Shown here piece by piece: positions 1 through 64,000 of a DNA stretch of 64,000 bases. The notes beneath the pieces were generated by a model, which was given only the letters and a program-made list of their open reading frames with translations, ran no database searches and was not told the origin of the DNA. Numbering within the stretch: position 1 is the first letter of the stretch; each line of letters starts with the position of its first letter. Both the position numbers and the translations under genes were made by a program. The DNA is from Actinomyces viscosus (lineage in GTDB: Bacteria > Actinomycetota > Actinomycetes > Actinomycetales > Actinomycetaceae): the NCBI RefSeq assembly GCF_900637975.1, contig NZ_LR134477.1, positions 1,550,001 through 1,614,000 of the forward strand. The letters are read 5' to 3'.

Positions 1-1
1 C

Positions 2-1459
2 GCCTCCCTGCTGACCGACGGCGCCGAGCGCGTGGCCCTCTACCGCCAGACCTTCCTGGCCCCCACCCTGGCCGCAGCCGCGGCGCCCCTGCTGGTGCTC
101 GTCGAGCTGGCGGCCGCCGTCGACGTCGTCCCCGCCCTGGTGCTGGGTACGGCCGTCGTCGTGGTGCCGGCCTTCATCGCCTTCGCCCACTCGCGGCTGC
201 GGGCCTCGTCGTCGGACTCGCGCCGGGCGCGCATGCGGCTGGCCGCCGAGTACCTCGACGCCATCCAGGGGCTGCGGACCCTCACCCTGGCCCGGGCCGC
301 GGAGCGCACCAGCGCCCGCCTGCGCCTGGAGGGGGAGACGAACCGGCGCGCCGTCATGGGGCTGCTGGCCGGCAACCAGCTCGTCATCCTGCTCACCGAC
401 GGCCTCTTCTCGCTCTTCCTCATCACCGTGGCCGCGGGCCTGGCCCTGGTCCGCCTGTCCACCGGTGCGATCGAGGTCGGCGACGCGCTGGCGATCGTGC
501 TGACCTCCTACGTGCTCCTGGAGCCGCTGGACCACGTGGGGGCCTTCTTCTACGTGGGGATGGGAGGCATGGCCAACCAGCGCGCCATCCGCAGGATCCT
601 GTCTCGTCCCCTGCCCCGCTCCACTGCGCGACCCGCGGCACAGGACCGGCCGGCCGCCGGGGCGCAGGCCTGCGTCGTGCTCGACGACGTCGAGGCCACC
701 TGGGGCGAGGAGCCAGTGCTTGAGGACGTGAGCCTGACCGTGCGCCGCGGCGAGCACCTGGCGGTCGTCGGACCCTCGGGGGCGGGTAAGTCCACGCTCA
801 TGGCGATGCTCGCCGGGAACCTGCTGCCCAGCGCCGGGTCCCTGCGCATCGAGGGCACCGAGCTGACCGCCGCCACCCAGGAGCAGGTGCGGGCGGCCTC
901 GGCCCTGGTGGCGCAGACGACGTGGCTGTTCACCGGCACGATCGCCGACAACCTGCGCCTGGCCCAGCCCTACGCGACCCCCTCGCAGATGTGGCACGCC
1001 CTGGAGGTGGCCCGCCTGGACAAGGAGGTGGCCCTCATGCCCGAGGGGCTGGAGACGCAGGTCGGCGAGGCGGGCCTGGGGCTCTCGGGCGGTCAGGCCC
1101 AGCGGCTGTCCCTGGCTCGCGCCTTCCTGGCCGACCGTCCCGTGCTGCTCCTGGACGAGCCCACCAGCCAGGTGGACCTGGCCAGTGAGGCGGCCATCGT
1201 CGAGTCCATCGAGCAGCTGGCCCGGGGCCGGACCGTCATCACGATCTCGCACCGTGCGGGGGCGCTGACGACTGCTGACCGGACCGTGAGGGTCGAGGCC
1301 CGGGGACTCGTGGTCACTGCCCCCGCCGCCCCCACCGCCGACGGCGCAGGACCCGGCGCCGGCCCCGCCCAGACCGGTGACGCCGAGGACGGCACCGGTC
1401 AGGCCGGTGGCAGCGCCCCGGAGGCGGTTGCCGGAAACCACGGGGAGGAGCAGGCGTGA
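2..1459 (+). CDS. ABC exporter half-transporter, permease fused to ATPase (CydD-like), 5'-truncated by window
   Basis: The frame is open from the first bases of the window, so the N-terminus lies outside it. What is visible is the second part of a transmembrane exporter domain (hydrophobic segments over nt 60-560) followed by a nucleotide-binding domain. The ATPase motifs are intact: Walker A GPSGAGKST (about nt 772-798), signature LSGGQAQR (about 1084-1107) and Walker B LLLDEPTSQ (about 1144-1170). A low-complexity Ala/Gly/Pro tail follows the ATPase. The stop overlaps the GTG start of the next gene by 4 nt (GTGA), so the two halves are probably made together as a heterodimer. The pair resembles CydDC thiol-reductant exporters and related siderophore-type exporters; the substrate cannot be read from sequence. 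Confidence 0.85.
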   Translation, partial: ASLLTDGAERVALYRQTFLAPTLAAAAAPLLVLVELAAAVDVVPALVLGTAVVVVPAFIAFAHSRLRASSSDSRRARMRLAAEYLDAIQGLRTLTLARAAERTSARLRLEGETNRRAVMGLLAGNQLVILLTDGLFSLFLITVAAGLALVRLSTGAIEVGDALAIVLTSYVLLEPLDHVGAFFYVGMGGMANQRAIRRILSRPLPRSTARPAAQDRPAAGAQACVVLDDVEATWGEEPVLEDVSLTVRRGEHLAVVGPSGAGKSTLMAMLAGNLLPSAGSLRIEGTELTAATQEQVRAASALVAQTTWLFTGTIADNLRLAQPYATPSQMWHALEVARLDKEVALMPEGLETQVGEAGLGLSGGQAQRLSLARAFLADRPVLLLDEPTSQVDLASEAAIVESIEQLARGRTVITISHRAGALTTADRTVRVEARGLVVTAPAAPTADGAGPGAGPAQTGDAEDGTGQAGGSAPEAVAGNHGEEQA

Positions 1460-3303
1460 TCGAGTCCAGGCGTTCATCAGTGCCCCGGTCGCAGGGGGCC
1501 GGCCGATCGGGTCGGCGGAGCGCGAAGGCTCAGGCCGGCGCGCCTGGGCAGGAGCACCCGTCGCGTGCGACGCTGGTGCGCTGGCTGCTCCAGGTCACCC
1601 GCCCGGTCCTGTCGCCGTTGCTGGGCTCCACGCTGTGCCGCACCATCGACCTGCTCAGTGGTGTGGCCCTGTTCTCCCTGGGGGCCTATGCCGTGGCCCG
1701 GATGGGGCTGGCGGTCTCGACCGGTGCGCCCCTGCCCGCCATCTGGCCGGTGCTGGCGGTCATGGCGGGACTGTCCCTGCTCAAGGCGGCGCTGCGCTAC
1801 ACCGAGCAGTTCCTCGGCCACCTGGTGGCCTTCAAGGCCCTTGAGCTGCTGCGCGGGCAGATCTTCCGCTCGCTCATCCCCCGCTCCCCCAGGGTCAGTG
1901 CGACGTCGCGCTCGGGCGACCTGCTGTCGCGGGCCACGAAGGACGTGGACCGCATCGAGGTGTTCTTCGCCCACACCTTCGCCCCGGCTGTCTCGGCCGT
2001 CATCACCCCGGTCGTGGTGCTCACGGTCATCGGCCTCAAGGTGTCCTGGCTGGTGGCGCTGGCGGCGCTCCCCTTCGCGGTACTCCAGCTGCTGGTCGTG
2101 CCCCGCCTGGGCTTCGCGCCCTCCCTGGAGGCCTCCCGCTCGACCTCGGCGGCGCGGGCGGATCTCACCCAGCACGTCACCGACACCGTTCAGGGCATGA
2201 GCGAGGTCGTCGGGTACGGGCGCAGCCAGGAGCGCCTCGATGAGATGGCCAGGATCGATGCGGAGATCATCGGGGCCTCGCGGCCCGGCGGCCAGTGGGC
2301 CTCCGTGCGCCGGGGCGTCAACCAGCTGGCGAGCCTGACCGCGCCGATCGTCGTCGTCATGGTCGGGGCGATGCTGCCCGCCACCGGCTCCGGTGCCGGC
2401 GTCCCCCTCCTGGCCGCCACTGCGGCGGCGGTGCTGCGGATGAGCGAGACCGTGCGCGGCGTCGAGGAGCTCTCGGGGGCGCTCAACGCCTCCTTCGCCT
2501 CGGCCGAGAGGGTGTGGGAGGTTGTCAACGCCCCCGTGGAGGTGAGCGACGGCGACCACGAGCTGACCAGCGGCATCTCCCACGAGGTCCTGTGGCAGGA
2601 CATCAGCTACTCCTACCCCAGTACCGCCGCGCAGGCCGTCCACGGGGTGAGTCTGAGGGCCAGGGCCGGCAAGTGGACCTGCATCGTGGGAGCCTCCGGC
2701 TCGGGCAAGTCGACGCTGGCCCAGCTGGCGCTGCGCTTCGACGAGCCCGAGTCGGGCCGCATCCTCGTCGACGGCCAGGACGTGGCCGACCTGCGCGCCA
2801 TCAGCCTCTACCAGGAGATCGGCATGGTGGATCAGCGGGTCCACCTCATGCGCGCCTCCATCATCGACAACGTTCGCCTGGCGGCGCCGTCGGCCAGTGA
2901 CGCCCAGGTGCGCCGGGCCTGCCGGGCCGCCTGCATCGATGAGGACATCGAGGCCCTCGAGGACGGCTACCACACGCTCGTGGGTGAGCGAGGCCAGTCC
3001 CTGTCCGGGGGCCAGCGCCAGCGCCTGGCGCTGGCGAGGGCCCTCCTGGCCCGTCCCGGCGTGCTCATCCTCGATGAGTTCACCTCGCATCTGGACCCCG
3101 AGCTGGACGAGCGCGTGCGCATCGGGGTGCGCACCTACCTGCCGCAGGCCACGATCATCGAGATCACCCACCGCCTGCAGTGGTCCGAGCAGGCCGACCA
3201 CGTCGTCGTCATGGACGCCGGGACGGTGGTGCAGGCGGGCCCGCCGGCCAAGCTCCTGGCCGAGCCCGGGCCGCTGCGCACGCTCACCAACCGCGGACAC
3301 TGA
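1456..3303 (+). CDS. ABC exporter half-transporter, permease fused to ATPase (CydC-like)
   Basis: A 615-residue half-exporter. The GTG start overlaps the previous stop. A basic Ser/Arg-rich leader of about 40 residues precedes six predicted membrane segments (about residues 50-330). The loop around residues 110-140 (LRYTEQFLGH) resembles the CydC-type loop. The C-terminal ATPase has Walker A VGASGSGKST (nt 2686-2715), signature LSGGQRQR and Walker B LILDEFTSHLD, so both partners appear catalytically competent. It is the heterodimer partner of the upstream gene. A perfect hairpin just downstream ends the unit. Family placement is solid; CydC against another heterodimeric exporter is uncertain. 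Confidence 0.85.
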   Translation: MIESRRSSVPRSQGAGRSGRRSAKAQAGAPGQEHPSRATLVRWLLQVTRPVLSPLLGSTLCRTIDLLSGVALFSLGAYAVARMGLAVSTGAPLPAIWPVLAVMAGLSLLKAALRYTEQFLGHLVAFKALELLRGQIFRSLIPRSPRVSATSRSGDLLSRATKDVDRIEVFFAHTFAPAVSAVITPVVVLTVIGLKVSWLVALAALPFAVLQLLVVPRLGFAPSLEASRSTSAARADLTQHVTDTVQGMSEVVGYGRSQERLDEMARIDAEIIGASRPGGQWASVRRGVNQLASLTAPIVVVMVGAMLPATGSGAGVPLLAATAAAVLRMSETVRGVEELSGALNASFASAERVWEVVNAPVEVSDGDHELTSGISHEVLWQDISYSYPSTAAQAVHGVSLRARAGKWTCIVGASGSGKSTLAQLALRFDEPESGRILVDGQDVADLRAISLYQEIGMVDQRVHLMRASIIDNVRLAAPSASDAQVRRACRAACIDEDIEALEDGYHTLVGERGQSLSGGQRQRLALARALLARPGVLILDEFTSHLDPELDERVRIGVRTYLPQATIIEITHRLQWSEQADHVVVMDAGTVVQAGPPAKLLAEPGPLRTLTNRGH

Positions 3304-3316
3304 CCCCCACATGCCG

Positions 3317-3355
3317 ATCGGGCGCCGAGAGTCCCGGTGACTCTCGGCGCCCGAT
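3317..3355. terminator. Bidirectional intrinsic terminator hairpin
   Basis: A perfect 17-bp inverted repeat (3317-3333 with 3339-3355) with a 5-nt loop lies between two convergent genes: the ABC exporter ending at 3303 and the symporter ending at 3373. It has no long T-run, as is common in high-GC actinobacteria. Confidence 0.85.
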
Positions 3356-3372
3356 TCGTAGGTGGACGCGTT

Positions 3373-4725
3373 CTACTCCCCGGAGCGGGTGGCGGCGGCC
3401 GAGGCCTCCAGCTCCTCGGGGCTGACGACGCCCTCGACGCTGACGGCGTTGAGGTAGGCCATGCCGTCGAAGGAGAGCTCGCGGACGTTCTCCGGGTCGC
3501 CCTCGTCGTTGACGGAGCCGCCGGCCATGCGGTCCACGATGATGGCGATGGCGCCGTCACCGGTGACGTTGGTGGCGGTCCCGAAGGAGTCCAGGGCGAT
3601 GTAGGTGGCGATCATGAGGGCGACCTGCTGGTCGTCGAAGCCGAGCATGGATGACAGCAGTCCGGTGGCCGCCATGATGGCGCCCCCGGGCACACCCGGT
3701 GCGGCCACCATCGTGATGCCGAGCATGAAGATGAAGCCGACCCACTGGGCGGTGCTCACGTGCAGGTCCTGGGTGAGGACGATGGCGAAGGCGAAGGAGA
3801 AGATCTTCGAGGTCGACCCCGCCAGGTGGATCGTGGCGCACAGGGGGATGGTGAAGGAGGCCACCGCGTCGGACACGCCGTTCTTCCGCGTCTGGCGCAG
3901 GGTGACCGGGATCGTGGCCGCCGACGACGAGGTGCCCAGAGCCGTCAGGTAGGCCGGGACCATGGTGAGCAGGGCCTTGAGCGGGTTGCGGCGCCCGATG
4001 ATCCCGGCGAGGACGAACTGGATGGCCAGGATGACGACCTCGAGGATGAGGACCACGACGACGACCCGCAGGAGCGCCTTCATGACCGAGCCCGCCGCGC
4101 CCGTGTAGGTGAGGTTGAGGAAGATGCCGAAGATGTGCAGCGGCAGCAGCGGGATGATCATCCGCTCGATGAGCCGGGTGATGATGGCCCGGAACTCGAT
4201 GGAGCCCTTGCGCAGGACTCCCCGGGGAACCAGGGACAGACCGATGCCGAAGATGAAGGAGAGCAGCAGGGCGGTCATGACCTCCACCGGCGGGGGCATC
4301 TCCACGGTGAAGTAGCTGCTGAGCGCTCCCTCGGGCTTGGCGACGTCGGCCAGGGAGGTCCCGGCGAGCAGGCGGGGGAAGGTGGCGGCACACACCAGGA
4401 AGGTGAGGAAGCCGGCGAAGAGGGTGGAGGTGTAGGCCAGGGCCGTGGTGATGCCGAGCCACTTGCCGGCGCCGCGCCCCAGGTCGGCGATGGCGGGGGT
4501 CACCAGGCCGATGATGATGAGCGGGATGGCGAAGTTGAGGAACTGGCTGAACAGGTCGGAGAAGGTCGCGAAGACGTTGCCGACCGCCTTGGGGATGATC
4601 GGGTGGCCGCCGACCCGGATCGACCCCAGGATCAGGGCTGCCAGGATGGCGCCGATGACCCAGGTCAGGATGCTGTGGCTGAGGCGGTGGCCCAGCGATG
4701 GAGGGGCCGAGGGAGTGCTTGTCAT
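3373..4725 (-). CDS. Dicarboxylate/amino acid:cation symporter (DAACS family)
   Basis: A 450-residue multi-spanning permease. Diagnostic glutamate-transporter-fold features are the serine-rich re-entrant loop LGTSSSAATIP (residues about 263-273), a second loop region HLAGSTSKIF (about 300-309) and an NVTGDGAIAI segment near the C-terminus in the position of the family's NMDGT-like motif. These proteins import C4-dicarboxylates, glutamate/aspartate or Ser/Thr with Na+ or H+. The substrate is not decidable here: the canonical NMDGT is replaced by NVTGD, so this is not a close GltP. Monocistronic, downstream of DUF3017, ending at a shared terminator. Confidence 0.88.
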   Translation of the reverse strand: MTSTPSAPPSLGHRLSHSILTWVIGAILAALILGSIRVGGHPIIPKAVGNVFATFSDLFSQFLNFAIPLIIIGLVTPAIADLGRGAGKWLGITTALAYTSTLFAGFLTFLVCAATFPRLLAGTSLADVAKPEGALSSYFTVEMPPPVEVMTALLLSFIFGIGLSLVPRGVLRKGSIEFRAIITRLIERMIIPLLPLHIFGIFLNLTYTGAAGSVMKALLRVVVVVLILEVVILAIQFVLAGIIGRRNPLKALLTMVPAYLTALGTSSSAATIPVTLRQTRKNGVSDAVASFTIPLCATIHLAGSTSKIFSFAFAIVLTQDLHVSTAQWVGFIFMLGITMVAAPGVPGGAIMAATGLLSSMLGFDDQQVALMIATYIALDSFGTATNVTGDGAIAIIVDRMAGGSVNDEGDPENVRELSFDGMAYLNAVSVEGVVSPEELEASAAATRSGE

Positions 4726-4908
4726 AGGGGACCTTCAGGGTGCGAAACGAGGTGACGAGACGTCTTCAATGGGCTCAGCGTGCCATACCGATCGGTCGCG
4801 GCGCCGCCCGGGACCAGGAAATGGGCACTCTGAGGGATCAGATCACAGTCAGTCGCGTGAACGGAACGACTGGAGAAATCAGCGCTGCCGGTGGTGTGGG
4901 ACCGCCGC

Positions 4909-5262
4909 TCACAGGACGTGGGGCAGGTTGACGTACGGGGACAGGAGGAACAGGACGGCGGCCAGGCCGATGCCGAAGACGACGTCGAACAGGCGGCTGC
5001 GCGCCGCCAGCCAGGTGCCGTCGGGGCGCTGGATCCGGACGATGGCCAGCGCCAGGATCCCGGTGGCCGCCCACAGGACGGCGATACGGCGGTGTCCCAG
5101 CAGCGCGATGGCGGGAACCGCCGCCAGGCCGATGGCCACGAGAACGACGCAGATGGTGCGGTAGGGCTCCTTGTGCTCGGCCTGCCGGGGATGCGGGTCG
5201 TGAGTCACGGTGGAGAGCCTATCGGCGCACCAGGGCGCGGGTCCACGACCTTCTTCCCCCAT
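4909..5262 (-). CDS. DUF3017 small membrane protein
   Basis: About 117 residues with three hydrophobic segments (CVVLVAIGLAAVPAIALLG, VLWAATGILALAIV, LFDVVFGIGLAAVLFLL). This matches the actinobacterial DUF3017 family, whose members usually sit directly downstream of purH, as here (30 nt after the purH stop). The true start may be an internal GTG (VTHDPHPRQ, near 5209), because the leading residues look non-conserved. No function is known; co-transcription with purH is likely. Confidence 0.7.
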   Translation of the reverse strand: MGEEGRGPAPWCADRLSTVTHDPHPRQAEHKEPYRTICVVLVAIGLAAVPAIALLGHRRIAVLWAATGILALAIVRIQRPDGTWLAARSRLFDVVFGIGLAAVLFLLSPYVNLPHVL

Positions 5263-5292
5263 CCCCCGCCTCGGTGCCCCCTGCCTCGGTCG

Positions 5293-7122
5293 TCAGTGGG
5301 CGAAGTGCCGGGTGCCGGTGAGGTACATGGTGACGCCGGCGGCCTGGGCGGCGTCGATGACCTCCTGGTCGCGAATGGACCCGCCGGGCTGGACGACGGC
5401 GCGCACCCCGGCGTCGATGAGGACCTGGAGGCCGTCGGCGAAGGGGAAGAAGGCGTCGGAGGCGGCCACGGCCCCGCGGGCGCGCTCCGGGACGGCGGCG
5501 CTGCCCGCCTCGCCCAGGACCTCGGCGGCGTCGGCCCCGCCGACGGCTCCCTTCTCCTTCTGGGAGCCGCCAGCCGCGGCGTCGCCGGTGGAGCGGGCGC
5601 CCAGGGTGTTGGCGCGCTCAACGGCCAGCCTGCAGGAGTCGACGCGGTTGACCTGCCCCATGCCCACCCCGACGGTGGCGCCGTCCTGGGCCAGGAGGAC
5701 CGCGTTGGAGCGCACGGCGCGCACCGAGCGCCAGGCGAAGGCGAGCTCGGCCAGCAGGGCGTCGTCGGCGGCGGGCCCGGCGGCCAGGGTCCAGGTCGCC
5801 GGGTCGTCGCCCGGGGCGTTCAGGACGTCGCGCTCCTGGATGACGGCGCCGCCGGAGACCTGCTTGATCTCGTAGCCCTCGCGCTGAGGGGGCTCGACGA
5901 CGAGCAGGCGGAGGTTCTTCTTGGTGGACAGGATCTCCACGGCCTCGTCGTCGAAGGCGGGGGCGGCGACGACCTCGGTGAAGATCGGCTTGATCTGGCG
6001 GGCCATCTCGGCGGTGACGGTGGCGTTGGTGGCGATGACGCCGCCGTAGGCGGAGACCGGGTCGCAGGCGTGGGCCTTGCGGTGAGCCTCGGCGACGTCG
6101 CCGGCGGCGGACACGGCGATGCCGCAGGGGTTGGCGTGCTTGACGACGGCGACCGTCACGGCGTCTCCGTGGTCGTAGGCGGCGCGCACGGCGGCGTCGG
6201 TGTCGGTGTAGTTGTTGTAGCTCATGGCCTTGCCGTGGAGCTGACGGGCGCCGGCCACTCCCCCGCCGGCCCCGGCGGTGCGGTAGACGGCGGCGCGCTG
6301 GTGGGGGTTCTCCCCGTAGCGCAGGCTCGCCAGGCGCTCGTAGCCGGCGCCGACGTAGGCGGGCAGGGCGGCCGGCTCGCCGGAACCGTCGCCTTCGGCA
6401 TCGGCCACGCCGGCGGCGTCGGCCTCGACCTGCCCGGCCAGCCAGGTGGACACGGCGGCGTCGTAGGCGGCGGTGTGGGCGAAGGCCTCGGCGGCCAGGC
6501 GGCGTCGGGCGGCCAGGGTGAAGCCGCCCTCGCGTACGGCGGCGGCGACGTCGTCATAGCTCGCGGGGCTGGTAACGACGGCGACGGCGGGGTGGTTCTT
6601 GGCGGCGGCGCGCACCATGGTGGGCCCGCCGATGTCGATCTGCTCGACGCAGGCGTCGAAGGGGGCGCCGGAGGCGACGGTGTCGCTGAAGGGGTAGAGG
6701 TTGACCACGACCAGGTCGATGGGGGTCACTCCCAGGGCCTGGAGCTGGTCGAGGTGGTCGGGCTTGCGGCGGTCGGCGAGGATGCCTGCGTGGACGGCCG
6801 GGTGGAGGGTCTTGACCCGTCCCTCAAGGCACTCGGGGAAGCCGGTGACCTCCTCCACCGGGGTGACGGCCAGGCCGGCGGCGGCGATGGTGGCGGCGGT
6901 GGAGCCGGTGGAGACGATCTCGACGCCGGCGTCGGCCAGGGCGTGAGCGAGTGGGACGAGGCCGGTCTTGTCGTAGACGGAGACGAGGGCGCGTCGCACG
7001 GGGAGGCGGTCGGGGCTGACGAGGCCCTCGGTGGGGACGGGGGTGGTGGGAACCGCCTCCGCGGCGGGCTGGCTGACGGTCTGGTCCGGCTGAGATGACT
7101 GGGAGGACGACGACGGGGACAT
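5293..7122 (-). CDS. purH: Bifunctional AICAR formyltransferase / IMP cyclohydrolase PurH
   Basis: Catalyses the last two steps of de novo purine synthesis (AICAR to FAICAR to IMP). The N-terminal MGS-like cyclohydrolase domain starts at [17 protein letters not shown] (about residue 44). The transformylase domain carries the K-H-ANPCG catalytic motif ([11 protein letters not shown]). At 609 residues it is longer than the usual 510-540. The excess is a Pro/Thr/Glu-rich N-terminal extension and an Ala/Gly/Glu-rich insertion of about 40 residues between LAVERANT and [16 protein letters not shown] at 7122 is preceded by AGGAG (7131-7127). A ZTP riboswitch lies in its leader. Confidence 0.95.
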
Positions 7123-7150
7123 GGCGCTCCTGGTGCGGCGTGAGGGTGCG

Positions 7151-7240
7151 GGACGCCCAGGCGGGCGACGTCCCGTTCATGGACGGCCTCGGCCACTCCC
7201 CGGTGGTGCCCCACCCTCGCCAGTTGCGGCCGCCCCCATC
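7151..7240 (-). promoter_or_regulatory. ZTP (pfl) riboswitch in purH leader
   Basis: Read on the minus strand, the leader contains the hallmarks of the pfl RNA in order: GGCCGCAACTGGCG (near 7233-7220), a GTGG/CCAC hairpin followed by CCGGGGAGTGG (about 7214-7190), and the 3' element CCGCCTGGGC (7164-7155). The purH start codon is 28 nt further downstream. This class senses ZMP/ZTP (AICAR derivatives) and turns on purine and folate one-carbon genes. PurH consumes ZMP, so the target fits. With AGGAG only about 20 nt beyond the motif and no clear T-run, control of translation start is more likely than an intrinsic terminator; that is an inference. Confidence 0.85.
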
Positions 7241-7519
7241 CTATCGGGTGGATCCGCTCACGCGCCTGACTCGCAGCGGTCCCAGCGATCCCGGGACTCG
7301 TGTCCGGGCGTGGCTCCGAGGGCAGCTCCGGGTGCGTTTCTGGAGACGATTCCGGGCCTGGTTCCAGGTGGAGGGATCCGCGTCTTATCCATCCGTCAGG
7401 GCCGCCGGCGCCGCTGATCGCTCTCGAAGAATCCGGCGGGGCCCACCCAGCGCGCACTTGCACCATCAGTTACCTTTACTTTACTCCTATTTTAGTCCGA
7501 TCAACTAGAGGAGAGGTTG
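7241..7519. other. Divergent promoter region between purH and hchA
   Basis: Holds the upstream part of the purH leader and promoter (minus strand) and the hchA promoter (plus strand). The last 45 nt before hchA (about 7469-7507) are unusually AT-rich for this genome and are the likely plus-strand promoter. No convincing -35/-10 pair and no coding potential were recognised. Confidence 0.4.
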
Positions 7520-8392
7520 ATGAGTATGACTGCCTCCAAGACCTCCGTCCCGGACCGGGCCGAGCACAACGCCTTCTTCCCCTCCGAGTACTCGCTGGGG
7601 CAGTACGTCCCGGCGAGGACCGACTTCGACGGCGCCGTCGGGGCGCCCCAGGTCACCTCCGGCCCCCGCAAGATCCTGGCCATCGCCGTGGACGAGCGCT
7701 ACCTGCCCACGCAGGGCGGCAAGCTGTTCTCCACCGGCAACCACCCGGTGGAGACCCTGCTGCCCCTCATGCACCTGCAGGCCGCCGGCTACGAGGTCGA
7801 GGTGGCCACGCTGTCAGGCAACCTGGCGAAGTTCGAGATGTGGGCGTTCCCCGCCAAGGATGAGGCGGTCAAGACCGCCTACGAGGGCCTGCTGCCCGCC
7901 CTGGAGCACCCCAAGCGCCTGGCCGACGTCGTCGCCACCGAGCTCGGTGAGGACTCCGAGTACGCCGCGGTGTTCATCCCCGGCGGCCACGGCGCCATGG
8001 GCGGCGGCGTTCCGGACAGCGCCGACATCAAGGACACCCTGGTGTGGGCGCTGGAGAACGACCGCCCGGTCATCACCCTGTGCCACGGCCCGGCCGCCCT
8101 GTGCGCCGCCACCGACGAGGAGGGGGCCTCCTACTTCGCCGGCTACTCGCTGTGCGTCTTCCCCGACGCCCTGGACAAGGGCGCCAACGTGGAGATCGGC
8201 TACCTGCCCGGGCAGCTGACCTGGATGCTGGGCGAGCGTCTCAAGCAGCAGGGCCTGACCATCGTCAACGATGGTATGAGCGGCCAGGTCCACCGCGACC
8301 GCCTCCTGCTCACCGGTGACAGCCCCCTGGCGGCCAATGCCCTGGGCCGCCTCGCCGTGGAGACCCTGACCGGCAGGACCTACAGCGCCTGA
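7520..8392 (+). CDS. hchA: Hsp31-type protein deglycase / glyoxalase III HchA
   Basis: About 290 residues of the DJ-1/PfpI superfamily, Hsp31 branch. Visible features are the N-terminal PSEYSLGQYVP segment, the GNHPVETLLPL metal-site region, FIPGGHGAMGG, and the nucleophile elbow TLCHGPAALCAA with the catalytic Cys. The family acts as a cytosolic chaperone/glyoxalase that repairs or detoxifies methylglyoxal adducts. ATG at 7520 was chosen because a strong GAGGAGAGG (7508-7516) precedes it; a TTG three bases upstream is in frame. Monocistronic, followed by a strong hairpin. Confidence 0.9.
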   Translation: MSMTASKTSVPDRAEHNAFFPSEYSLGQYVPARTDFDGAVGAPQVTSGPRKILAIAVDERYLPTQGGKLFSTGNHPVETLLPLMHLQAAGYEVEVATLSGNLAKFEMWAFPAKDEAVKTAYEGLLPALEHPKRLADVVATELGEDSEYAAVFIPGGHGAMGGGVPDSADIKDTLVWALENDRPVITLCHGPAALCAATDEEGASYFAGYSLCVFPDALDKGANVEIGYLPGQLTWMLGERLKQQGLTIVNDGMSGQVHRDRLLLTGDSPLAANALGRLAVETLTGRTYSA

Positions 8393-8427
8393 CGAACTCG
8401 CTGGACGCTCACCCGGCGCTCACTCAA

Positions 8428-8484
8428 CGTTCGGTCGGCCGGTTCACCGGCAGCGACATCACCGGTGAACCGGCCGACCGAACG
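8428..8484 (+). terminator. Strong hairpin after hchA
   Basis: A perfect 23-bp inverted repeat (8428-8450 with 8462-8484) with an 11-nt loop sits 36 nt after the hchA stop, followed by GCCCGTTTCCTT. It probably terminates hchA and insulates the next gene, which starts at 8532. Confidence 0.75.
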
Positions 8485-8531
8485 GCCCGTTTCCTTGCGA
8501 GCGGCTTTAGATACGTCATACAGTCCACAGC

Positions 8532-11027
8532 ATGACTGCGCCCATCAACATCGCAGCAACACCGGTATACCGCGGAGTTCCTCCCGAGCGGTGGCAGGAG
8601 GCCGCCTCCGCCTACCGGCGCTGGTGGAGCCGCCACCCGGGGTTATCCAGCGCTCTGAACCTGGTGGTGCGCGGAGCCTACGCCCTCATGATCCCCCTGC
8701 TCATCGCCGCCCTGGTCATGGTGCCGCGACTGGCCTACGCGGCCGTGCCGGCGGCGTTCATGGCCGTGTGCCTCATGGTGGTGACCCTGCTGTCGCGTAC
8801 CCGGACCATCAGCTGGCGCTCGGTGGTCCTCATGTACGGCGTCGGCGCCGTGTGGTCGCTCATCGTGGCCATGATCATGAGCTCCGTGCGCACCCGGGCG
8901 GGACTGTCCGTCATGGGCAACGGGATGAGTATCGCTCTGACCGTCGCCCTGGAGGTGCTCAGCCCGCTGGTGCCCCTGGTCCTCGTGGTGTTCCTGGCAC
9001 CGGGCCGGATGCGCCGCCTGGCCGCCTCCGACTGGGCCCTGCTCGGTTTCGCCGCCGGCGCCGGCCTGACGGCCATCAACGACGGCATCCGGGCGCTTGA
9101 GAACAGCAGCATGCTCTCCTCGGTCCTGGGCAACGGGCGTCTGCCCTTCTCCTTCAACCCGTGGACCTCGGGGTCCATGACCCAGGAGAACAGCAACGTC
9201 CTGGCCGTCAGCTACCAGGTGAGCACCGCCAACATCACCATGGCGGTGGCCTTGGCGATCACGCTGTGGCGTCTCAAGGACTCGCCGGCCTTCGAGGGGG
9301 CCAGGAACCTCGTGTGGCTGCGGATCGTGGCCTGGATCCTGCCGACGGTGGTCATCCTGCAGTCGGTCAGCGACCACGCCACCTACACCGCCCGGATCGC
9401 CCAGCAGCTCGGCCAGAGCGACTCCGGCGGCGGCTTCCCGGCGCTGCTCATGTTCCTGTGGCGCATCAACGGCGGGGGTCTGAGCACCATCCCGCTGTCC
9501 GTCATCCTCATGGCCGCCTGCCTGCTCCTGGATGCTCACCGCCGCGCCTACGCCGGCGTGCACGGCTGGACGGTGGCCGGGGCGCCGGCTCCCCGCTACC
9601 CCAACCTCACCGAGGCGCCGCCGTTCGTGCGCGCCCTCATCGTCTCGGTGGTGGCGCTGGCGAACTTCACCTGGGGAGACTTGGCCGTCACCTGGGGCGC
9701 CTACGGCGACCTGCGTCAGGGCCGCCTCTACGCCATGCGGGCCGGGAGGGCCACCGCCGAGCAGGTGCGCGGCGTCAGGGCGGACGCCATGGAGGCCACG
9801 ACGCCGGGGGCCGAGCCGAACGCCCGTCAGGGCTTCAGACTGGGGATCCTCGTGGTCAGCGTCGTGCTGTTCCTGCTGTGCTGCATCTACGAGGTGCGCA
9901 CCGTCTGGCAGCTGCCCCCCGGGCTCAAGGAGACCGCGGACGACCTGTTCCTCTCGGCGCTGCCGCGCCTGTTCTCCCAGTGGTGGGGCGCCCTGAGCGG
10001 CACCCAGGGGCTCCTCTACGCGATCGGCGCCCTGGCCGTGGCCGCCCTGAGCCTCTCACTCCTCCTGACCCTGGGTGCACCCGGGCGCCGCATCAGCACG
10101 GCGCCGTCGTCCGGGAGCCTGGCGGGCTACCTGGTCACTCTCACCCCCGGCCAGGCGGCCTTGAGCCTGCTGGACTTCGCGACGACCTACATGCCGCGCT
10201 CGGCCCTGAGCGCCAGCCCGGCCGGTGGCGGCACGGACCTGGCCGCCGAGCTCTCGGTCAACCGGCGGATCCGGGTCGCCGAGAGCTTCTCCGAGAGCCA
10301 GGAGCTGTTCACGGCGCGCACCAAGCGACAGGTGGCGGTCGAGGCCGATATCGCGCGTCTTCAGAAGCTCGCCGAGTCCCTGGGCGTCGTCGGTGTGGAC
10401 GCCCTGGCGCCCAGCCGGCTCGATGAGACCGTCGCCGAGCTGGCCGACTCCGGGGCCGACTCGCGCGTGGTCGGCGAGATGCGCGACCTGGCCGCCTCGG
10501 TGGCCGAGCAGCAGGCCGAGATCCTCGGGCTCTCGCGCCGGCTCAACACCGGCAACGGCGAGCAGTTCGCCATCCTGGAGGGCTTCCGCATCACCGACGC
10601 CTTCCGCGGCAGCGCCATCGACCAGCGGCCGGTCGACAGCCCGGTCCACGCCCTGGCGCTGTCCCCCGACGGGGCCCAGCTGGTCGTCGTCGAGTACCAG
10701 GGGGCGGCCCCCACCATCGATGACGACGACGAGACCGACATTCCTCCTCGCCGGCTGCCGGGCCGGGCGGCGCACAAGTCGGCCGACAACGTCCTGGAGC
10801 ACCTGGCCACCGACGAGCGCGTCACCCGCTTCTTCCACGACTCCCCCGAGCTGTGGCAGGCCCTCAAGGAGGGACGCGCGAGCCTGGAGGCGAACGTCCT
10901 CTACACCCCCATCCCCGGGATGACCTATCGGGCCGGGTCGGCCAGCCTCGCGGTGACGCCCGAGCTCATCGACGGCGTGGACACGGCGATCAGCGCCCTG
11001 AGCAGCGCGGACGCCCCGGCCCGCTAA
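8532..11027 (+). CDS. Large polytopic membrane protein, PrsW-like membrane region with degenerate motifs
   Basis: 831 residues. The first about 540 are mostly membrane segments, ending with a hydrophobic block before LGAPGRRIST. The remaining about 290 are soluble, with a possible coiled coil (residues about 590-680, rich in Leu/Ala/Glu). The segment PGRMRRLAASDWALLGFAAGAGLTAI and the later SFNPWTSG...VSYQVSTA arrangement resemble large actinobacterial proteins annotated as PrsW-family intramembrane proteases. However, the paired glutamates and helix histidines expected of an active PrsW are not evident, so it may be inactive or unrelated. It is inserted, in the opposite orientation, between DUF6350 and purH. 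Function unknown. Confidence 0.6.
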   Translation: MTAPINIAATPVYRGVPPERWQEAASAYRRWWSRHPGLSSALNLVVRGAYALMIPLLIAALVMVPRLAYAAVPAAFMAVCLMVVTLLSRTRTISWRSVVLMYGVGAVWSLIVAMIMSSVRTRAGLSVMGNGMSIALTVALEVLSPLVPLVLVVFLAPGRMRRLAASDWALLGFAAGAGLTAINDGIRALENSSMLSSVLGNGRLPFSFNPWTSGSMTQENSNVLAVSYQVSTANITMAVALAITLWRLKDSPAFEGARNLVWLRIVAWILPTVVILQSVSDHATYTARIAQQLGQSDSGGGFPALLMFLWRINGGGLSTIPLSVILMAACLLLDAHRRAYAGVHGWTVAGAPAPRYPNLTEAPPFVRALIVSVVALANFTWGDLAVTWGAYGDLRQGRLYAMRAGRATAEQVRGVRADAMEATTPGAEPNARQGFRLGILVVSVVLFLLCCIYEVRTVWQLPPGLKETADDLFLSALPRLFSQWWGALSGTQGLLYAIGALAVAALSLSLLLTLGAPGRRISTAPSSGSLAGYLVTLTPGQAALSLLDFATTYMPRSALSASPAGGGTDLAAELSVNRRIRVAESFSESQELFTARTKRQVAVEADIARLQKLAESLGVVGVDALAPSRLDETVAELADSGADSRVVGEMRDLAASVAEQQAEILGLSRRLNTGNGEQFAILEGFRITDAFRGSAIDQRPVDSPVHALALSPDGAQLVVVEYQGAAPTIDDDDETDIPPRRLPGRAAHKSADNVLEHLATDERVTRFFHDSPELWQALKEGRASLEANVLYTPIPGMTYRAGSASLAVTPELIDGVDTAISALSSADAPAR

Positions 11028-11047
11028 GCCTGAAGGATCCGACGGCG

Positions 11048-12298
11048 CTAGGCCTCGTCCTCCTCGTCGCTGCGATCGGCCTCGGCCGGCTCCTGGGAGC
11101 GCGAGGCCGGCAGGATCGACTCGGGCAGGGCGCCCCGGGCCCAGGTGCGCGTGTAGGGGTGGGCGAGGACCGCCATGGCGGCCAGACCGACCCCGACCTC
11201 CACGAGGACGAGGATCACCGTGTAGAGGATCTGCGGGCCGACGTCGGTCATCCGGCCGGGGCCCACGGAGCCGGAGGCGGCCAGGCACAGCAGGCCCACG
11301 CCGCCGGCCACCAGGACGGCCGCGAGACCGGCGGCGCTGACGGCGTAGCGCACCCTCAGGGCGTTGAGAACCGATCGACGCCGCCAGGCGGCCACCATCG
11401 CCCCGGCCGTCACCACGAGCGGGAGCCACAGGCCCACGGTGCTCAGGGGCGCCGTCGGCAGCAGTCCCAGCAGCGGCAGGGTGGGTACGGGGCCGGCCAC
11501 CACACGGTCGGGGGCGAAGACCGTCCCCGTGCCCACGGAGAAGCCGGCGCCGATGAGCCAGGAGCAGCCCCAGACGAGCAGGGTCGGCACCCAGCCGAGC
11601 TGGAGCAGGACCAGGCCGGCCATCGAGACGAAGCCGCCCCCGGCCAGGGCGTCGTGCAGGACCGAGACCCGACCGGCTCCGGTGAAGACGGCCGCGGCCG
11701 CCACCAGGAGGCTGAGCAGCACCAGGGCCCGCGCGGCCCCGTAGGCCAGCGACAGGGCCGGGCCGACCCAGTGGGGGCGGCGCTCCCACCATCGGGTCAG
11801 GGCCGGCCAGCCGTTCCCGGAGCGCTGGAGCTGGATGCCCACGACGGCGCCCGTGATCGCGGCGATACCACCCACGGCCGGCCAGGTCTCCAGCCCCTTG
11901 GGGCCGGTCAGGCAGGCCAGGACGGCGGCGGCTGCGGAGGCCACGACGATGGCCGCCCCGGCCGCCGGGCGGGTGGGGCGGGCGCGCCGCACGCAGCTCC
12001 AGGTCCAGCCCACCTGCACCAGGGTCAGCCCCAACAGCGGCAGACTGAGAGCCCCCTGGTCCTGGGAGGACGAGGTGATCATCCCCCCGAAGCCGAGGCT
12101 CCACAGGGCGGTTCCGGCGCGCAGCGCCTCGCCCGTGCTCAGGGCGGCCGCGGCACTGAGGCTGGAGGTCGCCATGGACACGGCGACCGTCAGCAGCACC
12201 ACCACCAGCCAGGTCAGTCCGACCGACTCGATCCCCACGCGCAGGGACCACAGGGTCCAGGACGTCAGGGCAGTGACTCGCGACCGCTCCGGGCTCAA
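11048..12298 (-). CDS. DUF6350 polytopic membrane protein
   Basis: 416 residues with about ten hydrophobic segments and short loops, no signal peptide and no catalytic motif. The start overlaps the sucD stop by 4 nt, so it is co-translated with sucCD. The position matches the actinobacterial DUF6350 family, commonly encoded between sucD and purN. Annotations such as 'cell division protein PerM' exist for the family, but nothing in this sequence supports a specific role. It ends 20 nt from the convergent large membrane protein gene. Confidence 0.7.
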
Positions 12299-13236
12299 GC
12301 GCTCACCTCATCGGCCAGGCTGCGGTAGAGGTCACGGGCGATCTCGGCGGTCTGGCTGGGGGTGCGGCCCACGCGGACGCCGGCGGCCTCCAGGGCGGTC
12401 TTCTTGGCCTCGGCGGTGCCCGAGGAGCCGGAGACGATCGCGCCGGCGTGGCCCATGGTGCGTCCCTCGGGGGCGGTGAAGCCGGCGACGTAGGCGACGA
12501 CGGGCTTGGTCATGTGCTCGCGGATGTAGGCGGCGGCCCGCTCCTCGGCGTCGCCCCCGATCTCGCCGATCATGACGACCAGGCGGGTGTCGGGGTCGGC
12601 CTCGAAGGCGGCCAGGGCGTCGATGTGGGTGGTGCCGACCACCGGGTCCCCGCCGATGCCGATGCAGGTGGTGAAGCCCAGGTCGGACAGCTCGTGCATG
12701 AGCTGGTAGGTCAGGGTGCCGGACTTCGAGACCAGGCCCAGGGGGCCGGGGCCGGTGATGTCGGGCGGGGTGATGCCCACGTTGGAGCGGGCCGGGGAGA
12801 TGATGCCCGGGCAGTTGGGGCCGATGATCTGGACGCCGCGGTCGGCCGCGTAGGCTCGCATCCAGGTGGCGTCGGCCACCGGGATGCCCTCGGTGATGAC
12901 GACGACGAGTCGCACACCGGCGTCGACGGCCTCGACGACGGCGCCCTTGGCGAAGGTGGGCGGGACGAAGACGACACTCACCTCAGCGCCGGTGGCCTGC
13001 CTGGCCTCGGCGACAGTGCCGTAGACGGGGACCTCGACGGTTCCGGCCTGCACCTCACCGGCACCGGGGCCGATGGGGGCGACGTCGAAGGTGACGGTGG
13101 TGCCGGCCTTGCGGGGGTTGACGCCGGCGACGACCTTGGTGCCGGCCGAGAGCATGCGGGTGGTGTGCTTGCGGCCCTCGGAGCCGGTCATGCCCTGGAC
13201 GATGACGCGGTCGGTCTCAGTCAGGAAGATGCTCAT
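12295..13236 (-). CDS. sucD: Succinyl-CoA synthetase alpha subunit
   Basis: 313 residues. The N-terminal CoA-binding Rossmann domain has [13 protein letters not shown] and the C-terminal ligase domain has [13 protein letters not shown], whose His is the phosphorylated residue. With SucC it interconverts succinyl-CoA and succinate with substrate-level phosphorylation in the TCA cycle. It starts 3 nt after the sucC stop and overlaps the downstream DUF6350 gene by 4 nt. Confidence 0.96.
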
Positions 13237-13239
13237 GTC

Positions 13240-14445
13240 TCAGGCCTCCTTGCCAGCGGGCCGGCCGCTGATCTGCTCGGCGATGGCGGTGACGACGTCG
13301 GCGGCCCCGTCCATGGTGTCGACGACGGTGACGCCCTCAATGGCGGCGTCAGCCAGGATGGCGCGACCGGTGCCGGCATTGTTGCCGTCCAGGCGCACGA
13401 CGACGGGCTTGGGCAGCCCGCCCAGGGACTCGACGGCGGTCACGATGCCCTGGGCGACGGTGTCGCAGGAGGTGATGCCACCGAAGACGTTGACGAGAAT
13501 GGCGCGCACCTGGGGGTCGGAGGCGACGACCTCCAGACCGGTGGCCATGACCTCGGCCGAGGAGCCGCCGCCCAGGTCGAGGAAGTTGGCGGGCCTCATG
13601 CCGCCGTGGCGCTCGCCGGCCCCGGCGACGACGTCGAGGGTGGACATGACCAGGCCGGCGCCGTTGCCCAGGACCCCGACCTGCCCCTCCAGGCGCACGT
13701 AGTTGAGGCCGGCCTCGCGGGCACGGGCCTCCAGGGGATCGGTGGCGGTGGAGTCGACGAGCTCGGCGTGAGCGGGATGGCGGAAGCGGGAGTTGTCGTC
13801 AAGGGTGACCTTGCCATCCAGGGCGATGATGCGGCCGTCGGTGGCCTTGACCAGGGGGTTGACCTCCACGAGGGTGGCGTCCTCAGCGGTGAAGACCTCC
13901 CAAAGGCGTTCGATGACGGCGGCGACCTCGTCGGCCAGGGGGCCGGCCTCGAAGCCTGCGGCCTCGACGATCCGGTGGGCGACGGCGGGGGTGATGCCCT
14001 GAAGCGGGTCGATGCCAATGCGGGCCAGGGCCTCGGGGCGCTCGGCCGCGAGGGTCTCGATGTCCATGCCGCCCTCGCGCGAGCACATCACCAGGTACTG
14101 GCGCTCGGTGCGGTCCAGGAGGATGGAGAAGTAGTACTCGGCGTCGAGGTCGACGCCGTCGGAGATGAGGACGGCGCGCACCGTGTGGCCCTTGATGTCC
14201 ATGCCCAGGATGTCGCGGGCGCGGGCTTCGGCCTCCTCAACGGTGCGGGCGAGTTTGACGCCGCCGGCCTTGCCGCGGCCGCCGGTCTTGACCTGGGCCT
14301 TGACGACCACCAGCTCGCTACCCGCGTCGAGGAGGGACTGCGCGGCGCTGCGCGCCTCCTCGGGGGTCGTGGCCACGGCGCCGTTGAGCACGGGGACGCC
14401 GTGCTGGCGGAACAGGTTCCTGGCCTGGTACTCGTAGAGATCCAT
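13240..14445 (-). CDS. sucC: Succinyl-CoA synthetase beta subunit
   Basis: About 401 residues from [12 protein letters not shown], the conserved N-terminus of the family. Longer upstream reading (to 14511) adds 22 residues that are not conserved, so the ATG at 14445 is preferred. It has an ATP-grasp fold with [16 protein letters not shown] and [18 protein letters not shown], and the C-terminal [13 protein letters not shown]. It is the first gene of the sucC-sucD-DUF6350 operon. Confidence 0.95.
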
Positions 14446-15041
14446 GCAGCTGATCCTCTCGGGGCATGTGGATGGCTTGAGGGCGCGGGCCGACGTCGGC
14501 CGGGCGGGCACCGGTATTGAGCCTAACGTCCCAGTGGCCGGTTGGGAGGGCGGACACGGGCGCGAAGCGGCGGCGTCTCACCCAGCGTGGTCGCAGCGTC
14601 TCACGGCGGGGCGTGCGCACCGGGGCCTCCGCCGGCCACGAGCGCCGTCGAGAACGTACTTTTCCCACAGGGACTGGGAGAGGTCAGGAATGTACACATC
14701 ATTGGCGAAGTCATTGATCTTCTCAGCTGAAAATCTCCCCATCAACCATAATCTAATCAAGACAAATTATAAGGAAAATTAACATCTAGTTGTTGCATCA
14801 ATTAATTTTGTAGGTTACCACAACTTAAGTAATGGTAGTTTTGTAGTTTCTACAACACCTTTCCGAAACACCTTAAAGAAGGGGTAGAACAACCTTTGAA
14901 TATGCACAAATTCTCCACAACGACACCACAGAAACCGATTCTGTGTGTATAATAGACGATGAGTTCTATCGAACTCATCCTACGTCGAAGCACAACAAAC
15001 ACAAGGAGCAGATTCATGCAACGACGCACACTCCTCTTATA
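14446..15041. other. Gene-free stretch, AT-rich in its right two thirds
   Basis: The left third has normal GC and presumably holds the sucC promoter. From about 14690 base composition falls sharply. This part contains an 8-bp inverted repeat AAAATTAA/TTAATTTT (about 14774-14808), TTGTAG/CTACAA, a TATAAT box (14948-14953) and a perfect 9-bp hairpin (14958-14966 with 14971-14979, loop TATC). An 8-codon ORF (MQRRTLLL, start 15016) with AAGGAG upstream runs into the insertion sequence. No protein of useful length is encoded on either strand. Confidence 0.6.
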
Positions 15042-16291
15042 GTGTGATTAAAACAAGATTCGTGTTGCTGGTTTTGTTGTTGGGTTGGTGATCGGGTATT
15101 CGTGGGGCGTCCGATGTGGGGGTGTCGCTTTCTCGTGGGGTGCTTGGCTGCTGGTGCTGGCTTCTTTTGTTGTCGTCTCTTGTGTTGTCGGCGTTTCGTG
15201 TGAGCTCTCGGGTCGAGGGCGGAATATCATGCTGGGATGGACAGGGTCGTGGTTAGTGATGATGAGTGGACTGTTTTGCAGGGCTATAAGCACCAGGCGC
15301 CTTACAGGTTGATGCGTTTGAAGTCCGAGGCGGTCGTGCTGCTGTCCAAGGGTGTGGATACCGCGGTCGTGGCCCAGGTCGTCGAGCGCACGCCCGAGAC
15401 GGTGCGCAGCTGGGCTCGGGAGTGGAACCGGTACCGCCTGGCCTCAATCCACACCGGTCACGCCGGCAACCTCAACGCCTCCAGGCTCACCGCCACCCAG
15501 CGCCAGGAGGTGGCCGGGGTACTGTCCCGGCCCCCGTCGGAGCAGGGCCTGCCCATCGGGTTCTGGGACGTGCCCCATCTGGCGGCCTGGGTCTACGACC
15601 ACTTCGAGGTGGAGTACGCCTCTGCCGCCTCCTACCGGTTCCTGCTGCACATGGCGGGCCTGTCCTTCCACCGCCCCCAGACCGTTGACCAGCGCCGCCC
15701 GCCCCAGGCGGACGTTGACCAGCGCATGAGCCAGATCCGTTCCGAGATCGTCCGCAAGTGGTCCGATCCCGAGGTGATGGTGGTGTGCGCCGACGAGGTG
15801 CGTATCGAGCACGAGGCGATCGTGCGCAGGGCGTGGATCCGCCGGGGGGACGCCGCCCGCCTGGAGGTCGACCGCCGCCGCCAGGCCCAGTCCTACATCG
15901 GCTTCCTGCACGAGACCGACGGCACCGTCGACTTGATGACCCTCGACTGGCAGGACACCGGCACCATCACCCAGGCCCTGATCGACCTGACCGTGAAGCA
16001 CCCCGACAAGAAGAAGATCGTCATCGTGTGGGACAACGCCTCCTGGCACCGTTCAGCAAAGCTCACAAACAGCCTCAAGACCATCAAGAACCTCGAGAGG
16101 ATCCACCTGATCAACCTACCCGCCTACAGCCCCGACGAGAACCCCATCGAGCACGTCTGGAAAGAAGCAAAGGACAGTATCAGCAACCACCAAAGAGCCA
16201 CATTCCCCCAAACCCGACAAGCATTCGAGACCTTCATCCAGGCAAACAAGTTCCCCTACCGACTCACAAAATAATCTCGTTTAAACTCCAC
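15042..16291 (+). mobile_element. IS630-family insertion sequence, complete
   Basis: Ends are inferred from imperfect terminal repeats: GTGTGATTAAAACAAGATT at the left and, on the opposite strand at the right, GTGGAGTTTAAACGAGATT. TA dinucleotides lie immediately outside both ends (15040-15041 and 16292-16293), the typical IS630 target duplication. The element is about 1250 bp and encodes a single intact transposase. It sits in AT-rich DNA, as TA-targeting elements prefer. Confidence 0.85.
15237..16274 (+). CDS. IS630-family transposase
   Basis: 345 residues, uninterrupted. An N-terminal helix-turn-helix region (about residues 15-70, DTAVVAQVVERTPETVRSW) precedes a DDE catalytic core: CADEVRIE (first Asp), IVWDNASWHRS (second Asp) and LPAYSPDENPIEHVWK (Glu). 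All three acidic residues are present, so the enzyme should be active. Confidence 0.92.
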   Translation: MDRVVVSDDEWTVLQGYKHQAPYRLMRLKSEAVVLLSKGVDTAVVAQVVERTPETVRSWAREWNRYRLASIHTGHAGNLNASRLTATQRQEVAGVLSRPPSEQGLPIGFWDVPHLAAWVYDHFEVEYASAASYRFLLHMAGLSFHRPQTVDQRRPPQADVDQRMSQIRSEIVRKWSDPEVMVVCADEVRIEHEAIVRRAWIRRGDAARLEVDRRRQAQSYIGFLHETDGTVDLMTLDWQDTGTITQALIDLTVKHPDKKKIVIVWDNASWHRSAKLTNSLKTIKNLERIHLINLPAYSPDENPIEHVWKEAKDSISNHQRATFPQTRQAFETFIQANKFPYRLTK

Positions 16292-16462
16292 TATAATCAC
16301 CTCCGTTAGGAGACATTTTTACACTCGTGTTTCACGAGAGTAATCCACAAGCTCAAATACATCACCTCCGATCCATAAAGCTAGGGCAGTTTCCGCACTC
16401 GACAAATAGGCCTCATAAGTCACCAACGACCCCACTTAGCATCATGGGAAGGGAGAATTGTT

Positions 16463-16603
16463 ATGCCCGCACTGACGGCAACGAGCGCACTGGTCGGCGC
16501 CGTGGTGCTGCTCGGCCTCTGGAGCGGCAGGCGGTGGGGTCGACGACGCAAGCGCGTCCTCGACGCCGAGGCCCACAGGTTCCGCGCCCGCAGCGACCGG
16601 TAA
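16463..16603 (+). CDS. Small single-span membrane protein (46 aa)
   Basis: A 46-codon ORF with one hydrophobic helix (residues 9-20, ALVGAVVLLGLW) followed by a strongly basic segment (RRWGRRRKR) and a polar tail. GAAGGGAG (16448-16455) lies about 8 nt before the ATG, and codons are strongly G/C-ending. The topology is probably N-out/C-in with the basic tail in the cytoplasm. A perfect hairpin follows the stop. No homologue was recognised; the start signal, codon bias and terminator argue that it is real. Confidence 0.5.
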   Translation: MPALTATSALVGAVVLLGLWSGRRWGRRRKRVLDAEAHRFRARSDR

Positions 16604-16625
16604 ACTCCTTAGCCCGTGGACCTAC

Positions 16626-16654
16626 TGTCCCCCTGCTCCCAAAGCAGGGGGACA
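16626..16654 (+). terminator. Intrinsic terminator hairpin
   Basis: A perfect 12-bp stem (16626-16637 with 16643-16654) with a 5-nt loop, 22 nt after the 46-aa gene and upstream of the phosphofructokinase gene. Confidence 0.75.
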
Positions 16655-16839
16655 ACATCGCTCCCCTCCTCCTGGAGGTTCACCTGGAACCGACGAATGC
16701 GCGGACGCCGCAGCAAGGAAACGCTCCTGGGACCACAGGCGGATGACGTGGCGGCGCTCACCAGCAACAATAAGGGCTGATGCCCTCCCGGCCGACGCCG
16801 GGAGCCAGGCCCACCGGCGACCCCAGGGAAGGACCCCAC

Positions 16840-19206
16840 ATGCCAGCCGCCATGTCACCAGACACCGCCCCCTCCCCCACCGACTCGTCGCCCGGCCCGG
16901 TCCTCGGCCTGGACGGCGAGCCCCTGCGCATCGGGGTCCTCACCTCCGGCGGTGACGCCCAGGGCATGAACGCGGCCGTGCGGGCAGTGGTGCGCACCGC
17001 CATCCGCCTGGGGGCCAAGCCCTACGCGGTCATGGAGGGCTGGGCCGGCGCCGTGGCCGGTGGTGACGGGATCCGTCCCCTGGAGTGGGACTCGGTCGGC
17101 TCCATCCTCCAGCGCGGGGGCACCATCATCGGCACCGCCCGCTCCGCGGAGTTCCGTGAGCGCGCCGGCCAGCTGGCGGCCGCCCGCAACCTCCTGGAGC
17201 ACGGCATCGACCGGCTCGTGGTCATCGGCGGGGACGGGTCCCTGACCGGCACCAACGAGTTCCGCAAGAACTGGCCCTCCCTGCTCGAGGAGCTCGTCGC
17301 CAAGGGCGAGATCACAGCCGAGACGGCCGCCGCCCACCCCGTCCTCATGGTGACCGGCCTGGTGGGCAGCATCGACAACGACCTGGTGGGCGCCGACATG
17401 ACCATCGGCACCGACTCCGCCCTCCACCGCATCCTGGAGGCCATCGACGACATCTCCTCAACAGCTGCCTCCCACCAGCGCACCTTCGTGGTGGAGGTCA
17501 TGGGCCGCCACTGCGGCTACCTGGCCCTCATGGCGGCCGTGGCCGGGGGCTGTGACTACGTCCTGGTCCCCGAGCTCCCCCCGGGCAAGGACTGGGAGGA
17601 GGACATGTGCTCCAAGCTCAAGGCGGGCCGGGAGGCCGGACGCCGCGAGTCCATGGTGATCGTCGCCGAGGGCGCCACCGACCGCGAGGGCAACCGCATC
17701 AGTGCCGACGACGTCCGCCAGGTCATTGCCGACAATCTGGGTGAGGCCGCCCGCGTCACCATCCTGGGTCACGTCCAGCGCGGTGGCCGCCCCAGCGCCT
17801 ACGACCGTTGGATGTCCACGCTGCTGGGCTGCGCCGCCGCCCGCGAGGTGGTGGCCATGGAGCCTGGCAGCGAGCCGGTCATCATCGCCGAGCGCCACAA
17901 CCGCATCCGCCGCCTGCCGATGATGGAGCAGATCGCGGCTACCCGCGCCGTCAAGGACCTTGTGTCCGCCCATGACTACCTCGGGGCGATCCAGGCCCGC
18001 GGGGCCAGCTTCGGCAAGATGCTCGAGCTGTTCGAGACCATGTCCACGCCTCCCGCCGAGCCGGCCACCGATGCGGGTTCGACGCCGTCGGCCTGCGACC
18101 GTCCCAAGCGGGTCGCCATCATCCACGCCGGCGGCCTGGCCCCGGGGATGAACACGGCGGCGCGCGCGGCCGTGCGTCTGGGCCTCGACCACGATTTCAC
18201 GATGCTGGGAGTCTACGGGGGCTTCCCCGGCCTGCTCGAAGGCGATGTGCGGGAGCTGACCTGGGCCGACGTCGAGGGCTGGGTCGGTGATGGCGGCGCC
18301 CAGCTGGGCACCCGCCGCGAGGTGCCCACCATCGAGCAGCTCTACGCCCTGGGACGGGCCATCGAGCTCCAGGAGATCGACGCCCTGCTGGTCATCGGCG
18401 GCTACAACGCCTACCTGAGCGCCTACCGACTGGTCACCGAGCGGGACCGCTACCCCGCCTTCCAGATCCCGATCGTGTGCGTGCCGGCCTCCATCGACAA
18501 CAACCTGCCCGGCTCCGAGCTGAGCATCGGCACCGACACGGCCCTGAACAACGCGGTGGCGGCGCTGGACTCCATCAAGCTCTCCGCGGCGGCCTCGCAC
18601 CGCTGCTTCGTCGCCGAGGTCATGGGCCGCAAGTGCGGTTACCTCTCCTTGATGTCCGGTATCGCCACCGGCGCGGAGAAGGTCTACCTCAACGAGGAGG
18701 GCATCACCCTCAAGGGCCTGGCCGCAGACTCCGAGCGGATGGTGGAGTCCTTCCGCTCGGGCCGCAGCCTCTACCTGGTCATCCGCAACGAGCGGGCCAG
18801 CGTCAACTACACCACCGACGTCCTGGCCCACATCTTCGCCGAGGAGGGCAAGGACCTCTACGACGTGCGCGAGGCGATCCTGGGCCACCAGCAGCAGGGC
18901 GGCAGCCCCACGGCCTTCGACCGGATCATGGCGACCAAGCTCGTCGCCTACTCGCTGGACCTGCTGGCCGGCGCCCTCAAGCGCGGCGAGCCGATCGCCT
19001 CCTACGTGGGCCTGGTGGAGGGCAAGGTCTCCCACCACCCGCTGGACCGCATGAACGACGAGCTCGACCGCGAGCACCGCCGCCCCCGCCACCAGTGGTG
19101 GCTGGGCCTGCGCCCGGCCATCGGCCTGGTCAGCCAGAACAGCGGGACCCTGGCGCTCAAGGACGTGCCCGACTTCGGTGAGGCGGTCGACGACGCGGCG
19201 CGCTGA
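16840..19206 (+). CDS. Tandem-domain ATP-dependent 6-phosphofructokinase (eukaryote-like)
   Basis: About 788 residues from ATG 16840, chosen because GGGAAGGA (16826-16833) lies 6 nt upstream; an ATG 20 codons earlier lacks one. Two PFK domains are joined. The N-terminal half (about residues 25-400) has GVLTSGGDAQGMN, GGDGS (about 130-134, the glycine typical of ATP users), SIDND with the catalytic Asp, TIGTDSALHRI and MGRHCGY. The C-terminal half (about 425-760) keeps the fold but has GGYNA and PASIDNN in the catalytic positions, so it is probably regulatory, as in eukaryotic PFK. It phosphorylates fructose-6-phosphate in glycolysis. Most bacterial PfkA proteins are about 320-360 residues with one domain. 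Confidence 0.9.
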   Translation: MPAAMSPDTAPSPTDSSPGPVLGLDGEPLRIGVLTSGGDAQGMNAAVRAVVRTAIRLGAKPYAVMEGWAGAVAGGDGIRPLEWDSVGSILQRGGTIIGTARSAEFRERAGQLAAARNLLEHGIDRLVVIGGDGSLTGTNEFRKNWPSLLEELVAKGEITAETAAAHPVLMVTGLVGSIDNDLVGADMTIGTDSALHRILEAIDDISSTAASHQRTFVVEVMGRHCGYLALMAAVAGGCDYVLVPELPPGKDWEEDMCSKLKAGREAGRRESMVIVAEGATDREGNRISADDVRQVIADNLGEAARVTILGHVQRGGRPSAYDRWMSTLLGCAAAREVVAMEPGSEPVIIAERHNRIRRLPMMEQIAATRAVKDLVSAHDYLGAIQARGASFGKMLELFETMSTPPAEPATDAGSTPSACDRPKRVAIIHAGGLAPGMNTAARAAVRLGLDHDFTMLGVYGGFPGLLEGDVRELTWADVEGWVGDGGAQLGTRREVPTIEQLYALGRAIELQEIDALLVIGGYNAYLSAYRLVTERDRYPAFQIPIVCVPASIDNNLPGSELSIGTDTALNNAVAALDSIKLSAAASHRCFVAEVMGRKCGYLSLMSGIATGAEKVYLNEEGITLKGLAADSERMVESFRSGRSLYLVIRNERASVNYTTDVLAHIFAEEGKDLYDVREAILGHQQQGGSPTAFDRIMATKLVAYSLDLLAGALKRGEPIASYVGLVEGKVSHHPLDRMNDELDREHRRPRHQWWLGLRPAIGLVSQNSGTLALKDVPDFGEAVDDAAR

Positions 19207-19248
19207 CGGCTCGCCCGGAACGCGGCCGGATCAGCGGGTACAGGTATC

Positions 19249-20568
19249 GTGCCTGGGGTGCGCACGCTGACCCGTCCCCGGTTCCTGGTGGCCGCCGTCC
19301 TGGCGGGCGTGGCCGCGGGCCTCATCGGGATCGCGATGGCACTGCTCCTGGAGGTCTTCGAGTCGCTGTTCTACGGCGTCACCCACGGCGGGCTCCTGGA
19401 GCGCCTGGCCGCCGCCCCGCCCTGGCGGCGCGTGCTCGCCCCCGCCGCGGGAGGCGTCGTCGCCGGCGGCGTGTGGTGGTGGCTGCGCGCGACCGGCGGA
19501 GTCGCCGATGTGGAGAGCGCCGTCGCGGACCCCTCCGGGAGGGCCGCCTCCAGGATGGGGCTCGCGCGCCCGTTCGTCGACGCCGTCAACCAGGTCCTCA
19601 CCGTCGGCTCGGGCAACTCGGTGGGTCGGGAGGGCGCCCCGCGCCTGGCCGCCGGGGCCGTGGCGGCCCGTCTCGTCGCCCGGCTGGGGATCGGAGGCGC
19701 CGACGGGGCGATCCTCATCGCCTCGGCCGCCGGGGCGGGCCTGGCTGCCATGTACAACGCGCCGCTGGGCGGGGCCGCCTACGCCGTCGAGCTCGTCATG
19801 GTCGCCGGGATGCGGCGGCGCGGGGTCGCCGTGGCGGTTCCGGTGTGCGTCATCGCCACGCTCGTCTCCTGGCTGCACTCCCACGGGCGCCCGACCTTCG
19901 GGGTCGCCTCGCCGAGTCCGTCACCGGCAACCGCGCTCGGACTGGTCGCGGTGGTGCCGGTGGCCGCCGCTCTGGGCGTAGGGGCCAGGCGGCTGTGGTC
20001 CTGGATGCTGCGGCGCCGGGTTCGTGCCGCACGGTGGCTGCCCGCGGCGATCGGGGTGGCGGGGCTCGTCACAGGGCTGGTGAGCCTGTGGGTTCCGGCC
20101 GTCGTCGGCAACGGTCGCGACGCCATGGAGGTGGCCCTCGGTGCCACCACGGACGCCTCGGCCGATGCTCCGGGAGCGGCCCTGGTCGTGCTGCTGGGTG
20201 TCGTCGCCCTCAAGCCGGTCCTCACCGGCCTCACGCTCGGGGCCGGCGCCACCGGCGGTCGCCTGGCCCCGTCCCTGGCCGCGGGCTCGAGCGCCGGGGC
20301 CGCCCTGGCGCTGGCGCTTCAGACCGGCGGGGTGGAGGCGAGTGTGCCGGTCCTGGCGCTGGCGGGTGCCGGCGCCGTCCTCGCCACGACCCAGAGGGCC
20401 CCGGTCTTCGGGATCATCTTCACCTGGGAACTGGCCCGAGCCGGGGTGTGGACGCTAGTGGCGCTGGTCGTCGTCGTCCTCGCCGTCACCGCACTGACCG
20501 CGCCGACCTGGTGGAGACCGGCAGCCGCCCGGCTCCGGCGACGACAGCGCTCGCAGCGGCATCAGTAA
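19249..20568 (+). CDS. ClC-family chloride channel / H+-Cl- antiporter
   Basis: 439 residues with about ten to twelve hydrophobic segments. Ion-selectivity motifs are GSGNSVGREGAP (the GREGP signature with the gating Glu) and LAAMYNAPLGGAAYAVELV. A second conserved block is GLTLGAGATGGRLAPSLAAGSSAGA. Start choice is uncertain (GTG 19249 or GTG 19258). It is probably a membrane chloride transporter involved in acid resistance or ion balance. Monocistronic, 42 nt after the phosphofructokinase gene. Confidence 0.88.
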   Translation: MPGVRTLTRPRFLVAAVLAGVAAGLIGIAMALLLEVFESLFYGVTHGGLLERLAAAPPWRRVLAPAAGGVVAGGVWWWLRATGGVADVESAVADPSGRAASRMGLARPFVDAVNQVLTVGSGNSVGREGAPRLAAGAVAARLVARLGIGGADGAILIASAAGAGLAAMYNAPLGGAAYAVELVMVAGMRRRGVAVAVPVCVIATLVSWLHSHGRPTFGVASPSPSPATALGLVAVVPVAAALGVGARRLWSWMLRRRVRAARWLPAAIGVAGLVTGLVSLWVPAVVGNGRDAMEVALGATTDASADAPGAALVVLLGVVALKPVLTGLTLGAGATGGRLAPSLAAGSSAGAALALALQTGGVEASVPVLALAGAGAVLATTQRAPVFGIIFTWELARAGVWTLVALVVVVLAVTALTAPTWWRPAAARLRRRQRSQRHQ

Positions 20569-20677
20569 CCATCGATAGCATCAACCTCCTGCCACGTGTC
20601 AGGGTCATTAATTCTTCCGATCGAACGTATACTCCTGCGCGGATCGCGACAGACAGCCACTTCTCACCGGAATCACC

Positions 20678-21532
20678 ATGGATCGTCACAGCGATGCCGC
20701 ACCCCCTCGCCATGCCGCGTCTCCTCGCCGCACGTGGCGCGCCGGTGACGGCACCGAGCGGCCGCCGGCACCTGGCGGCGCCGTCGCCGTCTCGCTCGTT
20801 CTGCTCGCCGGGTCCCCGGCACTGGGAATAGCCCTGGCGCTTTTTCAGGGACCGTGGATCCTCATGCTCCCGGTCCTTCACCTCGGCGGACTGATGCTCT
20901 GGGTGGGGCCGCTGCACCGCGGCTGGCGCGACCTCGTCGCCTCCGGCAGTACCCACAGCCGAACCGCGCTCTTCACCGCCGGCTCCCTGGCGGGGATCGC
21001 CTTCGGCGGCCTGCACGCCTGGATGGGCCCCACGGGCACCGGCCCCCTGTGGAAGCCGGAGATCACCGCGTCCACGGTGCTCCACGCCCTGTTCTTCGCC
21101 GTCTCGGTGGGCATCGTGTACAACGCGGTGCCCGAGGAGATCACCCTGCGACGCACCCTGTTCGCGCCGGTGCACGAGCGCCTCGGGGCCGCTACTGCGG
21201 TGCTGGTGACCACGGTCTCCTTCACCGCCCTGCACCTTCCGACCTGGCTGACCTCGGAGACCAGCACCGGGGGCTACGCCTGGCAGATCCTCCACAAGGT
21301 GCTCTTCGGACTGCTCGCCGGCTGGTCTGTGGTGCGGCTGCGGTCGGTCTTCTTCGCCCTGGGGCTGCACGTCAGCGGCAACGCGCTGGGCCTGTTCATC
21401 GGCCAGCTCCAGAGCGAGAACCTGCCCGACTTCGAGATCTCGTGGCTCAACGCCGCCATCCTGCTCGTCGGCGCGGCCGTCACCGCCGTCGTCATCCACC
21501 TCCTGGGCCGACGACGAGGCCGAGGGACCTGA
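20678..21532 (+). CDS. CPBP-family intramembrane metalloprotease
   Basis: 284 residues with about eight hydrophobic segments. It carries the three Abi/CPBP motifs: EEITLRR (EExxxR, about residues 152-158), SFTALH (FxxxH) and HVSGNALG (HxxxN). The family includes CAAX prenyl proteases and bacteriocin self-immunity proteins; no bacteriocin gene is adjacent. The N-terminal 35 residues are polar and Arg/Pro-rich. Convergent with the SDR gene ending 3 nt away. Confidence 0.85.
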   Translation: MDRHSDAAPPRHAASPRRTWRAGDGTERPPAPGGAVAVSLVLLAGSPALGIALALFQGPWILMLPVLHLGGLMLWVGPLHRGWRDLVASGSTHSRTALFTAGSLAGIAFGGLHAWMGPTGTGPLWKPEITASTVLHALFFAVSVGIVYNAVPEEITLRRTLFAPVHERLGAATAVLVTTVSFTALHLPTWLTSETSTGGYAWQILHKVLFGLLAGWSVVRLRSVFFALGLHVSGNALGLFIGQLQSENLPDFEISWLNAAILLVGAAVTAVVIHLLGRRRGRGT

Positions 21533-21535
21533 GTC

Positions 21536-22243
21536 TCAGGCCCAGCCCTGGGCGGTGGGGACCACCTCGATGTCGCGCACGATGACGTCCTGGGGCAGGT
21601 TCAGCTGGTGGTGCACGATTGTGGCGATGTCCTCTGGGTGCAGGGGCGCTGCGGCGATCTGCTCGGTCAGTGCGGGGATGTCGCGCCCCTTGGTGGCCGC
21701 CGTCTCCACGTAGCCGATCGCGATCGTGCGCGAGCGCACCCGGTCGCCTCGCAGCTCCACCCTCAGCTGCTCCCCCAGGGCGTTGCGGGCCGCTGCCGTG
21801 GCCCCGTAGACGGCCGCGTGCTCAAAGGCGACGTCACTGGCAATCGAGCCGATGACGATGATGTCCGCGACTCCCCGGGCCTCGGCGGCCCGCCTGAGGG
21901 CGGGCAGGAGGAGGCGCACCGCCCTGAGGACAGTGGCGACGTCGGTGGTCATGCGCTCGACCCACTCCTCGGCCTGCCTGGAGTCGAAGGGCCCGCCCAG
22001 CATTCCGCCCGAGCTCGCCACCAAGGCATCGACCTGCCCCTCCTCGCGCACGATGCGCTCCAGGGCGTCGTGAGTGGCGTCAGCGTCCTTGAGATCGCAG
22101 CGCACGACGCGCGCATCGATCTCGCCGAGCGGCTCCTGACGGTCCACGACAATGGTGTTCCACCCTTCTGCCACGGCCCGCTGGGCGATGGCCAGGCCGA
22201 CGCCGGAGGCGCCACCAGTGACGACGATCGTTCGCGGGCTCAT
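21536..22243 (-). CDS. Short-chain dehydrogenase/reductase
   Basis: 235 residues, classical SDR fold: TGGASGVGLAIAQ cofactor loop (residues about 9-21), SSGG in the NNAG position, a conserved Ser region (IGSIASD) and YGATAAARNAL (YxxxK is degenerate: Tyr present, Lys replaced). It is the last gene of the SDR-NhaA-SDR operon; its ATG overlaps the nhaA stop by 4 nt. Substrate unknown. Loss of the catalytic Lys argues for altered or no oxidoreductase activity. Confidence 0.8.
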   Translation of the reverse strand: MSPRTIVVTGGASGVGLAIAQRAVAEGWNTIVVDRQEPLGEIDARVVRCDLKDADATHDALERIVREEGQVDALVASSGGMLGGPFDSRQAEEWVERMTTDVATVLRAVRLLLPALRRAAEARGVADIIVIGSIASDVAFEHAAVYGATAAARNALGEQLRVELRGDRVRSRTIAIGYVETAATKGRDIPALTEQIAAAPLHPEDIATIVHHQLNLPQDVIVRDIEVVPTAQGWA

Positions 22244-24150
22244 GGCCTACCTCCTGCTGCTCCTGGGATACCGGCTGGGACATCGGCGCTCTCACGGCCT
22301 TGCTGGGACTGCTCGTCCTGCTGCTCAAGGGCGTCCCTGGCCGCCTCCAGCGCGGCGATGAGGTGATCGGTCTCGGCCGGTCCCTCGTAGATCTCACCGT
22401 TGATGAAGAAGGTCGGGGCCGTGGTCAGCCCGAGCGAGATGGCGTCGTCGGCGTCGTCGTGCACCCGCGGGGCGTGGACCTGCTGACGCATGGCCTCCTC
22501 CAGGCGGGGCAGGTTCGCCCCGACGTCGATGGCGGCGCGCCGCAGCATCTGCTGATCGATCTCCTCGTCCTGGCACAGGCGGCCCAGCTCCTGACGCATG
22601 GGTGAGAACAGGTCGCGGCTCTGGGCGCTGACGGCCTCGATGACGAGGGCGGCCTGCTCGGCAGCGGGGTCATCCATGGGGTTGTGCCGGTAGACGAAGC
22701 GCAGCTCGGGGCCGAAGTAGTCGCGCAGCTCCTGGACGACGTCGTCGATGGCGGCATCGTCCAGGCTGCCCAGGCGGCCGTACTCCACGAGGGTGAGCGG
22801 TGCGTTCACGGGACCATCGATGTGGTCGCGCTCGGGGTCGACCGGCCGGTTGAGACGCTTGTGGGCCGGAGCGTGCTGGGCGTCGTAGCGCGCGGTGGCG
22901 GACATGGCCAGCATGCCGAGCCCCGCCGAGAGCAGGGAGGCGGCCAGCACGCCGATGCGGGCCTCGGACTGCAGGACGGGGTCCTCCAGGGCCAGGTCCA
23001 CGATGAACAGCGAGATGGTGAAGCCGATCCCGGTAAGGATCGATCCGGCACCGACGTGCCGGTAGCCGACGCCCGGCGCCAGCTCACCGATCCGCAGCTT
23101 GGTCGCCAGGACGGTCGCACCGAAGATGCCCACCACCTTCCCGACGACCAGACCGACGATGATGCCCCAGGTCAGCGGCGAGGTGAAGGCCTGCCTGAGG
23201 GTCTGCGGGGTGATGATGACGCCCGCGTTGGACAGGGCGAAGACCGGCACCACAACGAGGTTGACGAAGGGCGCCAGCATGAGCTGGAGGCGCTCGTTGA
23301 TGGACACCGAGCGCATGATGCCGTCCATGGCGGCGCTTCCGGTGGCCGCCACCGGGGTCCGCCGGAAGACGCGGGTGAGCTCCTCGGCCTGCTGGACCGC
23401 GCTGCGCTCGGGCGGGAAGACCGGCAGCAGCAGGCCCAGGATCACGCCGGCGATCGTGGCGTGGACGCCCGAGGCGAAGACGGCGAGCCACAGCACCACG
23501 CCGGAGATGACGTAGACGGCCATCCGGTGAGGCCTGGACTGCTGGAGCAGGAACAGCAGGAAGGCGACGACGCCGGCCACCGCCAGGGGGCCCAGGTGGA
23601 TGGTCTCGGTGTAGGCGGTTGCGATGACCAGCAGCGCACCGACGTCGTCGACGACGGCCAGTGTCACGAGGAAGGCGCGCAGCTGGGTGGGCAGGCGGCT
23701 GCCGAAGACGGCCAGGATGCCCATGACGAAGGCGGTGTCGGTGGAGATGACGATCCCCCAGGCGGAGGCGCCCTCGCCCCCGGCGTTGAACCAGAAGAAG
23801 AGGAGGGCCGGAACGATCAGGCCGGCGAGGGCGGCGATGACGGGGACGCTGGCCCGCCGCCACTCGCGCAGCTCCCCCATGATGAAGTCGTGCTTGACCT
23901 CCAGGCTCACCAGGAAGAAGAACAGCATCATGAGGGCGTCGTTGATCCAGTGCTGGAGCGAGAGCCGGATCTCGGCGCTGCCCAGGGAGATCGCGAGCTC
24001 GGTGTGCCAGAACTCCTCGTAGGAGTGCCCGCCGAGGTTGGCCCAGGCGATGGCGATGATGGTGGCGGCCAGCAGGAGGATCGCGCCGGAGGTGTCGCGG
24101 CCGCGGAAGGCGGTGTAGGCGCTGCGCACGCGCCCGATCATCTGCCCCAT
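22240..24150 (-). CDS. nhaA: Na+/H+ antiporter NhaA fused to a DsbA/thioredoxin-like domain
   Basis: 636 residues. The first about 410 are NhaA: AIAWANLGGHSYEEFWH near the start, the STDTAFVMGILAVFGSRLP and VVDDVGALLVIATAYTE blocks with the transport aspartates. A C-terminal domain (about 430-625) has a DsbA-like fold pattern: VNAPLTLVEYG, then the all-helical insert, then cis-Pro TTAPTFFINGE. The CxxC active site that normally follows the EYG strand is absent (GRLGSLDD instead). Start and stop overlap the flanking SDR genes by 1 and 4 nt. It should extrude Na+ in exchange for protons at alkaline pH. Confidence 0.9.
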   Translation of the reverse strand: MGQMIGRVRSAYTAFRGRDTSGAILLLAATIIAIAWANLGGHSYEEFWHTELAISLGSAEIRLSLQHWINDALMMLFFFLVSLEVKHDFIMGELREWRRASVPVIAALAGLIVPALLFFWFNAGGEGASAWGIVISTDTAFVMGILAVFGSRLPTQLRAFLVTLAVVDDVGALLVIATAYTETIHLGPLAVAGVVAFLLFLLQQSRPHRMAVYVISGVVLWLAVFASGVHATIAGVILGLLLPVFPPERSAVQQAEELTRVFRRTPVAATGSAAMDGIMRSVSINERLQLMLAPFVNLVVVPVFALSNAGVIITPQTLRQAFTSPLTWGIIVGLVVGKVVGIFGATVLATKLRIGELAPGVGYRHVGAGSILTGIGFTISLFIVDLALEDPVLQSEARIGVLAASLLSAGLGMLAMSATARYDAQHAPAHKRLNRPVDPERDHIDGPVNAPLTLVEYGRLGSLDDAAIDDVVQELRDYFGPELRFVYRHNPMDDPAAEQAALVIEAVSAQSRDLFSPMRQELGRLCQDEEIDQQMLRRAAIDVGANLPRLEEAMRQQVHAPRVHDDADDAISLGLTTAPTFFINGEIYEGPAETDHLIAALEAARDALEQQDEQSQQGRESADVPAGIPGAAGGRP

Positions 24151-24926
24151 CAGCGGTTCCCCACCGGCTGGATCGTGGCGCTGGCCAGGTTCACGTGCGC
24201 GGGCAGCGAGACCATGAACTCCAGCTCGTCTGCGACCCGTTCACCGCTGATCGTCTCCACATCCTCCGGCATCTCACGGATGACGTCGTGGTGGATGCTG
24301 GTGGCCCGGTTGGCCCCGAAGTTGCTCGTGGCGAAGAAGCTTCCCGCGGTGAACATGGCCGGCAGGTGGTGGACGCGCACGCCCCGCGGCCCGTACTCGG
24401 CGCGCAGGTGCTTGGCGAACTGTCCGACGGAGGCGCCCAGAGAGGAGAACACGGAGTAGGCGTGCTGGCGCTCGTAGGCCGTCCCCGTCCCGATGAGGAC
24501 GATGTCCGCGCGCTCGCCGCGCTCCCCGGCACGCAGGATGTCGGGGGCGAAGATCTGCACCGTATGCAGCGTCCCGGCCAGGTTGGTGGACATCATCAGC
24601 CGCCAGTCGGCGGGGATGGCCTCCTCGAAGGGCGCGGCGCGGCGCACACCCGCCGCGCACACGAGCAGGTCGGGCGGACCGTAGCTGTCCAGGATCCGTT
24701 CTCGGGCCTCGATGATCTCGTAGGCGCTGGTCACGTCCGCCGGGCAGCTCAGCGTCTGGGCGCCCTGCGGAAGGTGGGTCTGCATCCGTTCGATCCGACG
24801 CCGTTTGCGGGCGATGAGGGCGACCCGGAACCCCGACTCGACCAGCTTGTGGACCACGGCCGAGCCGATCGTGCCGGTGGCCCCGGTAACGACGGCGGTG
24901 CGGCCAGGAGAATCGGTTTCCGGCAT
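24150..24926 (-). CDS. Short-chain dehydrogenase/reductase
   Basis: 258 residues with TGATGTIGSAVVHKL cofactor loop (about residues 14-28), CAAGVRRAAPF in the NNAG position, and an IGTGTAYERQHAYSVFSS region where the catalytic Ser-Tyr-Lys triad would lie; the Lys of YxxxK is not obvious. It is the first gene of the operon; its TGA shares a base with the nhaA ATG (TGATG), indicating translational coupling. Confidence 0.8.
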   Translation of the reverse strand: MPETDSPGRTAVVTGATGTIGSAVVHKLVESGFRVALIARKRRRIERMQTHLPQGAQTLSCPADVTSAYEIIEARERILDSYGPPDLLVCAAGVRRAAPFEEAIPADWRLMMSTNLAGTLHTVQIFAPDILRAGERGERADIVLIGTGTAYERQHAYSVFSSLGASVGQFAKHLRAEYGPRGVRVHHLPAMFTAGSFFATSNFGANRATSIHHDVIREMPEDVETISGERVADELEFMVSLPAHVNLASATIQPVGNR

Positions 24927-25043
24927 TGACGCCCTCTCTGTATCTCTTTATCGAGTGAGATCATTCTTCATATCAGAGCCTTCAGCCCTTGAGGTCGCGA
25001 GCCGATGCTGTCGGACGGGCCTGCGGCTCTCCCTTCGAGCGTC

Positions 25044-25071
25044 TTGCTCAAGGCCTTTTGCTCAAGGCATT
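25044..25071. repeat. Two tandem 14-bp repeats in SDR upstream region
   Basis: TTGCTCAAGGCCTT is followed immediately by TTGCTCAAGGCATT, then a partial GTTCTCAAG. They lie between the nitroreductase stop and the SDR-NhaA-SDR operon start. No role can be assigned. Confidence 0.4.
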
Positions 25072-25118
25072 GTTCTCAAGCGTTCTCAGTCCGTTTGTGA
25101 GCCCGTGGGCGCCGCGTT

Positions 25119-25766
25119 TCATTCCTTGACGGTCAGGATCTGGTCGACCTCAACGCGCGAGGGGGAGAATCCGGCCAGCGCGGAGTCAGCGGCGTAGCCC
25201 AGGGCGATACCGACGGCAAGGGTCTCGTCGGCTCCGATTCCCATGGTCTGGCGGACCTCGTCGGGGTACATGACGAGCTGGTAGGCGTTGATGGAGCCCA
25301 GACCCTTGTCGGCCGCGGCCAGGGCGAGCATCGCGGTGAAAGCGCCCAGGTCGTGGAAGGACCACAGGGTGGAGTCGACCGGGATCGTCACATAGAGAAC
25401 GGCCTGGGCGTTGAACAGTCGCCCTTGCGAGGCCTGGAACTCCTGGGCGCCCTCACCGAGCTCGGCACCGATCTGCTCGCCGAGCGCCGCCATATTCGCC
25501 TGCGTCCGCTGTGACCACAGCGAACGCGCCTTGACCGGAAGCTCCGCGCTTCCCTTCCTTCCGGCAGCGACGTCCGCGGCATGGCGTTCCTTGATGGTCT
25601 CCAGCGTGGAGCCGGTGGCCGCGTAGACCCGCCATGGCTGGGAGTTCACCCACGACGGCGCCCGCTGGGCGGTGCGCACGATGTCAACCAGGTCCTCGCG
25701 GGAGACGGGCCGGTCGGTGAAGTCTCGTACCGAGTGGCGTTTGGCGACGACCTGACTGAACTCCAC
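25119..25766 (-). CDS. Nitroreductase-family flavoprotein
   Basis: 215 residues, FMN-binding nitroreductase fold: KRHSVRDFTDRPVSREDL at the N-terminus (FMN phosphate contact), APSWVNSQPWRVYA (about residues 36-49) and the dimer/FMN motif ADKGLGSINAYQLVMYP. The family reduces quinones, nitroaromatics or related substrates with NAD(P)H. The GTG start at 25766 has AGGAGAGGAG just upstream. Apparently monocistronic. Confidence 0.88.
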   Translation of the reverse strand: MEFSQVVAKRHSVRDFTDRPVSREDLVDIVRTAQRAPSWVNSQPWRVYAATGSTLETIKERHAADVAAGRKGSAELPVKARSLWSQRTQANMAALGEQIGAELGEGAQEFQASQGRLFNAQAVLYVTIPVDSTLWSFHDLGAFTAMLALAAADKGLGSINAYQLVMYPDEVRQTMGIGADETLAVGIALGYAADSALAGFSPSRVEVDQILTVKE

Positions 25767-25870
25767 GACGTGCTCCTCTCCTGGACACCGGGCGCGTCCA
25801 GGATGGACAACATCGAGTCCGTGCAGCCTATTCCGACAGAAACGTCACCCGTCCCTCGTCGGGCCCGACG

Positions 25871-27739
25871 TCAGGCCCGACGGCGCAGCAGGACCGAGTC
25901 CCAGCCGGCCAGGGACTCCGGCACGCCCGCGTGCCCTGAGCCCGGCTGGACGTCCGGGTCGCCGGCGCGCAGGACCTGCTCGGCCCCCGCCCACTGGTCC
26001 GGTTCCAGGCCCTGGGCCGCGAGCGCCGTCAGCAGGCCGCCCTCGCCGGTCAGTGGCAGGTCCTCGCGGGAGCACTGGGCGATGAGCAGCAGCTGCTCGA
26101 GGTGGCCGCCGTCCTCCTCGGGGGCGCGCCACTGGCGCACGATGACCCAGGCGGTGGGGTGGTCGGCGGCCAGCAGCTGGAAGGTGCCCAGGGCGAGGGC
26201 GTCGTCGTCGTGCCGCAGGGCGATGAGGGAGCGGTAGTGCTCGAACACGCTGCCGGGCACACCCACCTGGGCGGCGGCGTTGACGGTGCCGTGGTCGGGC
26301 GCCAGGTCGATCCAGGGCTCGCCGGTGGTGAAGCCGGCCCTCTCGCTGGAGTCCCACTGGACGGGGGTGCGGGCGTTGTCGCGGGAGATGGGGGCCAGTC
26401 CGGCTAGGACGGCGGCCGGGTCGTCGCCGGCGCGCACGCGCTCGTGGAAGTGGTTGACGGACTCCAGGTCCCGGTAGTCCTCGATGCCGCGGAAGACCGT
26501 GTTGGCCATGCCGAGCTCCTCGCCCTGGTAGACGTAGGGGGTGCCGCGGTGGGTGTGGAGGATCGTGGCCAGGGTCTTGGCCGAGCGGACGCGCCAGGCG
26601 GGGTCGTCGTCGCCGAAGCGGGAGACGGCGCGGGGCTGGTCGTGGTTGTCCCAGTAGGCGGAGTTCCAGCCCTTCTCCGCCGCAACGACGCCGGAGGGCT
26701 CGGTGACGGGGGCCAGGGCGGCCTGCCAGTGGGCCAGGTTGGTCTTGAGGGTGACCAGGTCGAGTGGCTGCGGGTCGAACTTGCCGCCCGGCCCGTCGGT
26801 GAGGCTGACGTGCTCGAACTGGAAGACCATGTCGAGCTCGGCGCGGGCGGGGTCGGTGTAGAGGGCGGCCTCGGAGCGCGTGGCCCCGGGCATCTCCCCG
26901 ACGGTGATGACGTGGCCGGGGCGGGGCGCGAGGACCTGCTGGTTCATCTCGTGCAGGAACTCGTGGATGCGCGGGCCGTTGGCCACGGCGGCGAAGGCGT
27001 TGCCGTAGAGCTCGCCGGGTCCCTGGGGCGCGTCGGTGAGCGGGTAGGTCTTGGAGATGAAGTTGATGACGTCCATGCGGAAGCCGTCGACGCCGCGGTC
27101 CAGCCACCAGGTCATCATCTCGTGGACGGCGCGGCGCACCTCGGGGTTCTCCCAGTTGAGGTCGGGCTGCTTGGGTGAGAAGAGGTGCAGGTAGTACTCC
27201 TGGGTGTCCTCGTCCCAGGCCCAGGCCGACCCGGAGAAGGCCGACCCCCAGTTGGTGGGCTCGGTGCCCGGCTGCCCAGGGGCCAGCCCGTCGACCTGCT
27301 TGGCGGGCCGCCAGATGTACCAGTCGCGCTTGGGGTCCTGCGTTGAGGAGCGGCTGGCGGTGAACCAGGGGTGCTCGTCGCTGGTGTGGTTGACGACGAG
27401 GTCCATGACCAGCCGCATGCCGCGGGCGTGGAGCCCGTCGATGAGGGCGTCGAGGTCGTCCAGGGTGCCGAAGAGGGGGTCGATGTCCTGGTAGTCGGAG
27501 ATGTCGTAGCCGTTGTCGTCCTGCGGGGAGCGGTAGACGGGGCTGAGCCACACGACGTCGACGCCCAGCTCGTCGAGGTGGTCCAGGCGGCTGGTCAGGC
27601 CCGGGATGTCACCGATCCCGTCACCGTCGGAGTCGGCGAAGGAGCGGGGGTAGACCTGGTAGACGACGGCGCGGCGCCACCAGTCCGGTTCGTCGCCGAC
27701 GTGGTGGGATGAGACGACCAGGGGTGCGAGGCGGGTCAC
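25871..27739 (-). CDS. GH13 alpha-glucosidase (oligo-1,6-glucosidase type)
   Basis: About 622 residues from the GTG at 27739, which has GGAAGGAAG 6-8 nt upstream; longer reading to 27784 adds 15 unconserved residues. It has a (beta/alpha)8 barrel with GH13 regions in order: DLVVNHTSDEHPWF, GFRMDVINFISK (nucleophile Asp), TVGEMPG (acid/base Glu) and YWDNHDQPR (stabilising Asp). It is cytosolic (no signal peptide) and hydrolyses alpha-glucosidic oligosaccharides such as isomaltose or maltose. Divergent from a GH31 gene, suggesting one alpha-glucan utilisation locus. Confidence 0.92.
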   Translation of the reverse strand: MTRLAPLVVSSHHVGDEPDWWRRAVVYQVYPRSFADSDGDGIGDIPGLTSRLDHLDELGVDVVWLSPVYRSPQDDNGYDISDYQDIDPLFGTLDDLDALIDGLHARGMRLVMDLVVNHTSDEHPWFTASRSSTQDPKRDWYIWRPAKQVDGLAPGQPGTEPTNWGSAFSGSAWAWDEDTQEYYLHLFSPKQPDLNWENPEVRRAVHEMMTWWLDRGVDGFRMDVINFISKTYPLTDAPQGPGELYGNAFAAVANGPRIHEFLHEMNQQVLAPRPGHVITVGEMPGATRSEAALYTDPARAELDMVFQFEHVSLTDGPGGKFDPQPLDLVTLKTNLAHWQAALAPVTEPSGVVAAEKGWNSAYWDNHDQPRAVSRFGDDDPAWRVRSAKTLATILHTHRGTPYVYQGEELGMANTVFRGIEDYRDLESVNHFHERVRAGDDPAAVLAGLAPISRDNARTPVQWDSSERAGFTTGEPWIDLAPDHGTVNAAAQVGVPGSVFEHYRSLIALRHDDDALALGTFQLLAADHPTAWVIVRQWRAPEEDGGHLEQLLLIAQCSREDLPLTGEGGLLTALAAQGLEPDQWAGAEQVLRAGDPDVQPGSGHAGVPESLAGWDSVLLRRRA

Positions 27740-28053
27740 GGGCGACTTCCTTCCTACCGGCGCGAGAGGGGAACGGGATGACAACAGGGCAGGGGGCCGG
27801 CGCCATCAGGGCGCGAACGGGACCAGGATGAACGACGGCGACGATGGAGGGCTGCGGCTCGGGGCCTGTCCCGACCGCGCCGCCGGGGTCGACGGGGCCT
27901 GCCGGCCCGGCAACGATTGTGTCAGAAAGCGCTGCGAGCCATGGCCGATTATGATGAGTTTCTGCGCCTCGGCCAGCAGCCCTGGCCGCGAAGGCGCGTC
28001 TCCCCCCGCCGCATCCCTGTGACGATCCCTGCGACGTCCCTGACGACCCCGCT
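27740..28053. other. Divergent promoter region of GH13 and GH31 genes
   Basis: About 310 bp between two divergent glycosidase genes. A short element GAAAGCGCTGCG (27929-27940) resembles a LacI/GalR-type operator half with an AGCGCT core, which would suit sugar-responsive control, but the dyad is incomplete. No -10/-35 pair or coding region is convincing. Confidence 0.3.
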
Positions 28054-30621
28054 GTGAAAGGCCGACCGTTGGTTTCTCCTCTCTCCGATGCCCCCGACGC
28101 ACCGCGCCCGGCCGTCGCCCGCCCGGAGGCCGTTGTCGTCGGCTCCTCGACGGCTGAGGGCCGCTGCCGGTTCACGGTGCTGACCTCGCGTCTCATCCGC
28201 ATGGAGCTCTCCCCCACCGGCGTCTTCACCGACGCCGCCACCCAGCTGGTCGTCAACCGGGACCTCGGCGAGCCGCCGTCGTTCCGGGTGGTGCGAGGCG
28301 AGGACCGCCTGGAGATCATCACCGAGCACCTGCACCTGACCCACGTCCCCTCGCTGGGCTTCTCCTCGTCGGGACTCAGCGTCAGGCTGCGCTCGACGGC
28401 GCTCCACGCCCACGGCGGCACCTGGCACCACGGCGACGTGTGGGACCCCCAGGAGGCCTTCCCAACGAACCTGGGCGGCACCACCCGCACCCTCGATGAG
28501 GCCGACGGCGCTGTCAGGCTGGACCCGGGGCTGCTGAGCCTGAGCGGCATCACCGCCCTGGACGACTCGTCCTCGCTGCTGCTCACCGAGGACGAGTGGG
28601 TTCGGCCCCGTGAGCCCGGCAACCGCCTGGGTGACGGGGCGCAGGACCTCTACGTCTTCGGCTACGGCCAGGACTACCGGCAGGCGCTGCGCGACTTCTT
28701 CAACCTCACCGGTCCGAGCCCCCTGATCCCCCGGGCGCTGCTGGGCAACTGGTGGAGCCGCTACCACCCCTACAGCGCCCGGGAGTACCTGGCGCTCATG
28801 GACCATTTCGCCGCCGAGGAGCTGCCCTTCTCCGTGGCCGTCATCGACATGGACTGGCACCTGACCGACATCGACCCGGCGATCGGGACGGGCTGGACCG
28901 GCTACACCTGGAACCGGGAGCTGTTCCCGGACCCACGGGCCTTCCTGGAGGGTCTGCACGAGCGGGGCATGCTCACCACGCTCAACGTCCACCCGGCCCA
29001 GGGGGTGCGGCGCCACGAGGAGGCCTACGAGGAGGTGTGCGCCGACCTGGGCCTGGACGCCGCCGGCGGGCAGGACGTGCCCTTCAACGTCGCCGACCGG
29101 GACTTCATGGGCTCCTACCTCTCGCGTCTCCACCATCGCCTGGAGGACGAGGGCGTGGACTTCTGGTGGCTGGACTGGCAGCAGGGCGGCAGCACCACGG
29201 TTCCCGGCCTGGACCCGCTGTGGATGCTCAACCACGTCCACTACCTCGACTCGGGCCGCGAGCGCCCGGTGGCCTCAGGGGGCGTGGAGCGCCGTCGGCC
29301 GGTGACCTTCTCGCGCTTCGCCGACGCCTCCAGCCACCGCACCCCGGTGGGCTTCTCCGGGGACACGATCATCAGCTGGGCCTCGCTGCGCTTCCAGCCG
29401 CGGTTCACGGCCACGGCCGCCAACATCGGCTACTTCTGGTGGTCCAACGACATCGGCGGGCACATGCTGGGCACGAGCGACGACGCGATGGCGGCCCGCT
29501 GGTTCCAGCTGGGCTGCTTCTCGCCGATCAACCGCCTGCACTCGTCGAACTCGGCCTTCACCTCCAAGGAGCCGTGGCGCTACTCGCGCGACGCGCGCGC
29601 CACGATGGAGGCGCATCTGCGGCTGCGTCACCGGCTGGTGCCCTACCTGTACACGTGGGCGCGGCGATCGGTGAGTGAGGGCGTGGGACCGGTGCGTCCG
29701 CTCTACCACGACCACCCGCGGGAGATGTCCTCCTACGAGCACCGGAACAGCTTCTGCTTCGGGGACCTGCTGGTGGTGCCCTTCACCTCCCCGTTGGATG
29801 AGGCCACCGGCCTGGGACGGGAGATGACCTGGTTGCCCGACGGCGTCTGGTACGACCTGCCCACGGGGCGCCGCTACGAGGCCACCACCGGCGGGCACGG
29901 GCGCATGCTGAGCCTGTCGCGTCCCCTGGACCGCATCGGCGTCCTGGCTCGGGCCGGGTCGGTCATCCCGCTGGCCGGGAGCCTGACGGAGGCGGCCGGG
30001 GACAATCCTCGCGAGCTGGAGGTCGTCGTCGTGCCCGGAGGCTCGGGATCCTTCACCCTGGAGGAGGACGACGGTTCGGCCGATCCCGGTTCGGACCGGG
30101 TTGCCCGCACCCGTATGGAGCTCACCTGGCCGGATGCCGAGGACGGCGGGGGCAGCGGAGGCACTGGAGACACTGGAGACGTGGTGCTCCGTATCCGTCT
30201 GGAGGGCGCCGACGAGGTGGTCCCGGACTTGCGGCTGGTGACGGTGAGGCTTCTGGCCTGCCGGGTGTCTGACGCCCTGCTGAGGGTGGCCGGCCAGGCG
30301 CGCCGGCTGACCACCCAGGAGGTGGACGGCGACGGCTTCACCCTGGGGGCCGGCACGCTCGTGCACTTGGGTGAGCTGAGCCGCCAGGAGCTGGCCGACG
30401 GCGTCGGGCTGGTGCTGCGCGGCGTGGAGCAGTCTCCGGCCGACTGGCGCGGCGAGGTCCACGAGATCCTGGATGCGGCGCGCGTGGCCTACGCGGCCAA
30501 GGACCAGGCCTGGGGCGCCGTGCAGCGGGGCCTGGACGGGACCGCGCTCCTCGGGGAGCTGGAGTCCCTGGGCCTGCCGGAGACGCTGCGCTCGGCCGTG
30601 GCGGAGGTGCTGCCCCACTGA
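28054..30621 (+). CDS. GH31 alpha-glucosidase / alpha-xylosidase
   Basis: 855 residues. An N-terminal beta-rich domain (1-200) is followed by a GH31 barrel: LLGNWWSRYHPYS, AVIDMDWHLTD, nucleophile in FWWLDWQQGG, acid/base in GFSGDTIISW, and YFWWSNDIGGH. Beta-sandwich C-terminal domains (VIPLAG...LEVVVVPGGSGSF, DUF5110-like) end the protein. It has no signal peptide, so it is probably cytosolic and acts on imported oligosaccharides. The GTG at 28054 is used; conservation really begins near residue 20. Confidence 0.9.
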   Translation: MKGRPLVSPLSDAPDAPRPAVARPEAVVVGSSTAEGRCRFTVLTSRLIRMELSPTGVFTDAATQLVVNRDLGEPPSFRVVRGEDRLEIITEHLHLTHVPSLGFSSSGLSVRLRSTALHAHGGTWHHGDVWDPQEAFPTNLGGTTRTLDEADGAVRLDPGLLSLSGITALDDSSSLLLTEDEWVRPREPGNRLGDGAQDLYVFGYGQDYRQALRDFFNLTGPSPLIPRALLGNWWSRYHPYSAREYLALMDHFAAEELPFSVAVIDMDWHLTDIDPAIGTGWTGYTWNRELFPDPRAFLEGLHERGMLTTLNVHPAQGVRRHEEAYEEVCADLGLDAAGGQDVPFNVADRDFMGSYLSRLHHRLEDEGVDFWWLDWQQGGSTTVPGLDPLWMLNHVHYLDSGRERPVASGGVERRRPVTFSRFADASSHRTPVGFSGDTIISWASLRFQPRFTATAANIGYFWWSNDIGGHMLGTSDDAMAARWFQLGCFSPINRLHSSNSAFTSKEPWRYSRDARATMEAHLRLRHRLVPYLYTWARRSVSEGVGPVRPLYHDHPREMSSYEHRNSFCFGDLLVVPFTSPLDEATGLGREMTWLPDGVWYDLPTGRRYEATTGGHGRMLSLSRPLDRIGVLARAGSVIPLAGSLTEAAGDNPRELEVVVVPGGSGSFTLEEDDGSADPGSDRVARTRMELTWPDAEDGGGSGGTGDTGDVVLRIRLEGADEVVPDLRLVTVRLLACRVSDALLRVAGQARRLTTQEVDGDGFTLGAGTLVHLGELSRQELADGVGLVLRGVEQSPADWRGEVHEILDAARVAYAAKDQAWGAVQRGLDGTALLGELESLGLPETLRSAVAEVLPH

Positions 30622-30708
30622 AAGAGTCGGCGACGGTCGCCGGGAACCGGCGCTGTGATGGGCTCAAACCATCGGGCGACGTCGAGGGTCGCGGTTAGGC
30701 TGGCGGGC

Positions 30709-31347
30709 ATGAGTGACAACCCCGCCCCGCGCTTCCCCGAGGCCGAGCCGTACTTCGTCGGCGATGACCGCACCAACCGCGAGCGCATGCTCGCCGGCGA
30801 CTGGTACGTCTCCGACGACCCGGACAGTGCCAGGATCGCGGCGCACGCCCGCAAGATGCTCTACCGCTTCGAGCGGGCCTTCGCCGAGGGCGAGGAGGAC
30901 TGCTGGGACCTGCTGCGCTCGGCGATCCCCGGCCTGGGTGACAAGGCCCGTCTCCTGCCACCGGTGCGCGTGGACTACGGGGATAACATCACCGTGGGTG
31001 AGGGGACCTTCGCCAACTACGGGCTCGTGGCCCTGGACGTGGTGGAGATCCGGATCGGCGCGCACTGCCAGATCGGTCCCAATGTCCAGCTGCTCACCCC
31101 GGTCCACCCCCTGGAGCCGACGCCGCGGGCCTGCTCCCTGGAGGCGGCCGACCCCATCACGATCGGCGACAACGTGTGGCTGGGCGGCGGGGTAATCGTC
31201 TGCCCCGGCGTGAGCATCGGGGACAACTGCGTCATCGGCGCGGGCTCGGTGGTCACCAAGGACATTCCCGCCGACAGCCTGGCGGTGGGCAACCCGGCCC
31301 GCGTCCTGCGCCGGCTGGACGACTCCACCTTCGGCCCCAGGCACTAG
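30709..31347 (+). CDS. Sugar O-acetyltransferase (maltose/galactoside acetyltransferase family)
   Basis: 212 residues from MSDNPAPRF; a longer reading from 30655 adds 18 unlikely residues. It has an N-terminal helical Mac domain (NRERMLAGDWYVSDD...RKMLYRFE) then a left-handed beta-helix with hexapeptide repeats (IGDNVWLGGGVIVCPGVSIG). The catalytic His is in LLTPVHPLEPTPR. It transfers acetyl from acetyl-CoA to sugars. Its TAG stop (31345-31347) lies inside the ACTAGG target duplication of the adjacent IS481 element, so the element inserted exactly at the gene's end. Confidence 0.9.
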   Translation: MSDNPAPRFPEAEPYFVGDDRTNRERMLAGDWYVSDDPDSARIAAHARKMLYRFERAFAEGEEDCWDLLRSAIPGLGDKARLLPPVRVDYGDNITVGEGTFANYGLVALDVVEIRIGAHCQIGPNVQLLTPVHPLEPTPRACSLEAADPITIGDNVWLGGGVIVCPGVSIGDNCVIGAGSVVTKDIPADSLAVGNPARVLRRLDDSTFGPRH

Positions 31348-32350
31348 GTGTATGAGGTCATGACGTTGGTGACGTGTGCTGGGACGCGGGTGGCGGGTGG
31401 CTGGTTGTGGCAGGCGGTGTGGGGCCGATGGTAGTTGTAGTGGTGGTTCCACACGGCGATGGCGTCGCGGCGCTGCTGCTCTGAGGAGTAGCTGCGGGCG
31501 TAGAGGCACTCCTCGGCCAGGATGCGGTTGTAGCGCTCGACCTTGCCGTTGTGGCGCGGGGTGTAGGGGCGGATTCTCTGGTGGCGTGAGGCCAGGGAGG
31601 TAATGGTTGTGGTGAAGGCCCGGGCCCGGTAGCTCGCTCCGTTGTCAGTGACGACCCGCACGAGCCTGGTCACGCCGTGGTCGGCGAAGAAGGCCCGGGC
31701 CCGGCAGAAGAAGCCGATCGTGGTCGAGGCCCTCTCGTCATCCAGGGCCTCGGTGTAGGCCAGGCGGGAGAAACCGTCGATAGCGGTGTGCAGGTAGGTG
31801 TAGCCGATCCTGGCTGCCTTGCCCCGCTTGGAGGCCTTCGCCTCAGGGGTACCGCGCCCGTGGGCCCTCCAGCCGCCCTGCGGGTGGGATGCGTCCGACC
31901 TTCTTGACGTCCAGGTGGATCATGTGGCCCGGGAAACGGGCCACGATAGGTTTGCTGACCCGGTTGGACTGCCCGGTGGGGCCTGGTGTCGCGGCGTCGG
32001 TTCAGGCCGGCTCTGTCCAGCCAGCGGGTCACGGTACGTACCGACACCACTGTCCCGCGCGCGGCGAGCTCATGACTGATGCGGCGGGCAGACCACTTGT
32101 GGGTGCGGCGCCAGTGCTCGATGAGGTCCACCGTCTCGGCACTGGTCTGGGTGGGACGGTGGACTGGGGCGCTGGAGCGGTCCTCAAGCGCCTCGGTTCC
32201 GCCCTGGCGGTAACGGGCGACCCACTTCGACAGCGTGGCGCGGGCGATGCCGGCCTCGGCGGCTACATGGGCGATAGGACGACCGGACTGGACACGCATC
32301 ACGAGCCGGTAGCGGCCCTGAGGCGTCAGCGGAGCGTTACGGTGGGTCAT
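31344..32350 (-). pseudogene. IS481-family transposase, frameshifted
   Basis: Reads as one DDE transposase only if at least two frameshifts are corrected. The first frame runs from MTHRNAPLTPQGR (start 32350), through a helix-turn-helix (IAHVAAEAGIARATLSKW), to GLNRRRDT. A second frame gives SNRVSKPIVARFPGHMIHLDVKK. A third gives GWRAHGRGTPEAKASKRG through DGFSRLAYTEAL to PRHNGKVERYNRI. Frame changes fall near 31975-31990 and 31890-31900. The catalytic residues are recognisable but scattered over frames, so it is dead unless supplied in trans. The TAG stop (31344-31346) is supplied by the target-site duplication. Confidence 0.88.
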
Positions 32351-32450
32351 GGCAGCAGGGCTTTCTATGTCAGAAGGATGATTCAGCACCACCCATCCTG
32401 ACAGCCCAAGCCCCGCTGCCCCCACGACTACAACCTCATGACCCACAACA
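31349..32450 (-). mobile_element. IS481-family insertion sequence, decayed
   Basis: About 1102 bp with terminal repeats TGTATGAGGTCATGACGTTG and, on the opposite strand at the other end, TGTTGTGGGTCATGAGGTTG. ACTAGG is directly repeated outside both ends (31343-31348 and 32451-32456), matching the NCTAGN target preference known for IS481. The left copy carries the acetyltransferase stop; the right copy is the outer edge of a MITE-like repeat. Confidence 0.85.
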
Positions 32451-32451
32451 A

Positions 32452-32622
32452 CTAGGTCGTGTTGCGAAACTAGGCCCGCGGGGATCTCTCAGAGCCGCAG
32501 CAAGGCACGCGCCTCGTCGCGGTCGTAGGGTAGGTCGCGCGTTCGAGGGGTAAAGGGTACGACCGCGCGACCTACCCTACGAACCCGCGGATGCCTCGCC
32601 GTGCTTTCGCAACACGACCTAG
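32452..32622. mobile_element. MITE-like element with perfect terminal inverted repeats
   Basis: CTAG plus GTCGTGTTGCGAAA (32452-32469) is repeated perfectly inverted at 32605-32622. Between them lies a second perfect 18-bp inverted repeat (32524-32541 with 32564-32581) around a 22-nt loop. It has no coding capacity. CTAG at both outer edges could be a 4-bp target duplication, or TA if the terminal repeat begins GG; the end sequence suggests mobilisation by an IS5-type transposase, which is an inference. The neighbouring CPBP gene's TAG stop lies in the right CTAG. Confidence 0.75.
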
Positions 32623-33587
32623 CTGCGCCGCCAGCGGGGCGGGACGATGAGCCCGCGCCGGCGCACCGTGACCAGCATGGCTACACCGGCAGCCGTGCAC
32701 AGCACGATCGCGACGATGGAGCCCTCGATCCCCATGGACCCGCCGGTGAGCAGGTCGGGGCCGGTGAAGCGGGCCTCGATGAGCCCGCGCCCTGTCCCGA
32801 TGCCGGAGATGTCGGAGCCGAAGATGCCGCCCTGGACGAAGTTCCAGGCGATGTGCACGCCGATCGCCAGCCACAGGCGGCGGGTCAGCAGGTAGCAGGC
32901 GCCCAGCAGGATGCCCGCCTCCAACGCGATCGCGACGGCGCCGAAGGCCGTGGCATGAGGGTTGCCGAGGTGAGCGACGCCGAAGAGCGCGGCGGTGATT
33001 CCCAGCGCCCACCAGGTCCCCAACCATCCTTCGATCAGGCGCAGCAGGACCCCGCGGGCGACGATCTCCTCGACGAATCCGGCATAGACTCCGGCCCCGA
33101 GGCCCGTCAGGATCCCCGTGCTCCAGCCGACGTCCACCACGTGGTAGGAGCCGAGCAGGGCCAGGACCGCGATGACGGCGCACATGAGCAGCGCCCCGAT
33201 GGACAGCCCGACGACGAGCTCGCGCAGCGCCGCCCGGCGCCCACCGAGCTCGATAACGGGTCGCCCGCCGACGAAGCGCACCAGCAGCCAGTACCCGAAC
33301 AGGGCCAGCGGCGCCCCGGCGATCGCCATGACGAGCATGGAGCCCGGCAGGGCCTCCGTGCCGCCGCCGGCCTTGAGCCGGGTGAAACCGGTGGCCAGCG
33401 CGAGGGCTCCGGCTAGGAGCTGGACGACGAAGGCGATCAGGACTCCCAGAAGGAGCTGGAGCCAGCCGAGGCGCTCGGCCTTTCGCGGAGGAGTGCGCCA
33501 CTGAGGACTGACCGGAACGAGCCGGTCCAGAAGGTGACGAGGCTGTGCTTCTGCCGTAGAAGCCGGAGGAGGAACCACGCTGCTCAT
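32619..33587 (-). CDS. CPBP-family intramembrane metalloprotease
   Basis: 322 residues, seven to eight hydrophobic segments. Motifs: EEIVARG (EExxxR-type, about residues 193-199), ALFGVAHLG (FxxxH) and HIAWNFVQG (HxxxN). A polar N-terminus of about 40 residues precedes the first helix. The protein ends PPRWRRS with a TAG stop inside the CTAG border of the MITE-like element, so the last codons may have been trimmed by that insertion. It is a CAAX-type protease or immunity protein; substrate unknown. Confidence 0.85.
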   Translation of the reverse strand: MSSVVPPPASTAEAQPRHLLDRLVPVSPQWRTPPRKAERLGWLQLLLGVLIAFVVQLLAGALALATGFTRLKAGGGTEALPGSMLVMAIAGAPLALFGYWLLVRFVGGRPVIELGGRRAALRELVVGLSIGALLMCAVIAVLALLGSYHVVDVGWSTGILTGLGAGVYAGFVEEIVARGVLLRLIEGWLGTWWALGITAALFGVAHLGNPHATAFGAVAIALEAGILLGACYLLTRRLWLAIGVHIAWNFVQGGIFGSDISGIGTGRGLIEARFTGPDLLTGGSMGIEGSIVAIVLCTAAGVAMLVTVRRRGLIVPPRWRRS

Positions 33588-33690
33588 GGCCCCAGCATCC
33601 CCTCCCCTCCGGTGGCAGCGCCTCCCCCACCGGGAGGAACCGCCCCTGATCCTGTGCTCAGGGAGGTCCCGGATACGGGAGCCTGGACGG

Positions 33691-36639
33691 TCAGACCTTG
33701 GTCACGGGGGCGTAGCGCAGGATGAGGCGCTTGGTGGCGGGGGCGCCGTCGATGACGAACTCGACGCGGGCGGTCAGGGATCGCCCCTTGCCCTCCAGCC
33801 CGACGACGGTGCCCACCCCGTAGGAGTCGTGCCGCACCTGGTCCCCGGGCTTCAGTCCGGCCACGGCGGCGGGCAGGTCCTCGGTGGCGCCGGCGCCTCC
33901 GGCAGCTCCCCCGGCTCCACCAACCGGAGAGGTGACGCCCTGCTTGCCGCGGGCCTCGAGGCGGGCCGAGGCGCGTTTGGCGGCCCGGTCCTGGGCGGTC
34001 TCGACGCGCCCCAGCTTGCCCGAGCGCTTGGCGCCTGCCCCGACGGGTGGGGCGAAGTCATCGTCGTCGGAGTAGCCGCCGGAGTAGGAGCCCCGCCGCC
34101 CTCCTCCCAAGCGCCGTCCGCCCGAGCCGAAGCCGCCCTCACCCCAGCTGCTCCCCCAGCCGGTGCCGCCGCCGCGCAGCGCCTCCATGGAGGAGGCCAG
34201 GCGCTTCCAGTCGATGGTCTCGTCCGGGACGTCGTCGAGGAAGCGGGAGGCGGGCATCGCGTTGGCGGCCCCCCAGGCCGAGCGCACGGCGGCGCGGGTG
34301 AGGTAGAGGCGCTCGCGGGCGCGGGTGAGGGCCACGTAGGCCAGGCGTCGCTCCTCGGCGAGCTCGGTCTCCTCGGCCAGGGAGCGCGTGTGCGGGAAGG
34401 TGCCGTCCTCCATGCCGGTGACGAAGACGACCGGGAACTCCAGGCCCTTGGCGGTGTGGACGGTCATGAGGGTGATCTGCCCCTGCTCCTCGGCTCGCCG
34501 GGCTTCCTCGTCCTCCAGGTCGGCGCTGGGCGGGAGCTGGTCGGAGTCGGCCACGAGCGAGACGCGTTCGAGGAAGTCGGCCAGGGTGCCGTCGGGATTG
34601 GCGGCCTGGAAGTCGCTGGCCACGGAGTGGAGCTCGGCGAGGTTCTCCACGCGGGTGGCGTCCTGGGGGTCGTCGCTGGCGCGCAGCTCGGCGAGGTAGC
34701 CGGAGGCGTCCAGGGCGGAGTCCAGGACGTCGGCGACGCCGTCGCCGGCCGTGACCATGTGCCGCAGGGTGGTGAGCAGCTCGTGGAAGCCGCGCACCTG
34801 GTTGCGGGCCCGGGTGGTCAGTCCCTCGACCTCGGGCGGCTCGCCGGCCTCAGTGGCGGAGGGGTCCTGCCCGTCGGAGTCGTCGCCCCCGTCCGCCGGC
34901 ACCTCCCGGGGGGCTCCGGCGGCGTCGGCGACGGCCTGCCCGAAGGAGACGGCGTAGCGGGCGGCGTGCTCGGCCAGGGCGCCCTCGGCCTTGTCCCCCA
35001 GGCCCCGTTTGGGGACGTTGAGGATGCGGCGCAGGTTGACGTCGTCGTCGGGGTTGTCGACGGCGCGCAGGTAGGCGATGGCGTCCTTGATCTCGCGGCG
35101 GTCGTAGAAGCGGGTGCCACCGATGACCTTGTAGGGCTGGCCGGAGCGCATGAAGGCCTCTTCGAGGGCGCGGGACTGGGCGTTGGTGCGGTAGAAGACG
35201 GCGACGTCGCGGGGGCGCACGCCGTGCTCGTCGGCCAGGCGGTCGACCTCCTGGCTGATCCAGCGGGCCTCGTCGTGCTCGGAGTCGGCGACGTAGCCGG
35301 TGATGGGGGCGCCGTCGCCGGCGGCGGTCCACAGGTTCTTCTCGCGCCGTCCGCTGTTGCGGGTGATGACGGCGTTGGCGGCCGAGAGGATGTTCTGGGT
35401 GGAGCGGTAGTTCTGCTCCAGCAGGATGGTGCGCGCCGTCGGGTAGTCCTGCTCGAACTCCTCGATGTTGCGGATGGTGGCGCCGCGGAAGGCGTAGATG
35501 GACTGGTCGGAGTCGCCGACGACGGTGAGCTCGCCGGGCGCCAGCGCCGAGCCCGCCCCGGAGGTGCCGGGCCCGCCGACGAGCTCGCGCACGAGGACGT
35601 ACTGGGCGTGGTTGGTGTCCTGGTACTCGTCGACCAGGATGTGGCGGAAGCGGCGCCGGTACATCTCGGCCACGGCCGGGCGGGTCTGGAGCAGGGCGAC
35701 GGTGCGCATGATGATGTCGTCGAAGTCCAGGGCGTTGGCGGCGCTCAGGCGCTCGGCGTAGGCGCGGTAGACCTCGGCCAGGTGGCGCTCAAGGGGGTTG
35801 GAGGTGACGGCCCGCTCGGCGAACTGGGCCGGGGTGATGAGCTCGTTCTTGAGGTCGGAGATGCGGTGGGCGAAGGTCTTGGGGGTGAAACGCTTGGGGT
35901 CAATGCCCAGCTCGCGCACGATGAGGGTGATGAGGCGGGTGGAGTCGGCGGCGTCGTAGATGGAGAAGGTGGAGCGCAGGCCGGCGGCCTCGTGCTCGCG
36001 GCGCAGGATGCGCACGCAGGCGGAGTGGAAGGTGGAGACCCACATGCGCTCGCCGGCGGGCCCCACCAGGGAGGTGACGCGCTCGCGCATCTCGGCGGCG
36101 GCCTTGTTGGTGAAGGTGATGGCCAGGATCTCGCCGGGGCGGGCGCGGCCGGTGGCGATGAGGTGGGCGATGCGGTGGGTCAGGACCCGGGTCTTGCCCG
36201 ACCCGGCCCCGGCAATGATGAGCAGCGGAGCGCCCGAGTGGGTGACGGCGGCCTCCTGGGCGGGGTTGAGGCCGGCGACCAACTCGGCCGGGTCCGAGAC
36301 CGTCACGCCCCAGGCGGGACCGGATGGGCGGCCCGACGGCGCGGTCTCGCCGGCCCGGGCGCGGGCCGCGGCGGCGTTGGCCTGGGCCCGGGCGACCAGG
36401 GCCGAGACCTCGTCCTGGCGCTCCTCCCAGGTGGGGGCGACGGAGGCCTCGTCCTCGGGCGGCGGGGCGTCCTCAGGGCCCCAGTCCTCCTCGGGCGCCT
36501 CGACGTCGGCCCAGGAGTCGTCGTCGAAGGCACCGCCGGTGGGGATGAGGGAGGGCAGCGCGGCCTCGGGCGGAGGCGTGGCCGCGCCGCTGGAGCCGGG
36601 CATGGGCAGGGCACCGAAGAGGGAGTTCATCGCGTTCAT
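33691..36639 (-). CDS. pcrA: ATP-dependent DNA helicase PcrA/UvrD
   Basis: About 982 residues from MNAMNSLFG (36639); a longer start at 36681 is possible. After an acidic 100-residue N-terminal extension come the SF1A motifs: GLNPAQEAAVTH (Q motif), AGAGSGKTRVLTHRIA (I), ILVDEYQDTN (II), VVGDSDQSIYAFRGA (III), VTGMEDGTFPH and VALTRARERLYL (VI). The C-terminus has the PcrA Tudor-like RNA-polymerase-binding patch (GLKPGDQVRHDSYGVGTVVG). It unwinds DNA in repair and in removing replication or transcription blocks. Longer than the usual 750-830 residues because of the acidic N-terminus and a basic linker. Confidence 0.95.
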   Translation of the reverse strand: MNAMNSLFGALPMPGSSGAATPPPEAALPSLIPTGGAFDDDSWADVEAPEEDWGPEDAPPPEDEASVAPTWEERQDEVSALVARAQANAAAARARAGETAPSGRPSGPAWGVTVSDPAELVAGLNPAQEAAVTHSGAPLLIIAGAGSGKTRVLTHRIAHLIATGRARPGEILAITFTNKAAAEMRERVTSLVGPAGERMWVSTFHSACVRILRREHEAAGLRSTFSIYDAADSTRLITLIVRELGIDPKRFTPKTFAHRISDLKNELITPAQFAERAVTSNPLERHLAEVYRAYAERLSAANALDFDDIIMRTVALLQTRPAVAEMYRRRFRHILVDEYQDTNHAQYVLVRELVGGPGTSGAGSALAPGELTVVGDSDQSIYAFRGATIRNIEEFEQDYPTARTILLEQNYRSTQNILSAANAVITRNSGRREKNLWTAAGDGAPITGYVADSEHDEARWISQEVDRLADEHGVRPRDVAVFYRTNAQSRALEEAFMRSGQPYKVIGGTRFYDRREIKDAIAYLRAVDNPDDDVNLRRILNVPKRGLGDKAEGALAEHAARYAVSFGQAVADAAGAPREVPADGGDDSDGQDPSATEAGEPPEVEGLTTRARNQVRGFHELLTTLRHMVTAGDGVADVLDSALDASGYLAELRASDDPQDATRVENLAELHSVASDFQAANPDGTLADFLERVSLVADSDQLPPSADLEDEEARRAEEQGQITLMTVHTAKGLEFPVVFVTGMEDGTFPHTRSLAEETELAEERRLAYVALTRARERLYLTRAAVRSAWGAANAMPASRFLDDVPDETIDWKRLASSMEALRGGGTGWGSSWGEGGFGSGGRRLGGGRRGSYSGGYSDDDDFAPPVGAGAKRSGKLGRVETAQDRAAKRASARLEARGKQGVTSPVGGAGGAAGGAGATEDLPAAVAGLKPGDQVRHDSYGVGTVVGLEGKGRSLTARVEFVIDGAPATKRLILRYAPVTKV

Positions 36640-36711
36640 CTCGGACCCAAGCCTAGGCCAGCCCACCGACACGTTCCGCACTCAGCGCGCCCGCAGGCTC
36701 CACCTCCATCA

Positions 36712-36749
36712 TTGACAGCACACTGTCACTGTTGACAACATGCTGTCAA
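36712..36749 (+). promoter_or_regulatory. Two tandem MarR-type operators
   Basis: TTGACAGCACACTGTCA (36712-36728) and TTGACAACATGCTGTCAA (36732-36749) are near-palindromes whose starts are 20 bp apart, i.e. about two helical turns, on the same DNA face. They lie 56 bp before the DJ-1/PfpI gene, whose operon also encodes a MarR regulator, so autoregulation is likely. TTGACA within the second site may double as a -35 element. Confidence 0.65.
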
Positions 36750-36804
36750 TGTGTGGTTAACGCACAGTCAACGGATCACGGACACCGATCGGGGAGGAAC
36801 CGAG

Positions 36805-37440
36805 ATGCGGACCATCGCCCTGTACACGACCGAGACCATGGCGGACTGGGAGTACGCCTACCTCACCACTCAGCTCGCCGGTGCGGAGCGGCTCAAGCCC
36901 AGGCGGTTCCGGCTGTTGCTCGTGGGCGATGACCTGGAGCCGGTGCGCACCCTCGGGAACCTGCCGCTCACGCCGGAGGCCGACCTCGATGACCTGGAGG
37001 CGCTCGCCGACGCCGGCTCGCTCGCCGCCCTGGTCATTCCCGGAGGGGACCACTACGCCTCCGGGCACGAGCGGCTCATCGAGGCTGTCAAGCGCCTCAT
37101 GGGCAGAGGGGTTCCGGTGGCGGCGATCTGTGGCGCCACGCTCCTGCTGGCCCGCGCCGGCTTCCTGGATACCCGTCAGCACACCTCGAACGCCGCCTCG
37201 TACCTTGAGTCCAGCGGATACGTCGGTGGTGCGCACTATGTGGAGGCTCCGGTGGTGACCGACCGGGGCGTGACGACGGCCTCAGGCATTGCTGCTATTC
37301 CCTTCACTGCTGAGGTCATGCGGGTCACCGGGCTCGTGCCCACCTCGATGGCCGATGCCTGGGAGGCGCTGTTCCTCAGTGGCGATGAGAAGAGCTACGC
37401 GGCTCTCATGGAGGCGACCAGTGCCTGGCAGAACGCCTGA
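36805..37440 (+). CDS. DJ-1/PfpI family protein
   Basis: 211 residues from ATG 36805 with GAGGAAC just upstream; a GTG 18 codons earlier lacks a ribosome site. Flavodoxin-like class-I glutamine amidotransferase fold: IALYTTETMADWEYAYL, ALVIPGGDHYA and the nucleophile elbow AAICGATLLLARAG. The family includes chaperones/deglycases and stress proteins. It is the first gene of an operon with a MarR regulator that overlaps its 3' end. Confidence 0.85.
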   Translation: MRTIALYTTETMADWEYAYLTTQLAGAERLKPRRFRLLLVGDDLEPVRTLGNLPLTPEADLDDLEALADAGSLAALVIPGGDHYASGHERLIEAVKRLMGRGVPVAAICGATLLLARAGFLDTRQHTSNAASYLESSGYVGGAHYVEAPVVTDRGVTTASGIAAIPFTAEVMRVTGLVPTSMADAWEALFLSGDEKSYAALMEATSAWQNA

Positions 37441-37906
37441 GGGCGATGCTCTGACGGCGCTGGTCCTTCCCGTCTTCGCGCTCAACGGGGAGTTTCTGGA
37501 GGCGGCCGCGGCGATCACGGCGCCTCATGAGCTGACCCCCGCCCGGTGGCGGGTACTGGGCGCCGTCCTGGACGAGCCGCTGCCGGTCGCCGAGATCGCG
37601 CGCCGGGTGGGTCTGGGGCTGACCAGGCAGAGCGTGCAACGGGTCGCGAACGACGTCGTCGCCCGGGGCTGGGCGCACTGGCAGCCCAACCCCGGGCGAC
37701 GCGGCCAGAACCTGCTCGGTCTGACGGCCAAGGGAAGGCGAGCAGTCGCGGCACTGGCCACGCAGCAGCACGCCTGGGCCGACGCCGTCGGCCAGGAGAT
37801 CGGCGAGAAGAACCTGAGGACCCTGGCCACCCTGATCAGCCGGGTCACGGACGCCTCACGCCGCTACCGGCAGGCCACCAACGAGGGCTCGAGCGAGGGT
37901 TCGTAG
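37421..37906 (+). CDS. MarR-family transcriptional regulator
   Basis: About 161 residues. GTG at 37421 has GGAGG (37410-37414) 6 nt upstream and overlaps the DJ-1 gene by 20 nt; the longer open frame is an artefact of overlap. Winged-helix core: LTPARWRVLGAVLDEPLPVAEIARRVGLGLTRQSVQRVANDVVARGWAHWQPNP..RRGQNLLGLTAKGR. It probably binds the paired palindromes at 36712-36749 and senses an oxidant or electrophile, as many MarR proteins do (inference). Confidence 0.8.
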   Translation: MPGRTPEGDALTALVLPVFALNGEFLEAAAAITAPHELTPARWRVLGAVLDEPLPVAEIARRVGLGLTRQSVQRVANDVVARGWAHWQPNPGRRGQNLLGLTAKGRRAVAALATQQHAWADAVGQEIGEKNLRTLATLISRVTDASRRYRQATNEGSSEGS

Positions 37907-37934
37907 GTCAGTCCCCTGGCCCTTGCCCGTCTCG

Positions 37935-39002
37935 TCACATGGTCAGGCGTTCGTCGTGGAGATGACCGCGCGGGACCCCGACCCGGTGGAGCGTGCGACG
38001 CATCGCGATGACTGCTCGGGGAGAACCGACGATGAAGAACTGACCGAGGGTCTTTTCCCGGTCCTGCAGGATCCGGGTCAGGTCGTCTTCGGTGAAGCGG
38101 CGTTCTTGCACCGTGAGGCGGGCAGCGTCCCGGTAGGGCGCGACCAGGGCCGTGGCGGCCTCACGGCCGGCGGGACGCACGCTCCACAGGAGGTGCACCG
38201 GCCGACGACGCGCGTAGGTCTCGATCATGCTGAGAAGCGGCGCACTGCCCGCTCCCATTCCCACCAGGACGAGCGGACGATCACCACCAGCCTCGGCGAT
38301 ACGGCCGAAGCGCCCGTAGGGTCCCTGCACCGCCACGCGGGCACCGACAGGAAGCTCCGACAGGGAACGGGTGAAGTCTCCGAGCTGGCGAATGAGGAAG
38401 CTCAGGCGCTCGGGGTCGGCACCGGTCACCGAGAAGGGATGCCAGTCCCCGGGCACCCCTTGGCGCCACAGGCGCGCCAGCGCCGCACTCCACGAGCGCG
38501 GGACCACCTTGATGAAGATGACGTCGCCCGGCTCCAGACGGCTCATCGGAGTATCCGGAGCGAGCACGAGCCTGCGCAGATCGGCATTGAGGCCCTCGTT
38601 GACCATGACGGTGGCGCGGGGCCGGCGCCGCCGCCAGGCCCACCACGCCCAGGCGATGAGGACCGCCGCGGTGACGACGTCGAGCAGGAGGAGAAAGCCC
38701 ACGTACCCGCCGCGCAGCCGCACGAGGATATGGGCGTGGACCAGGACCATCACCACGATGACGAGGTTGATCCGGTGGAGCCACACCCCCAGGCCGTGGG
38801 GCAGCAGACGCTCCAGCCAGGAGCGCAGCCTCGCGGCCCCGGGGACGTGGTCGACGATCCACCCGGACAGGAAGAAGACCGCCAGGGACACCGTCGCGAT
38901 CGACAGGTACCAGGCCCATGTCCCCAGACGGGCCCCGAGGGGATCGGCTCCGTAGGTAGTCCGCTGGTGCAGCCAGGCCAGGACCAGGGCTGCCAGCCCC
39001 AG
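37935..39002 (-). pseudogene. Ferric-reductase/ferredoxin-reductase-like membrane flavoprotein, C-terminal part of split gene
   Basis: This is the 3' part of a gene cut by an IS3-family element. Membrane segments (WAWYLSIATVSLAVFFLSGWIVDHV, WLHRINLVIVVMVLVHAHILV with haem-type histidines, and FLLLLDVVTAAVLIAWAWWAW) lead to an FAD/NAD(P)H reductase domain: WHPFSVTGADPERLSFLIRQLGDFT (FAD), VQGPYGRFG, and VLVGMGAGSAPLLSMI (NADP Gly-rich loop). The first about 30 residues of the open frame (39098-39003) come from the IS. Only 360 residues remain, lacking the first helix. Confidence 0.82.
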
Positions 39003-39054
39003 TGAATCGCCCCGGGTTTGATGGAGGCGGTGATGACACGGAAGGATCACTGTC

Positions 39055-39371
39055 ATGGGACAGAGGAAGTACCCCGATGAGCTGCGCGAGCGGGCCACGA
39101 GGACGGGCCTTGGAGGCGCTGGCCGACCCGGCGCGGGCCAAGGGCGCGATCCGCAGGATCGCCGAGGAGCTGGGAGTCCACCCCGAGGCTCTGCGCTCCT
39201 GGGTCAAGAAGGCCCAGGTCGATGGTGGTCTAAGACCGGGAACCACCACCGATGAAGCGCAGCGGATCAAGGAGCTGGAGAAGGGAGGTCCGAGAGCTGC
39301 GAAGAGCCAACGCGATCCTGAAGAGCGCGTCGGCTTTTTTCGCGGCGGAGTGTGAGCGCCCGTCGCGCTGA
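39055..39371 (+). pseudogene. IS3-family OrfA, frameshifted
   Basis: Pieces in three frames make one OrfA: MGQRKYPDELRERATR, then ALEALADPARAKGAIRRIAEEL...HPEALRSWVKKAQVDGG...RIKELEK, then EVRELRRANAILKSASAFFAAECERPS. It is the usual helix-turn-helix plus leucine-zipper protein. Frame changes lie near 39105 and 39283. Confidence 0.8.
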
Positions 39372-40357
39372 TCTGTCAGTACATCGAGGCCAAGAAGGAG
39401 GAGCTCGGGGCCTGGCCGATCTGCGCCACGCTCAGCGAGGCTGGTGTGCAGATCGCCCCGAGTGCCTGCTACGCCCGTCGTAGCCGTCCTCCATCAGCCA
39501 GGTCGTTGCTCGACGAGGCCCTCAAGGCGGAGATATCCAGGGTCCACAAGAACCAGCTACTCGGTGCTGGGGGCCCGCAAGATGCACGTGATGCGGGGTC
39601 GCCCTTGAGGTCGCCGAGCGTCACGGAGCCGGTCACGTGGCCCGCTGTACCGTCGAGCGGCTCATGGGCGACCTGGGTCTGCACGGTGTCAGGCGCGCCA
39701 AGTCGCCCAGGACGACCCGCTCGGCACCTCCGGACCGGTGCCCGGCCGACCTCGTCAAAAGGCATTTCAGCGCGTTCAGGCCCAACGAGCTGTGGGTCGC
39801 CGACATCACCTATGTGCGTACGTTCTCGGGGTGGGTCTACGTCGCCTTCGTCACCGACGTGTTCTCGCGGCGGATCGTGGGGTGGCAGACCACCTACCGG
39901 CCAGTGTGCACCGACCTGGCTCTGGACGCCCTCAAGATGGCCGTCTGGCAGCGAAAACGCACCGGGGCTGATCTCTCTGGCCTGGTGCACCACTTGCGAC
40001 CGCGGCGTGCAGTACCGGTCCATCCGCTACGGGCAGGCCCTATCAGACTGCGAGGCAGTCGCCTCTGTAGGCTCTAAGGGGGATTCCTACGACAACGCTC
40101 TGGCCGAGGCGCTCAACTCGCTGTACAAGGCCGGGGCTCATCCGTAACCAGGGACCTTGGGAGGACATCGACGCCGCCCGTGGTCGCCACCGCCGAGTGG
40201 GTCCACTGGTACGGGCACCATTCGCCCTCACTCCGCCATCGGCATGCGCACCCCCGCCGAGCACGAAGCCGCCTGGGCCCCCGACACCCACCACGACCAC
40301 CACCGCCAGGAACAACCACAACCAACTAAACCAGCCTCCACAAAACCCGGGGCTTGA
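39364..40357 (+). pseudogene. IS3-family OrfB transposase, frameshifted
   Basis: DDE integrase-type transposase in pieces: ICQYIEAKKEELGAWPIC... (first frame), CTVERLMGDLGLHGVRRAKSPRTTR...ELWVADITYVRTFSGWVYVAFVTDVFSRRIVGWQ (second frame, with the first Asp), YDNALAEALNSLYKA, and finally HSAIGMRTPAEHEAAW. At least three frame changes between 39550 and 40200 make it inactive. Confidence 0.82.
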
Positions 40358-40359
40358 CA

Positions 40360-40552
40360 GAGCAACCGCCTGACGCACGACCAGCGGCCCCATGGCCTGG
40401 CTTCCGTAGGCCGCCACCAGGGGCAGGGGAAGCACGACGGCCACGGCCCACAACGTCAGACGAGCCAGCAGATGCCTCCTGCGCAGCCGGTTCTCGGCAT
40501 TGGGCTGTGAGGACGACGTCGGCTGGGCGTCGTCGACGGCAGCCCTCGTCAC
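40360..40552 (-). pseudogene. N-terminal fragment of the split membrane flavoprotein
   Basis: Begins with ATG 40552, overlapping the stop of the flavodoxin lipoprotein gene by 4 nt. It reads MTRAAVDDAQPTSSS..., a basic stretch, then one transmembrane helix (LLARLTLWAVAVVLPLPLVAAYG), and stops being native at the IS3 right end. The native continuation is the membrane/FAD part at 37935-39002. The exact in-frame join cannot be fixed because the target duplication is imperfect. Confidence 0.75.
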
Positions 40553-41244
40553 AGCCCCAGTTCCGACAGCCAGGAGGTGACGGCCTGGGGCGCGCCGTCC
40601 ATCTGGTCACGTGAGACGGACAGGGCGTGGTCGCTCACCGTGGCGCCCGACGCGGCACCCGCAATGGCCTCCGGGGTCCCGGCCAGGCCGGAACCACCGT
40701 GGGTGGAGAAGGGGACGACGGTCTTGCCCTTCAGGTCCGTCTGCTCCAGGAAGGTGTACAGAGGCATTGGGATGTCGGAGCCCCAGATGGGGTGGCCCAG
40801 GAAGATCGTGTCGTAGCCGCTCATGTCCGGAAGCTTCTTGATCTGCGGACGCGCTTTGTCGTCCTGCTCCTTCTGCGCCTTGTCACTGAGCCGCTGATGG
40901 TCCAGCGGGTAGGCCTCAACGGTTTCGATCCGCGTCGTCTGCGCCCCGGTTTCCTGGGCGATGAGCTGGGCGACGTACTGGGTGTTGCCCAGGGCCTTGC
41001 CGTCCACCACGACGACGGAGTTCTCCTCCTCCTCAGTCAGGCCGGTCGTCTTGTCCGTCTCAGGCATGGAGAAGTAGACGACGATCGTGCGCGAGGAGTC
41101 GGTTGCGATGGCGACCTGCGTGGTCTGCCCGCGAGGCGCGTCCGCCTCATCCTCCCGTCCCAGGATCGAGCACCCGCCGATGGCCGCAAGGGCTGTGGCT
41201 GAGGACAGGGCGATGAAGGAACGGCGCGCAGTAGGTTGCGACAT
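40549..41244 (-). CDS. Flavodoxin-like lipoprotein
   Basis: 231 residues. The N-terminus has a twin-arginine-like RRSFIALSSATALAAIGGC: signal peptide plus lipobox AIGGC, so it should be exported and lipid-anchored outside the membrane. Mature part is a flavodoxin fold: TIVVYFSMPETDKT (about residues 53-66, FMN phosphate loop) and TIFLGHPIWGSDIPMPLYTFL, with FSTHGGSGLAG late. It is translationally coupled to the downstream flavocytochrome gene, suggesting an extracytoplasmic electron-transfer pair. Confidence 0.85.
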   Translation of the reverse strand: MSQPTARRSFIALSSATALAAIGGCSILGREDEADAPRGQTTQVAIATDSSRTIVVYFSMPETDKTTGLTEEEENSVVVVDGKALGNTQYVAQLIAQETGAQTTRIETVEAYPLDHQRLSDKAQKEQDDKARPQIKKLPDMSGYDTIFLGHPIWGSDIPMPLYTFLEQTDLKGKTVVPFSTHGGSGLAGTPEAIAGAASGATVSDHALSVSRDQMDGAPQAVTSWLSELGL

Positions 41245-41272
41245 ATCGGTGACCTCCAGTTGTCAGGATGTT

Positions 41273-41347
41273 TCAGAGCGATCGGGTCTCGCTGATGACG
41301 AAGCGCTGCTCACGAGCGGCCTCCTTGTACTCGAAGGACGTGGTCAT
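41273..41347 (-). CDS. Possible 24-codon leader ORF
   Basis: ATG 41347 with GGAG about 7 nt upstream encodes MTTSFEYKEAAREQRFVISE and four more residues, stopping 28 nt before the flavodoxin gene. It may be a leader peptide or the remnant of a lost gene; nothing else supports it. Confidence 0.25.
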   Translation of the reverse strand: MTTSFEYKEAAREQRFVISETRSL

Positions 41348-41406
41348 GAACGACTCCGTTCGCGGTAAAGGACGAAGGCGCGTAGAGCGCCTGGACGGTA
41401 GGCCCG

Positions 41407-41447
41407 GACGTGCTCATCACCGCCCCTGTGCGGTGACCGAGCACGTC
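41407..41447. terminator. Hairpin in a divergent intergenic region
   Basis: GACGTGCTC (41407-41415) pairs with GAGCACGTC (41439-41447), and CACCGC/GCGGTG extends the stem inward around a short loop. A terminator is unexpected between divergent promoters; it could instead be a structured leader of the flavodoxin transcript or a relic. Confidence 0.4.
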
Positions 41448-41561
41448 TCGTCGGAGAGTGTGCGAGCGCTAACTATTCTGCCGGTTCGTTCTGCGCTGCG
41501 CCAGGTATCGGCAGTGCCATGTTGCGGACCACTCTCTCGGTGGCTTCCCGGGATCGATCTA

Positions 41562-41580
41562 GTGCGAATTTCGTACTAAC
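41562..41580 (+). promoter_or_regulatory. Palindromic operator upstream of oxidoreductase gene
   Basis: TAGTGCGAATTTCGTACTA: 9-bp arms around a central T with one mismatch. It resembles operators bound by small winged-helix regulators of the MarR/HxlR type. A MarR gene lies at the end of the downstream pair. Confidence 0.6.
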
Positions 41581-41665
41581 GACGTATGGTGTTGGGCGAA
41601 GGCCACGTCACGTTCCCTCACGATGGAGAGCCTTCACTGCGGAGAAGCGAGTCCAGGAGAGTCTC

Positions 41666-42670
41666 ATGAGTCGGATCGTTCAGTACCGGAGGATCGGCGG
41701 CCCCGAGGTGTTGGAGGAGGCTGAGGTCCCTGATCCGGAACCGGGCGACGGCGAGGTGCGGGTCGCCGTTCACGCCGTCGGTCTCAACCCCATCGACTTC
41801 AAGACCTTCGGCGGGGACCTGCGCGTCGTCGAGAACATTCAGCGCCTGATCCATCCCGTGCGCAACGGCCGCACGCCTCGTTTCCCTCGGGGTGTCGCCC
41901 ACGACTTCGCCGGCATTGTCGAGGCCGTCGGTGCGGGTGGGGCACGCACGGCGAGTTCGGGAGGGTTGCACGTCGGGGACGCCGTGCTCGGAACCCTGAG
42001 GAGCGCTCCGGGTCAGGTGAGCCCCCGGGGCGCGCTCGCCACCGAGCTGATAGCACCCGTCGGTGACCTCACCGTGAAGCCGAAGGACATGAGCTTCGAG
42101 GTGGCGGCCTCTCTGGGGGTCGCCGCGCAAACCACCTGTGGGGCGTTCAGGCGACTGGACTTGCAGGCGCAGGACGTCGTGGTCATCAGCGCTGCTGCCG
42201 GCGGTGTGGGCTCTCTCGCCGTGCAGGTGGCCGTCAGCCGGGGTGCCACGGTCATCGGGATCGCGAGCGAGCGCAACGCCGACTACCTCCGCCGCCTGGG
42301 GGCCATTCCCGTGGCCTACGGTGACGGGCTGCTCGACCGACTGCGCAAGGCTGCGCCGTCACCGGTGACGAAGCTTTTCGACTGCTACGGAGGCGACTAC
42401 ACCGGGCTCGGATTCGCTCTGGGCCTGTCGGGTCACTCCATCGGTACCTTGGTCCCCTCGCCTCGGGCACTCCTGAGGGGCGCGCAGTTCACCGGAGCCC
42501 GGCACGCTCAGCCGGGCGATCTTGACGCGGTCGCGCACCTGGTGGCCGACGGGGTGATCACGGTGGAGACAGCCGGCCTGTACCCGTTTACGCTTGAGGC
42601 CGTCCGGACTGCTTACGAGGAGCTGGCCGGGGGACATGTCCGCGGCAAGCTCGTTGTCAGCGTGCGTTGA
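41666..42670 (+). CDS. Zinc-independent NADP-dependent alcohol dehydrogenase / quinone oxidoreductase (MDR superfamily)
   Basis: 334 residues from MSRIVQYRRIG. A GroES-like N-terminal domain (EVLEEAEVPDPEPGDGEVRVAVHAVGLNPIDFKTFGG) leads to a Rossmann domain with VVISAAAGGVGSLAVQVAVSRGATVIGIAS. The Cys/His zinc ligands of classical ADHs are missing, as in quinone reductases. Transcribed with the downstream MarR gene, 49 nt apart; a palindromic operator precedes it. Probably an NADPH quinone/enone reductase induced by electrophiles (inference). Confidence 0.88.
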   Translation: MSRIVQYRRIGGPEVLEEAEVPDPEPGDGEVRVAVHAVGLNPIDFKTFGGDLRVVENIQRLIHPVRNGRTPRFPRGVAHDFAGIVEAVGAGGARTASSGGLHVGDAVLGTLRSAPGQVSPRGALATELIAPVGDLTVKPKDMSFEVAASLGVAAQTTCGAFRRLDLQAQDVVVISAAAGGVGSLAVQVAVSRGATVIGIASERNADYLRRLGAIPVAYGDGLLDRLRKAAPSPVTKLFDCYGGDYTGLGFALGLSGHSIGTLVPSPRALLRGAQFTGARHAQPGDLDAVAHLVADGVITVETAGLYPFTLEAVRTAYEELAGGHVRGKLVVSVR

Positions 42671-42719
42671 CAGGTGCTTTGCACCGATAGCGACGTCGGC
42701 TCTGCAGGAGGAGGATCGT

Positions 42720-43169
42720 TTGGGGCAGCCGCTTCACGATCAGCGTCTGATTCGGGCGCTGCGCGCCATGAACAGCGAGCTGGCCGCCAGCAACCGCGCC
42801 GTTGCAGGCCGACTGGGACTCAATGAGAGCGATCTGGCCGTCCTGGACATTCTGCACCGGGAGGGCCCGCAGACGCCGACCGCGCTGGCTCGTCGCACAC
42901 GGATGGCGACGACGACGATGGCCAGCGTCCTGGGTCGGCTGAGCCGCGACGGATGGATCGAGCGCCGTCCCAGCAAGAAGGACCTGCGTTCCTTCACCAT
43001 TCAGGTGGCCAGTACGGACCGGCTGGCTACGGTGTTCCGTCCTGCGAACGAGCAGCTGACTGCCCTGGTTCAGGACTGGCCCGCTCCCCAGGTCGATCAG
43101 CTGGTCGCCTTCCTCGAGGACGCGACGGCGGTGATCCGTGAGTCAGCGGACCGACTCGCCACCGACTGA
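42720..43169 (+). CDS. MarR-family transcriptional regulator
   Basis: About 149 residues from TTG 42720, which has GGAGGAGGA (42706-42714) in good position; the longer frame overlaps the previous gene. Winged helix: LNESDLAVLDILHREGPQTPTALARRTRMATTTMASVLGRLSRDGWIERRPSKKDLRSF. Likely repressor of its own two-gene operon through the site at 41562-41580. Confidence 0.85.
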   Translation: MGQPLHDQRLIRALRAMNSELAASNRAVAGRLGLNESDLAVLDILHREGPQTPTALARRTRMATTTMASVLGRLSRDGWIERRPSKKDLRSFTIQVASTDRLATVFRPANEQLTALVQDWPAPQVDQLVAFLEDATAVIRESADRLATD

Positions 43170-43240
43170 AACAACGGATTAGGCATGATCTTCAATTCGT
43201 CGACCACTATGCCAACAGGATAGAAACTCCTGAAAACAAT

Positions 43241-43591
43241 TCAACACTCTTCGTTGAGCAGCCTCATCAATACCGTCTCCAGCGACGGTACCCGAGTTTT
43301 TGCCGCAGCCCAGACAATTCGACCATCTACACTGCCATACTCATGGGCGATGATATTGCGCATACCAATAATCTGATGAAGGTCGGGAATTTTGTCAGCC
43401 GCGTGTTGATCGGATCGCCGTACCCTATTCAGCGCCTCACCGAGGATCTCGATCTGCCGCTCAACAGCAGAGCTCAACATCAGATTTGACAGGTACTCCT
43501 CCTCACTCACACCCTGCATGAATCATCCCAGGGCCTGCACTGCCTGAAGAGCATCCCAAACGTGAGCATAGGACTCAGGCCGCATAGACAT
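43241..43591 (-). pseudogene. hepT: HepT-family (DUF86) toxin gene with an in-frame stop
   Basis: The frame begins at ATG 43591 (overlapping the antitoxin 3' end) and reads MSMRPESYAHVWDALQAVQALG, hits TGA (43525-43523), then continues in the same frame FMQGVSEEEYLSNLMLSSAVERQIEILGEAL...RNIIAHEY. The HEPN RNase motif RX4HXY (RNIIAHEY) is intact. Members are normally about 110-120 residues and include the N-terminal helix. Either the toxin is inactivated by a nonsense mutation, or translation restarts at ATG 43519 giving 92 residues without helix 1. GC is lower than in the neighbours. Confidence 0.75.
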
Positions 43592-43880
43592 CCTCAGCGT
43601 TCCTCAGCACCGAGGACTTGAAGTAAGGATTCTTGACCGACTCCGCAACGATCAGGTCAATCTTCCTGCCGAAGATCCTCGTCAACTCATCCTGCAGACC
43701 AAAGAAATCGGCAAATCGATCCTCGCGCCCCGCTTGGAAGTCAACAAGAAAATCGATGTCGCTGGCATGAGGATCGAAACGATCGGTCAGCACTGAGCCA
43801 AAAAGACGCAGTCGAGCAACACCGAACCGGGCGCACGCCGCCGACAGCGCTTGAGCATCAATCGCCACTCTTGCAGACAC
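43575..43880 (-). CDS. mntA: MntA-type minimal nucleotidyltransferase antitoxin
   Basis: 101 residues, DNA-polymerase-beta-like minimal nucleotidyltransferase: LRLFGSVLTDRFDPHASDIDFLVDF carries the GS...DxD motif (residues about 26-48). In MntA-HepT systems this protein AMPylates a Tyr in the HepT RX4HXY motif and so neutralises the RNase. It is directly upstream of hepT with overlapping ends. Composition is AT-richer than flanking genes, suggesting transfer. Confidence 0.85.
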   Translation of the reverse strand: MSARVAIDAQALSAACARFGVARLRLFGSVLTDRFDPHASDIDFLVDFQAGREDRFADFFGLQDELTRIFGRKIDLIVAESVKNPYFKSSVLRNAEDVYAA

Positions 43881-43976
43881 ACGGCTATTCTCTCAGAACT
43901 GCTGGAACCTGGCCAGGGAGCTCGGCGCAGCGAAGGCAGACAAGCTCCCCAACCACCATCAGCCCGGAGAAAGGGC

Positions 43977-44882
43977 CTACCTCACGGCGCGCAGGTAGCG
44001 GTCACGGCCAGTGAGGTCCTTACCGGTCTCGGCCTGCTTGAAGCCGGCTCCGAGCGCGGCCGCCCGCAGCAGCGCCCCCTGCTCATGGTCGTGCTCCATG
44101 ACGAGCACGCCGCCGGTGCGCAGCAGGGCGACCGAGCGCACGAGGACGTCGACCGGGATGTCCAGCCCGTCGGGCCCACCGCCGTAGAGCGCCACGGTGG
44201 GTTCATGGCGGGAGGTCTCCGTGTCCTCCACGGCGCCGGCCGGCACGTAGGGCGGGTTGGAGACGACGACGTCGACCAGCCCGTTGAGATCGTGCAGGAC
44301 CAGCGGGTCGGTGGCGTCGGCGTGGATCACCTCGACACGTCCGGGAACCAGCCGCTCGCAGTTCTCGCGGGCCAGGGCCGCGGCCGTCTCGCTGATCTCG
44401 ACGGCGACCACCCGGGCGCCCGGCACCTCCTTGGCGATGCAGGCGGCGATCGCGCCCGAGCCGGTGCACAGGTCGGCGGTGAGGACCACTCCCCCGCCGT
44501 TGGTCATCACCTCGCGGGCGGCCTCGATGGCGGCTCCGGCCACCACCTCGGTCTCCGGGCGCACGATGAACACGCCGGGGCGGCTGATGAGCTCGGCGCC
44601 CCGCAGCCACATGCGCCCGATGATGTGCTGGAGCGGCTCACGGCACTCGCGGCGCAGCACCAGCGCGTCGTAGGCGGCCGGGAAGTCGCCGTCGGCGCCG
44701 TCAGCCAGGAGGAGGGCCCGCCCCAGCAGGTGCTCGGCCAGGATCCGGGCGTCGACCTGGGGACTGGTCACTCCGGCCGCCGCCAGCCGTCCGGCCGCCT
44801 GGCGCACCAGCGCCCGCAGCCCGTAACGGTCCACCGCGCCCGCCGGCGCGCCGCCGCACAACTCAGGAACCACTGCCCTCAC
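43977..44882 (-). CDS. prmC: Peptide chain release factor N5-glutamine methyltransferase
   Basis: 301 residues: an N-terminal helical domain, then a SAM-dependent Rossmann domain with [16 protein letters not shown] and the catalytic [11 protein letters not shown] (NPPY). It methylates the Gln of the GGQ motif in release factors. The start overlaps prfA by 20 nt, the usual arrangement. Confidence 0.95.
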
Positions 44883-45957
44883 CCACCTGGGATAACCGTT
44901 CGGCCTCGTCCATGGCGATGGCCGAGGCGATCACCGGGCCGAGATCACCATCGAGAACGGCATCGAGGTTGTAGGCCTTGAAGCCGGTGCGGTGGTCGGC
45001 GATCCGGTTCTCAGGGAAATTGTAGGTGCGGATGCGCTCGGAGCGGTCCACAGTGCGCACCTGACTGCGGCGGGCCTGGGCGGCCTCGGCGGCGGCCTCA
45101 GCCGCCCGCTCGGCCAGGAGCCGGGCCCGCAGGACCCGCATGGCCGCCTCCTTGTTCTGCAGCTGGGACTTCTCGTTCTGCATGGACACGACGATCCCGG
45201 TGGGCAGGTGGGTGATGCGCACGGCCGAGTCGGTGGTGTTGACGCTCTGTCCCCCCGGGCCCGAGGACCGGAAGACGTCGATGCGCAGGTCCGCGGCGTC
45301 GATCTGGAGCTCGCCGGGGTCGTCGGCCTCCGGCATGACCAGGACCCCGGCCGCCGAGGTGTGGATGCGCCCTTGGGACTCGGTGACCGGGACGCGCTGA
45401 ACGCGGTGGACACCACCCTCGTACTTCAGGTGCGCCCACACCCCGTCCTGGGGCTCCACGGGTCCGCGGGTCTTGATGGCCAGGCGCACGTCCTTGTAAC
45501 CGCCCAGGTCGGAGTCGGTGGCATCGAGGACCTCCACGGCCCAGCCCTGACGCTCGGCGTAGCGGGAGTACATGCGGGCCAGGTCGGAGGCGAACAGTGC
45601 CGACTCCTCACCGCCCTCGCCGGCCTTGACCTCGATGATGACGTCACGGGCGTCGTCGGGGTCGCGGGGCACGAGGACCTCGCGCAGGTGCTCGCCGGCC
45701 TCCTGCGCAGCCGTCTCCAGGGCGGGCACCTCAGCCGCGAAGTCCTCGTCCTCGGCGGCCAGCTCGCGGGCGTCAGCCAGGTCCGCGCTGGCGGTCTTCC
45801 AGGCCCGGTAGGCGGCCACGACCCTGCCCAGCTCGGCGTAGCGGCGCCCCAGCCGACGCATGGCGCCGGGGTCGGCGGCGGCCGGCCCGGCCATCTCGGC
45901 CTCGATGTCCGCGTACTCGGCCAGGAGCGGCTCTGCGGCGGAGAAGTCCTCACTCAT
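44863..45957 (-). CDS. prfA: Peptide chain release factor 1
   Basis: About 364 residues from MSEDFSAAE (45957); a start 6 codons earlier is also open. It recognises UAG/UAA and triggers peptide release. [20 protein letters not shown] contains the GGQ loop. The codon-recognition region is [12 protein letters not shown]. It lies in the rho-rpmE-prfA-prmC order typical of actinobacteria. Confidence 0.96.
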
Positions 45958-46076
45958 GGACTCGGGTTCCTTCACGGGCTAGGAGTCGTGCTGATGCGCG
46001 CCGGTGATACGCGGGCGATATGCGAACGACGCCGACGGCGGCTCTGGGAGCCGGCCGCCGGCGTCGTTGGACGCGG

Positions 46077-46289
46077 CTACTTGCTGCGCTTGCCGTACCG
46101 GACCTCGAAGCGGGCAACGCGGCCACCAGTGTCGAGGATCTTCTGCTTGCCGGTGTAGAAGGGGTGGCAGGCCGAGCACACGTCCACGCGGATCTCACCG
46201 GAGGTGACGGTGGAGCGGGTCTCGAAGGTGTTGCCACAGGTGCACGTGACCGTGGTGGCCACGTAGTCGGGGTGGATGCCCTGCTTCAT
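46077..46289 (-). CDS. rpmE: 50S ribosomal protein L31 (zinc-binding form)
   Basis: 70 residues from [10 protein letters not shown], with AAGGAG just upstream; longer reading upstream is spurious. CTCGNTF and [13 protein letters not shown] give the Cys residues of the C+ zinc-ribbon form. It ends VRYGKRSK. It belongs to the rho/prfA group. Confidence 0.96.
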
Positions 46290-46466
46290 AGGTTTCTCCT
46301 TAAGCGTCAGAGGGTCCCGGGTCCCACGCGGAAGCGCAGGTGAACCGGAGGCCAGCAGCAGATTTTGCCACCGGCCGCGGCGACCACGCAACGGTTGTGC
46401 CGCGTGAGACCGGGCACCCGCCGGGTTCGACTGAGGCCCGAGGAACCTGCACCGAACCCGACTGCG

Positions 46467-48602
46467 TTACTCGTCCTCGCCGTCGGCCAGCGAGGTGCCG
46501 GCCGGGGTGGTCTTGGACAGGACCATGAGGAACTCGGCGTTGGACTGGGTGTCCTTGAGCTTGGACAGCACCAGCTCCAGGGCCTGCTGCTGCTCGAGCC
46601 CGGCGAAGAGCCGGCGCAAGCGCCACATGATCTTGAGCTGGGCGGGGTCGATGAGCAGCTCCTCGCGGCGGGTACCGGAGGCCGCCACGTCCACGGCCGG
46701 GAAGATGCGCTTGTCGGCGAGCTGGCGCGACAGGCGCAGCTCCATGTTTCCGGTGCCCTTGAACTCCTCGAAGATGACCTCGTCCATCTTGGAGCCGGTC
46801 TCCACCAGGGCCGTGGCCAGGATGGTCAGGCTGCCGCCGTTCTCCACGTTGCGGGCGGCGCCGAAGAAGCGCTTGGGCGGGTAGAGGGCTGAGGCGTCCA
46901 CACCGCCGGAGAGGATCCGGCCGCTGGCCGGGGCCGCCAGGTTGTAGGCGCGTCCGAGCCGGGTGATGGAGTCCAGCAGCACGACGACGTCCTGCCCCAG
47001 CTCCACGAGGCGCTTGGCCCGCTCGATAGCCAGCTCGGCCACGATCGTGTGGTCGGAGGCGGGCCGGTCGAAGGTGGAGGCGATGACCTCGCCCTTGACC
47101 GTGCGCTGCATGTCGGTGACCTCCTCGGGGCGCTCGTCGACGAGCACGACCATGAGGTGGGCCTCGGGGTTGTTGACGCTGATGGCGTTGGCGATCTGCT
47201 GCAGGACGATCGTCTTGCCCGCCTTGGGCGGGGAGACGATGAGCCCGCGCTGCCCCTTGCCGATGGGCGAGACCAGGTCGATGATCCGCGGGGTGACGGC
47301 CTTGGGCGTGGTCTCCAGGCGCAGCTGCTCCTGGGGGTAGAGGGGGGTGAGCTTGGCGAACTCGGGACGGCGCTTGGAGCGCTCGGCGTCCATGCCGTTG
47401 ACGGTCTCGACGCTGACCATCGGGTTGTACTTGACGCGGCCGGCACGGTTCTGGCGGCGGTTGTTGCGTCCGCCCTGGTGGGGCGTGGAGGACTCTCCGC
47501 CCTCACGGACCCAGCCGGTCACGGCGTCGCCGGCGCGCAGCCCGTTGTCCTTGATGAGCTGGTTGGAGACGTAGACGTCCTTGGGCCCGGGCAGGTAGCC
47601 GGAGGTGCGCAGGTAGGCGTGCTGGTTGTCGGTGACATCCAGGATGCCGGCCACCGGCAGGAGGACCTCGTCCTCACGCGACTGGTTGCGGTTGCGGCCG
47701 CTGTTGCCGTCACGGCCCTCGCGGCCGCTCTCACGACCGCCGTCGCGGTCGTCCCGGTCGAAGCGGTCGCGTCCGCGCTTACGGCCCCGACGGCGACGCC
47801 CGCCGCGCTCGTCGTCGTAGCCGTCGTTGTCGTCGTTACCGTCACGGCCACGGCGTGAACGCTCCTGGGGCTCGACGACGGAGGTTCCGGTGGCGTCGGC
47901 CAGGTCGCGCATGAGGGCGGCCTTGGCATCGGCGTGGTCCTCGGGCGAGTCGGTACGGGGCTCGCGCGAGAAGCGCTCCTGGTTCTCGGGGGCGCCGGCG
48001 GAGGCCTGGGCGCGCCGGCGGCCGCGGCGGACCTGGTCCCGGGACGAGCGCTCACCGCGCTCGGAGCGGCCGAAGGAGTCACCGCCATCGCCGGCCTCGG
48101 CGCGATCGCCTCGCTCAGAGCGCTCGGAACGCTCCGTGCGCTCGCGCCACCGGCCGCGGGCGGGACGCTCCTCGTCACGACCGGAGCCGCTGCCCGAGTC
48201 ACCGGTAGAGGAGCTGCTGGAGGATCCGGACCGGTCGGGCAGGTCGATGCCGAGGTCGAGAGCCGGGGAGGACTGCTGCTCCTCGGGGGCACCGGAGGCC
48301 GCGGTGGCGCGGCGACGGCGCGAGCGTCCGGAAGCGGTGGTCTGGGTGGGCTCCGGCGAGGACTCGCCGGAGGAGGAGGAGGAAGAGGAGTCGGGGGCGT
48401 CGGTCGCCCCGGCGTCGGACGAGGTGCTCGACGCGCTGTGGGTGTCAGGGGCGGAGGAGCCGCGCGCCTGACGGATGGCGGCCACGAGCTCACTCTTTCG
48501 CATGCGGGAGATGCCCTTGAGGCCCATGGAGCTGGCAAGCGACTGGAGCTCGGCCAGACGCATGGTGGAAAGCGAGGGCTGGGCGCTGGAGGTCTCGGTC
48601 AC
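46467..48602 (-). CDS. rho: Transcription termination factor Rho
   Basis: 711 residues, far longer than E. coli Rho (419). An N-terminal Rho-N helix ([28 protein letters not shown]) is followed by a roughly 250-residue Arg/Asp/Gly/Ser-rich, probably disordered insertion typical of high-GC actinobacteria. Then come the RNA-binding cold-shock domain ([28 protein letters not shown]) and the RecA-type core with Walker [26 protein letters not shown] and the Q/R loops. The low-complexity part may give Rho alternative RNA binding or phase behaviour. Confidence 0.96.
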
Positions 48603-49070
48603 GAGTGTCCTAACGGTGTGATGACGCTCCGCGGGAGGAGACGTTCAACTGGGGAGACTCCCCCGGAATCGTTCACGGGGAGGGTCATGCACTGCCGGTT
48701 CCTGCTGAGGCATGAGCCTCAGGTCCGGGGCTGGTGCGGTCAGCGGCGTGGTGCAATCCGCGCGGCCGACGGCGTCAGCATAGCAGCCCCTTCGCGCAGT
48801 GCCTAACGGAACACCGGTGAGCAACGCCGAACACTCCGCCGTTATTCCACACATGCTCGACCCGACCACACCGCCGACCGCCCCCAGATCCTGCCGGGCG
48901 CCTCCATCAACCCTCGCGGACGCACCGTAGGGCCCGCGGACGGCCCCAAAGGGGGCAGTCCGCGGGCCCTACGGTGCGTCCGCGGCGTCGGCGACCGGTG
49001 AGAACTGGCCCTCACTCGGACATACACAACGGGTCCCTGCTAGGCCCTTGCTCTCCCCGGCCCGACGGCC
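48603..49070. other. Gene-free stretch upstream of rho
   Basis: Holds the rho promoter and leader (48603 to about 48900) and a very long perfect hairpin beyond it. No ORF has coding-like codon use. A long leader is expected for rho genes, which are often autoregulated; no specific attenuator could be assigned. Confidence 0.45.
48915..48984. terminator. Perfect 27-bp hairpin between FMN reductase gene and rho
   Basis: 48915-48941 pairs perfectly with 48958-48984; the 16-nt loop can itself fold (GCCCC/GGGGC). It lies 87 nt after the FMN-reductase stop and should terminate that operon. Its exceptional length could also mark it as a dispersed palindromic repeat. Confidence 0.7.
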
Positions 49071-49862
49071 TCAGCCGCGCCGGCCTCCCAGCAGATCGCC
49101 CATGGGTGCGAAGTCGGCCAGCGGGTCGAGCGGGGCGCGCCGTGGGAAGCGCTCGATGAGCGTGGCCAGCTCGCGCCCCGCCCGGGCCACCCGCTCACTC
49201 AAGGGGGCCTCGGGCTGGTCCGAGGAGGCCGGTGTCTGCCAGGCGGCCCCGAAGTCCTCACTGGCGGCGAAGACGGCGGTCGTCGTCGGCAGGGCCTTCA
49301 TGTAGGTGGCCAGCGGCCGCAGCGCCGTCTCGGTGACGAGGCTGTGGCGGGCGGTGCCGGCCGTCGCGCCCAGCAGGACGGGAACGCCCTCGAGCGTGCC
49401 GGCGGGCAGCACGTCCATGGCGGACTTGAACAGCCCGGAGTAGGAGGCCTGGAAGACGGGGCTGACCAGGACGACGCCGTCGGCCGCGGCCAGGGCGTCG
49501 ACGACCTTCTGCAGCTCGGCCGACACCGGCCCTCCCACACTGGCCAGGGCGATGTCCTTGACCAGGGGCCGCAGCCCGATGACCTCGATACTGGCCAGGC
49601 GGGAGTCGGCCTCCAGGGCCCTGCGGGTGGACTCGGCCAGCCGCTCGGCGAGCATCTGGGAGGTCGAGGGCTCGGAGACCCCGGCGTGCAGGGCCACGAT
49701 TCGGCTCAGGCGCCCCATCTGCGTGTTGGCGTAGGCGTCGTAGGTCGGCGAGCCGGCCAGGGACTGGGTGCCCCCGGACGGGGCGACGGGCGCGGCCATA
49801 CCGGCAGCCATGCCATCCCCCTCCTGCACCTGGCCGGTCGGGTCGAGTGCTTCGCGGTTCAT
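49071..49862 (-). CDS. NADPH-dependent FMN reductase, CE1759-like partner of LLM oxidoreductase
   Basis: 263 residues. After a variable about 40-residue N-terminus comes a flavodoxin-like NADPH:FMN reductase fold: LSRIVALHAGVSEPSTSQMLAERLA (FMN phosphate loop), ADGVVLVSPVFQASYSGLFKSAMDVL and GVPVLLGATAGT. It starts 1 nt after the stop of the LLM gene, and the pair matches the CE1758/CE1759-type two-component flavin system, in which this protein would supply reduced FMN. Confidence 0.87.
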   Translation of the reverse strand: MNREALDPTGQVQEGDGMAAGMAAPVAPSGGTQSLAGSPTYDAYANTQMGRLSRIVALHAGVSEPSTSQMLAERLAESTRRALEADSRLASIEVIGLRPLVKDIALASVGGPVSAELQKVVDALAAADGVVLVSPVFQASYSGLFKSAMDVLPAGTLEGVPVLLGATAGTARHSLVTETALRPLATYMKALPTTTAVFAASEDFGAAWQTPASSDQPEAPLSERVARAGRELATLIERFPRRAPLDPLADFAPMGDLLGGRRG

Positions 49863-49863
49863 C

Positions 49864-51012
49864 TCAGATCCTCACTTTCCGGCCCGTGAGCGGGTCGAAC
49901 TCGTTGGACAGGGAGAAGGGCTCCTCGACCGGAGGCTCGGTCCCCTCCAGCAGGGCACGGTGGCGCGGGTGGAGCGGCGCGTCCGGGACGCCCTCGGGCT
50001 TGGTGGACTCCAGCTCGGCGCGCAGCGCCGGGACGATCTCGGTACCCAGGTACTCGATCTGCCTCATGACCTCCCGGTGGGGGACGCCGCCCATGTCGAC
50101 GTTGAAGGCCTGGCGCTGGTAGTCGCCGATCGCGTCCCGGTAGGTCAGGTACTTCTCGACGATCTGCTCGGGTGTTCCGACGGCGAGCGGCGTGTGGGTC
50201 GTCATCTCCTCCAGGCCGGCCCCCTGGTAGACGTAGGTGTTGCGGAAGTAGGGCGTGTAGCGCTCGACGGCCTCGGCCTGGTTCCTGGCGGCGAAGACCT
50301 GCCCGCCCAGGCCCACGATCGCCTGCTCGGGGGTGCCGTGACCGTAGAAGGCGAAGCGCTCGCGGTAGAGGTCGACCATCTTCTTGACGTGGTCGATGGG
50401 CCAGAAGATGTTGTTGTGCAGGTAGCCGTCCCCGTAGTAGGCGGCCTGCTCGGCGATCTGGGGCGAGCGGATGGAGGCGTGCCACACGAAGGGAGGGACG
50501 CCGTCGAGCGGGCGGGGCATGGAGGTGAAGTCCTGCAGCGAGGTGCGGAACTCGCCCTCCCAGTCCACGTTGGTCTCGCGCCACAGGCGGCGCAGCAGGT
50601 CATAGTTCTCCACCGCCAGGGAGATGCCCTTGCGGATGTCCTTGCCGAACCAGGGGTAGACCGGCCCGGTGTTGCCGCGCCCCATCATGAGGTCGACGCG
50701 ACCGTCGGACAGGTGCTGGAGGTAGGCGTACTCCTCGGCCAGGCGCACCGGGTCGTTGGTGGTGATGAGGGTGGTCGCGGTGGTCAGGAGCAGCGACTCC
50801 GTGCGCGCGGCGATGTTGGCCAGCAGGGTCGTGGGCGACGACGGCGCGAAGGGCGGGTTGTGGTGCTCCCCGGTGGCGAAGAAGTCCAGGCCCACCTGCT
50901 CGGCCAGGACCGCCATCTCGACGGTGTTCTTGATGCGCTGGTGCTCACTGGGGGCCTTGCCGGTGGCCGGGTCGGTGGTGATGTCTCCGACCGTGAAGAT
51001 TCCGAACTGCAT
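49864..51012 (-). CDS. LLM-class flavin-dependent oxidoreductase, CE1758-like
   Basis: 382 residues, luciferase-like TIM barrel: MQFGIFTVGDITTDPATG at the start, GEHHNPPFAPSSPTTLLANIAART (about residues 47-70), YLQHLSDGRVDLMMGRGNTG and GTPEQIVEKYLTYRD. It uses reduced flavin and O2; the substrate is unknown. First gene of the operon with its FMN reductase. Confidence 0.9.
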   Translation of the reverse strand: MQFGIFTVGDITTDPATGKAPSEHQRIKNTVEMAVLAEQVGLDFFATGEHHNPPFAPSSPTTLLANIAARTESLLLTTATTLITTNDPVRLAEEYAYLQHLSDGRVDLMMGRGNTGPVYPWFGKDIRKGISLAVENYDLLRRLWRETNVDWEGEFRTSLQDFTSMPRPLDGVPPFVWHASIRSPQIAEQAAYYGDGYLHNNIFWPIDHVKKMVDLYRERFAFYGHGTPEQAIVGLGGQVFAARNQAEAVERYTPYFRNTYVYQGAGLEEMTTHTPLAVGTPEQIVEKYLTYRDAIGDYQRQAFNVDMGGVPHREVMRQIEYLGTEIVPALRAELESTKPEGVPDAPLHPRHRALLEGTEPPVEEPFSLSNEFDPLTGRKVRI

Positions 51013-51188
51013 GACACGTCCTTTCTCTACCTCTGCACCGGTTCGATGCTCGTTCCTTGCTGACTGATGAAACCGGAGACATCCATAGTTTATTTCTCAA
51101 CTACTCGAGTGTGACGCGCTCCCCATCGCGGGGCCGAGCCGGCAGAGATGAGGGCGGAGTCATCGGGTAGGAGCAGAGGCAGACACGG

Positions 51189-51224
51189 AGTGGGGGCGCC
51201 CTCTCGCTTGAGGGCGCCCCCACT
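51189..51224 (-). terminator. Intrinsic terminator after thrB
   Basis: A perfect 15-bp stem (51189-51203 with 51210-51224) with a 6-nt loop, 33 nt downstream of the thrB stop. Confidence 0.85.
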
Positions 51225-51256
51225 CGGGAAGCGATGCGGAAACAGCCGGCTGCGGC

Positions 51257-52159
51257 TCAGGAGGTCAGGACCGCACCACGGGTGTCGATGCCGGGACTGA
51301 GCACGCTCCAACCGTGGTTCTCCAGGGCGAAGCGGGTCTGGTCGGCCAGGGTGGACAGGACGAGCACCGTGGGCCCCGCCCCGGAGATGACGGCGGGGTA
51401 CCCCTGCTCGCGCAGGGAGTCCATGACCGCCATGGAGGCGGGCAGGACCCCGCGCCGGTACTCCTGGTGAAGCCGGTCCTCGGTGCCGGCCATGAGCAGG
51501 TCGGGGCGTCCGGCCAGCGCCAGCATGAGCACGGCCGCCCGGGAGGTGTTGAACAGGGCGTCCTCGCGCGGCACGGAGACGGGCAGGACCTGGCGGGCCT
51601 CCTTGGTGGACAGGCGCGTGGTAGACGGCGGAATGAGCAGACTGACCCCCAGGGAGGCGTCCACGGGCATGGGCGCCATGCGCGGGTGCCCGCCGCGCTC
51701 GACCCAGGCGACGGTCGCGCCCCCGAAGACGGCAGGGGCGACGTTGTCGGGGTGCCCCTCGAAGTCGGTGGCCAGGGCGAAGATCCGGTCGTCGCTGAGG
51801 GCCTCCGGCTCGGAGATGAGGCCGCGCGCCAGCATGAGCCCGGCCACCGCCGCACTGGCCGAGGACCCCATGCCTCCACCGTGGGGGATCCGGTTGACGC
51901 AGCGCATCTCGAAGCCGGCCTGCGGGGCGCCGACGGCGTCCAGGCCGGCCCGCAGGGCCTGGACGACCAGGTTGTCGTCATCGGTGGGGACCGTCTCGGC
52001 GCCGACGCCCTCGACGATGACCCGTGTGATGCCGGTGATCGGCCGTACCGAGACCTCGTCGTAGTAGCGGAACGCCATGCCGAAGGAGTCGAAGCCGGGC
52101 CCCATGTTCGCCGTCGTGGCCGGAACGCGGACGGCGGCGCGCTCGTAGACGATGCGCAT
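51257..52159 (-). CDS. thrB: Homoserine kinase
   Basis: 300 residues from MRIVYERAAVRVPATTANMGPGFDSFG, the conserved GHMP-kinase start (ATG 52159). The ATP loop is IPHGGGMGSSASAAVAGLML. It phosphorylates homoserine in threonine synthesis. It starts 1 nt after the hom stop and ends at a strong terminator. Confidence 0.95.
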   Translation of the reverse strand: MRIVYERAAVRVPATTANMGPGFDSFGMAFRYYDEVSVRPITGITRVIVEGVGAETVPTDDDNLVVQALRAGLDAVGAPQAGFEMRCVNRIPHGGGMGSSASAAVAGLMLARGLISEPEALSDDRIFALATDFEGHPDNVAPAVFGGATVAWVERGGHPRMAPMPVDASLGVSLLIPPSTTRLSTKEARQVLPVSVPREDALFNTSRAAVLMLALAGRPDLLMAGTEDRLHQEYRRGVLPASMAVMDSLREQGYPAVISGAGPTVLVLSTLADQTRFALENHGWSVLSPGIDTRGAVLTS

Positions 52160-52160
52160 G

Positions 52161-53489
52161 TCACTCACCCTCGACGCGTTGGATGGAGACGATCTCGGCG
52201 ACCCGGTCCGAGGCGCGCAGTCCCTCGACGGCGGCATCGAGGTGGAAGACCGGGGCCGGGTGGGTGACGAAGGTGACGACGGCCTGGTCGTCGCTGCCGT
52301 CGGCGGTGACGTAGGCGCTCTGGCGCACCGAGTTGATGGAGACCCCGTTCTCGGCGAAGACGGAGGCCATGGCGGCCAGGGAACCGACGGCGTCGTCGGA
52401 GCGCAGCTGGATCTGGTAGCGGGTGACGGCCGCCTCCGGGCCGAGGACGGGCAGGTGCGCGTAGGACGACTCGCGGGGAGCCTGCCCGCCGTGGACCCGG
52501 TGGGCGGCGGCGGCGACGACGTCGGACAGGACCGCCGAGGCGGTCGGGGCTCCTCCGGCGCCCTGCCCGTAGAACATGAGGCGCCCGGCGCTCTCGGCCT
52601 CGACGAGGACGGCGTTGTAGGCGCCGTGGACGCTGGCCAGCGGGTGGTCACTGGGCACCAGGGCGGGGTGGACTCGCACGGAGACTCCGTGGGCGTGCTC
52701 GTCGTCGCGCCGCTGGGCGATGGCGAGCAGCTTGAGCTCGCAGCCCGAGGCGTGGGCCTCGCGGATGTCGTCGGCGGTGACCTCGCGGATGCCCTGGACG
52801 GAGACGTCGTCGAGACCCACCCGGGTGTGGAAGGCCAGCGAGGCGATGATGGCCGCCTTGGCGGCGGCGTCCAGGCCGTCGACGTCGGCGGTGGGGTCGG
52901 CCTCGGCGTAGCCCAGCTCCTGGGCGGTGGCCAGGGCGGTCTCGAAGGACAGGCCCTTGGTGCTCATCTCGTCGAGGATGTAGTTGGTGGTGCCGTTGAC
53001 GATGCCCAGCACGCTGGTGACGCGGTCCCCGGCCATCGACTCGCGCAGCGCGTAGACCACCGGGATGGCACCGGCGACGGCGGCCTCGTAGTAGAAGTCG
53101 GTGCCGGCGGCGGCCGCGGCGGCGTAGAGCTCGGGGCCGTGGGCGGCGATGAGTGCCTTGTTCCCGGTGATGACGCTGGCCCCGGCCTTGAAGGCGGCCA
53201 GGATGAGGGTGCGGGCCGGCTCGATGCCGCCGATGAGCTCGATGACCAGGTCGTTTCCGGTGGCGACGGCGGTGGCGTCATCGGTAAGGAGGTCTCGGGG
53301 GACGGAGACGTCGCGCGGCGCGTTGACGTCGCGTACGGCAACGCCAGTGATCTCGAGGCGCGCACCGGAGCGGGCGGCGAAGTCGTCTGCCTGCTCGGTG
53401 AGCAGACGGATGACCTGGCTGCCGACGGTCCCGGCGCCGAGGACGCCGACGGTGAGGGTGCGCTGGGCGGGTGAAAGCTCCTGAGCCAC
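52161..53489 (-). CDS. hom: Homoserine dehydrogenase
   Basis: About 442 residues from GTG 53489, which has AAGGTGG 6 nt upstream. NAD(P) loop GVLGAGTVGSQVIRLL; catalytic signature AVAGAIPVVYALRESMAGDRVTSVLGIVNGTTNYIL; C-terminal ACT domain (residues about 350-442) for allosteric inhibition, usually by threonine. It reduces aspartate semialdehyde to homoserine and is operonic with thrB. Confidence 0.95.
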   Translation of the reverse strand: MAQELSPAQRTLTVGVLGAGTVGSQVIRLLTEQADDFAARSGARLEITGVAVRDVNAPRDVSVPRDLLTDDATAVATGNDLVIELIGGIEPARTLILAAFKAGASVITGNKALIAAHGPELYAAAAAAGTDFYYEAAVAGAIPVVYALRESMAGDRVTSVLGIVNGTTNYILDEMSTKGLSFETALATAQELGYAEADPTADVDGLDAAAKAAIIASLAFHTRVGLDDVSVQGIREVTADDIREAHASGCELKLLAIAQRRDDEHAHGVSVRVHPALVPSDHPLASVHGAYNAVLVEAESAGRLMFYGQGAGGAPTASAVLSDVVAAAAHRVHGGQAPRESSYAHLPVLGPEAAVTRYQIQLRSDDAVGSLAAMASVFAENGVSINSVRQSAYVTADGSDDQAVVTFVTHPAPVFHLDAAVEGLRASDRVAEIVSIQRVEGE

Positions 53490-53676
53490 GGGATGACCAC
53501 CTTGCTGTGTTGCGTGCCGTGCGCGGGCACTTCGACTGGGTGATGCGATGGAGCCGGGCACGACGGGGACGTCCGTCCGGCTGTCCGCCTGTGCTGGCGG
53601 TCGCTGCGGGCCAGCATAAGGGTCATCGCCCTCAGGAAGCGTGCACGTCCGCCTGCGGGTACGCGGCCCGGGATCC

Positions 53677-53844
53677 TCAGCGGCGCCAGATGATCTGCTT
53701 GAGCAGTCGACCGATCACCCGAGTCAGACTCGTGGGCATCGGAAACGCCCCGTCGTCGGGCCTGGCCCACGCCGGGGGCGGCTGCTCCAGGGAGGAGACG
53801 AAGGAGCTCAGAGAGGAGGGTGAGGACGATGTGGTGGCGCTCAT
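53677..53844 (-). CDS. Possible small protein (55 aa) upstream of hom
   Basis: ATG 53844 opens a 55-codon frame: a Ser/Thr-rich N-terminus (MSATTSSSPSSLSSFVSSLE), a Pro-rich middle and a C-terminal amphipathic basic helix (TSLTRVIGRLLKQIIWRR). Codons strongly prefer G/C in third position. The ribosome site is weak (TTGAGG too close to the ATG). Located between the surface-protein terminator and hom. No homologue was recognised. Confidence 0.4.
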   Translation of the reverse strand: MSATTSSSPSSLSSFVSSLEQPPPAWARPDDGAFPMPTSLTRVIGRLLKQIIWRR

Positions 53845-54092
53845 GCCTCAAGGCTAGGGACCGGCGTGCCAACGACGTGACCCCCGAGAGAACGATTGAT
53901 GGGGAGGAGCACTCACCCCTAGGGCTGAGTCAGCCCGTTGACTGCTCCTGCTCGAGGCAGACAGTCACTGCCGGGCAGGAGGGCCTCTGGGAAGGCGACC
54001 ACCGCTCAACGCCAGTGGTCCCGCCCGGGTGAACCGGACGGGACCACTGGACTTTTGCAGAGCGCTCAGGCTCGAGAAGCGGTTACCCGCGT
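53845..54092. other. Intergenic region, promoter of hom-thrB side
   Basis: Contains the terminator of the surface-protein gene and, to its left, about 165 bp that should hold the promoter for the small ORF and/or hom-thrB on the minus strand. No clear -10/-35 box or riboswitch was recognised. Confidence 0.35.
54012..54050 (-). terminator. Intrinsic terminator after surface-protein gene
   Basis: A 17-bp stem with one internal mismatch (54012-54028 with 54034-54050), 5-nt loop, 43 nt after the surface-protein stop. On the plus strand it is followed by ACTTTT. Confidence 0.8.
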
Positions 54093-55868
54093 TCAGGAGG
54101 CCTTGCAGCGGCGAGCCATGAGCAGGGCGCCACTACCCAGGCCGGCACCGGCGAGCAGCAGGAGCGCAACGGCGTTAGCACCGGTGTGCGCCAGCGGCGG
54201 GGTGCTGGACGGCGTGTTCGGGGTGGAGGTGGGCGGAACCGGAGCGGCCGGAGTGGTCTGCGGAGCACCCGGGGTGCTCGGCGGCGCCACGGTGGCCGGC
54301 GGGTTCGACTCGGTGGGCGGCAGCTGCGTGGTGGTCGGCGGGGTCGTGGTGGTGGTCGTCGTGTTGGTCAGGGAGACCTTGACGACCTCCTGGTCGCGGA
54401 TGGTGAAGGTGTTGGTGTTCTGACCGTCCACGGAGAAGGCGGGCTCGCCCCAGCCGTAGCCGGAGGCGGCGGGCTGAGCCTTGGAGGTGTCCTCACTCAG
54501 CGTGATCTTGGTGCCCACGGGGAAGGTGCCCTCGAAGGCGACCGGCTCACCCGGCTTGACCGTGATGGAGGAGGTGCCGGTGCGGCCCTCGCCGGTGGCC
54601 TTCTGACCCTCGGGAGCCTTCCAGTCAGGGTAGGAGCTGGCGGCGACCGGCAGCTCGTAGGCGACGTCGACGACGAAGGAGGAGCCGGCGGCCTGTGCGG
54701 CGGCACTGCCCTCAACGACCTTGGTCACGCTGAAGCCGCCGAAGCCGGGCTCCATCTGGACCGAGATGTCGAAGTACTGGACGTAGGACTGCTGCTGGGT
54801 GCTGGTCAGGTCAGTGCCGTTGAGGTTCACGGTGTTCTCGTAGGCGGCACCCTGGGTGGCGGCGACGGCGTTGCCGTTGGCGTCCACGAAGGAGACCGGG
54901 TACTCCAGGGTGAAGTTGGTGCCGTTCTGGAAGGGACCGGTCACCTCGTAGGTGGCGGTGCGGCTGTCCTCGGAGTAGCTGGCCTTGACGTCGAAGTCAC
55001 CGTACTGGGTGGTGGAGTCCTGGCCGGCGGCGTTGGTCACGGGGATGGACTTGCCGTCCGCGGGACGCAGGTTGAGGACCGTGCGGGTGGCGTCGGCCTG
55101 GTTGAAGCTCATACCGCCGCCGAGGGTGTCGGTGAAGACGATGGTCTGGCGGGAGCCGTCGAAGGTCTTGCCGAGCTTGTCACCAGTGGTCTGGTTGGTC
55201 CCGAAGTTCACACCCCAGGTCAGCTCCTTGTAGTTGTTGTAGAAGCTGGAGGCCCACTTGGTGAGCTCCCAGTTGCTCTCGTCAGGGCCGCCGATACCGC
55301 CGCCACCGGGCAGGGTGACAGCGGTGGTCATGCCGTTGGCGGTCAGGTCGACGGTCTGCGCGTCGGTGGTCTTGGCGACCGCCACCAGGGCGGACCCGCT
55401 GCCCTTGAAGTTGTGGAAGCCGGCGGCCTTGAGCTCGTCAACCTTGGAGTTGAAGGTGCAGGTGACGTCCTTGACGGTGAGGGTGCAGGTGCCGACCTCG
55501 ACGTCCTTGCCGCCGTACTCGACGGTCATCGGGTGGGTGGCGCTGTTCTGCAGGTTGGTGAAGTACTCACCCAGACCGATCGTGAAGGAGTCGCCCGACT
55601 TGAGATTGGCGTCGACGCCGCTCCAGTCGAAGCTCAGGCGAGCGAGGTCGTAGTAGTTGAGCTTTCCTTCCTGCTCAACGTTGTTGCCGTCCACACGTGT
55701 CAGAGACAGGTTGGAAACGTTGACGCTCTTGTTCTCGTCGGCGCTCGCCTGGGGCGAGAGCTGGGACATGATCGCGACAAGGAAGAGAGCAAGGATGGCG
55801 ACGAGTCCCCTCACCGCCCCTCGTGAGAGGGCCGGCCGAGAGGTGGCGCCCGTGGACAATGTGTTCAT
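54093..55868 (-). CDS. Cell-wall-anchored surface protein (LAHTG sorting signal)
   Basis: About 591 residues from MNTLSTGATSR (ATG 55868). A signal peptide (RGLVAILALFLVAIMSQLSPQASA) would cleave after QASA. Two adhesin-like Ig folds follow (residues about 40-390, SVNVSNLSLTRVDG... and WELTKWASSFYNNYKELTWGV...), typical of collagen/fibrinogen-binding-type adhesins. A DUF5979/SpaA-like repeat (FSVTKVVEGSAAAQAAGSSFVVDVAYELP), a Thr/Pro-rich wall-spanning region, then LAHTG, a hydrophobic helix and ARRCKAS complete the sortase signal. It probably mediates attachment; no sortase or pilin genes are adjacent. Confidence 0.88.
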   Translation of the reverse strand: MNTLSTGATSRPALSRGAVRGLVAILALFLVAIMSQLSPQASADENKSVNVSNLSLTRVDGNNVEQEGKLNYYDLARLSFDWSGVDANLKSGDSFTIGLGEYFTNLQNSATHPMTVEYGGKDVEVGTCTLTVKDVTCTFNSKVDELKAAGFHNFKGSGSALVAVAKTTDAQTVDLTANGMTTAVTLPGGGGIGGPDESNWELTKWASSFYNNYKELTWGVNFGTNQTTGDKLGKTFDGSRQTIVFTDTLGGGMSFNQADATRTVLNLRPADGKSIPVTNAAGQDSTTQYGDFDVKASYSEDSRTATYEVTGPFQNGTNFTLEYPVSFVDANGNAVAATQGAAYENTVNLNGTDLTSTQQQSYVQYFDISVQMEPGFGGFSVTKVVEGSAAAQAAGSSFVVDVAYELPVAASSYPDWKAPEGQKATGEGRTGTSSITVKPGEPVAFEGTFPVGTKITLSEDTSKAQPAASGYGWGEPAFSVDGQNTNTFTIRDQEVVKVSLTNTTTTTTTPPTTTQLPPTESNPPATVAPPSTPGAPQTTPAAPVPPTSTPNTPSSTPPLAHTGANAVALLLLAGAGLGSGALLMARRCKAS

Positions 55869-56360
55869 GGGATCTCCGGATTCCTGGCATAGATGACAAG
55901 GGTCTGCCTCGTGAACCACCACCGGACGCTTCCACCAGCCGTTCAGGAGACGGAAAGGCTGCCCGTGATGACAAAGACCACTGTTTCACAAACCGACTGT
56001 TTGGGAGTAGCGAACACACAAAACACGCACGAGGTCACAATCTCAACACAACTGTGATCTAGGTTTCAGACAACCGGCACGACGCGATCTTGTAGGTATT
56101 CCACAACATTCATGTGCTGTACCTGTGCTGGCACTGTGCCCCTCCTATCAGAGAGACCGCGTTGCGGTTGTTCCAAGCCTCCAAACAGACAGCCTTCATC
56201 TCTGTTGAGCCACAGTTGCCTTCAGCATTTTCTCAGACGACTACCGCCTTCAGACCTCTTGCACCTACCTGTTGGGACACACTCAGGGGCGCCGTCGAGG
56301 CAGGAGCTGTTCCTGGAACGACGGCGCCCCTGTGAGACGCTCGGTGAGACGTGAGGAGCG
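55869..56360. other. Long upstream region of the surface-protein gene
   Basis: About 490 bp, lower in GC than its surroundings (especially 55975-56130), with several short dyads such as CACAACTGTG (56047-56056). It should contain the promoter and leader of the surface protein on the minus strand. The right end holds the terminator of the upstream TPR gene. No coding region was seen. Confidence 0.4.
56284..56332 (-). terminator. Intrinsic terminator after the ATPase-TPR cassette
   Basis: Perfect 14-bp outer stem (56284-56297 with 56319-56332); the 21-nt interior can fold further (CAGGA/TCCTG). It begins 29 nt downstream of the 29-bp repeat copy at the TPR gene end. It is probably the original lysA operon terminator, displaced by the inserted cassette (inference). 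Confidence 0.8.
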
Positions 56361-56389
56361 TCAGCCCTCCAGACGCAGCAGGTCCTCGA
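56361..56389. repeat. 29-bp direct repeat, distal copy (end of TPR gene)
   Basis: Identical over 29 bp to 59862-59890. It encodes the last nine codons and TGA of the TPR protein (EDLLRLEG plus the preceding partial codon), in the same frame as in lysA. Flanking bases differ on both sides. Confidence 0.95.
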
Positions 56390-58559
56390 GCTCCCTCCGG
56401 ATCTCCAGCGACTCCAGGTAGGCAGCCACCACCGCATCCCAGTCACCACGAGCCCGAGCCACCCGCCCCACATTATCTAGGACAACCGACAGATCCCGAC
56501 GAGCCTCCGAAGTCCCCAACGACTCCGCTAAGCCCCTCCGGATCTTCAGGGATTCCCTGTAAACTGACTCCGCCAAATCCCAGTCGCCACGAGCATGAGC
56601 CATGTCACCCACATGATCGAGGGCAACCGCCAGGTCTCGGCGACCCTCCGGCGTCCCCAGCTCCTCCACGAGCCCCCGAATCACTCCCAGCGACTCCTGG
56701 TAAGCAGTCTCTGCAGCATCCCAGTCACCACGGGTCTCGGCCACCCGCCCCACATTGCCCAGAGCGACCGCCAAGTCGCGTTGAGTCTCCGGCGTCCCCA
56801 GCTCCTCCACGAGCCCCCGAATCACTCCCAGCGACTCCTGGTAAGCAGTCTCTGCAGCATCCCAGTCACCACGGGTCTCGGCCACCCGCCCCACATTGCC
56901 CAGAGCGACCGCCAAGTCGCGTTGAGTCTCCGGCGTTGCCAACGACCCTGCTAAGTCTCTCCGGATCTTTAGGGACTCCTGGTAAGCAGTCTCTGCAGCA
57001 TCCCAGTCACCACGGGTCTCGGCCACCCGCCCCACATTGCCCAGAGCGACCGCCAAGTCGCGTTGAGTCTCCGGCGTTGCCAACGACCCTGCTAAGTCTC
57101 TCCGGATCTTTAGGGACTCCTGGTAAGCAGTCTCTGCAGCATCCCAGTCACCACGGGTCTCGGCCACCCGCCCGACGCTGTTCAAGGCGATCGACAGGTC
57201 ACGGCGGGACTCCGGCGTCCCCAACTCCTTCTCCAGCCCCCGAGCCAGCCCCAGCGACTCCTGGTAAGCAGCCTTAGCCGAGGTCCAGTCACCACGGGTC
57301 TCGGCCACCCGCCCGACGCTGTTCAAGGCGATCGACAGGTTACGTTGAGTCTCCGGCGTTGCCAACGACTCTGCTAAGTCTCTCCGGATCTTTAGGGACT
57401 CCTGGTAAGCAGTCTCTGCAGCATCCCAGTCACCACGGGTCTCGGCCACCCGCCCGACGCTGTTCAAGGCGATCGACAGGTCACGGCGGGACTCCGGCGT
57501 CCCCAACTCCTTCTCCAGCCCCCGAGCCAGCCCCAGCGACTCCTGGTAAGCAGCCTCCGCGGCATTCCAATCACCACGAGCCCGAGCCACATCGCCCTTA
57601 TTGTCCAAAGCCACCGATAGATAACGGTGCGCCTCAGGCGTCCCCAACGACTCCTCCAGCCCCCGAGCCAACCGTTCCAGCTCCCGAGCTGCTGGTTCGG
57701 CAACGTCAACAGCTCCGAAAGTCATGGCGATGTCCAGAACCGCATCCGCCACCTGAGAGCGGAGAGGGGCCGGAAAATCAGCGAGGGTCTCCAGGACGGC
57801 CTTGAGATTCACCTCCACGGTGACGGCGTCGTCGAGCAGACCGCCGATCTCGGCGCCGGTCAGTCCTCTGAATGCCGACGCCAACGGAGATGGATCCTCG
57901 GGCAGAGCATCCAGGACCTCTCTGGCCCTCCAGGGCTCGGTAGGCAGCAGACGCCGGGCCCGGTCCGTCTCCCGGATGGTGATGGCGAGTTCGGGTGTCC
58001 GCCGATCCGAAGGAACAGTAATACTCCAGGTAGAGCGATGCCGAGAACCATCGTTTGCTCCCACGGAGCTAGAACTGTCGTCCTCTTCGCGGCGCTGCGG
58101 CCGGTCCACCAGTTCCCTGGAACTGGAACCGATGACGCAGGTCAAGGACCGGATGGACCACAGGTCTGCGGCCTCGTGGGAGGCGTCACCGAGCAAGGCG
58201 AACGGCCCGCAGACGATGACGCATCCGCTCCCGGGACGAGCCAGGCGTATCCGCATCTCGTTGAGTGCGTACAAGACGCTACGACGTACCTCGTCATCCC
58301 ACAGATCCAGGAAGAGAACACCGGGAACGGGGAGGTGGCGGCTCAGCCATGAGGTCAGAAGCCACTCCGGTTCAGACCAGGGCTCATGAGCCCGTTGGCA
58401 CCACAGTGCGGCACGTTCCTTCATGTCCTGAGTCTGGGCACGAGTCTGTGTCGCAATCATCACGACGGTGGGCTCATTCCTCGTCCACTCCAAGTGGCGG
58501 CGCAGATCGGACCAGGCATGGTCGACGCTCACCGTCGAGGGGGCAGTCGGGACGCGCAT
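56361..58559 (-). CDS. TPR-repeat protein with globular N-terminal domain; candidate conflict-system sensor/effector
   Basis: 732 residues. Residues 1 to about 180 form an alpha/beta-looking domain (TVVMIATQTRAQTQDMKERAALW, VPGVLFLDLWDDEVRRSVLY, GCVIVCGPFALLG) that suggests a Rossmann- or NTPase-like sheet without a Walker A. A Ser/Asp-rich linker (about 160-190) and a helical middle (about 200-310) follow. Residues about 312-732 are nine tandem 47-residue TPR-like units with consensus RDLAVALGNVGRVAETRGDW...AYQESL. Several are identical at DNA level. It starts 1 nt after the ATPase stop. The last nine codons copy the end of lysA. Confidence 0.8.
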   Translation of the reverse strand: MRVPTAPSTVSVDHAWSDLRRHLEWTRNEPTVVMIATQTRAQTQDMKERAALWCQRAHEPWSEPEWLLTSWLSRHLPVPGVLFLDLWDDEVRRSVLYALNEMRIRLARPGSGCVIVCGPFALLGDASHEAADLWSIRSLTCVIGSSSRELVDRPQRREEDDSSSSVGANDGSRHRSTWSITVPSDRRTPELAITIRETDRARRLLPTEPWRAREVLDALPEDPSPLASAFRGLTGAEIGGLLDDAVTVEVNLKAVLETLADFPAPLRSQVADAVLDIAMTFGAVDVAEPAARELERLARGLEESLGTPEAHRYLSVALDNKGDVARARGDWNAAEAAYQESLGLARGLEKELGTPESRRDLSIALNSVGRVAETRGDWDAAETAYQESLKIRRDLAESLATPETQRNLSIALNSVGRVAETRGDWTSAKAAYQESLGLARGLEKELGTPESRRDLSIALNSVGRVAETRGDWDAAETAYQESLKIRRDLAGSLATPETQRDLAVALGNVGRVAETRGDWDAAETAYQESLKIRRDLAGSLATPETQRDLAVALGNVGRVAETRGDWDAAETAYQESLGVIRGLVEELGTPETQRDLAVALGNVGRVAETRGDWDAAETAYQESLGVIRGLVEELGTPEGRRDLAVALDHVGDMAHARGDWDLAESVYRESLKIRRGLAESLGTSEARRDLSVVLDNVGRVARARGDWDAVVAAYLESLEIRRELEDLLRLEG
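56364..57626 (-). repeat. Nine tandem 141-bp coding repeats, some identical
   Basis: The period is 141 bp (47 codons). Units 56650-56790 and 56791-56931 are identical, and the next two (from 56932) share long identical blocks. Outer units are more diverged. The repeats alternate two linker types (SLGTPE with LGVIRGLVEEL or LGLARGLEKEL, and SLATPETQ with LKIRRDLA), pointing to unequal recombination and gene conversion. Confidence 0.9.
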
Positions 58560-58560
58560 G

Positions 58561-59841
58561 CTAGCCCTCGTCGAGAAGGCTCTCCAGCAGGGGGTGCACC
58601 CCGAACCAGTCGACCGTTCCGTTGCGATAACACAACACGTACCCGAGTGCCTGGAGAGTCCAAGCCTCCGAGGTCAGTTCCCGAGGCACGATGAGCTGGT
58701 GAGTCTCCTTCACTTGGCGAAGAATCGTCCACTGCTCCTGAGTCAACCCGGCGACGGCCTGAGAACGCTGCTGGCGCTCGACCTGGTCGACGTCCTCGGG
58801 GCTCACGGGAAGCGGGCCGTTCTTGAGCAGGAGGCTCGAGACCAGCCGGAACAGCTCACGGAACAGGCCACCTGAGGCTCGGATCACCCGGTCCACCTCC
58901 GCCCCCAGGAGCCGTTCCACGTCACCGTCCGGGGCACGCTGGGCCAGCACCTGACGCAGCAGGTCGATGCCCTCCTGGCAGTTCTCGCCACTGCGCTCCC
59001 GCACCTTGACATTGAGAACCGGCCAGATCTCACCACCCCACCCGGTGGGTTTGACGTACACCGGCACCGTATAGACCACGTGCATCCCGGGCAGTGCCAG
59101 CTCCGAGGCGTAGAGGGAGAACATCGACTCCACGGAGTCACGGACCTCGTCGAAGGTGGATGACCGCCCCCGATAGTGCTCAATGGAGTCGACGATGAAG
59201 ACCGGCGTCTTGTTTGCAGGGAGGCTACTCACGAGATCGCTGAAGAAGGCATGCATCTCCTCCTTGAACGTCTTGCGGTTGGACTCCAGGGCCTTCTTGA
59301 CCTGCGCCCGGAAACTCTCGTCGTCGCGAAGCGTCGCCCTCAGGTCAAGAGAGGCCGGTCCCCCGTTGACGGAGGCGCTGACCTCGGCATCAATGTTGAG
59401 GCGCTGGAAGAAGGTCTGAACCCGACGGTACAGCTTCTGCTTGAGTCCGTCGATCGCCTCGCAGTTGTCAACGAAACCGGCCGCGAGGCCAATGAGAAAG
59501 GTTCCCACTTCCAGTGGAAGCTCGGTGTTGAAGTAATCCTCGATGTCGAAGTAGACGGGGACGTAGACGTTACGATCGAGCTCCTGGCATAGCCGCAGGA
59601 GCTCGGTGGTCTTTCCAGCGCCGCGATAGCCTGAGAGCAGTTGGACCGAACCACCGGCGGTGAAGTCGATCGCGGTGGCGATCTCCGCAACCAGGTCCGG
59701 TCCGGCCGGACCGTCGGGCTGGTCGTAGATCGGGACATAGTAGCGCTCGAACTCCTCTTCCTCGCTGAGGAGCCGAGCACCTTGATAGACGTTCAGCGCT
59801 CTGTAGAAGGCTCTGCGGTAGTCCCGGTCACTGTCACCCAT
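58561..59841 (-). CDS. P-loop ATPase with C-terminal winged helix (STAND/AAA-like), cassette partner of TPR protein
   Basis: 426 residues. Walker A GYRGAGKTT (residues 71-79), Walker B VFIVDSIE (about 214-221), a sensor-like SGGLFRELFRLV (about 323-334), then a winged-helix domain (about 366-424, LTQEQWTILRQV...ELTSEAWTLQALGYVLCYRNGTVDWFGVHPLLESLL). A 30-residue amphipathic segment precedes the core. It starts 20 nt after lysA with a weak ribosome site, so read-through from lysA is likely. The architecture is that of signal-transduction NTPases that pair with repeat proteins in microbial conflict systems. It could also be an ORC/KAP-like AAA protein. Confidence 0.8.
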   Translation of the reverse strand: MGDSDRDYRRAFYRALNVYQGARLLSEEEEFERYYVPIYDQPDGPAGPDLVAEIATAIDFTAGGSVQLLSGYRGAGKTTELLRLCQELDRNVYVPVYFDIEDYFNTELPLEVGTFLIGLAAGFVDNCEAIDGLKQKLYRRVQTFFQRLNIDAEVSASVNGGPASLDLRATLRDDESFRAQVKKALESNRKTFKEEMHAFFSDLVSSLPANKTPVFIVDSIEHYRGRSSTFDEVRDSVESMFSLYASELALPGMHVVYTVPVYVKPTGWGGEIWPVLNVKVRERSGENCQEGIDLLRQVLAQRAPDGDVERLLGAEVDRVIRASGGLFRELFRLVSSLLLKNGPLPVSPEDVDQVERQQRSQAVAGLTQEQWTILRQVKETHQLIVPRELTSEAWTLQALGYVLCYRNGTVDWFGVHPLLESLLDEG

Positions 59842-59861
59842 GCCCGGAGTCTATACGGGCC

Positions 59862-59890
59862 TCAGCCCTCCAGACGCAGCAGGTCCTCGA
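59862..59890. repeat. 29-bp direct repeat, proximal copy (end of lysA)
   Basis: Last nine codons and TGA of lysA, identical to 56361-56389 over all 29 bp. The spacing between copies is 3501 bp and spans exactly the ATPase and TPR genes. Confidence 0.95.
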
Positions 59891-61322
59891 TGGTCTCAGG
59901 ACGCAGGATCCAGCCGGACTCGCCCTCGCGGACCCAGCGCACGCCGGGGCGGGTGAAGAGGTTGTAGCTGGAGGCCATGGATCGCCCGTAGGCGCCGGTG
60001 GCGGGCACGGCCAGCACGTCGCCGACGGCGAGGTCAGCGGGCAGGTCCACGTCCCGGACGACGACGTCGCCGGACTCGCAGTGCTTGCCCACCACCCGGC
60101 TGCGCACCAGTCCGGCCTGCGGGTCGGGGCGGCGGTTGGCGACCAGGGCCGTGTAGGCGGCCTCGTAGAGGGCGGGGCGGATGTTGTCGCTCATGCCGCC
60201 GTCAATGCTGACGTAGAGGCGCGAGGTCCCCTCCCCCAGCTCGACGCGCTTGAGACCGGTGACGGTGTACAGCGTGACCGTCGTCGGGCCGGCGACCGCG
60301 CGGCCGGGCTCGATCGAGACGGTGGGGACCTCGTCTCCGAGGCGCTCGCAGGTCTCACGCACGGCCTCGGCGAGGGTGCGGGCGACCTGCGCCGGTGAGG
60401 GCGCTACGGGGTCGGCGCCGGTGTAGGCGATGCCGTAGCCGCCGCCCAGGTCGACCTCCGGGCACAGGTGTCCGGTGTCGACGGCGACCTCGTGGCGCAG
60501 GCCGAGCACCACGCCGACGGCCTCCCGAAAGCCGGCCAGGTCCAGGATCTGGGAGCCGATGTGGGAGTGCAGCCCGTGCAGCTCGAGCTCGGGGGCGGCG
60601 ATGATCGCGTCGATGGCCTGACGGGCGGTCCCGGCGTGGACGGAGAGGCCGAACTTCTGGTCCTCGTGGGCGGTGGAGATGTACTCGTGCCCGCCGGCGT
60701 GGATACCGGTGGTCAGGCGCACCATGACCTTGCCGGTCTCCTCGGGCCCGTAGACGCCACTGGCACGCAGGTCACGCACGGCACGGACGGCAAGCTCGAT
60801 CTCCTCGAGGGAGTCGAGGACAACGTGGCCCAGGTGATGGGTGAGGGCGACGGCGATCTCCGCCTGCGTCTTGCCGTTGCCGTGCAGGCCCACACGGGTG
60901 GCGGCCATAGTGGCCTCCACCCCGTCCACCTCCTGCAGGGCGGCGAGGGACACCGCGAGCTCGCCGCGGCTGGCCGCGTCGATGCCCATGCCCTCCTCCA
61001 GGACCCACCGGGCGACCGTGGTGGTGAGGAAGGCCTTGCCGGCGTAGAAGGCCTCACCGCCGCGCAGTCCGTACCCGGACCAGAACTCCTCGGCCACGGC
61101 GGCGCTCCAGGCGGCGGCGCGGCCGCGCAGGTCAGCCTCGTCCAGGACGAAGACGGGGCTGGGGGCGTCGGTGAGGATCTCGGAGACACTCAGCCCGCCC
61201 AGGGCGAGCTCGCCGTCGGGTGTACGCCGTGCGGTCGTTGGCCACAGGTCGGGGCGGTCCTCGGGCTCGGGGCAGGCCAGGGCCCCAAGTGGCGGCTCAC
61301 CGGCGGGAATCTGGTTCGTCAT
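59862..61322 (-). CDS. lysA: Diaminopimelate decarboxylase
   Basis: 486 residues. PLP-binding Lys in EAFYAGKAFLTT (about residues 90-100); glycine-rich phosphate loop EVDLGGGYGIAYTG; substrate/PLP residues in GKHCESGDVVV and VPATGAYGRSMASSYN. It makes lysine from meso-diaminopimelate. The C-terminus ...WILRPETIEDLLRLEG overlaps the 29-bp repeat. It follows argS by 4 nt. Confidence 0.95.
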   Translation of the reverse strand: MTNQIPAGEPPLGALACPEPEDRPDLWPTTARRTPDGELALGGLSVSEILTDAPSPVFVLDEADLRGRAAAWSAAVAEEFWSGYGLRGGEAFYAGKAFLTTTVARWVLEEGMGIDAASRGELAVSLAALQEVDGVEATMAATRVGLHGNGKTQAEIAVALTHHLGHVVLDSLEEIELAVRAVRDLRASGVYGPEETGKVMVRLTTGIHAGGHEYISTAHEDQKFGLSVHAGTARQAIDAIIAAPELELHGLHSHIGSQILDLAGFREAVGVVLGLRHEVAVDTGHLCPEVDLGGGYGIAYTGADPVAPSPAQVARTLAEAVRETCERLGDEVPTVSIEPGRAVAGPTTVTLYTVTGLKRVELGEGTSRLYVSIDGGMSDNIRPALYEAAYTALVANRRPDPQAGLVRSRVVGKHCESGDVVVRDVDLPADLAVGDVLAVPATGAYGRSMASSYNLFTRPGVRWVREGESGWILRPETIEDLLRLEG

Positions 61323-61326
61323 GGTG

Positions 61327-63012
61327 TCACATCCTCTCAGGTGCGGAGACGCCCAGCAGGCCGAGTCCGTTGGCCAGGACCTGCCCGACGGCGTCGTTGA
61401 GCCACAGGCGGGCTACGTGGCCGGCGTTGACGGCGTCGTCCCCACGGGGGGTGACGCGGGTGGCGCCGTACCAGGTGTGGTAGGCGGCGGCCAGCTGCTC
61501 GAGGTAGCGGGCCACGCGGTGCTGCTCGCGCAGGGAGGCGGCCTGAGCCACGGTGGCGGGGAACTGGGCCAGGACCCCCAGCAGGGCGGCGTCGGCCGGG
61601 TCGTCCAGGGCCGAAGGCTCGAAGGGGGCCTCATTCGGGTCGCGGCTCACACCGTGCTCGGCAGCGTTACGGGCCACGTTGCGGGTGCGGGCGTGGGCGT
61701 ACTGGACGTAGTAGACGGGGTTGTCGGAGGTGGAGGAGGCCAGCAGGTCCAGGTCGATGTCGATCATGGAGTCCATGGAGGAGCGGGCCAGGGCGTAGCG
61801 GGCGGCGTCCACGCCGACGGCGTCGACCAGGTCCTCCAGGGTGACGATGGTGCCGGCTCGCTTGGACATGCGCACCGGGACGCCGTTGCGCACGAGGTTG
61901 ACGAGCTGGCCGATGAGGATCTGCATGTTGGTGCCAGGGGTGTCCCCGAAGGCCGCGCACATGGCCATCATCCGGCCGATGTAGCCGTGGTGGTCGGCGC
62001 CCAGCAGGTAGATGGCGCAGTCGGCGCCGCGCTCGCGCTTGTCCAGGTAGTAGGCGAGGTCGGCGGCGAAGTAGGCGGCGTTACCGTCGGACTTGATGAG
62101 GACACGGTCCTTGTCGTCGCCGAAGTCGGTGGTGCGCAGCCAGGTGGCGCCGTCGCGCTCCTCGATGACGCCCCGCTCGCGCAGGCGGGCGATGGCGCGC
62201 TCGACGGCGCCGGAGGTGTGCAGGGAGTCCTCGTGGAAGAAGACGTCGAAGTCGGAGCGGAAGGCATGGAGCTCGGCCTTGACGGCGGCGAACATGAGGT
62301 CGACGCCGCGGGCCCGGAAGACCTCGGCGGCCTCGCCGTCGGGCAGGGTGGCCGGGTCGGGGCGGCCGGCGGCCAGCTCGTCGGCGGTCACCTGCTGGGC
62401 GATCTCGCCGATGTAGGCGCCGCCGTAGCCGTCCTCGGGGGTCTCCTGGCCGCGTGCGGAGGCCAGCAGGGAGCGGGCGAAGCGGTCGATCTGGGTGCCG
62501 TGGTCGTTGAAGTAGTACTCGCGGGTGACGGTGGCGCCGCAGGCGGCCAGGATCCGGGCCAGGGAGTCGCCGACGGCGGCCCAGCGGGCGCCGCCCAGGT
62601 GCACCGGGCCGGTGGGGTTGGCCGAGACGTACTCGAGGTTGATGTGCTGGCCGCTCAGGGAGTCGTTGCGACCGTAGGCCTCGCCGGCCTCGACGATGGA
62701 GCGGGCGAGCTCACCGGCGCTGGCGGCGTCCAGACGGATGTTGAGGAAGCCGGGGCCGGCGACCTCCACGGAGGCGACGCCGTCGAGGGCCTCAAGGCGG
62801 GGAACGAGGAGATCCGCCAGATCGCGCGGCTTGGTGCCCGCCTTCTTGGCCAGCTGCATGGCGACGTTGGTGGACCAGTCGCCGTGGTCGCGGTTGCGGG
62901 GGCGCTCAACGCGAGGGTCGGGGATCTCGGCGGCGGGCAGGGCGAGGGAGCCCTCGGCGGAGGCCTCCTCCAGGACGGTGCGGATGGCTGCGGCAAGCTC
63001 TTCTGGAGTCAC
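61327..63012 (-). CDS. argS: Arginyl-tRNA synthetase
   Basis: 561 residues, class Ia. N-terminal additional domain, then the HIGH-type motif [26 protein letters not shown], the KMSKS-equivalent [18 protein letters not shown], and a C-terminal anticodon-binding helical domain ([33 protein letters not shown]). First gene of argS-lysA-ATPase-TPR. A tRNA-Arg gene lies just upstream on the other strand. Confidence 0.96.
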
Positions 63013-63144
63013 GCGCGTCAGCGTACCGTCATCGGCCGGGCCGGATCGCGAGGGAGGCCGGCGACCGCGGGGCTTCGTGGGACATGTCGCAGTCGTCCGT
63101 CAGTTTCGCTCCTGGGGCGGGACGCTGGTACAGTCACGCCTCGG

Positions 63145-63217
63145 GCCCCGGTAGCTCAGTGGATAGAGCGTCTGCCTCCGGAGCAGAAGGTCGCAGGTTC
63201 GAATCCTGTCCGGGGCA
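63145..63217 (+). tRNA. tRNA-Arg (anticodon CCG)
   Basis: A 73-nt cloverleaf: acceptor GCCCCGG/CCGGGGC, D-loop AGCTCAGTGGATAGAGC, anticodon arm TCTGC CTCCGGA GCAGA with anticodon CCG (reads CGG), T-arm GCAGG TTCGAAT CCTGT, discriminator A. CCA is encoded (63218-63220). tRNA genes of this type are common phage/ICE attachment sites. Confidence 0.97.
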
Positions 63218-63503
63218 CCACCCCCGAGCCCCCGTCGCCACCCGCGGCGGGGGTTTCCTCGACCTTGCGAGGCAGCAGAGAGGCGGGGTCAACGCCGAGG
63301 AACTCGGCCGTGAGAATCAGGTCCTCGACGCTCCACCCTGTGGTGCCCTGAAGCTTGCGGCTGACCGCAGGGCCGGTCATTCCAAGGTGACTGGCGAGGC
63401 TGCGGCGAGTCTTGTGAAGCAGGAACAGCCCCTGGTTCACGGCGGCGCCGACGGCCTCGTGGACGGTCAATGAATCGGTGTCCTGAACTGATGCAATGGT
63501 CAT
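63156..63503 (-). CDS. XRE-like helix-turn-helix regulator, 3' end antisense to tRNA-Arg
   Basis: 115 residues. Helix-turn-helix in residues about 30-75: LHKTRRSLASHLGMTGPAVSRKLQGTTGWSVEDLILTAEFLGVDPASLL, a Cro/CI-like DNA-binding fold. Native-looking sequence ends around residue 90; the tail PRTGFEPATFCSGGRRS is simply the antisense of the tRNA, so the frame runs into the tRNA gene until a chance stop. Such regulators are typical of integrated phages or mobile elements. Confidence 0.65.
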   Translation of the reverse strand: MTIASVQDTDSLTVHEAVGAAVNQGLFLLHKTRRSLASHLGMTGPAVSRKLQGTTGWSVEDLILTAEFLGVDPASLLPRKVEETPAAGGDGGSGVVPRTGFEPATFCSGGRRSIH

Positions 63504-63587
63504 ACGACAAGTGTAGTTCGTGACGAGAAGTTACATCTGGATCTTGACATACCCCCTCGCCCCATGTCGTTCGTATGGCACAATGAA

Positions 63588-63620
63588 GGGGAGTCGAGCA
63601 CCACTCATGCCCGACTCCCC
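63588..63620 (-). terminator. Hairpin after the 50-aa peptide gene
   Basis: GGGGAGTCG (63588-63596) pairs with CGACTCCCC (63612-63620). On the minus strand the right arm is followed by TTCATT. It lies 23 nt beyond the stop of the small minus-strand gene. Confidence 0.6.
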
Positions 63621-63642
63621 AGACTCTTCTGGGATGTTGACA

Positions 63643-63795
63643 TCAACGTCTAAGGACGCTGATCAGAGCCGCAAGGGCCCAGATCAACGGCGGAACAGTT
63701 TCCAAGGCCGTCCGCCAGATCTGGGCTCTTTGCCTGCCCGTCATCCCCTTACGCGCCACCGCTCGACGACGTCGGCGCTTCCGGTTCTTCGACAT
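63643..63795 (-). CDS. Tiny basic single-span membrane peptide (50 aa)
   Basis: MSKNRKRRRRRAVARKG at the N-terminus, a short polar segment, and a hydrophobic C-terminal helix (VPPLIWALAALISVL) ending RR. A strong AGGAGGTGA lies about 10 nt upstream of ATG 63795, and a hairpin follows the stop, both supporting expression. A long hairpin (63678-63728, GCCCAGATC/GATCTGGGC plus GGCGGA/TCCGCC) is embedded in the coding sequence. The overlapping plus-strand frame lacks such signals. It could be a holin-like or toxin-like peptide of a mobile element; not recognised. Confidence 0.5.
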   Translation of the reverse strand: MSKNRKRRRRRAVARKGMTGRQRAQIWRTALETVPPLIWALAALISVLRR

Positions 63796-63909
63796 GCCCA
63801 GAGGTCACCTCCTCTCGGTGCACTCCCCGGCAGAGCGTCTTCTGCATTGACCCGGGGTTACGCCGTGGAGGCATCACAATCATGACAGGAGACAGTGACC
63901 TGAGTTGGC

Positions 63910-64000
63910 TCATTTAGTGTCGTGGTGGATGTTGTTGAGGGCTTGGATGAGGTCGGGTGGGAGTGGGGCGGCGGCTGTGAGGGTGTGTCCGGTGATGTTG
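63910..64000 (-). CDS. C-terminus of an unidentified protein, cut by window edge
   Basis: The last 29 residues are visible (ending IQALNNIHHDTK, then TGA). Codon use is less G/C-biased, with repeated Pro/Ala/Leu. It may be a transposase or another protein of the element next to tRNA-Arg; too short to identify. Confidence 0.35.
   Translation of the reverse strand, partial: NITGHTLTAAAPLPPDLIQALNNIHHDTK

Follow-up and report, generated by a model that had tools for sequence, protein, structure and literature searches.

A perfect direct repeat at the 3' end of a gene is the usual sign of an integrase attachment site, and some integrative elements do use gene 3' ends in this way, leaving a direct repeat that equals the end of the gene and a gene that remains intact. 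Another described route is homology-facilitated illegitimate recombination (HFIR), in which homology acts at one end and a micro-homology of mostly 3–10 bp at the other, generally with a deletion of recipient DNA accompanying the insertion; it has been seen in Streptococcus pneumoniae, Acinetobacter baylyi, Pseudomonas stutzeri and Escherichia coli conjugation (PMC3240628). The same process was proposed for displaced immunity genes in the T6SS clusters of Vibrio cholerae by the authors who described them (PMC5361080). About 10% of the small variable segments found in bacterial genomes have direct repeats on their flanks, and illegitimate recombination was proposed for them (PMC2884548).

Here we compare with these systems an ATPase-TPR gene pair that follows lysA in Actinomyces viscosus, within a window of 64,000 nucleotides (the whole stretch of DNA analysed; Table 1). 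The name lysA comes from an earlier note on this DNA and is consistent with the two Pfam domains found. That note had claimed that the TPR gene closes with the same 29 bp as lysA, read in the same frame and giving a shared EDLLRLEG end, and that only two genes and no integrase lie between the copies. Both points were confirmed: the two 29-mers are identical, with an offset of 3501 on the minus strand, both ORFs end in EDLLRLEG and a stop, and the intervening ORFs encode the ATPase and the TPR protein, neither of which is a recombinase according to Pfam. The window has 22 exact direct repeat pairs of at least 20 bp; the other 21 lie wholly within the TPR gene, and a 27-mer query (two bases off the real repeat) found only the two repeat sites when up to 3 mismatches were allowed (0 of 100 shuffles).

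Table 1. Features of the lysA locus, in window coordinates
Feature	Position	Strand	Basis
Hairpin (probable terminator, no U-tract), follows lysA at pair-free sites	56284..56332	-	fold, consensus
TPR gene, 732 aa; Pfam TPR_12; native tail swapped for lysA tail	56361..58559	-	Pfam; G014/G022 comparison
Right repeat copy: displaced lysA tail, now final TPR gene codons	56361..56389	-	exact match; flank homologous to G036 post-lysA flank
12-bp overlap GAGGACCTGCTG, TPR and lysA codons coincide; putative crossover	56376..56387	-	comparison with G014 TPR
ATPase gene, 426 aa; P-loop GYRGAGKT, Walker B-like VFIVDS	58561..59841	-	ORF; alignment
TAGACT, leaderless-type -10 (TANNNT), 6 nt before ATPase ATG	59848..59853	-	motif comparison
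lysA (diaminopimelate decarboxylase)	59862..61322	-	Pfam PF02784 + PF00278; ORF
Left repeat copy: last 29 bp of lysA including stop	59862..59890	-	exact match

The right-hand junction is composite. Two relatives, G014 (Actinomyces johnsonii) and G022 (A. oris S64C), carry lysA, the ATPase gene and the TPR gene with the same left junction as the window. Their TPR genes read ...ELEDLL or ...ELDDLL and then continue into 29 native residues (GTPQAQQDVSTS...LGEL); neither has a lysA tail or the repeat. Both contigs break inside the TPR array, across which we infer the link between left and right ends. The window TPR gene matches that of G014 at 119 of 146 bases through GAGGACCTGCTG inclusive, then at 2 of 15 where lysA begins. 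The ends of lysA and of the G014 TPR gene have no longer string in common than these 12 bp (0 of 1000 shuffles gave one as long), which encode E-D-L-L in both the TPR gene and lysA; with the G022 TPR gene the lysA end shares 9 bp (22 of 1000 shuffles as long).

Past the right copy, the flank aligns with the post-lysA flank of the pair-free genome G036, hairpin included, and G036 homology resumes within lysA, 28 bases before its last base. The window species is represented by one strain in this comparison, and G036 is its sister genome by one gene (SH-aLRT 87), being also the closest in 17 of 25 segments compared downstream. A stretch ahead of the hairpin is common to the window and G036 and, judged by eye, lacking at the other eight pair-free sites. 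The hairpin has a folding energy of -41.3 kcal/mol (z -5.5), which none of 200 shuffles equalled, and 5 of 18 pairs are changed on both sides in a consensus of ten sequences; a simple terminator scan needing a T-run found none. With a lysA-type hairpin standing downstream, the right-hand copy is indeed the displaced lysA tail that the earlier note took it to be.

We consider the 29-bp repeat to be the scar of recombination between pair-bearing and pair-free versions of the lysA-hom interval, with a probability of roughly 0.77. One version would have had the ATPase-TPR pair right after lysA, the other lysA and the hairpin only. One exchange would have run through the long lysA homology, and the other would have joined the last TPR unit to a pair-free lysA end at the chance match of about 12 bp. 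The TPR gene would in this way have lost its own tail and gained the final lysA residues, stop and hairpin, with a complete tail remaining at lysA; it stayed open because both genes read the E-D-L-L codons in the same frame. The pair may have entered a pair-free site, or a pair-free flank may have entered a pair-bearing one, and the scheme would also involve a DNA carrier and recombination enzymes. A further pair of near relatives speaks for this reading: between G003, which carries the pair, and G004, which does not, the break falls at the end of lysA on either side, and about CTGA of the pair-free lysA is kept on the right. Short-homology recombination, the second option of the earlier note, fits best.

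Such a mechanism would resemble HFIR in its presumed homologous anchor on one side and its short-match join on the other, but differs in the length of the match (12 bp, or 9 with G022, versus mostly 3–10 bp) and in showing a 29-bp duplication and no recipient deletion (PMC3240628); moreover, the present case is read from genomes rather than observed as an event. Because the G036-type flank is kept and a duplication takes the place of a deletion, we suggest that it works like HFIR without filing it as a classical product. In the V. cholerae T6SS clusters, an upstream-anchored module similarly pushes an older 3' piece downstream, although whole immunity genes are displaced there and the last lysA codons and hairpin here (PMC5361080). 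The small variable segments share with our locus a short presence/absence segment with a direct repeat at its base, whereas here the repeat occurs in one carrier only and is merged with the reading frame of the cargo (PMC2884548).

A reverse history appears unlikely, namely that the common ancestor of the window species and G036 had the pair with its 29-bp repeat and that G036 lost the pair by deletion between the repeats. While such a deletion would yield the G036 site exactly, the pair is old in the clade, and its presence takes at least 12 changes on the rpoB tree with remnants scored as present, it cannot account for the set of nine pair-free clade genomes with the hairpin and two other carriers without the repeat, and the composite junction must have arisen beforehand anyway. 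In addition, the two repeat copies share two third-position variants that are not present in lysA of the 11 other clade genomes, G036 among them; G009, outside the clade, also has both, and they are therefore not unique.

We regard as very improbable the first option of the earlier note, a mobile module with lysA as its attachment site, that is, site-specific integration of a compact element with the lysA 3' end as its 29-bp core and a recombinase acting in trans or since lost. The direct repeat at the 3' end of an intact lysA is what it predicts, and part of what that note expected of relatives was borne out, with pair-free lysA sites and a homologous hairpin in 9 of 12 clade genomes and other cargo in the lysA-hom interval of other species; there is also a further lysA-tail copy in G033. 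However, G014 and G022 share the pair and the left junction and have a different right end with no repeat, and no such repeat was found in four further carriers (G003, G012, G025 and G034) in the stretch examined 3' of lysA or, by pattern search, in the two contigs of G005. Neither G014 and G022 nor the other carriers examined showed one core repeat at both ends of independent copies of the pair. We set the attachment-site element aside on the ground that the pair occurs in carriers without the repeat. The supposed core also coincides with native TPR codons, in the window the repeat replaces the native TPR 3' end, and no ATPase relative was found in viral contigs or phage records. All 13 carriers hold the pair at the same place, and it has diverged no less than the core genes used for comparison. 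Unlike integrative elements of the 3'-end type, the locus has no recombinase, no conserved right end and carriers without the repeat. The only transposition gene among the families listed for the lysA-hom intervals of other genomes encodes an IS481-like transposase and lies in G026; this survey covered 39 of 49 intervals and 48 of 72 ORFs (each of at least 100 aa with GC3 above 0.72), with 25 of 33 families listed.

Across the genus, a degenerate 23-mer of the lysA tail, whose pattern does not cover the tails of 25 of the 49 genomes, matched at 26 places in the other 24 with at most one mismatch; 24 of these are lysA itself, and the other two are the window TPR copy and one copy in G033. When each genome's own tail was scanned against the 2.2–15 kb that follow lysA, the best other match was at most 21 of 30 in 47 of 49 genomes, the exceptions being 29 in G000 and 26 in G033, and a scan of 82 lysA-tail variants 3' of lysA gave a best other match of at most 23.

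That the TPR gene gained its EDLLRLEG end by point mutation, through chance or codon selection, has a negligible probability: the native last TPR unit of G014 does already read ELEDLL, but the 29 identical bases include third positions and the stop (0 of 100 shuffles), and the lysA-type flank and hairpin come next.

Old and evolving under purifying selection, the pair has a patchy distribution: it or its remnants occur in 13 of 49 genus genomes, in every case after lysA. It is probably an old transcription unit with its own leaderless-type promoter: all 10 intact ATPase genes have a TANNNT motif 6–7 nt ahead of the start, against a background of 70 in 7226 ATGs. A sigma-70 promoter scan found nothing. 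The ATPase matches Pfam AAA_16 at E=1.5e-4, under the curated cut-off, and its P-loop and Walker B residues are invariant in 10 of 10 sequences; an AAA/STAND-like core, helices and a winged-helix-like end are predicted from a low-confidence model (mean pLDDT 60.8) with weak PDB matches (best TM-scores below 0.35). The weak TnsC fold matches of this model had raised a Tn7-like reading, which we rejected given those scores, the low confidence and the lack of a transposase. The TPR protein has an N-terminal alpha/beta domain without a P-loop (residues 1–341 modelled at pLDDT 84.7), followed by 47-aa TPR units with a 141-bp repeat period.

The pair combines a predicted STAND-like ATPase with a TPR protein; judged by domain content, it would most likely serve as an NTP-driven sensor or switch and perhaps have a role in defence. 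A known defence family was rejected, as no PADLOC system matched: no model hit the ATPase, and the TPR protein drew one generic TPR model and one weak match. NTP-dependent conflict systems whose components include STAND or inactive STAND proteins offer a likeness, in that an NTPase gene stands beside a partner with repeats and an N-terminal alpha/beta domain lacking a P-loop, but no MoxR or vWA partner and no effector domain were recognised here, and the inactive STAND class is reported there as almost absent from actinobacteria (PMC7159879). Eight plasmid records from other phyla hold ATPase relatives at 24–30% identity.

An integrase-like repeat signature can arise without a recombinase, and relatives distinguish the two origins. 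The locus also presents an old, selected presence/absence ATPase-TPR pair bound to one chromosomal address in Actinomyces, as well as a fusion in which a TPR protein carries the tail of an amino-acid biosynthesis enzyme. More tentatively, the lysA 3' end might be a recurrent recombinase-free landing pad in this genus, with lysA as anchor and its last codons or stop as the far join. Neighbouring species would then gain and lose the pair, along with other cargo, by exchange; the displaced lysA tails left behind would be the 29 bp of the window, some 30 diverged bases in G033 and about CTGA in G003. Among the matches listed for literature on Actinomyces oris lysA genomic islands, titles and abstract openings do not include this locus. 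Relics of the TPR 3' end in pair-free spacers were also considered and rejected, as alignment scores with the G014 and G022 tails fell mostly within the shuffle range; the best was in G018, where for either tail 1 of 200 shuffles scored as high.

To the left of the pair, lysA is present in all 13 carriers. An imported lysA tract was sought by sliding identity and site counts, which gave mosaicism in lysA and fixed no donor tract. Across the last seven 100-bp blocks of the gene, G036 is closest or tied in five, and in the block from -300 to -200 it shows 6 differing sites, against 1 in G001, G020 and G021 and 2 in the pair-bearing G022, which hints that this block leans towards the latter group as a candidate imported tract.

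The 29-bp repeat described in the earlier note was confirmed: its two copies are identical, lie in the same reading frame and enclose two genes, for an ATPase and a TPR protein (the pair). No other exact direct repeat of 20 bp or more in the whole window extends beyond the TPR gene, and the window occurs once in its assembly, a single contig of 3.49 Mb.

Coordinates of features in the window
Feature	Position	Strand	Remark
Inverted repeat, exact	8428-8484		23 bp
Inverted repeat, exact	48915-48984		27 bp
Hairpin	56284-56332		probable terminator
TPR gene	56361-58559	-	
Repeat copy, TPR gene end	56361-56389		29 bp
TPR units	56646-57600		near-identical; exact repeats up to 200 bp
ATPase gene	58561-59841	-	
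Repeat copy, lysA end	59862-59890		29 bp
lysA	59862-61322	-	
Diverged part of lysA	~60420-61220		74-87% identical to G036, G031, G023
tRNA-Arg(ccg)	63145-63220		
Transposase-like ORF (by eye)	63910-64000 and beyond		518 aa; L114:2588-4144; upstream of argS

The origin of the repeat is best seen at the right junction. In two other carriers of the 12-genome clade, G014 (Actinomyces johnsonii) and G022 (A. oris S64C), one contig stops inside the TPR array and another starts with the TPR end; we infer that these belong to one locus in each genome. Their TPR proteins run through ...ELEDLL and ...ELDDLL, respectively, into 29 residues, GTPQAQQDVSTS...LGEL, and a native stop followed by a common spacer without the hairpin. 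TPR genes end in sequence of their own also in G003, G012, G025, G033 and G034, and likewise on the G005 contig. The window gene matches that of G014 at 119 of 146 bases through GAGGACCTGCTG inclusive, past which it is lysA sequence and the match falls to 2 of 15; the stop of lysA follows, then a short spacer (by eye of the type found in G036, the pair-free sister genome) and the hairpin. Pair-free sites, anticipated in the earlier note, exist in nine clade genomes, where the same stop, spacer and hairpin lie directly at the lysA end; across ten sequences the hairpin fold is kept with both-side changes in 5 of 18 pairs. This switch from TPR to lysA sequence, continued by the stop, spacer and hairpin of lysA type, marks the gene end as a composite, in which a native TPR gene is joined to the end of lysA from a pair-free site. 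Short-homology recombination, one option raised previously, is the best supported origin of the repeat.

The other option, a mobile module using lysA as its integration site, is not supported. G025 and G010 have ~1.2 kb after lysA in common, with the pair lying further down, and sequence other than the pair separates lysA from the ATPase gene in G005, G012, G033 and G034, which argues against a fixed boundary at lysA. Different cargo between lysA and hom, also foreseen, was found in other genomes by a partial survey (ABC transporters, MFS genes and TetR genes, an antitoxin of PhdYefM type or an IS). Between the near relatives G003 (with genes) and G004 (without), left homology ends at the last lysA codons and right homology begins at about the CTGA of the pair-free lysA stop. 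G033 (L080) carries a second, diverged lysA tail (26/30, direct orientation) 31-60 nt past the lysA stop, whose best short matches are to the tail of the distant G009. lysA itself is mosaic in the clade: its end in the window is close to G036, unlike the diverged part upstream.

The ATPase is matched in 13 of 49 genus genomes (10 full length, 3 fragments), starting 21 to 4,348 nt past lysA in all 13 and preceding hom in 10/10 carriers where the same stretch reached hom. Family-wide it is confined to these Actinomyces genomes (213 genomes, 1 of 36 genera); in a class sample, 3 of 394 genomes matched, namely the window genome itself and two others with weak, partial matches. A scan of species genomes gave five loci: G014, G022, G005 (A. 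dentalis), G003 (A. bowdenii) and a metagenome-assembled actinobacterium, L178, at 46% identity. Since the L178 pair (250-4584) lies between ORFs resembling, by eye, miaA and dapF, the pair can sit at another address. In G030 (L077) the ATPase gene is intact and only a short start is left of the TPR gene, which suggests a loss under way.

On an rpoB tree of 48 of the 49 genomes, G036 adjoins the window genome (SH-aLRT 87), G014 groups with G040, G018 and G031 (82) and G022 with G001, G020 and G021 (96), the branching order among these three groups not being fixed; presence of the pair requires at least 12 changes, remnants counted as present. The ATPase tree (ten rows, three of seven inner branches starred) pairs G014 with G022, leaving the window genome outside (100/99). 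It shows no clear conflict with the species, and the grouping neither proves nor excludes exchange. Among the three clade carriers, dS is higher for the pair (ATPase 0.34-0.49, TPR N-domain 0.31-0.47) than for hom (0.21-0.27), lysA (0.24-0.33) and rpoB (0.07-0.12), and dN/dS of the pair is 0.09-0.23, so that the pair is of long standing in the clade and kept by purifying selection, rather than a recent sweep.

All ten intact ATPases have a P-loop and, 6-7 nt upstream of the start codon, a TANNNT box, which stands before 70 of 7,226 ATGs across these loci as background. Such a box close upstream of the start fits leaderless promoters of actinobacteria, making it a candidate for one. The predicted ATPase structure is of low confidence (pLDDT 60.8) and weakly like a Pyrococcus Walker-type ATPase, TnsC, Apaf-1 and ORC proteins; ahead of its TPRs, the TPR protein carries an alpha/beta domain that lacks a P-loop (pLDDT 84.7), and its model had no PDB match at E <=0.001. 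One distant plasmid relative of the ATPase lies near TPR genes in Acidisarcina; another, in Acaryochloris, directly precedes a large gene whose product looks by eye like TPR, STAND and WD repeats. We infer a sensor or switch role for the pair. The near-identity of the TPR units, with their long exact repeats, suggests recent homogenisation. At the window's right edge, the stretch with the transposase-like ORF is mostly unaligned with 11 clade relatives.
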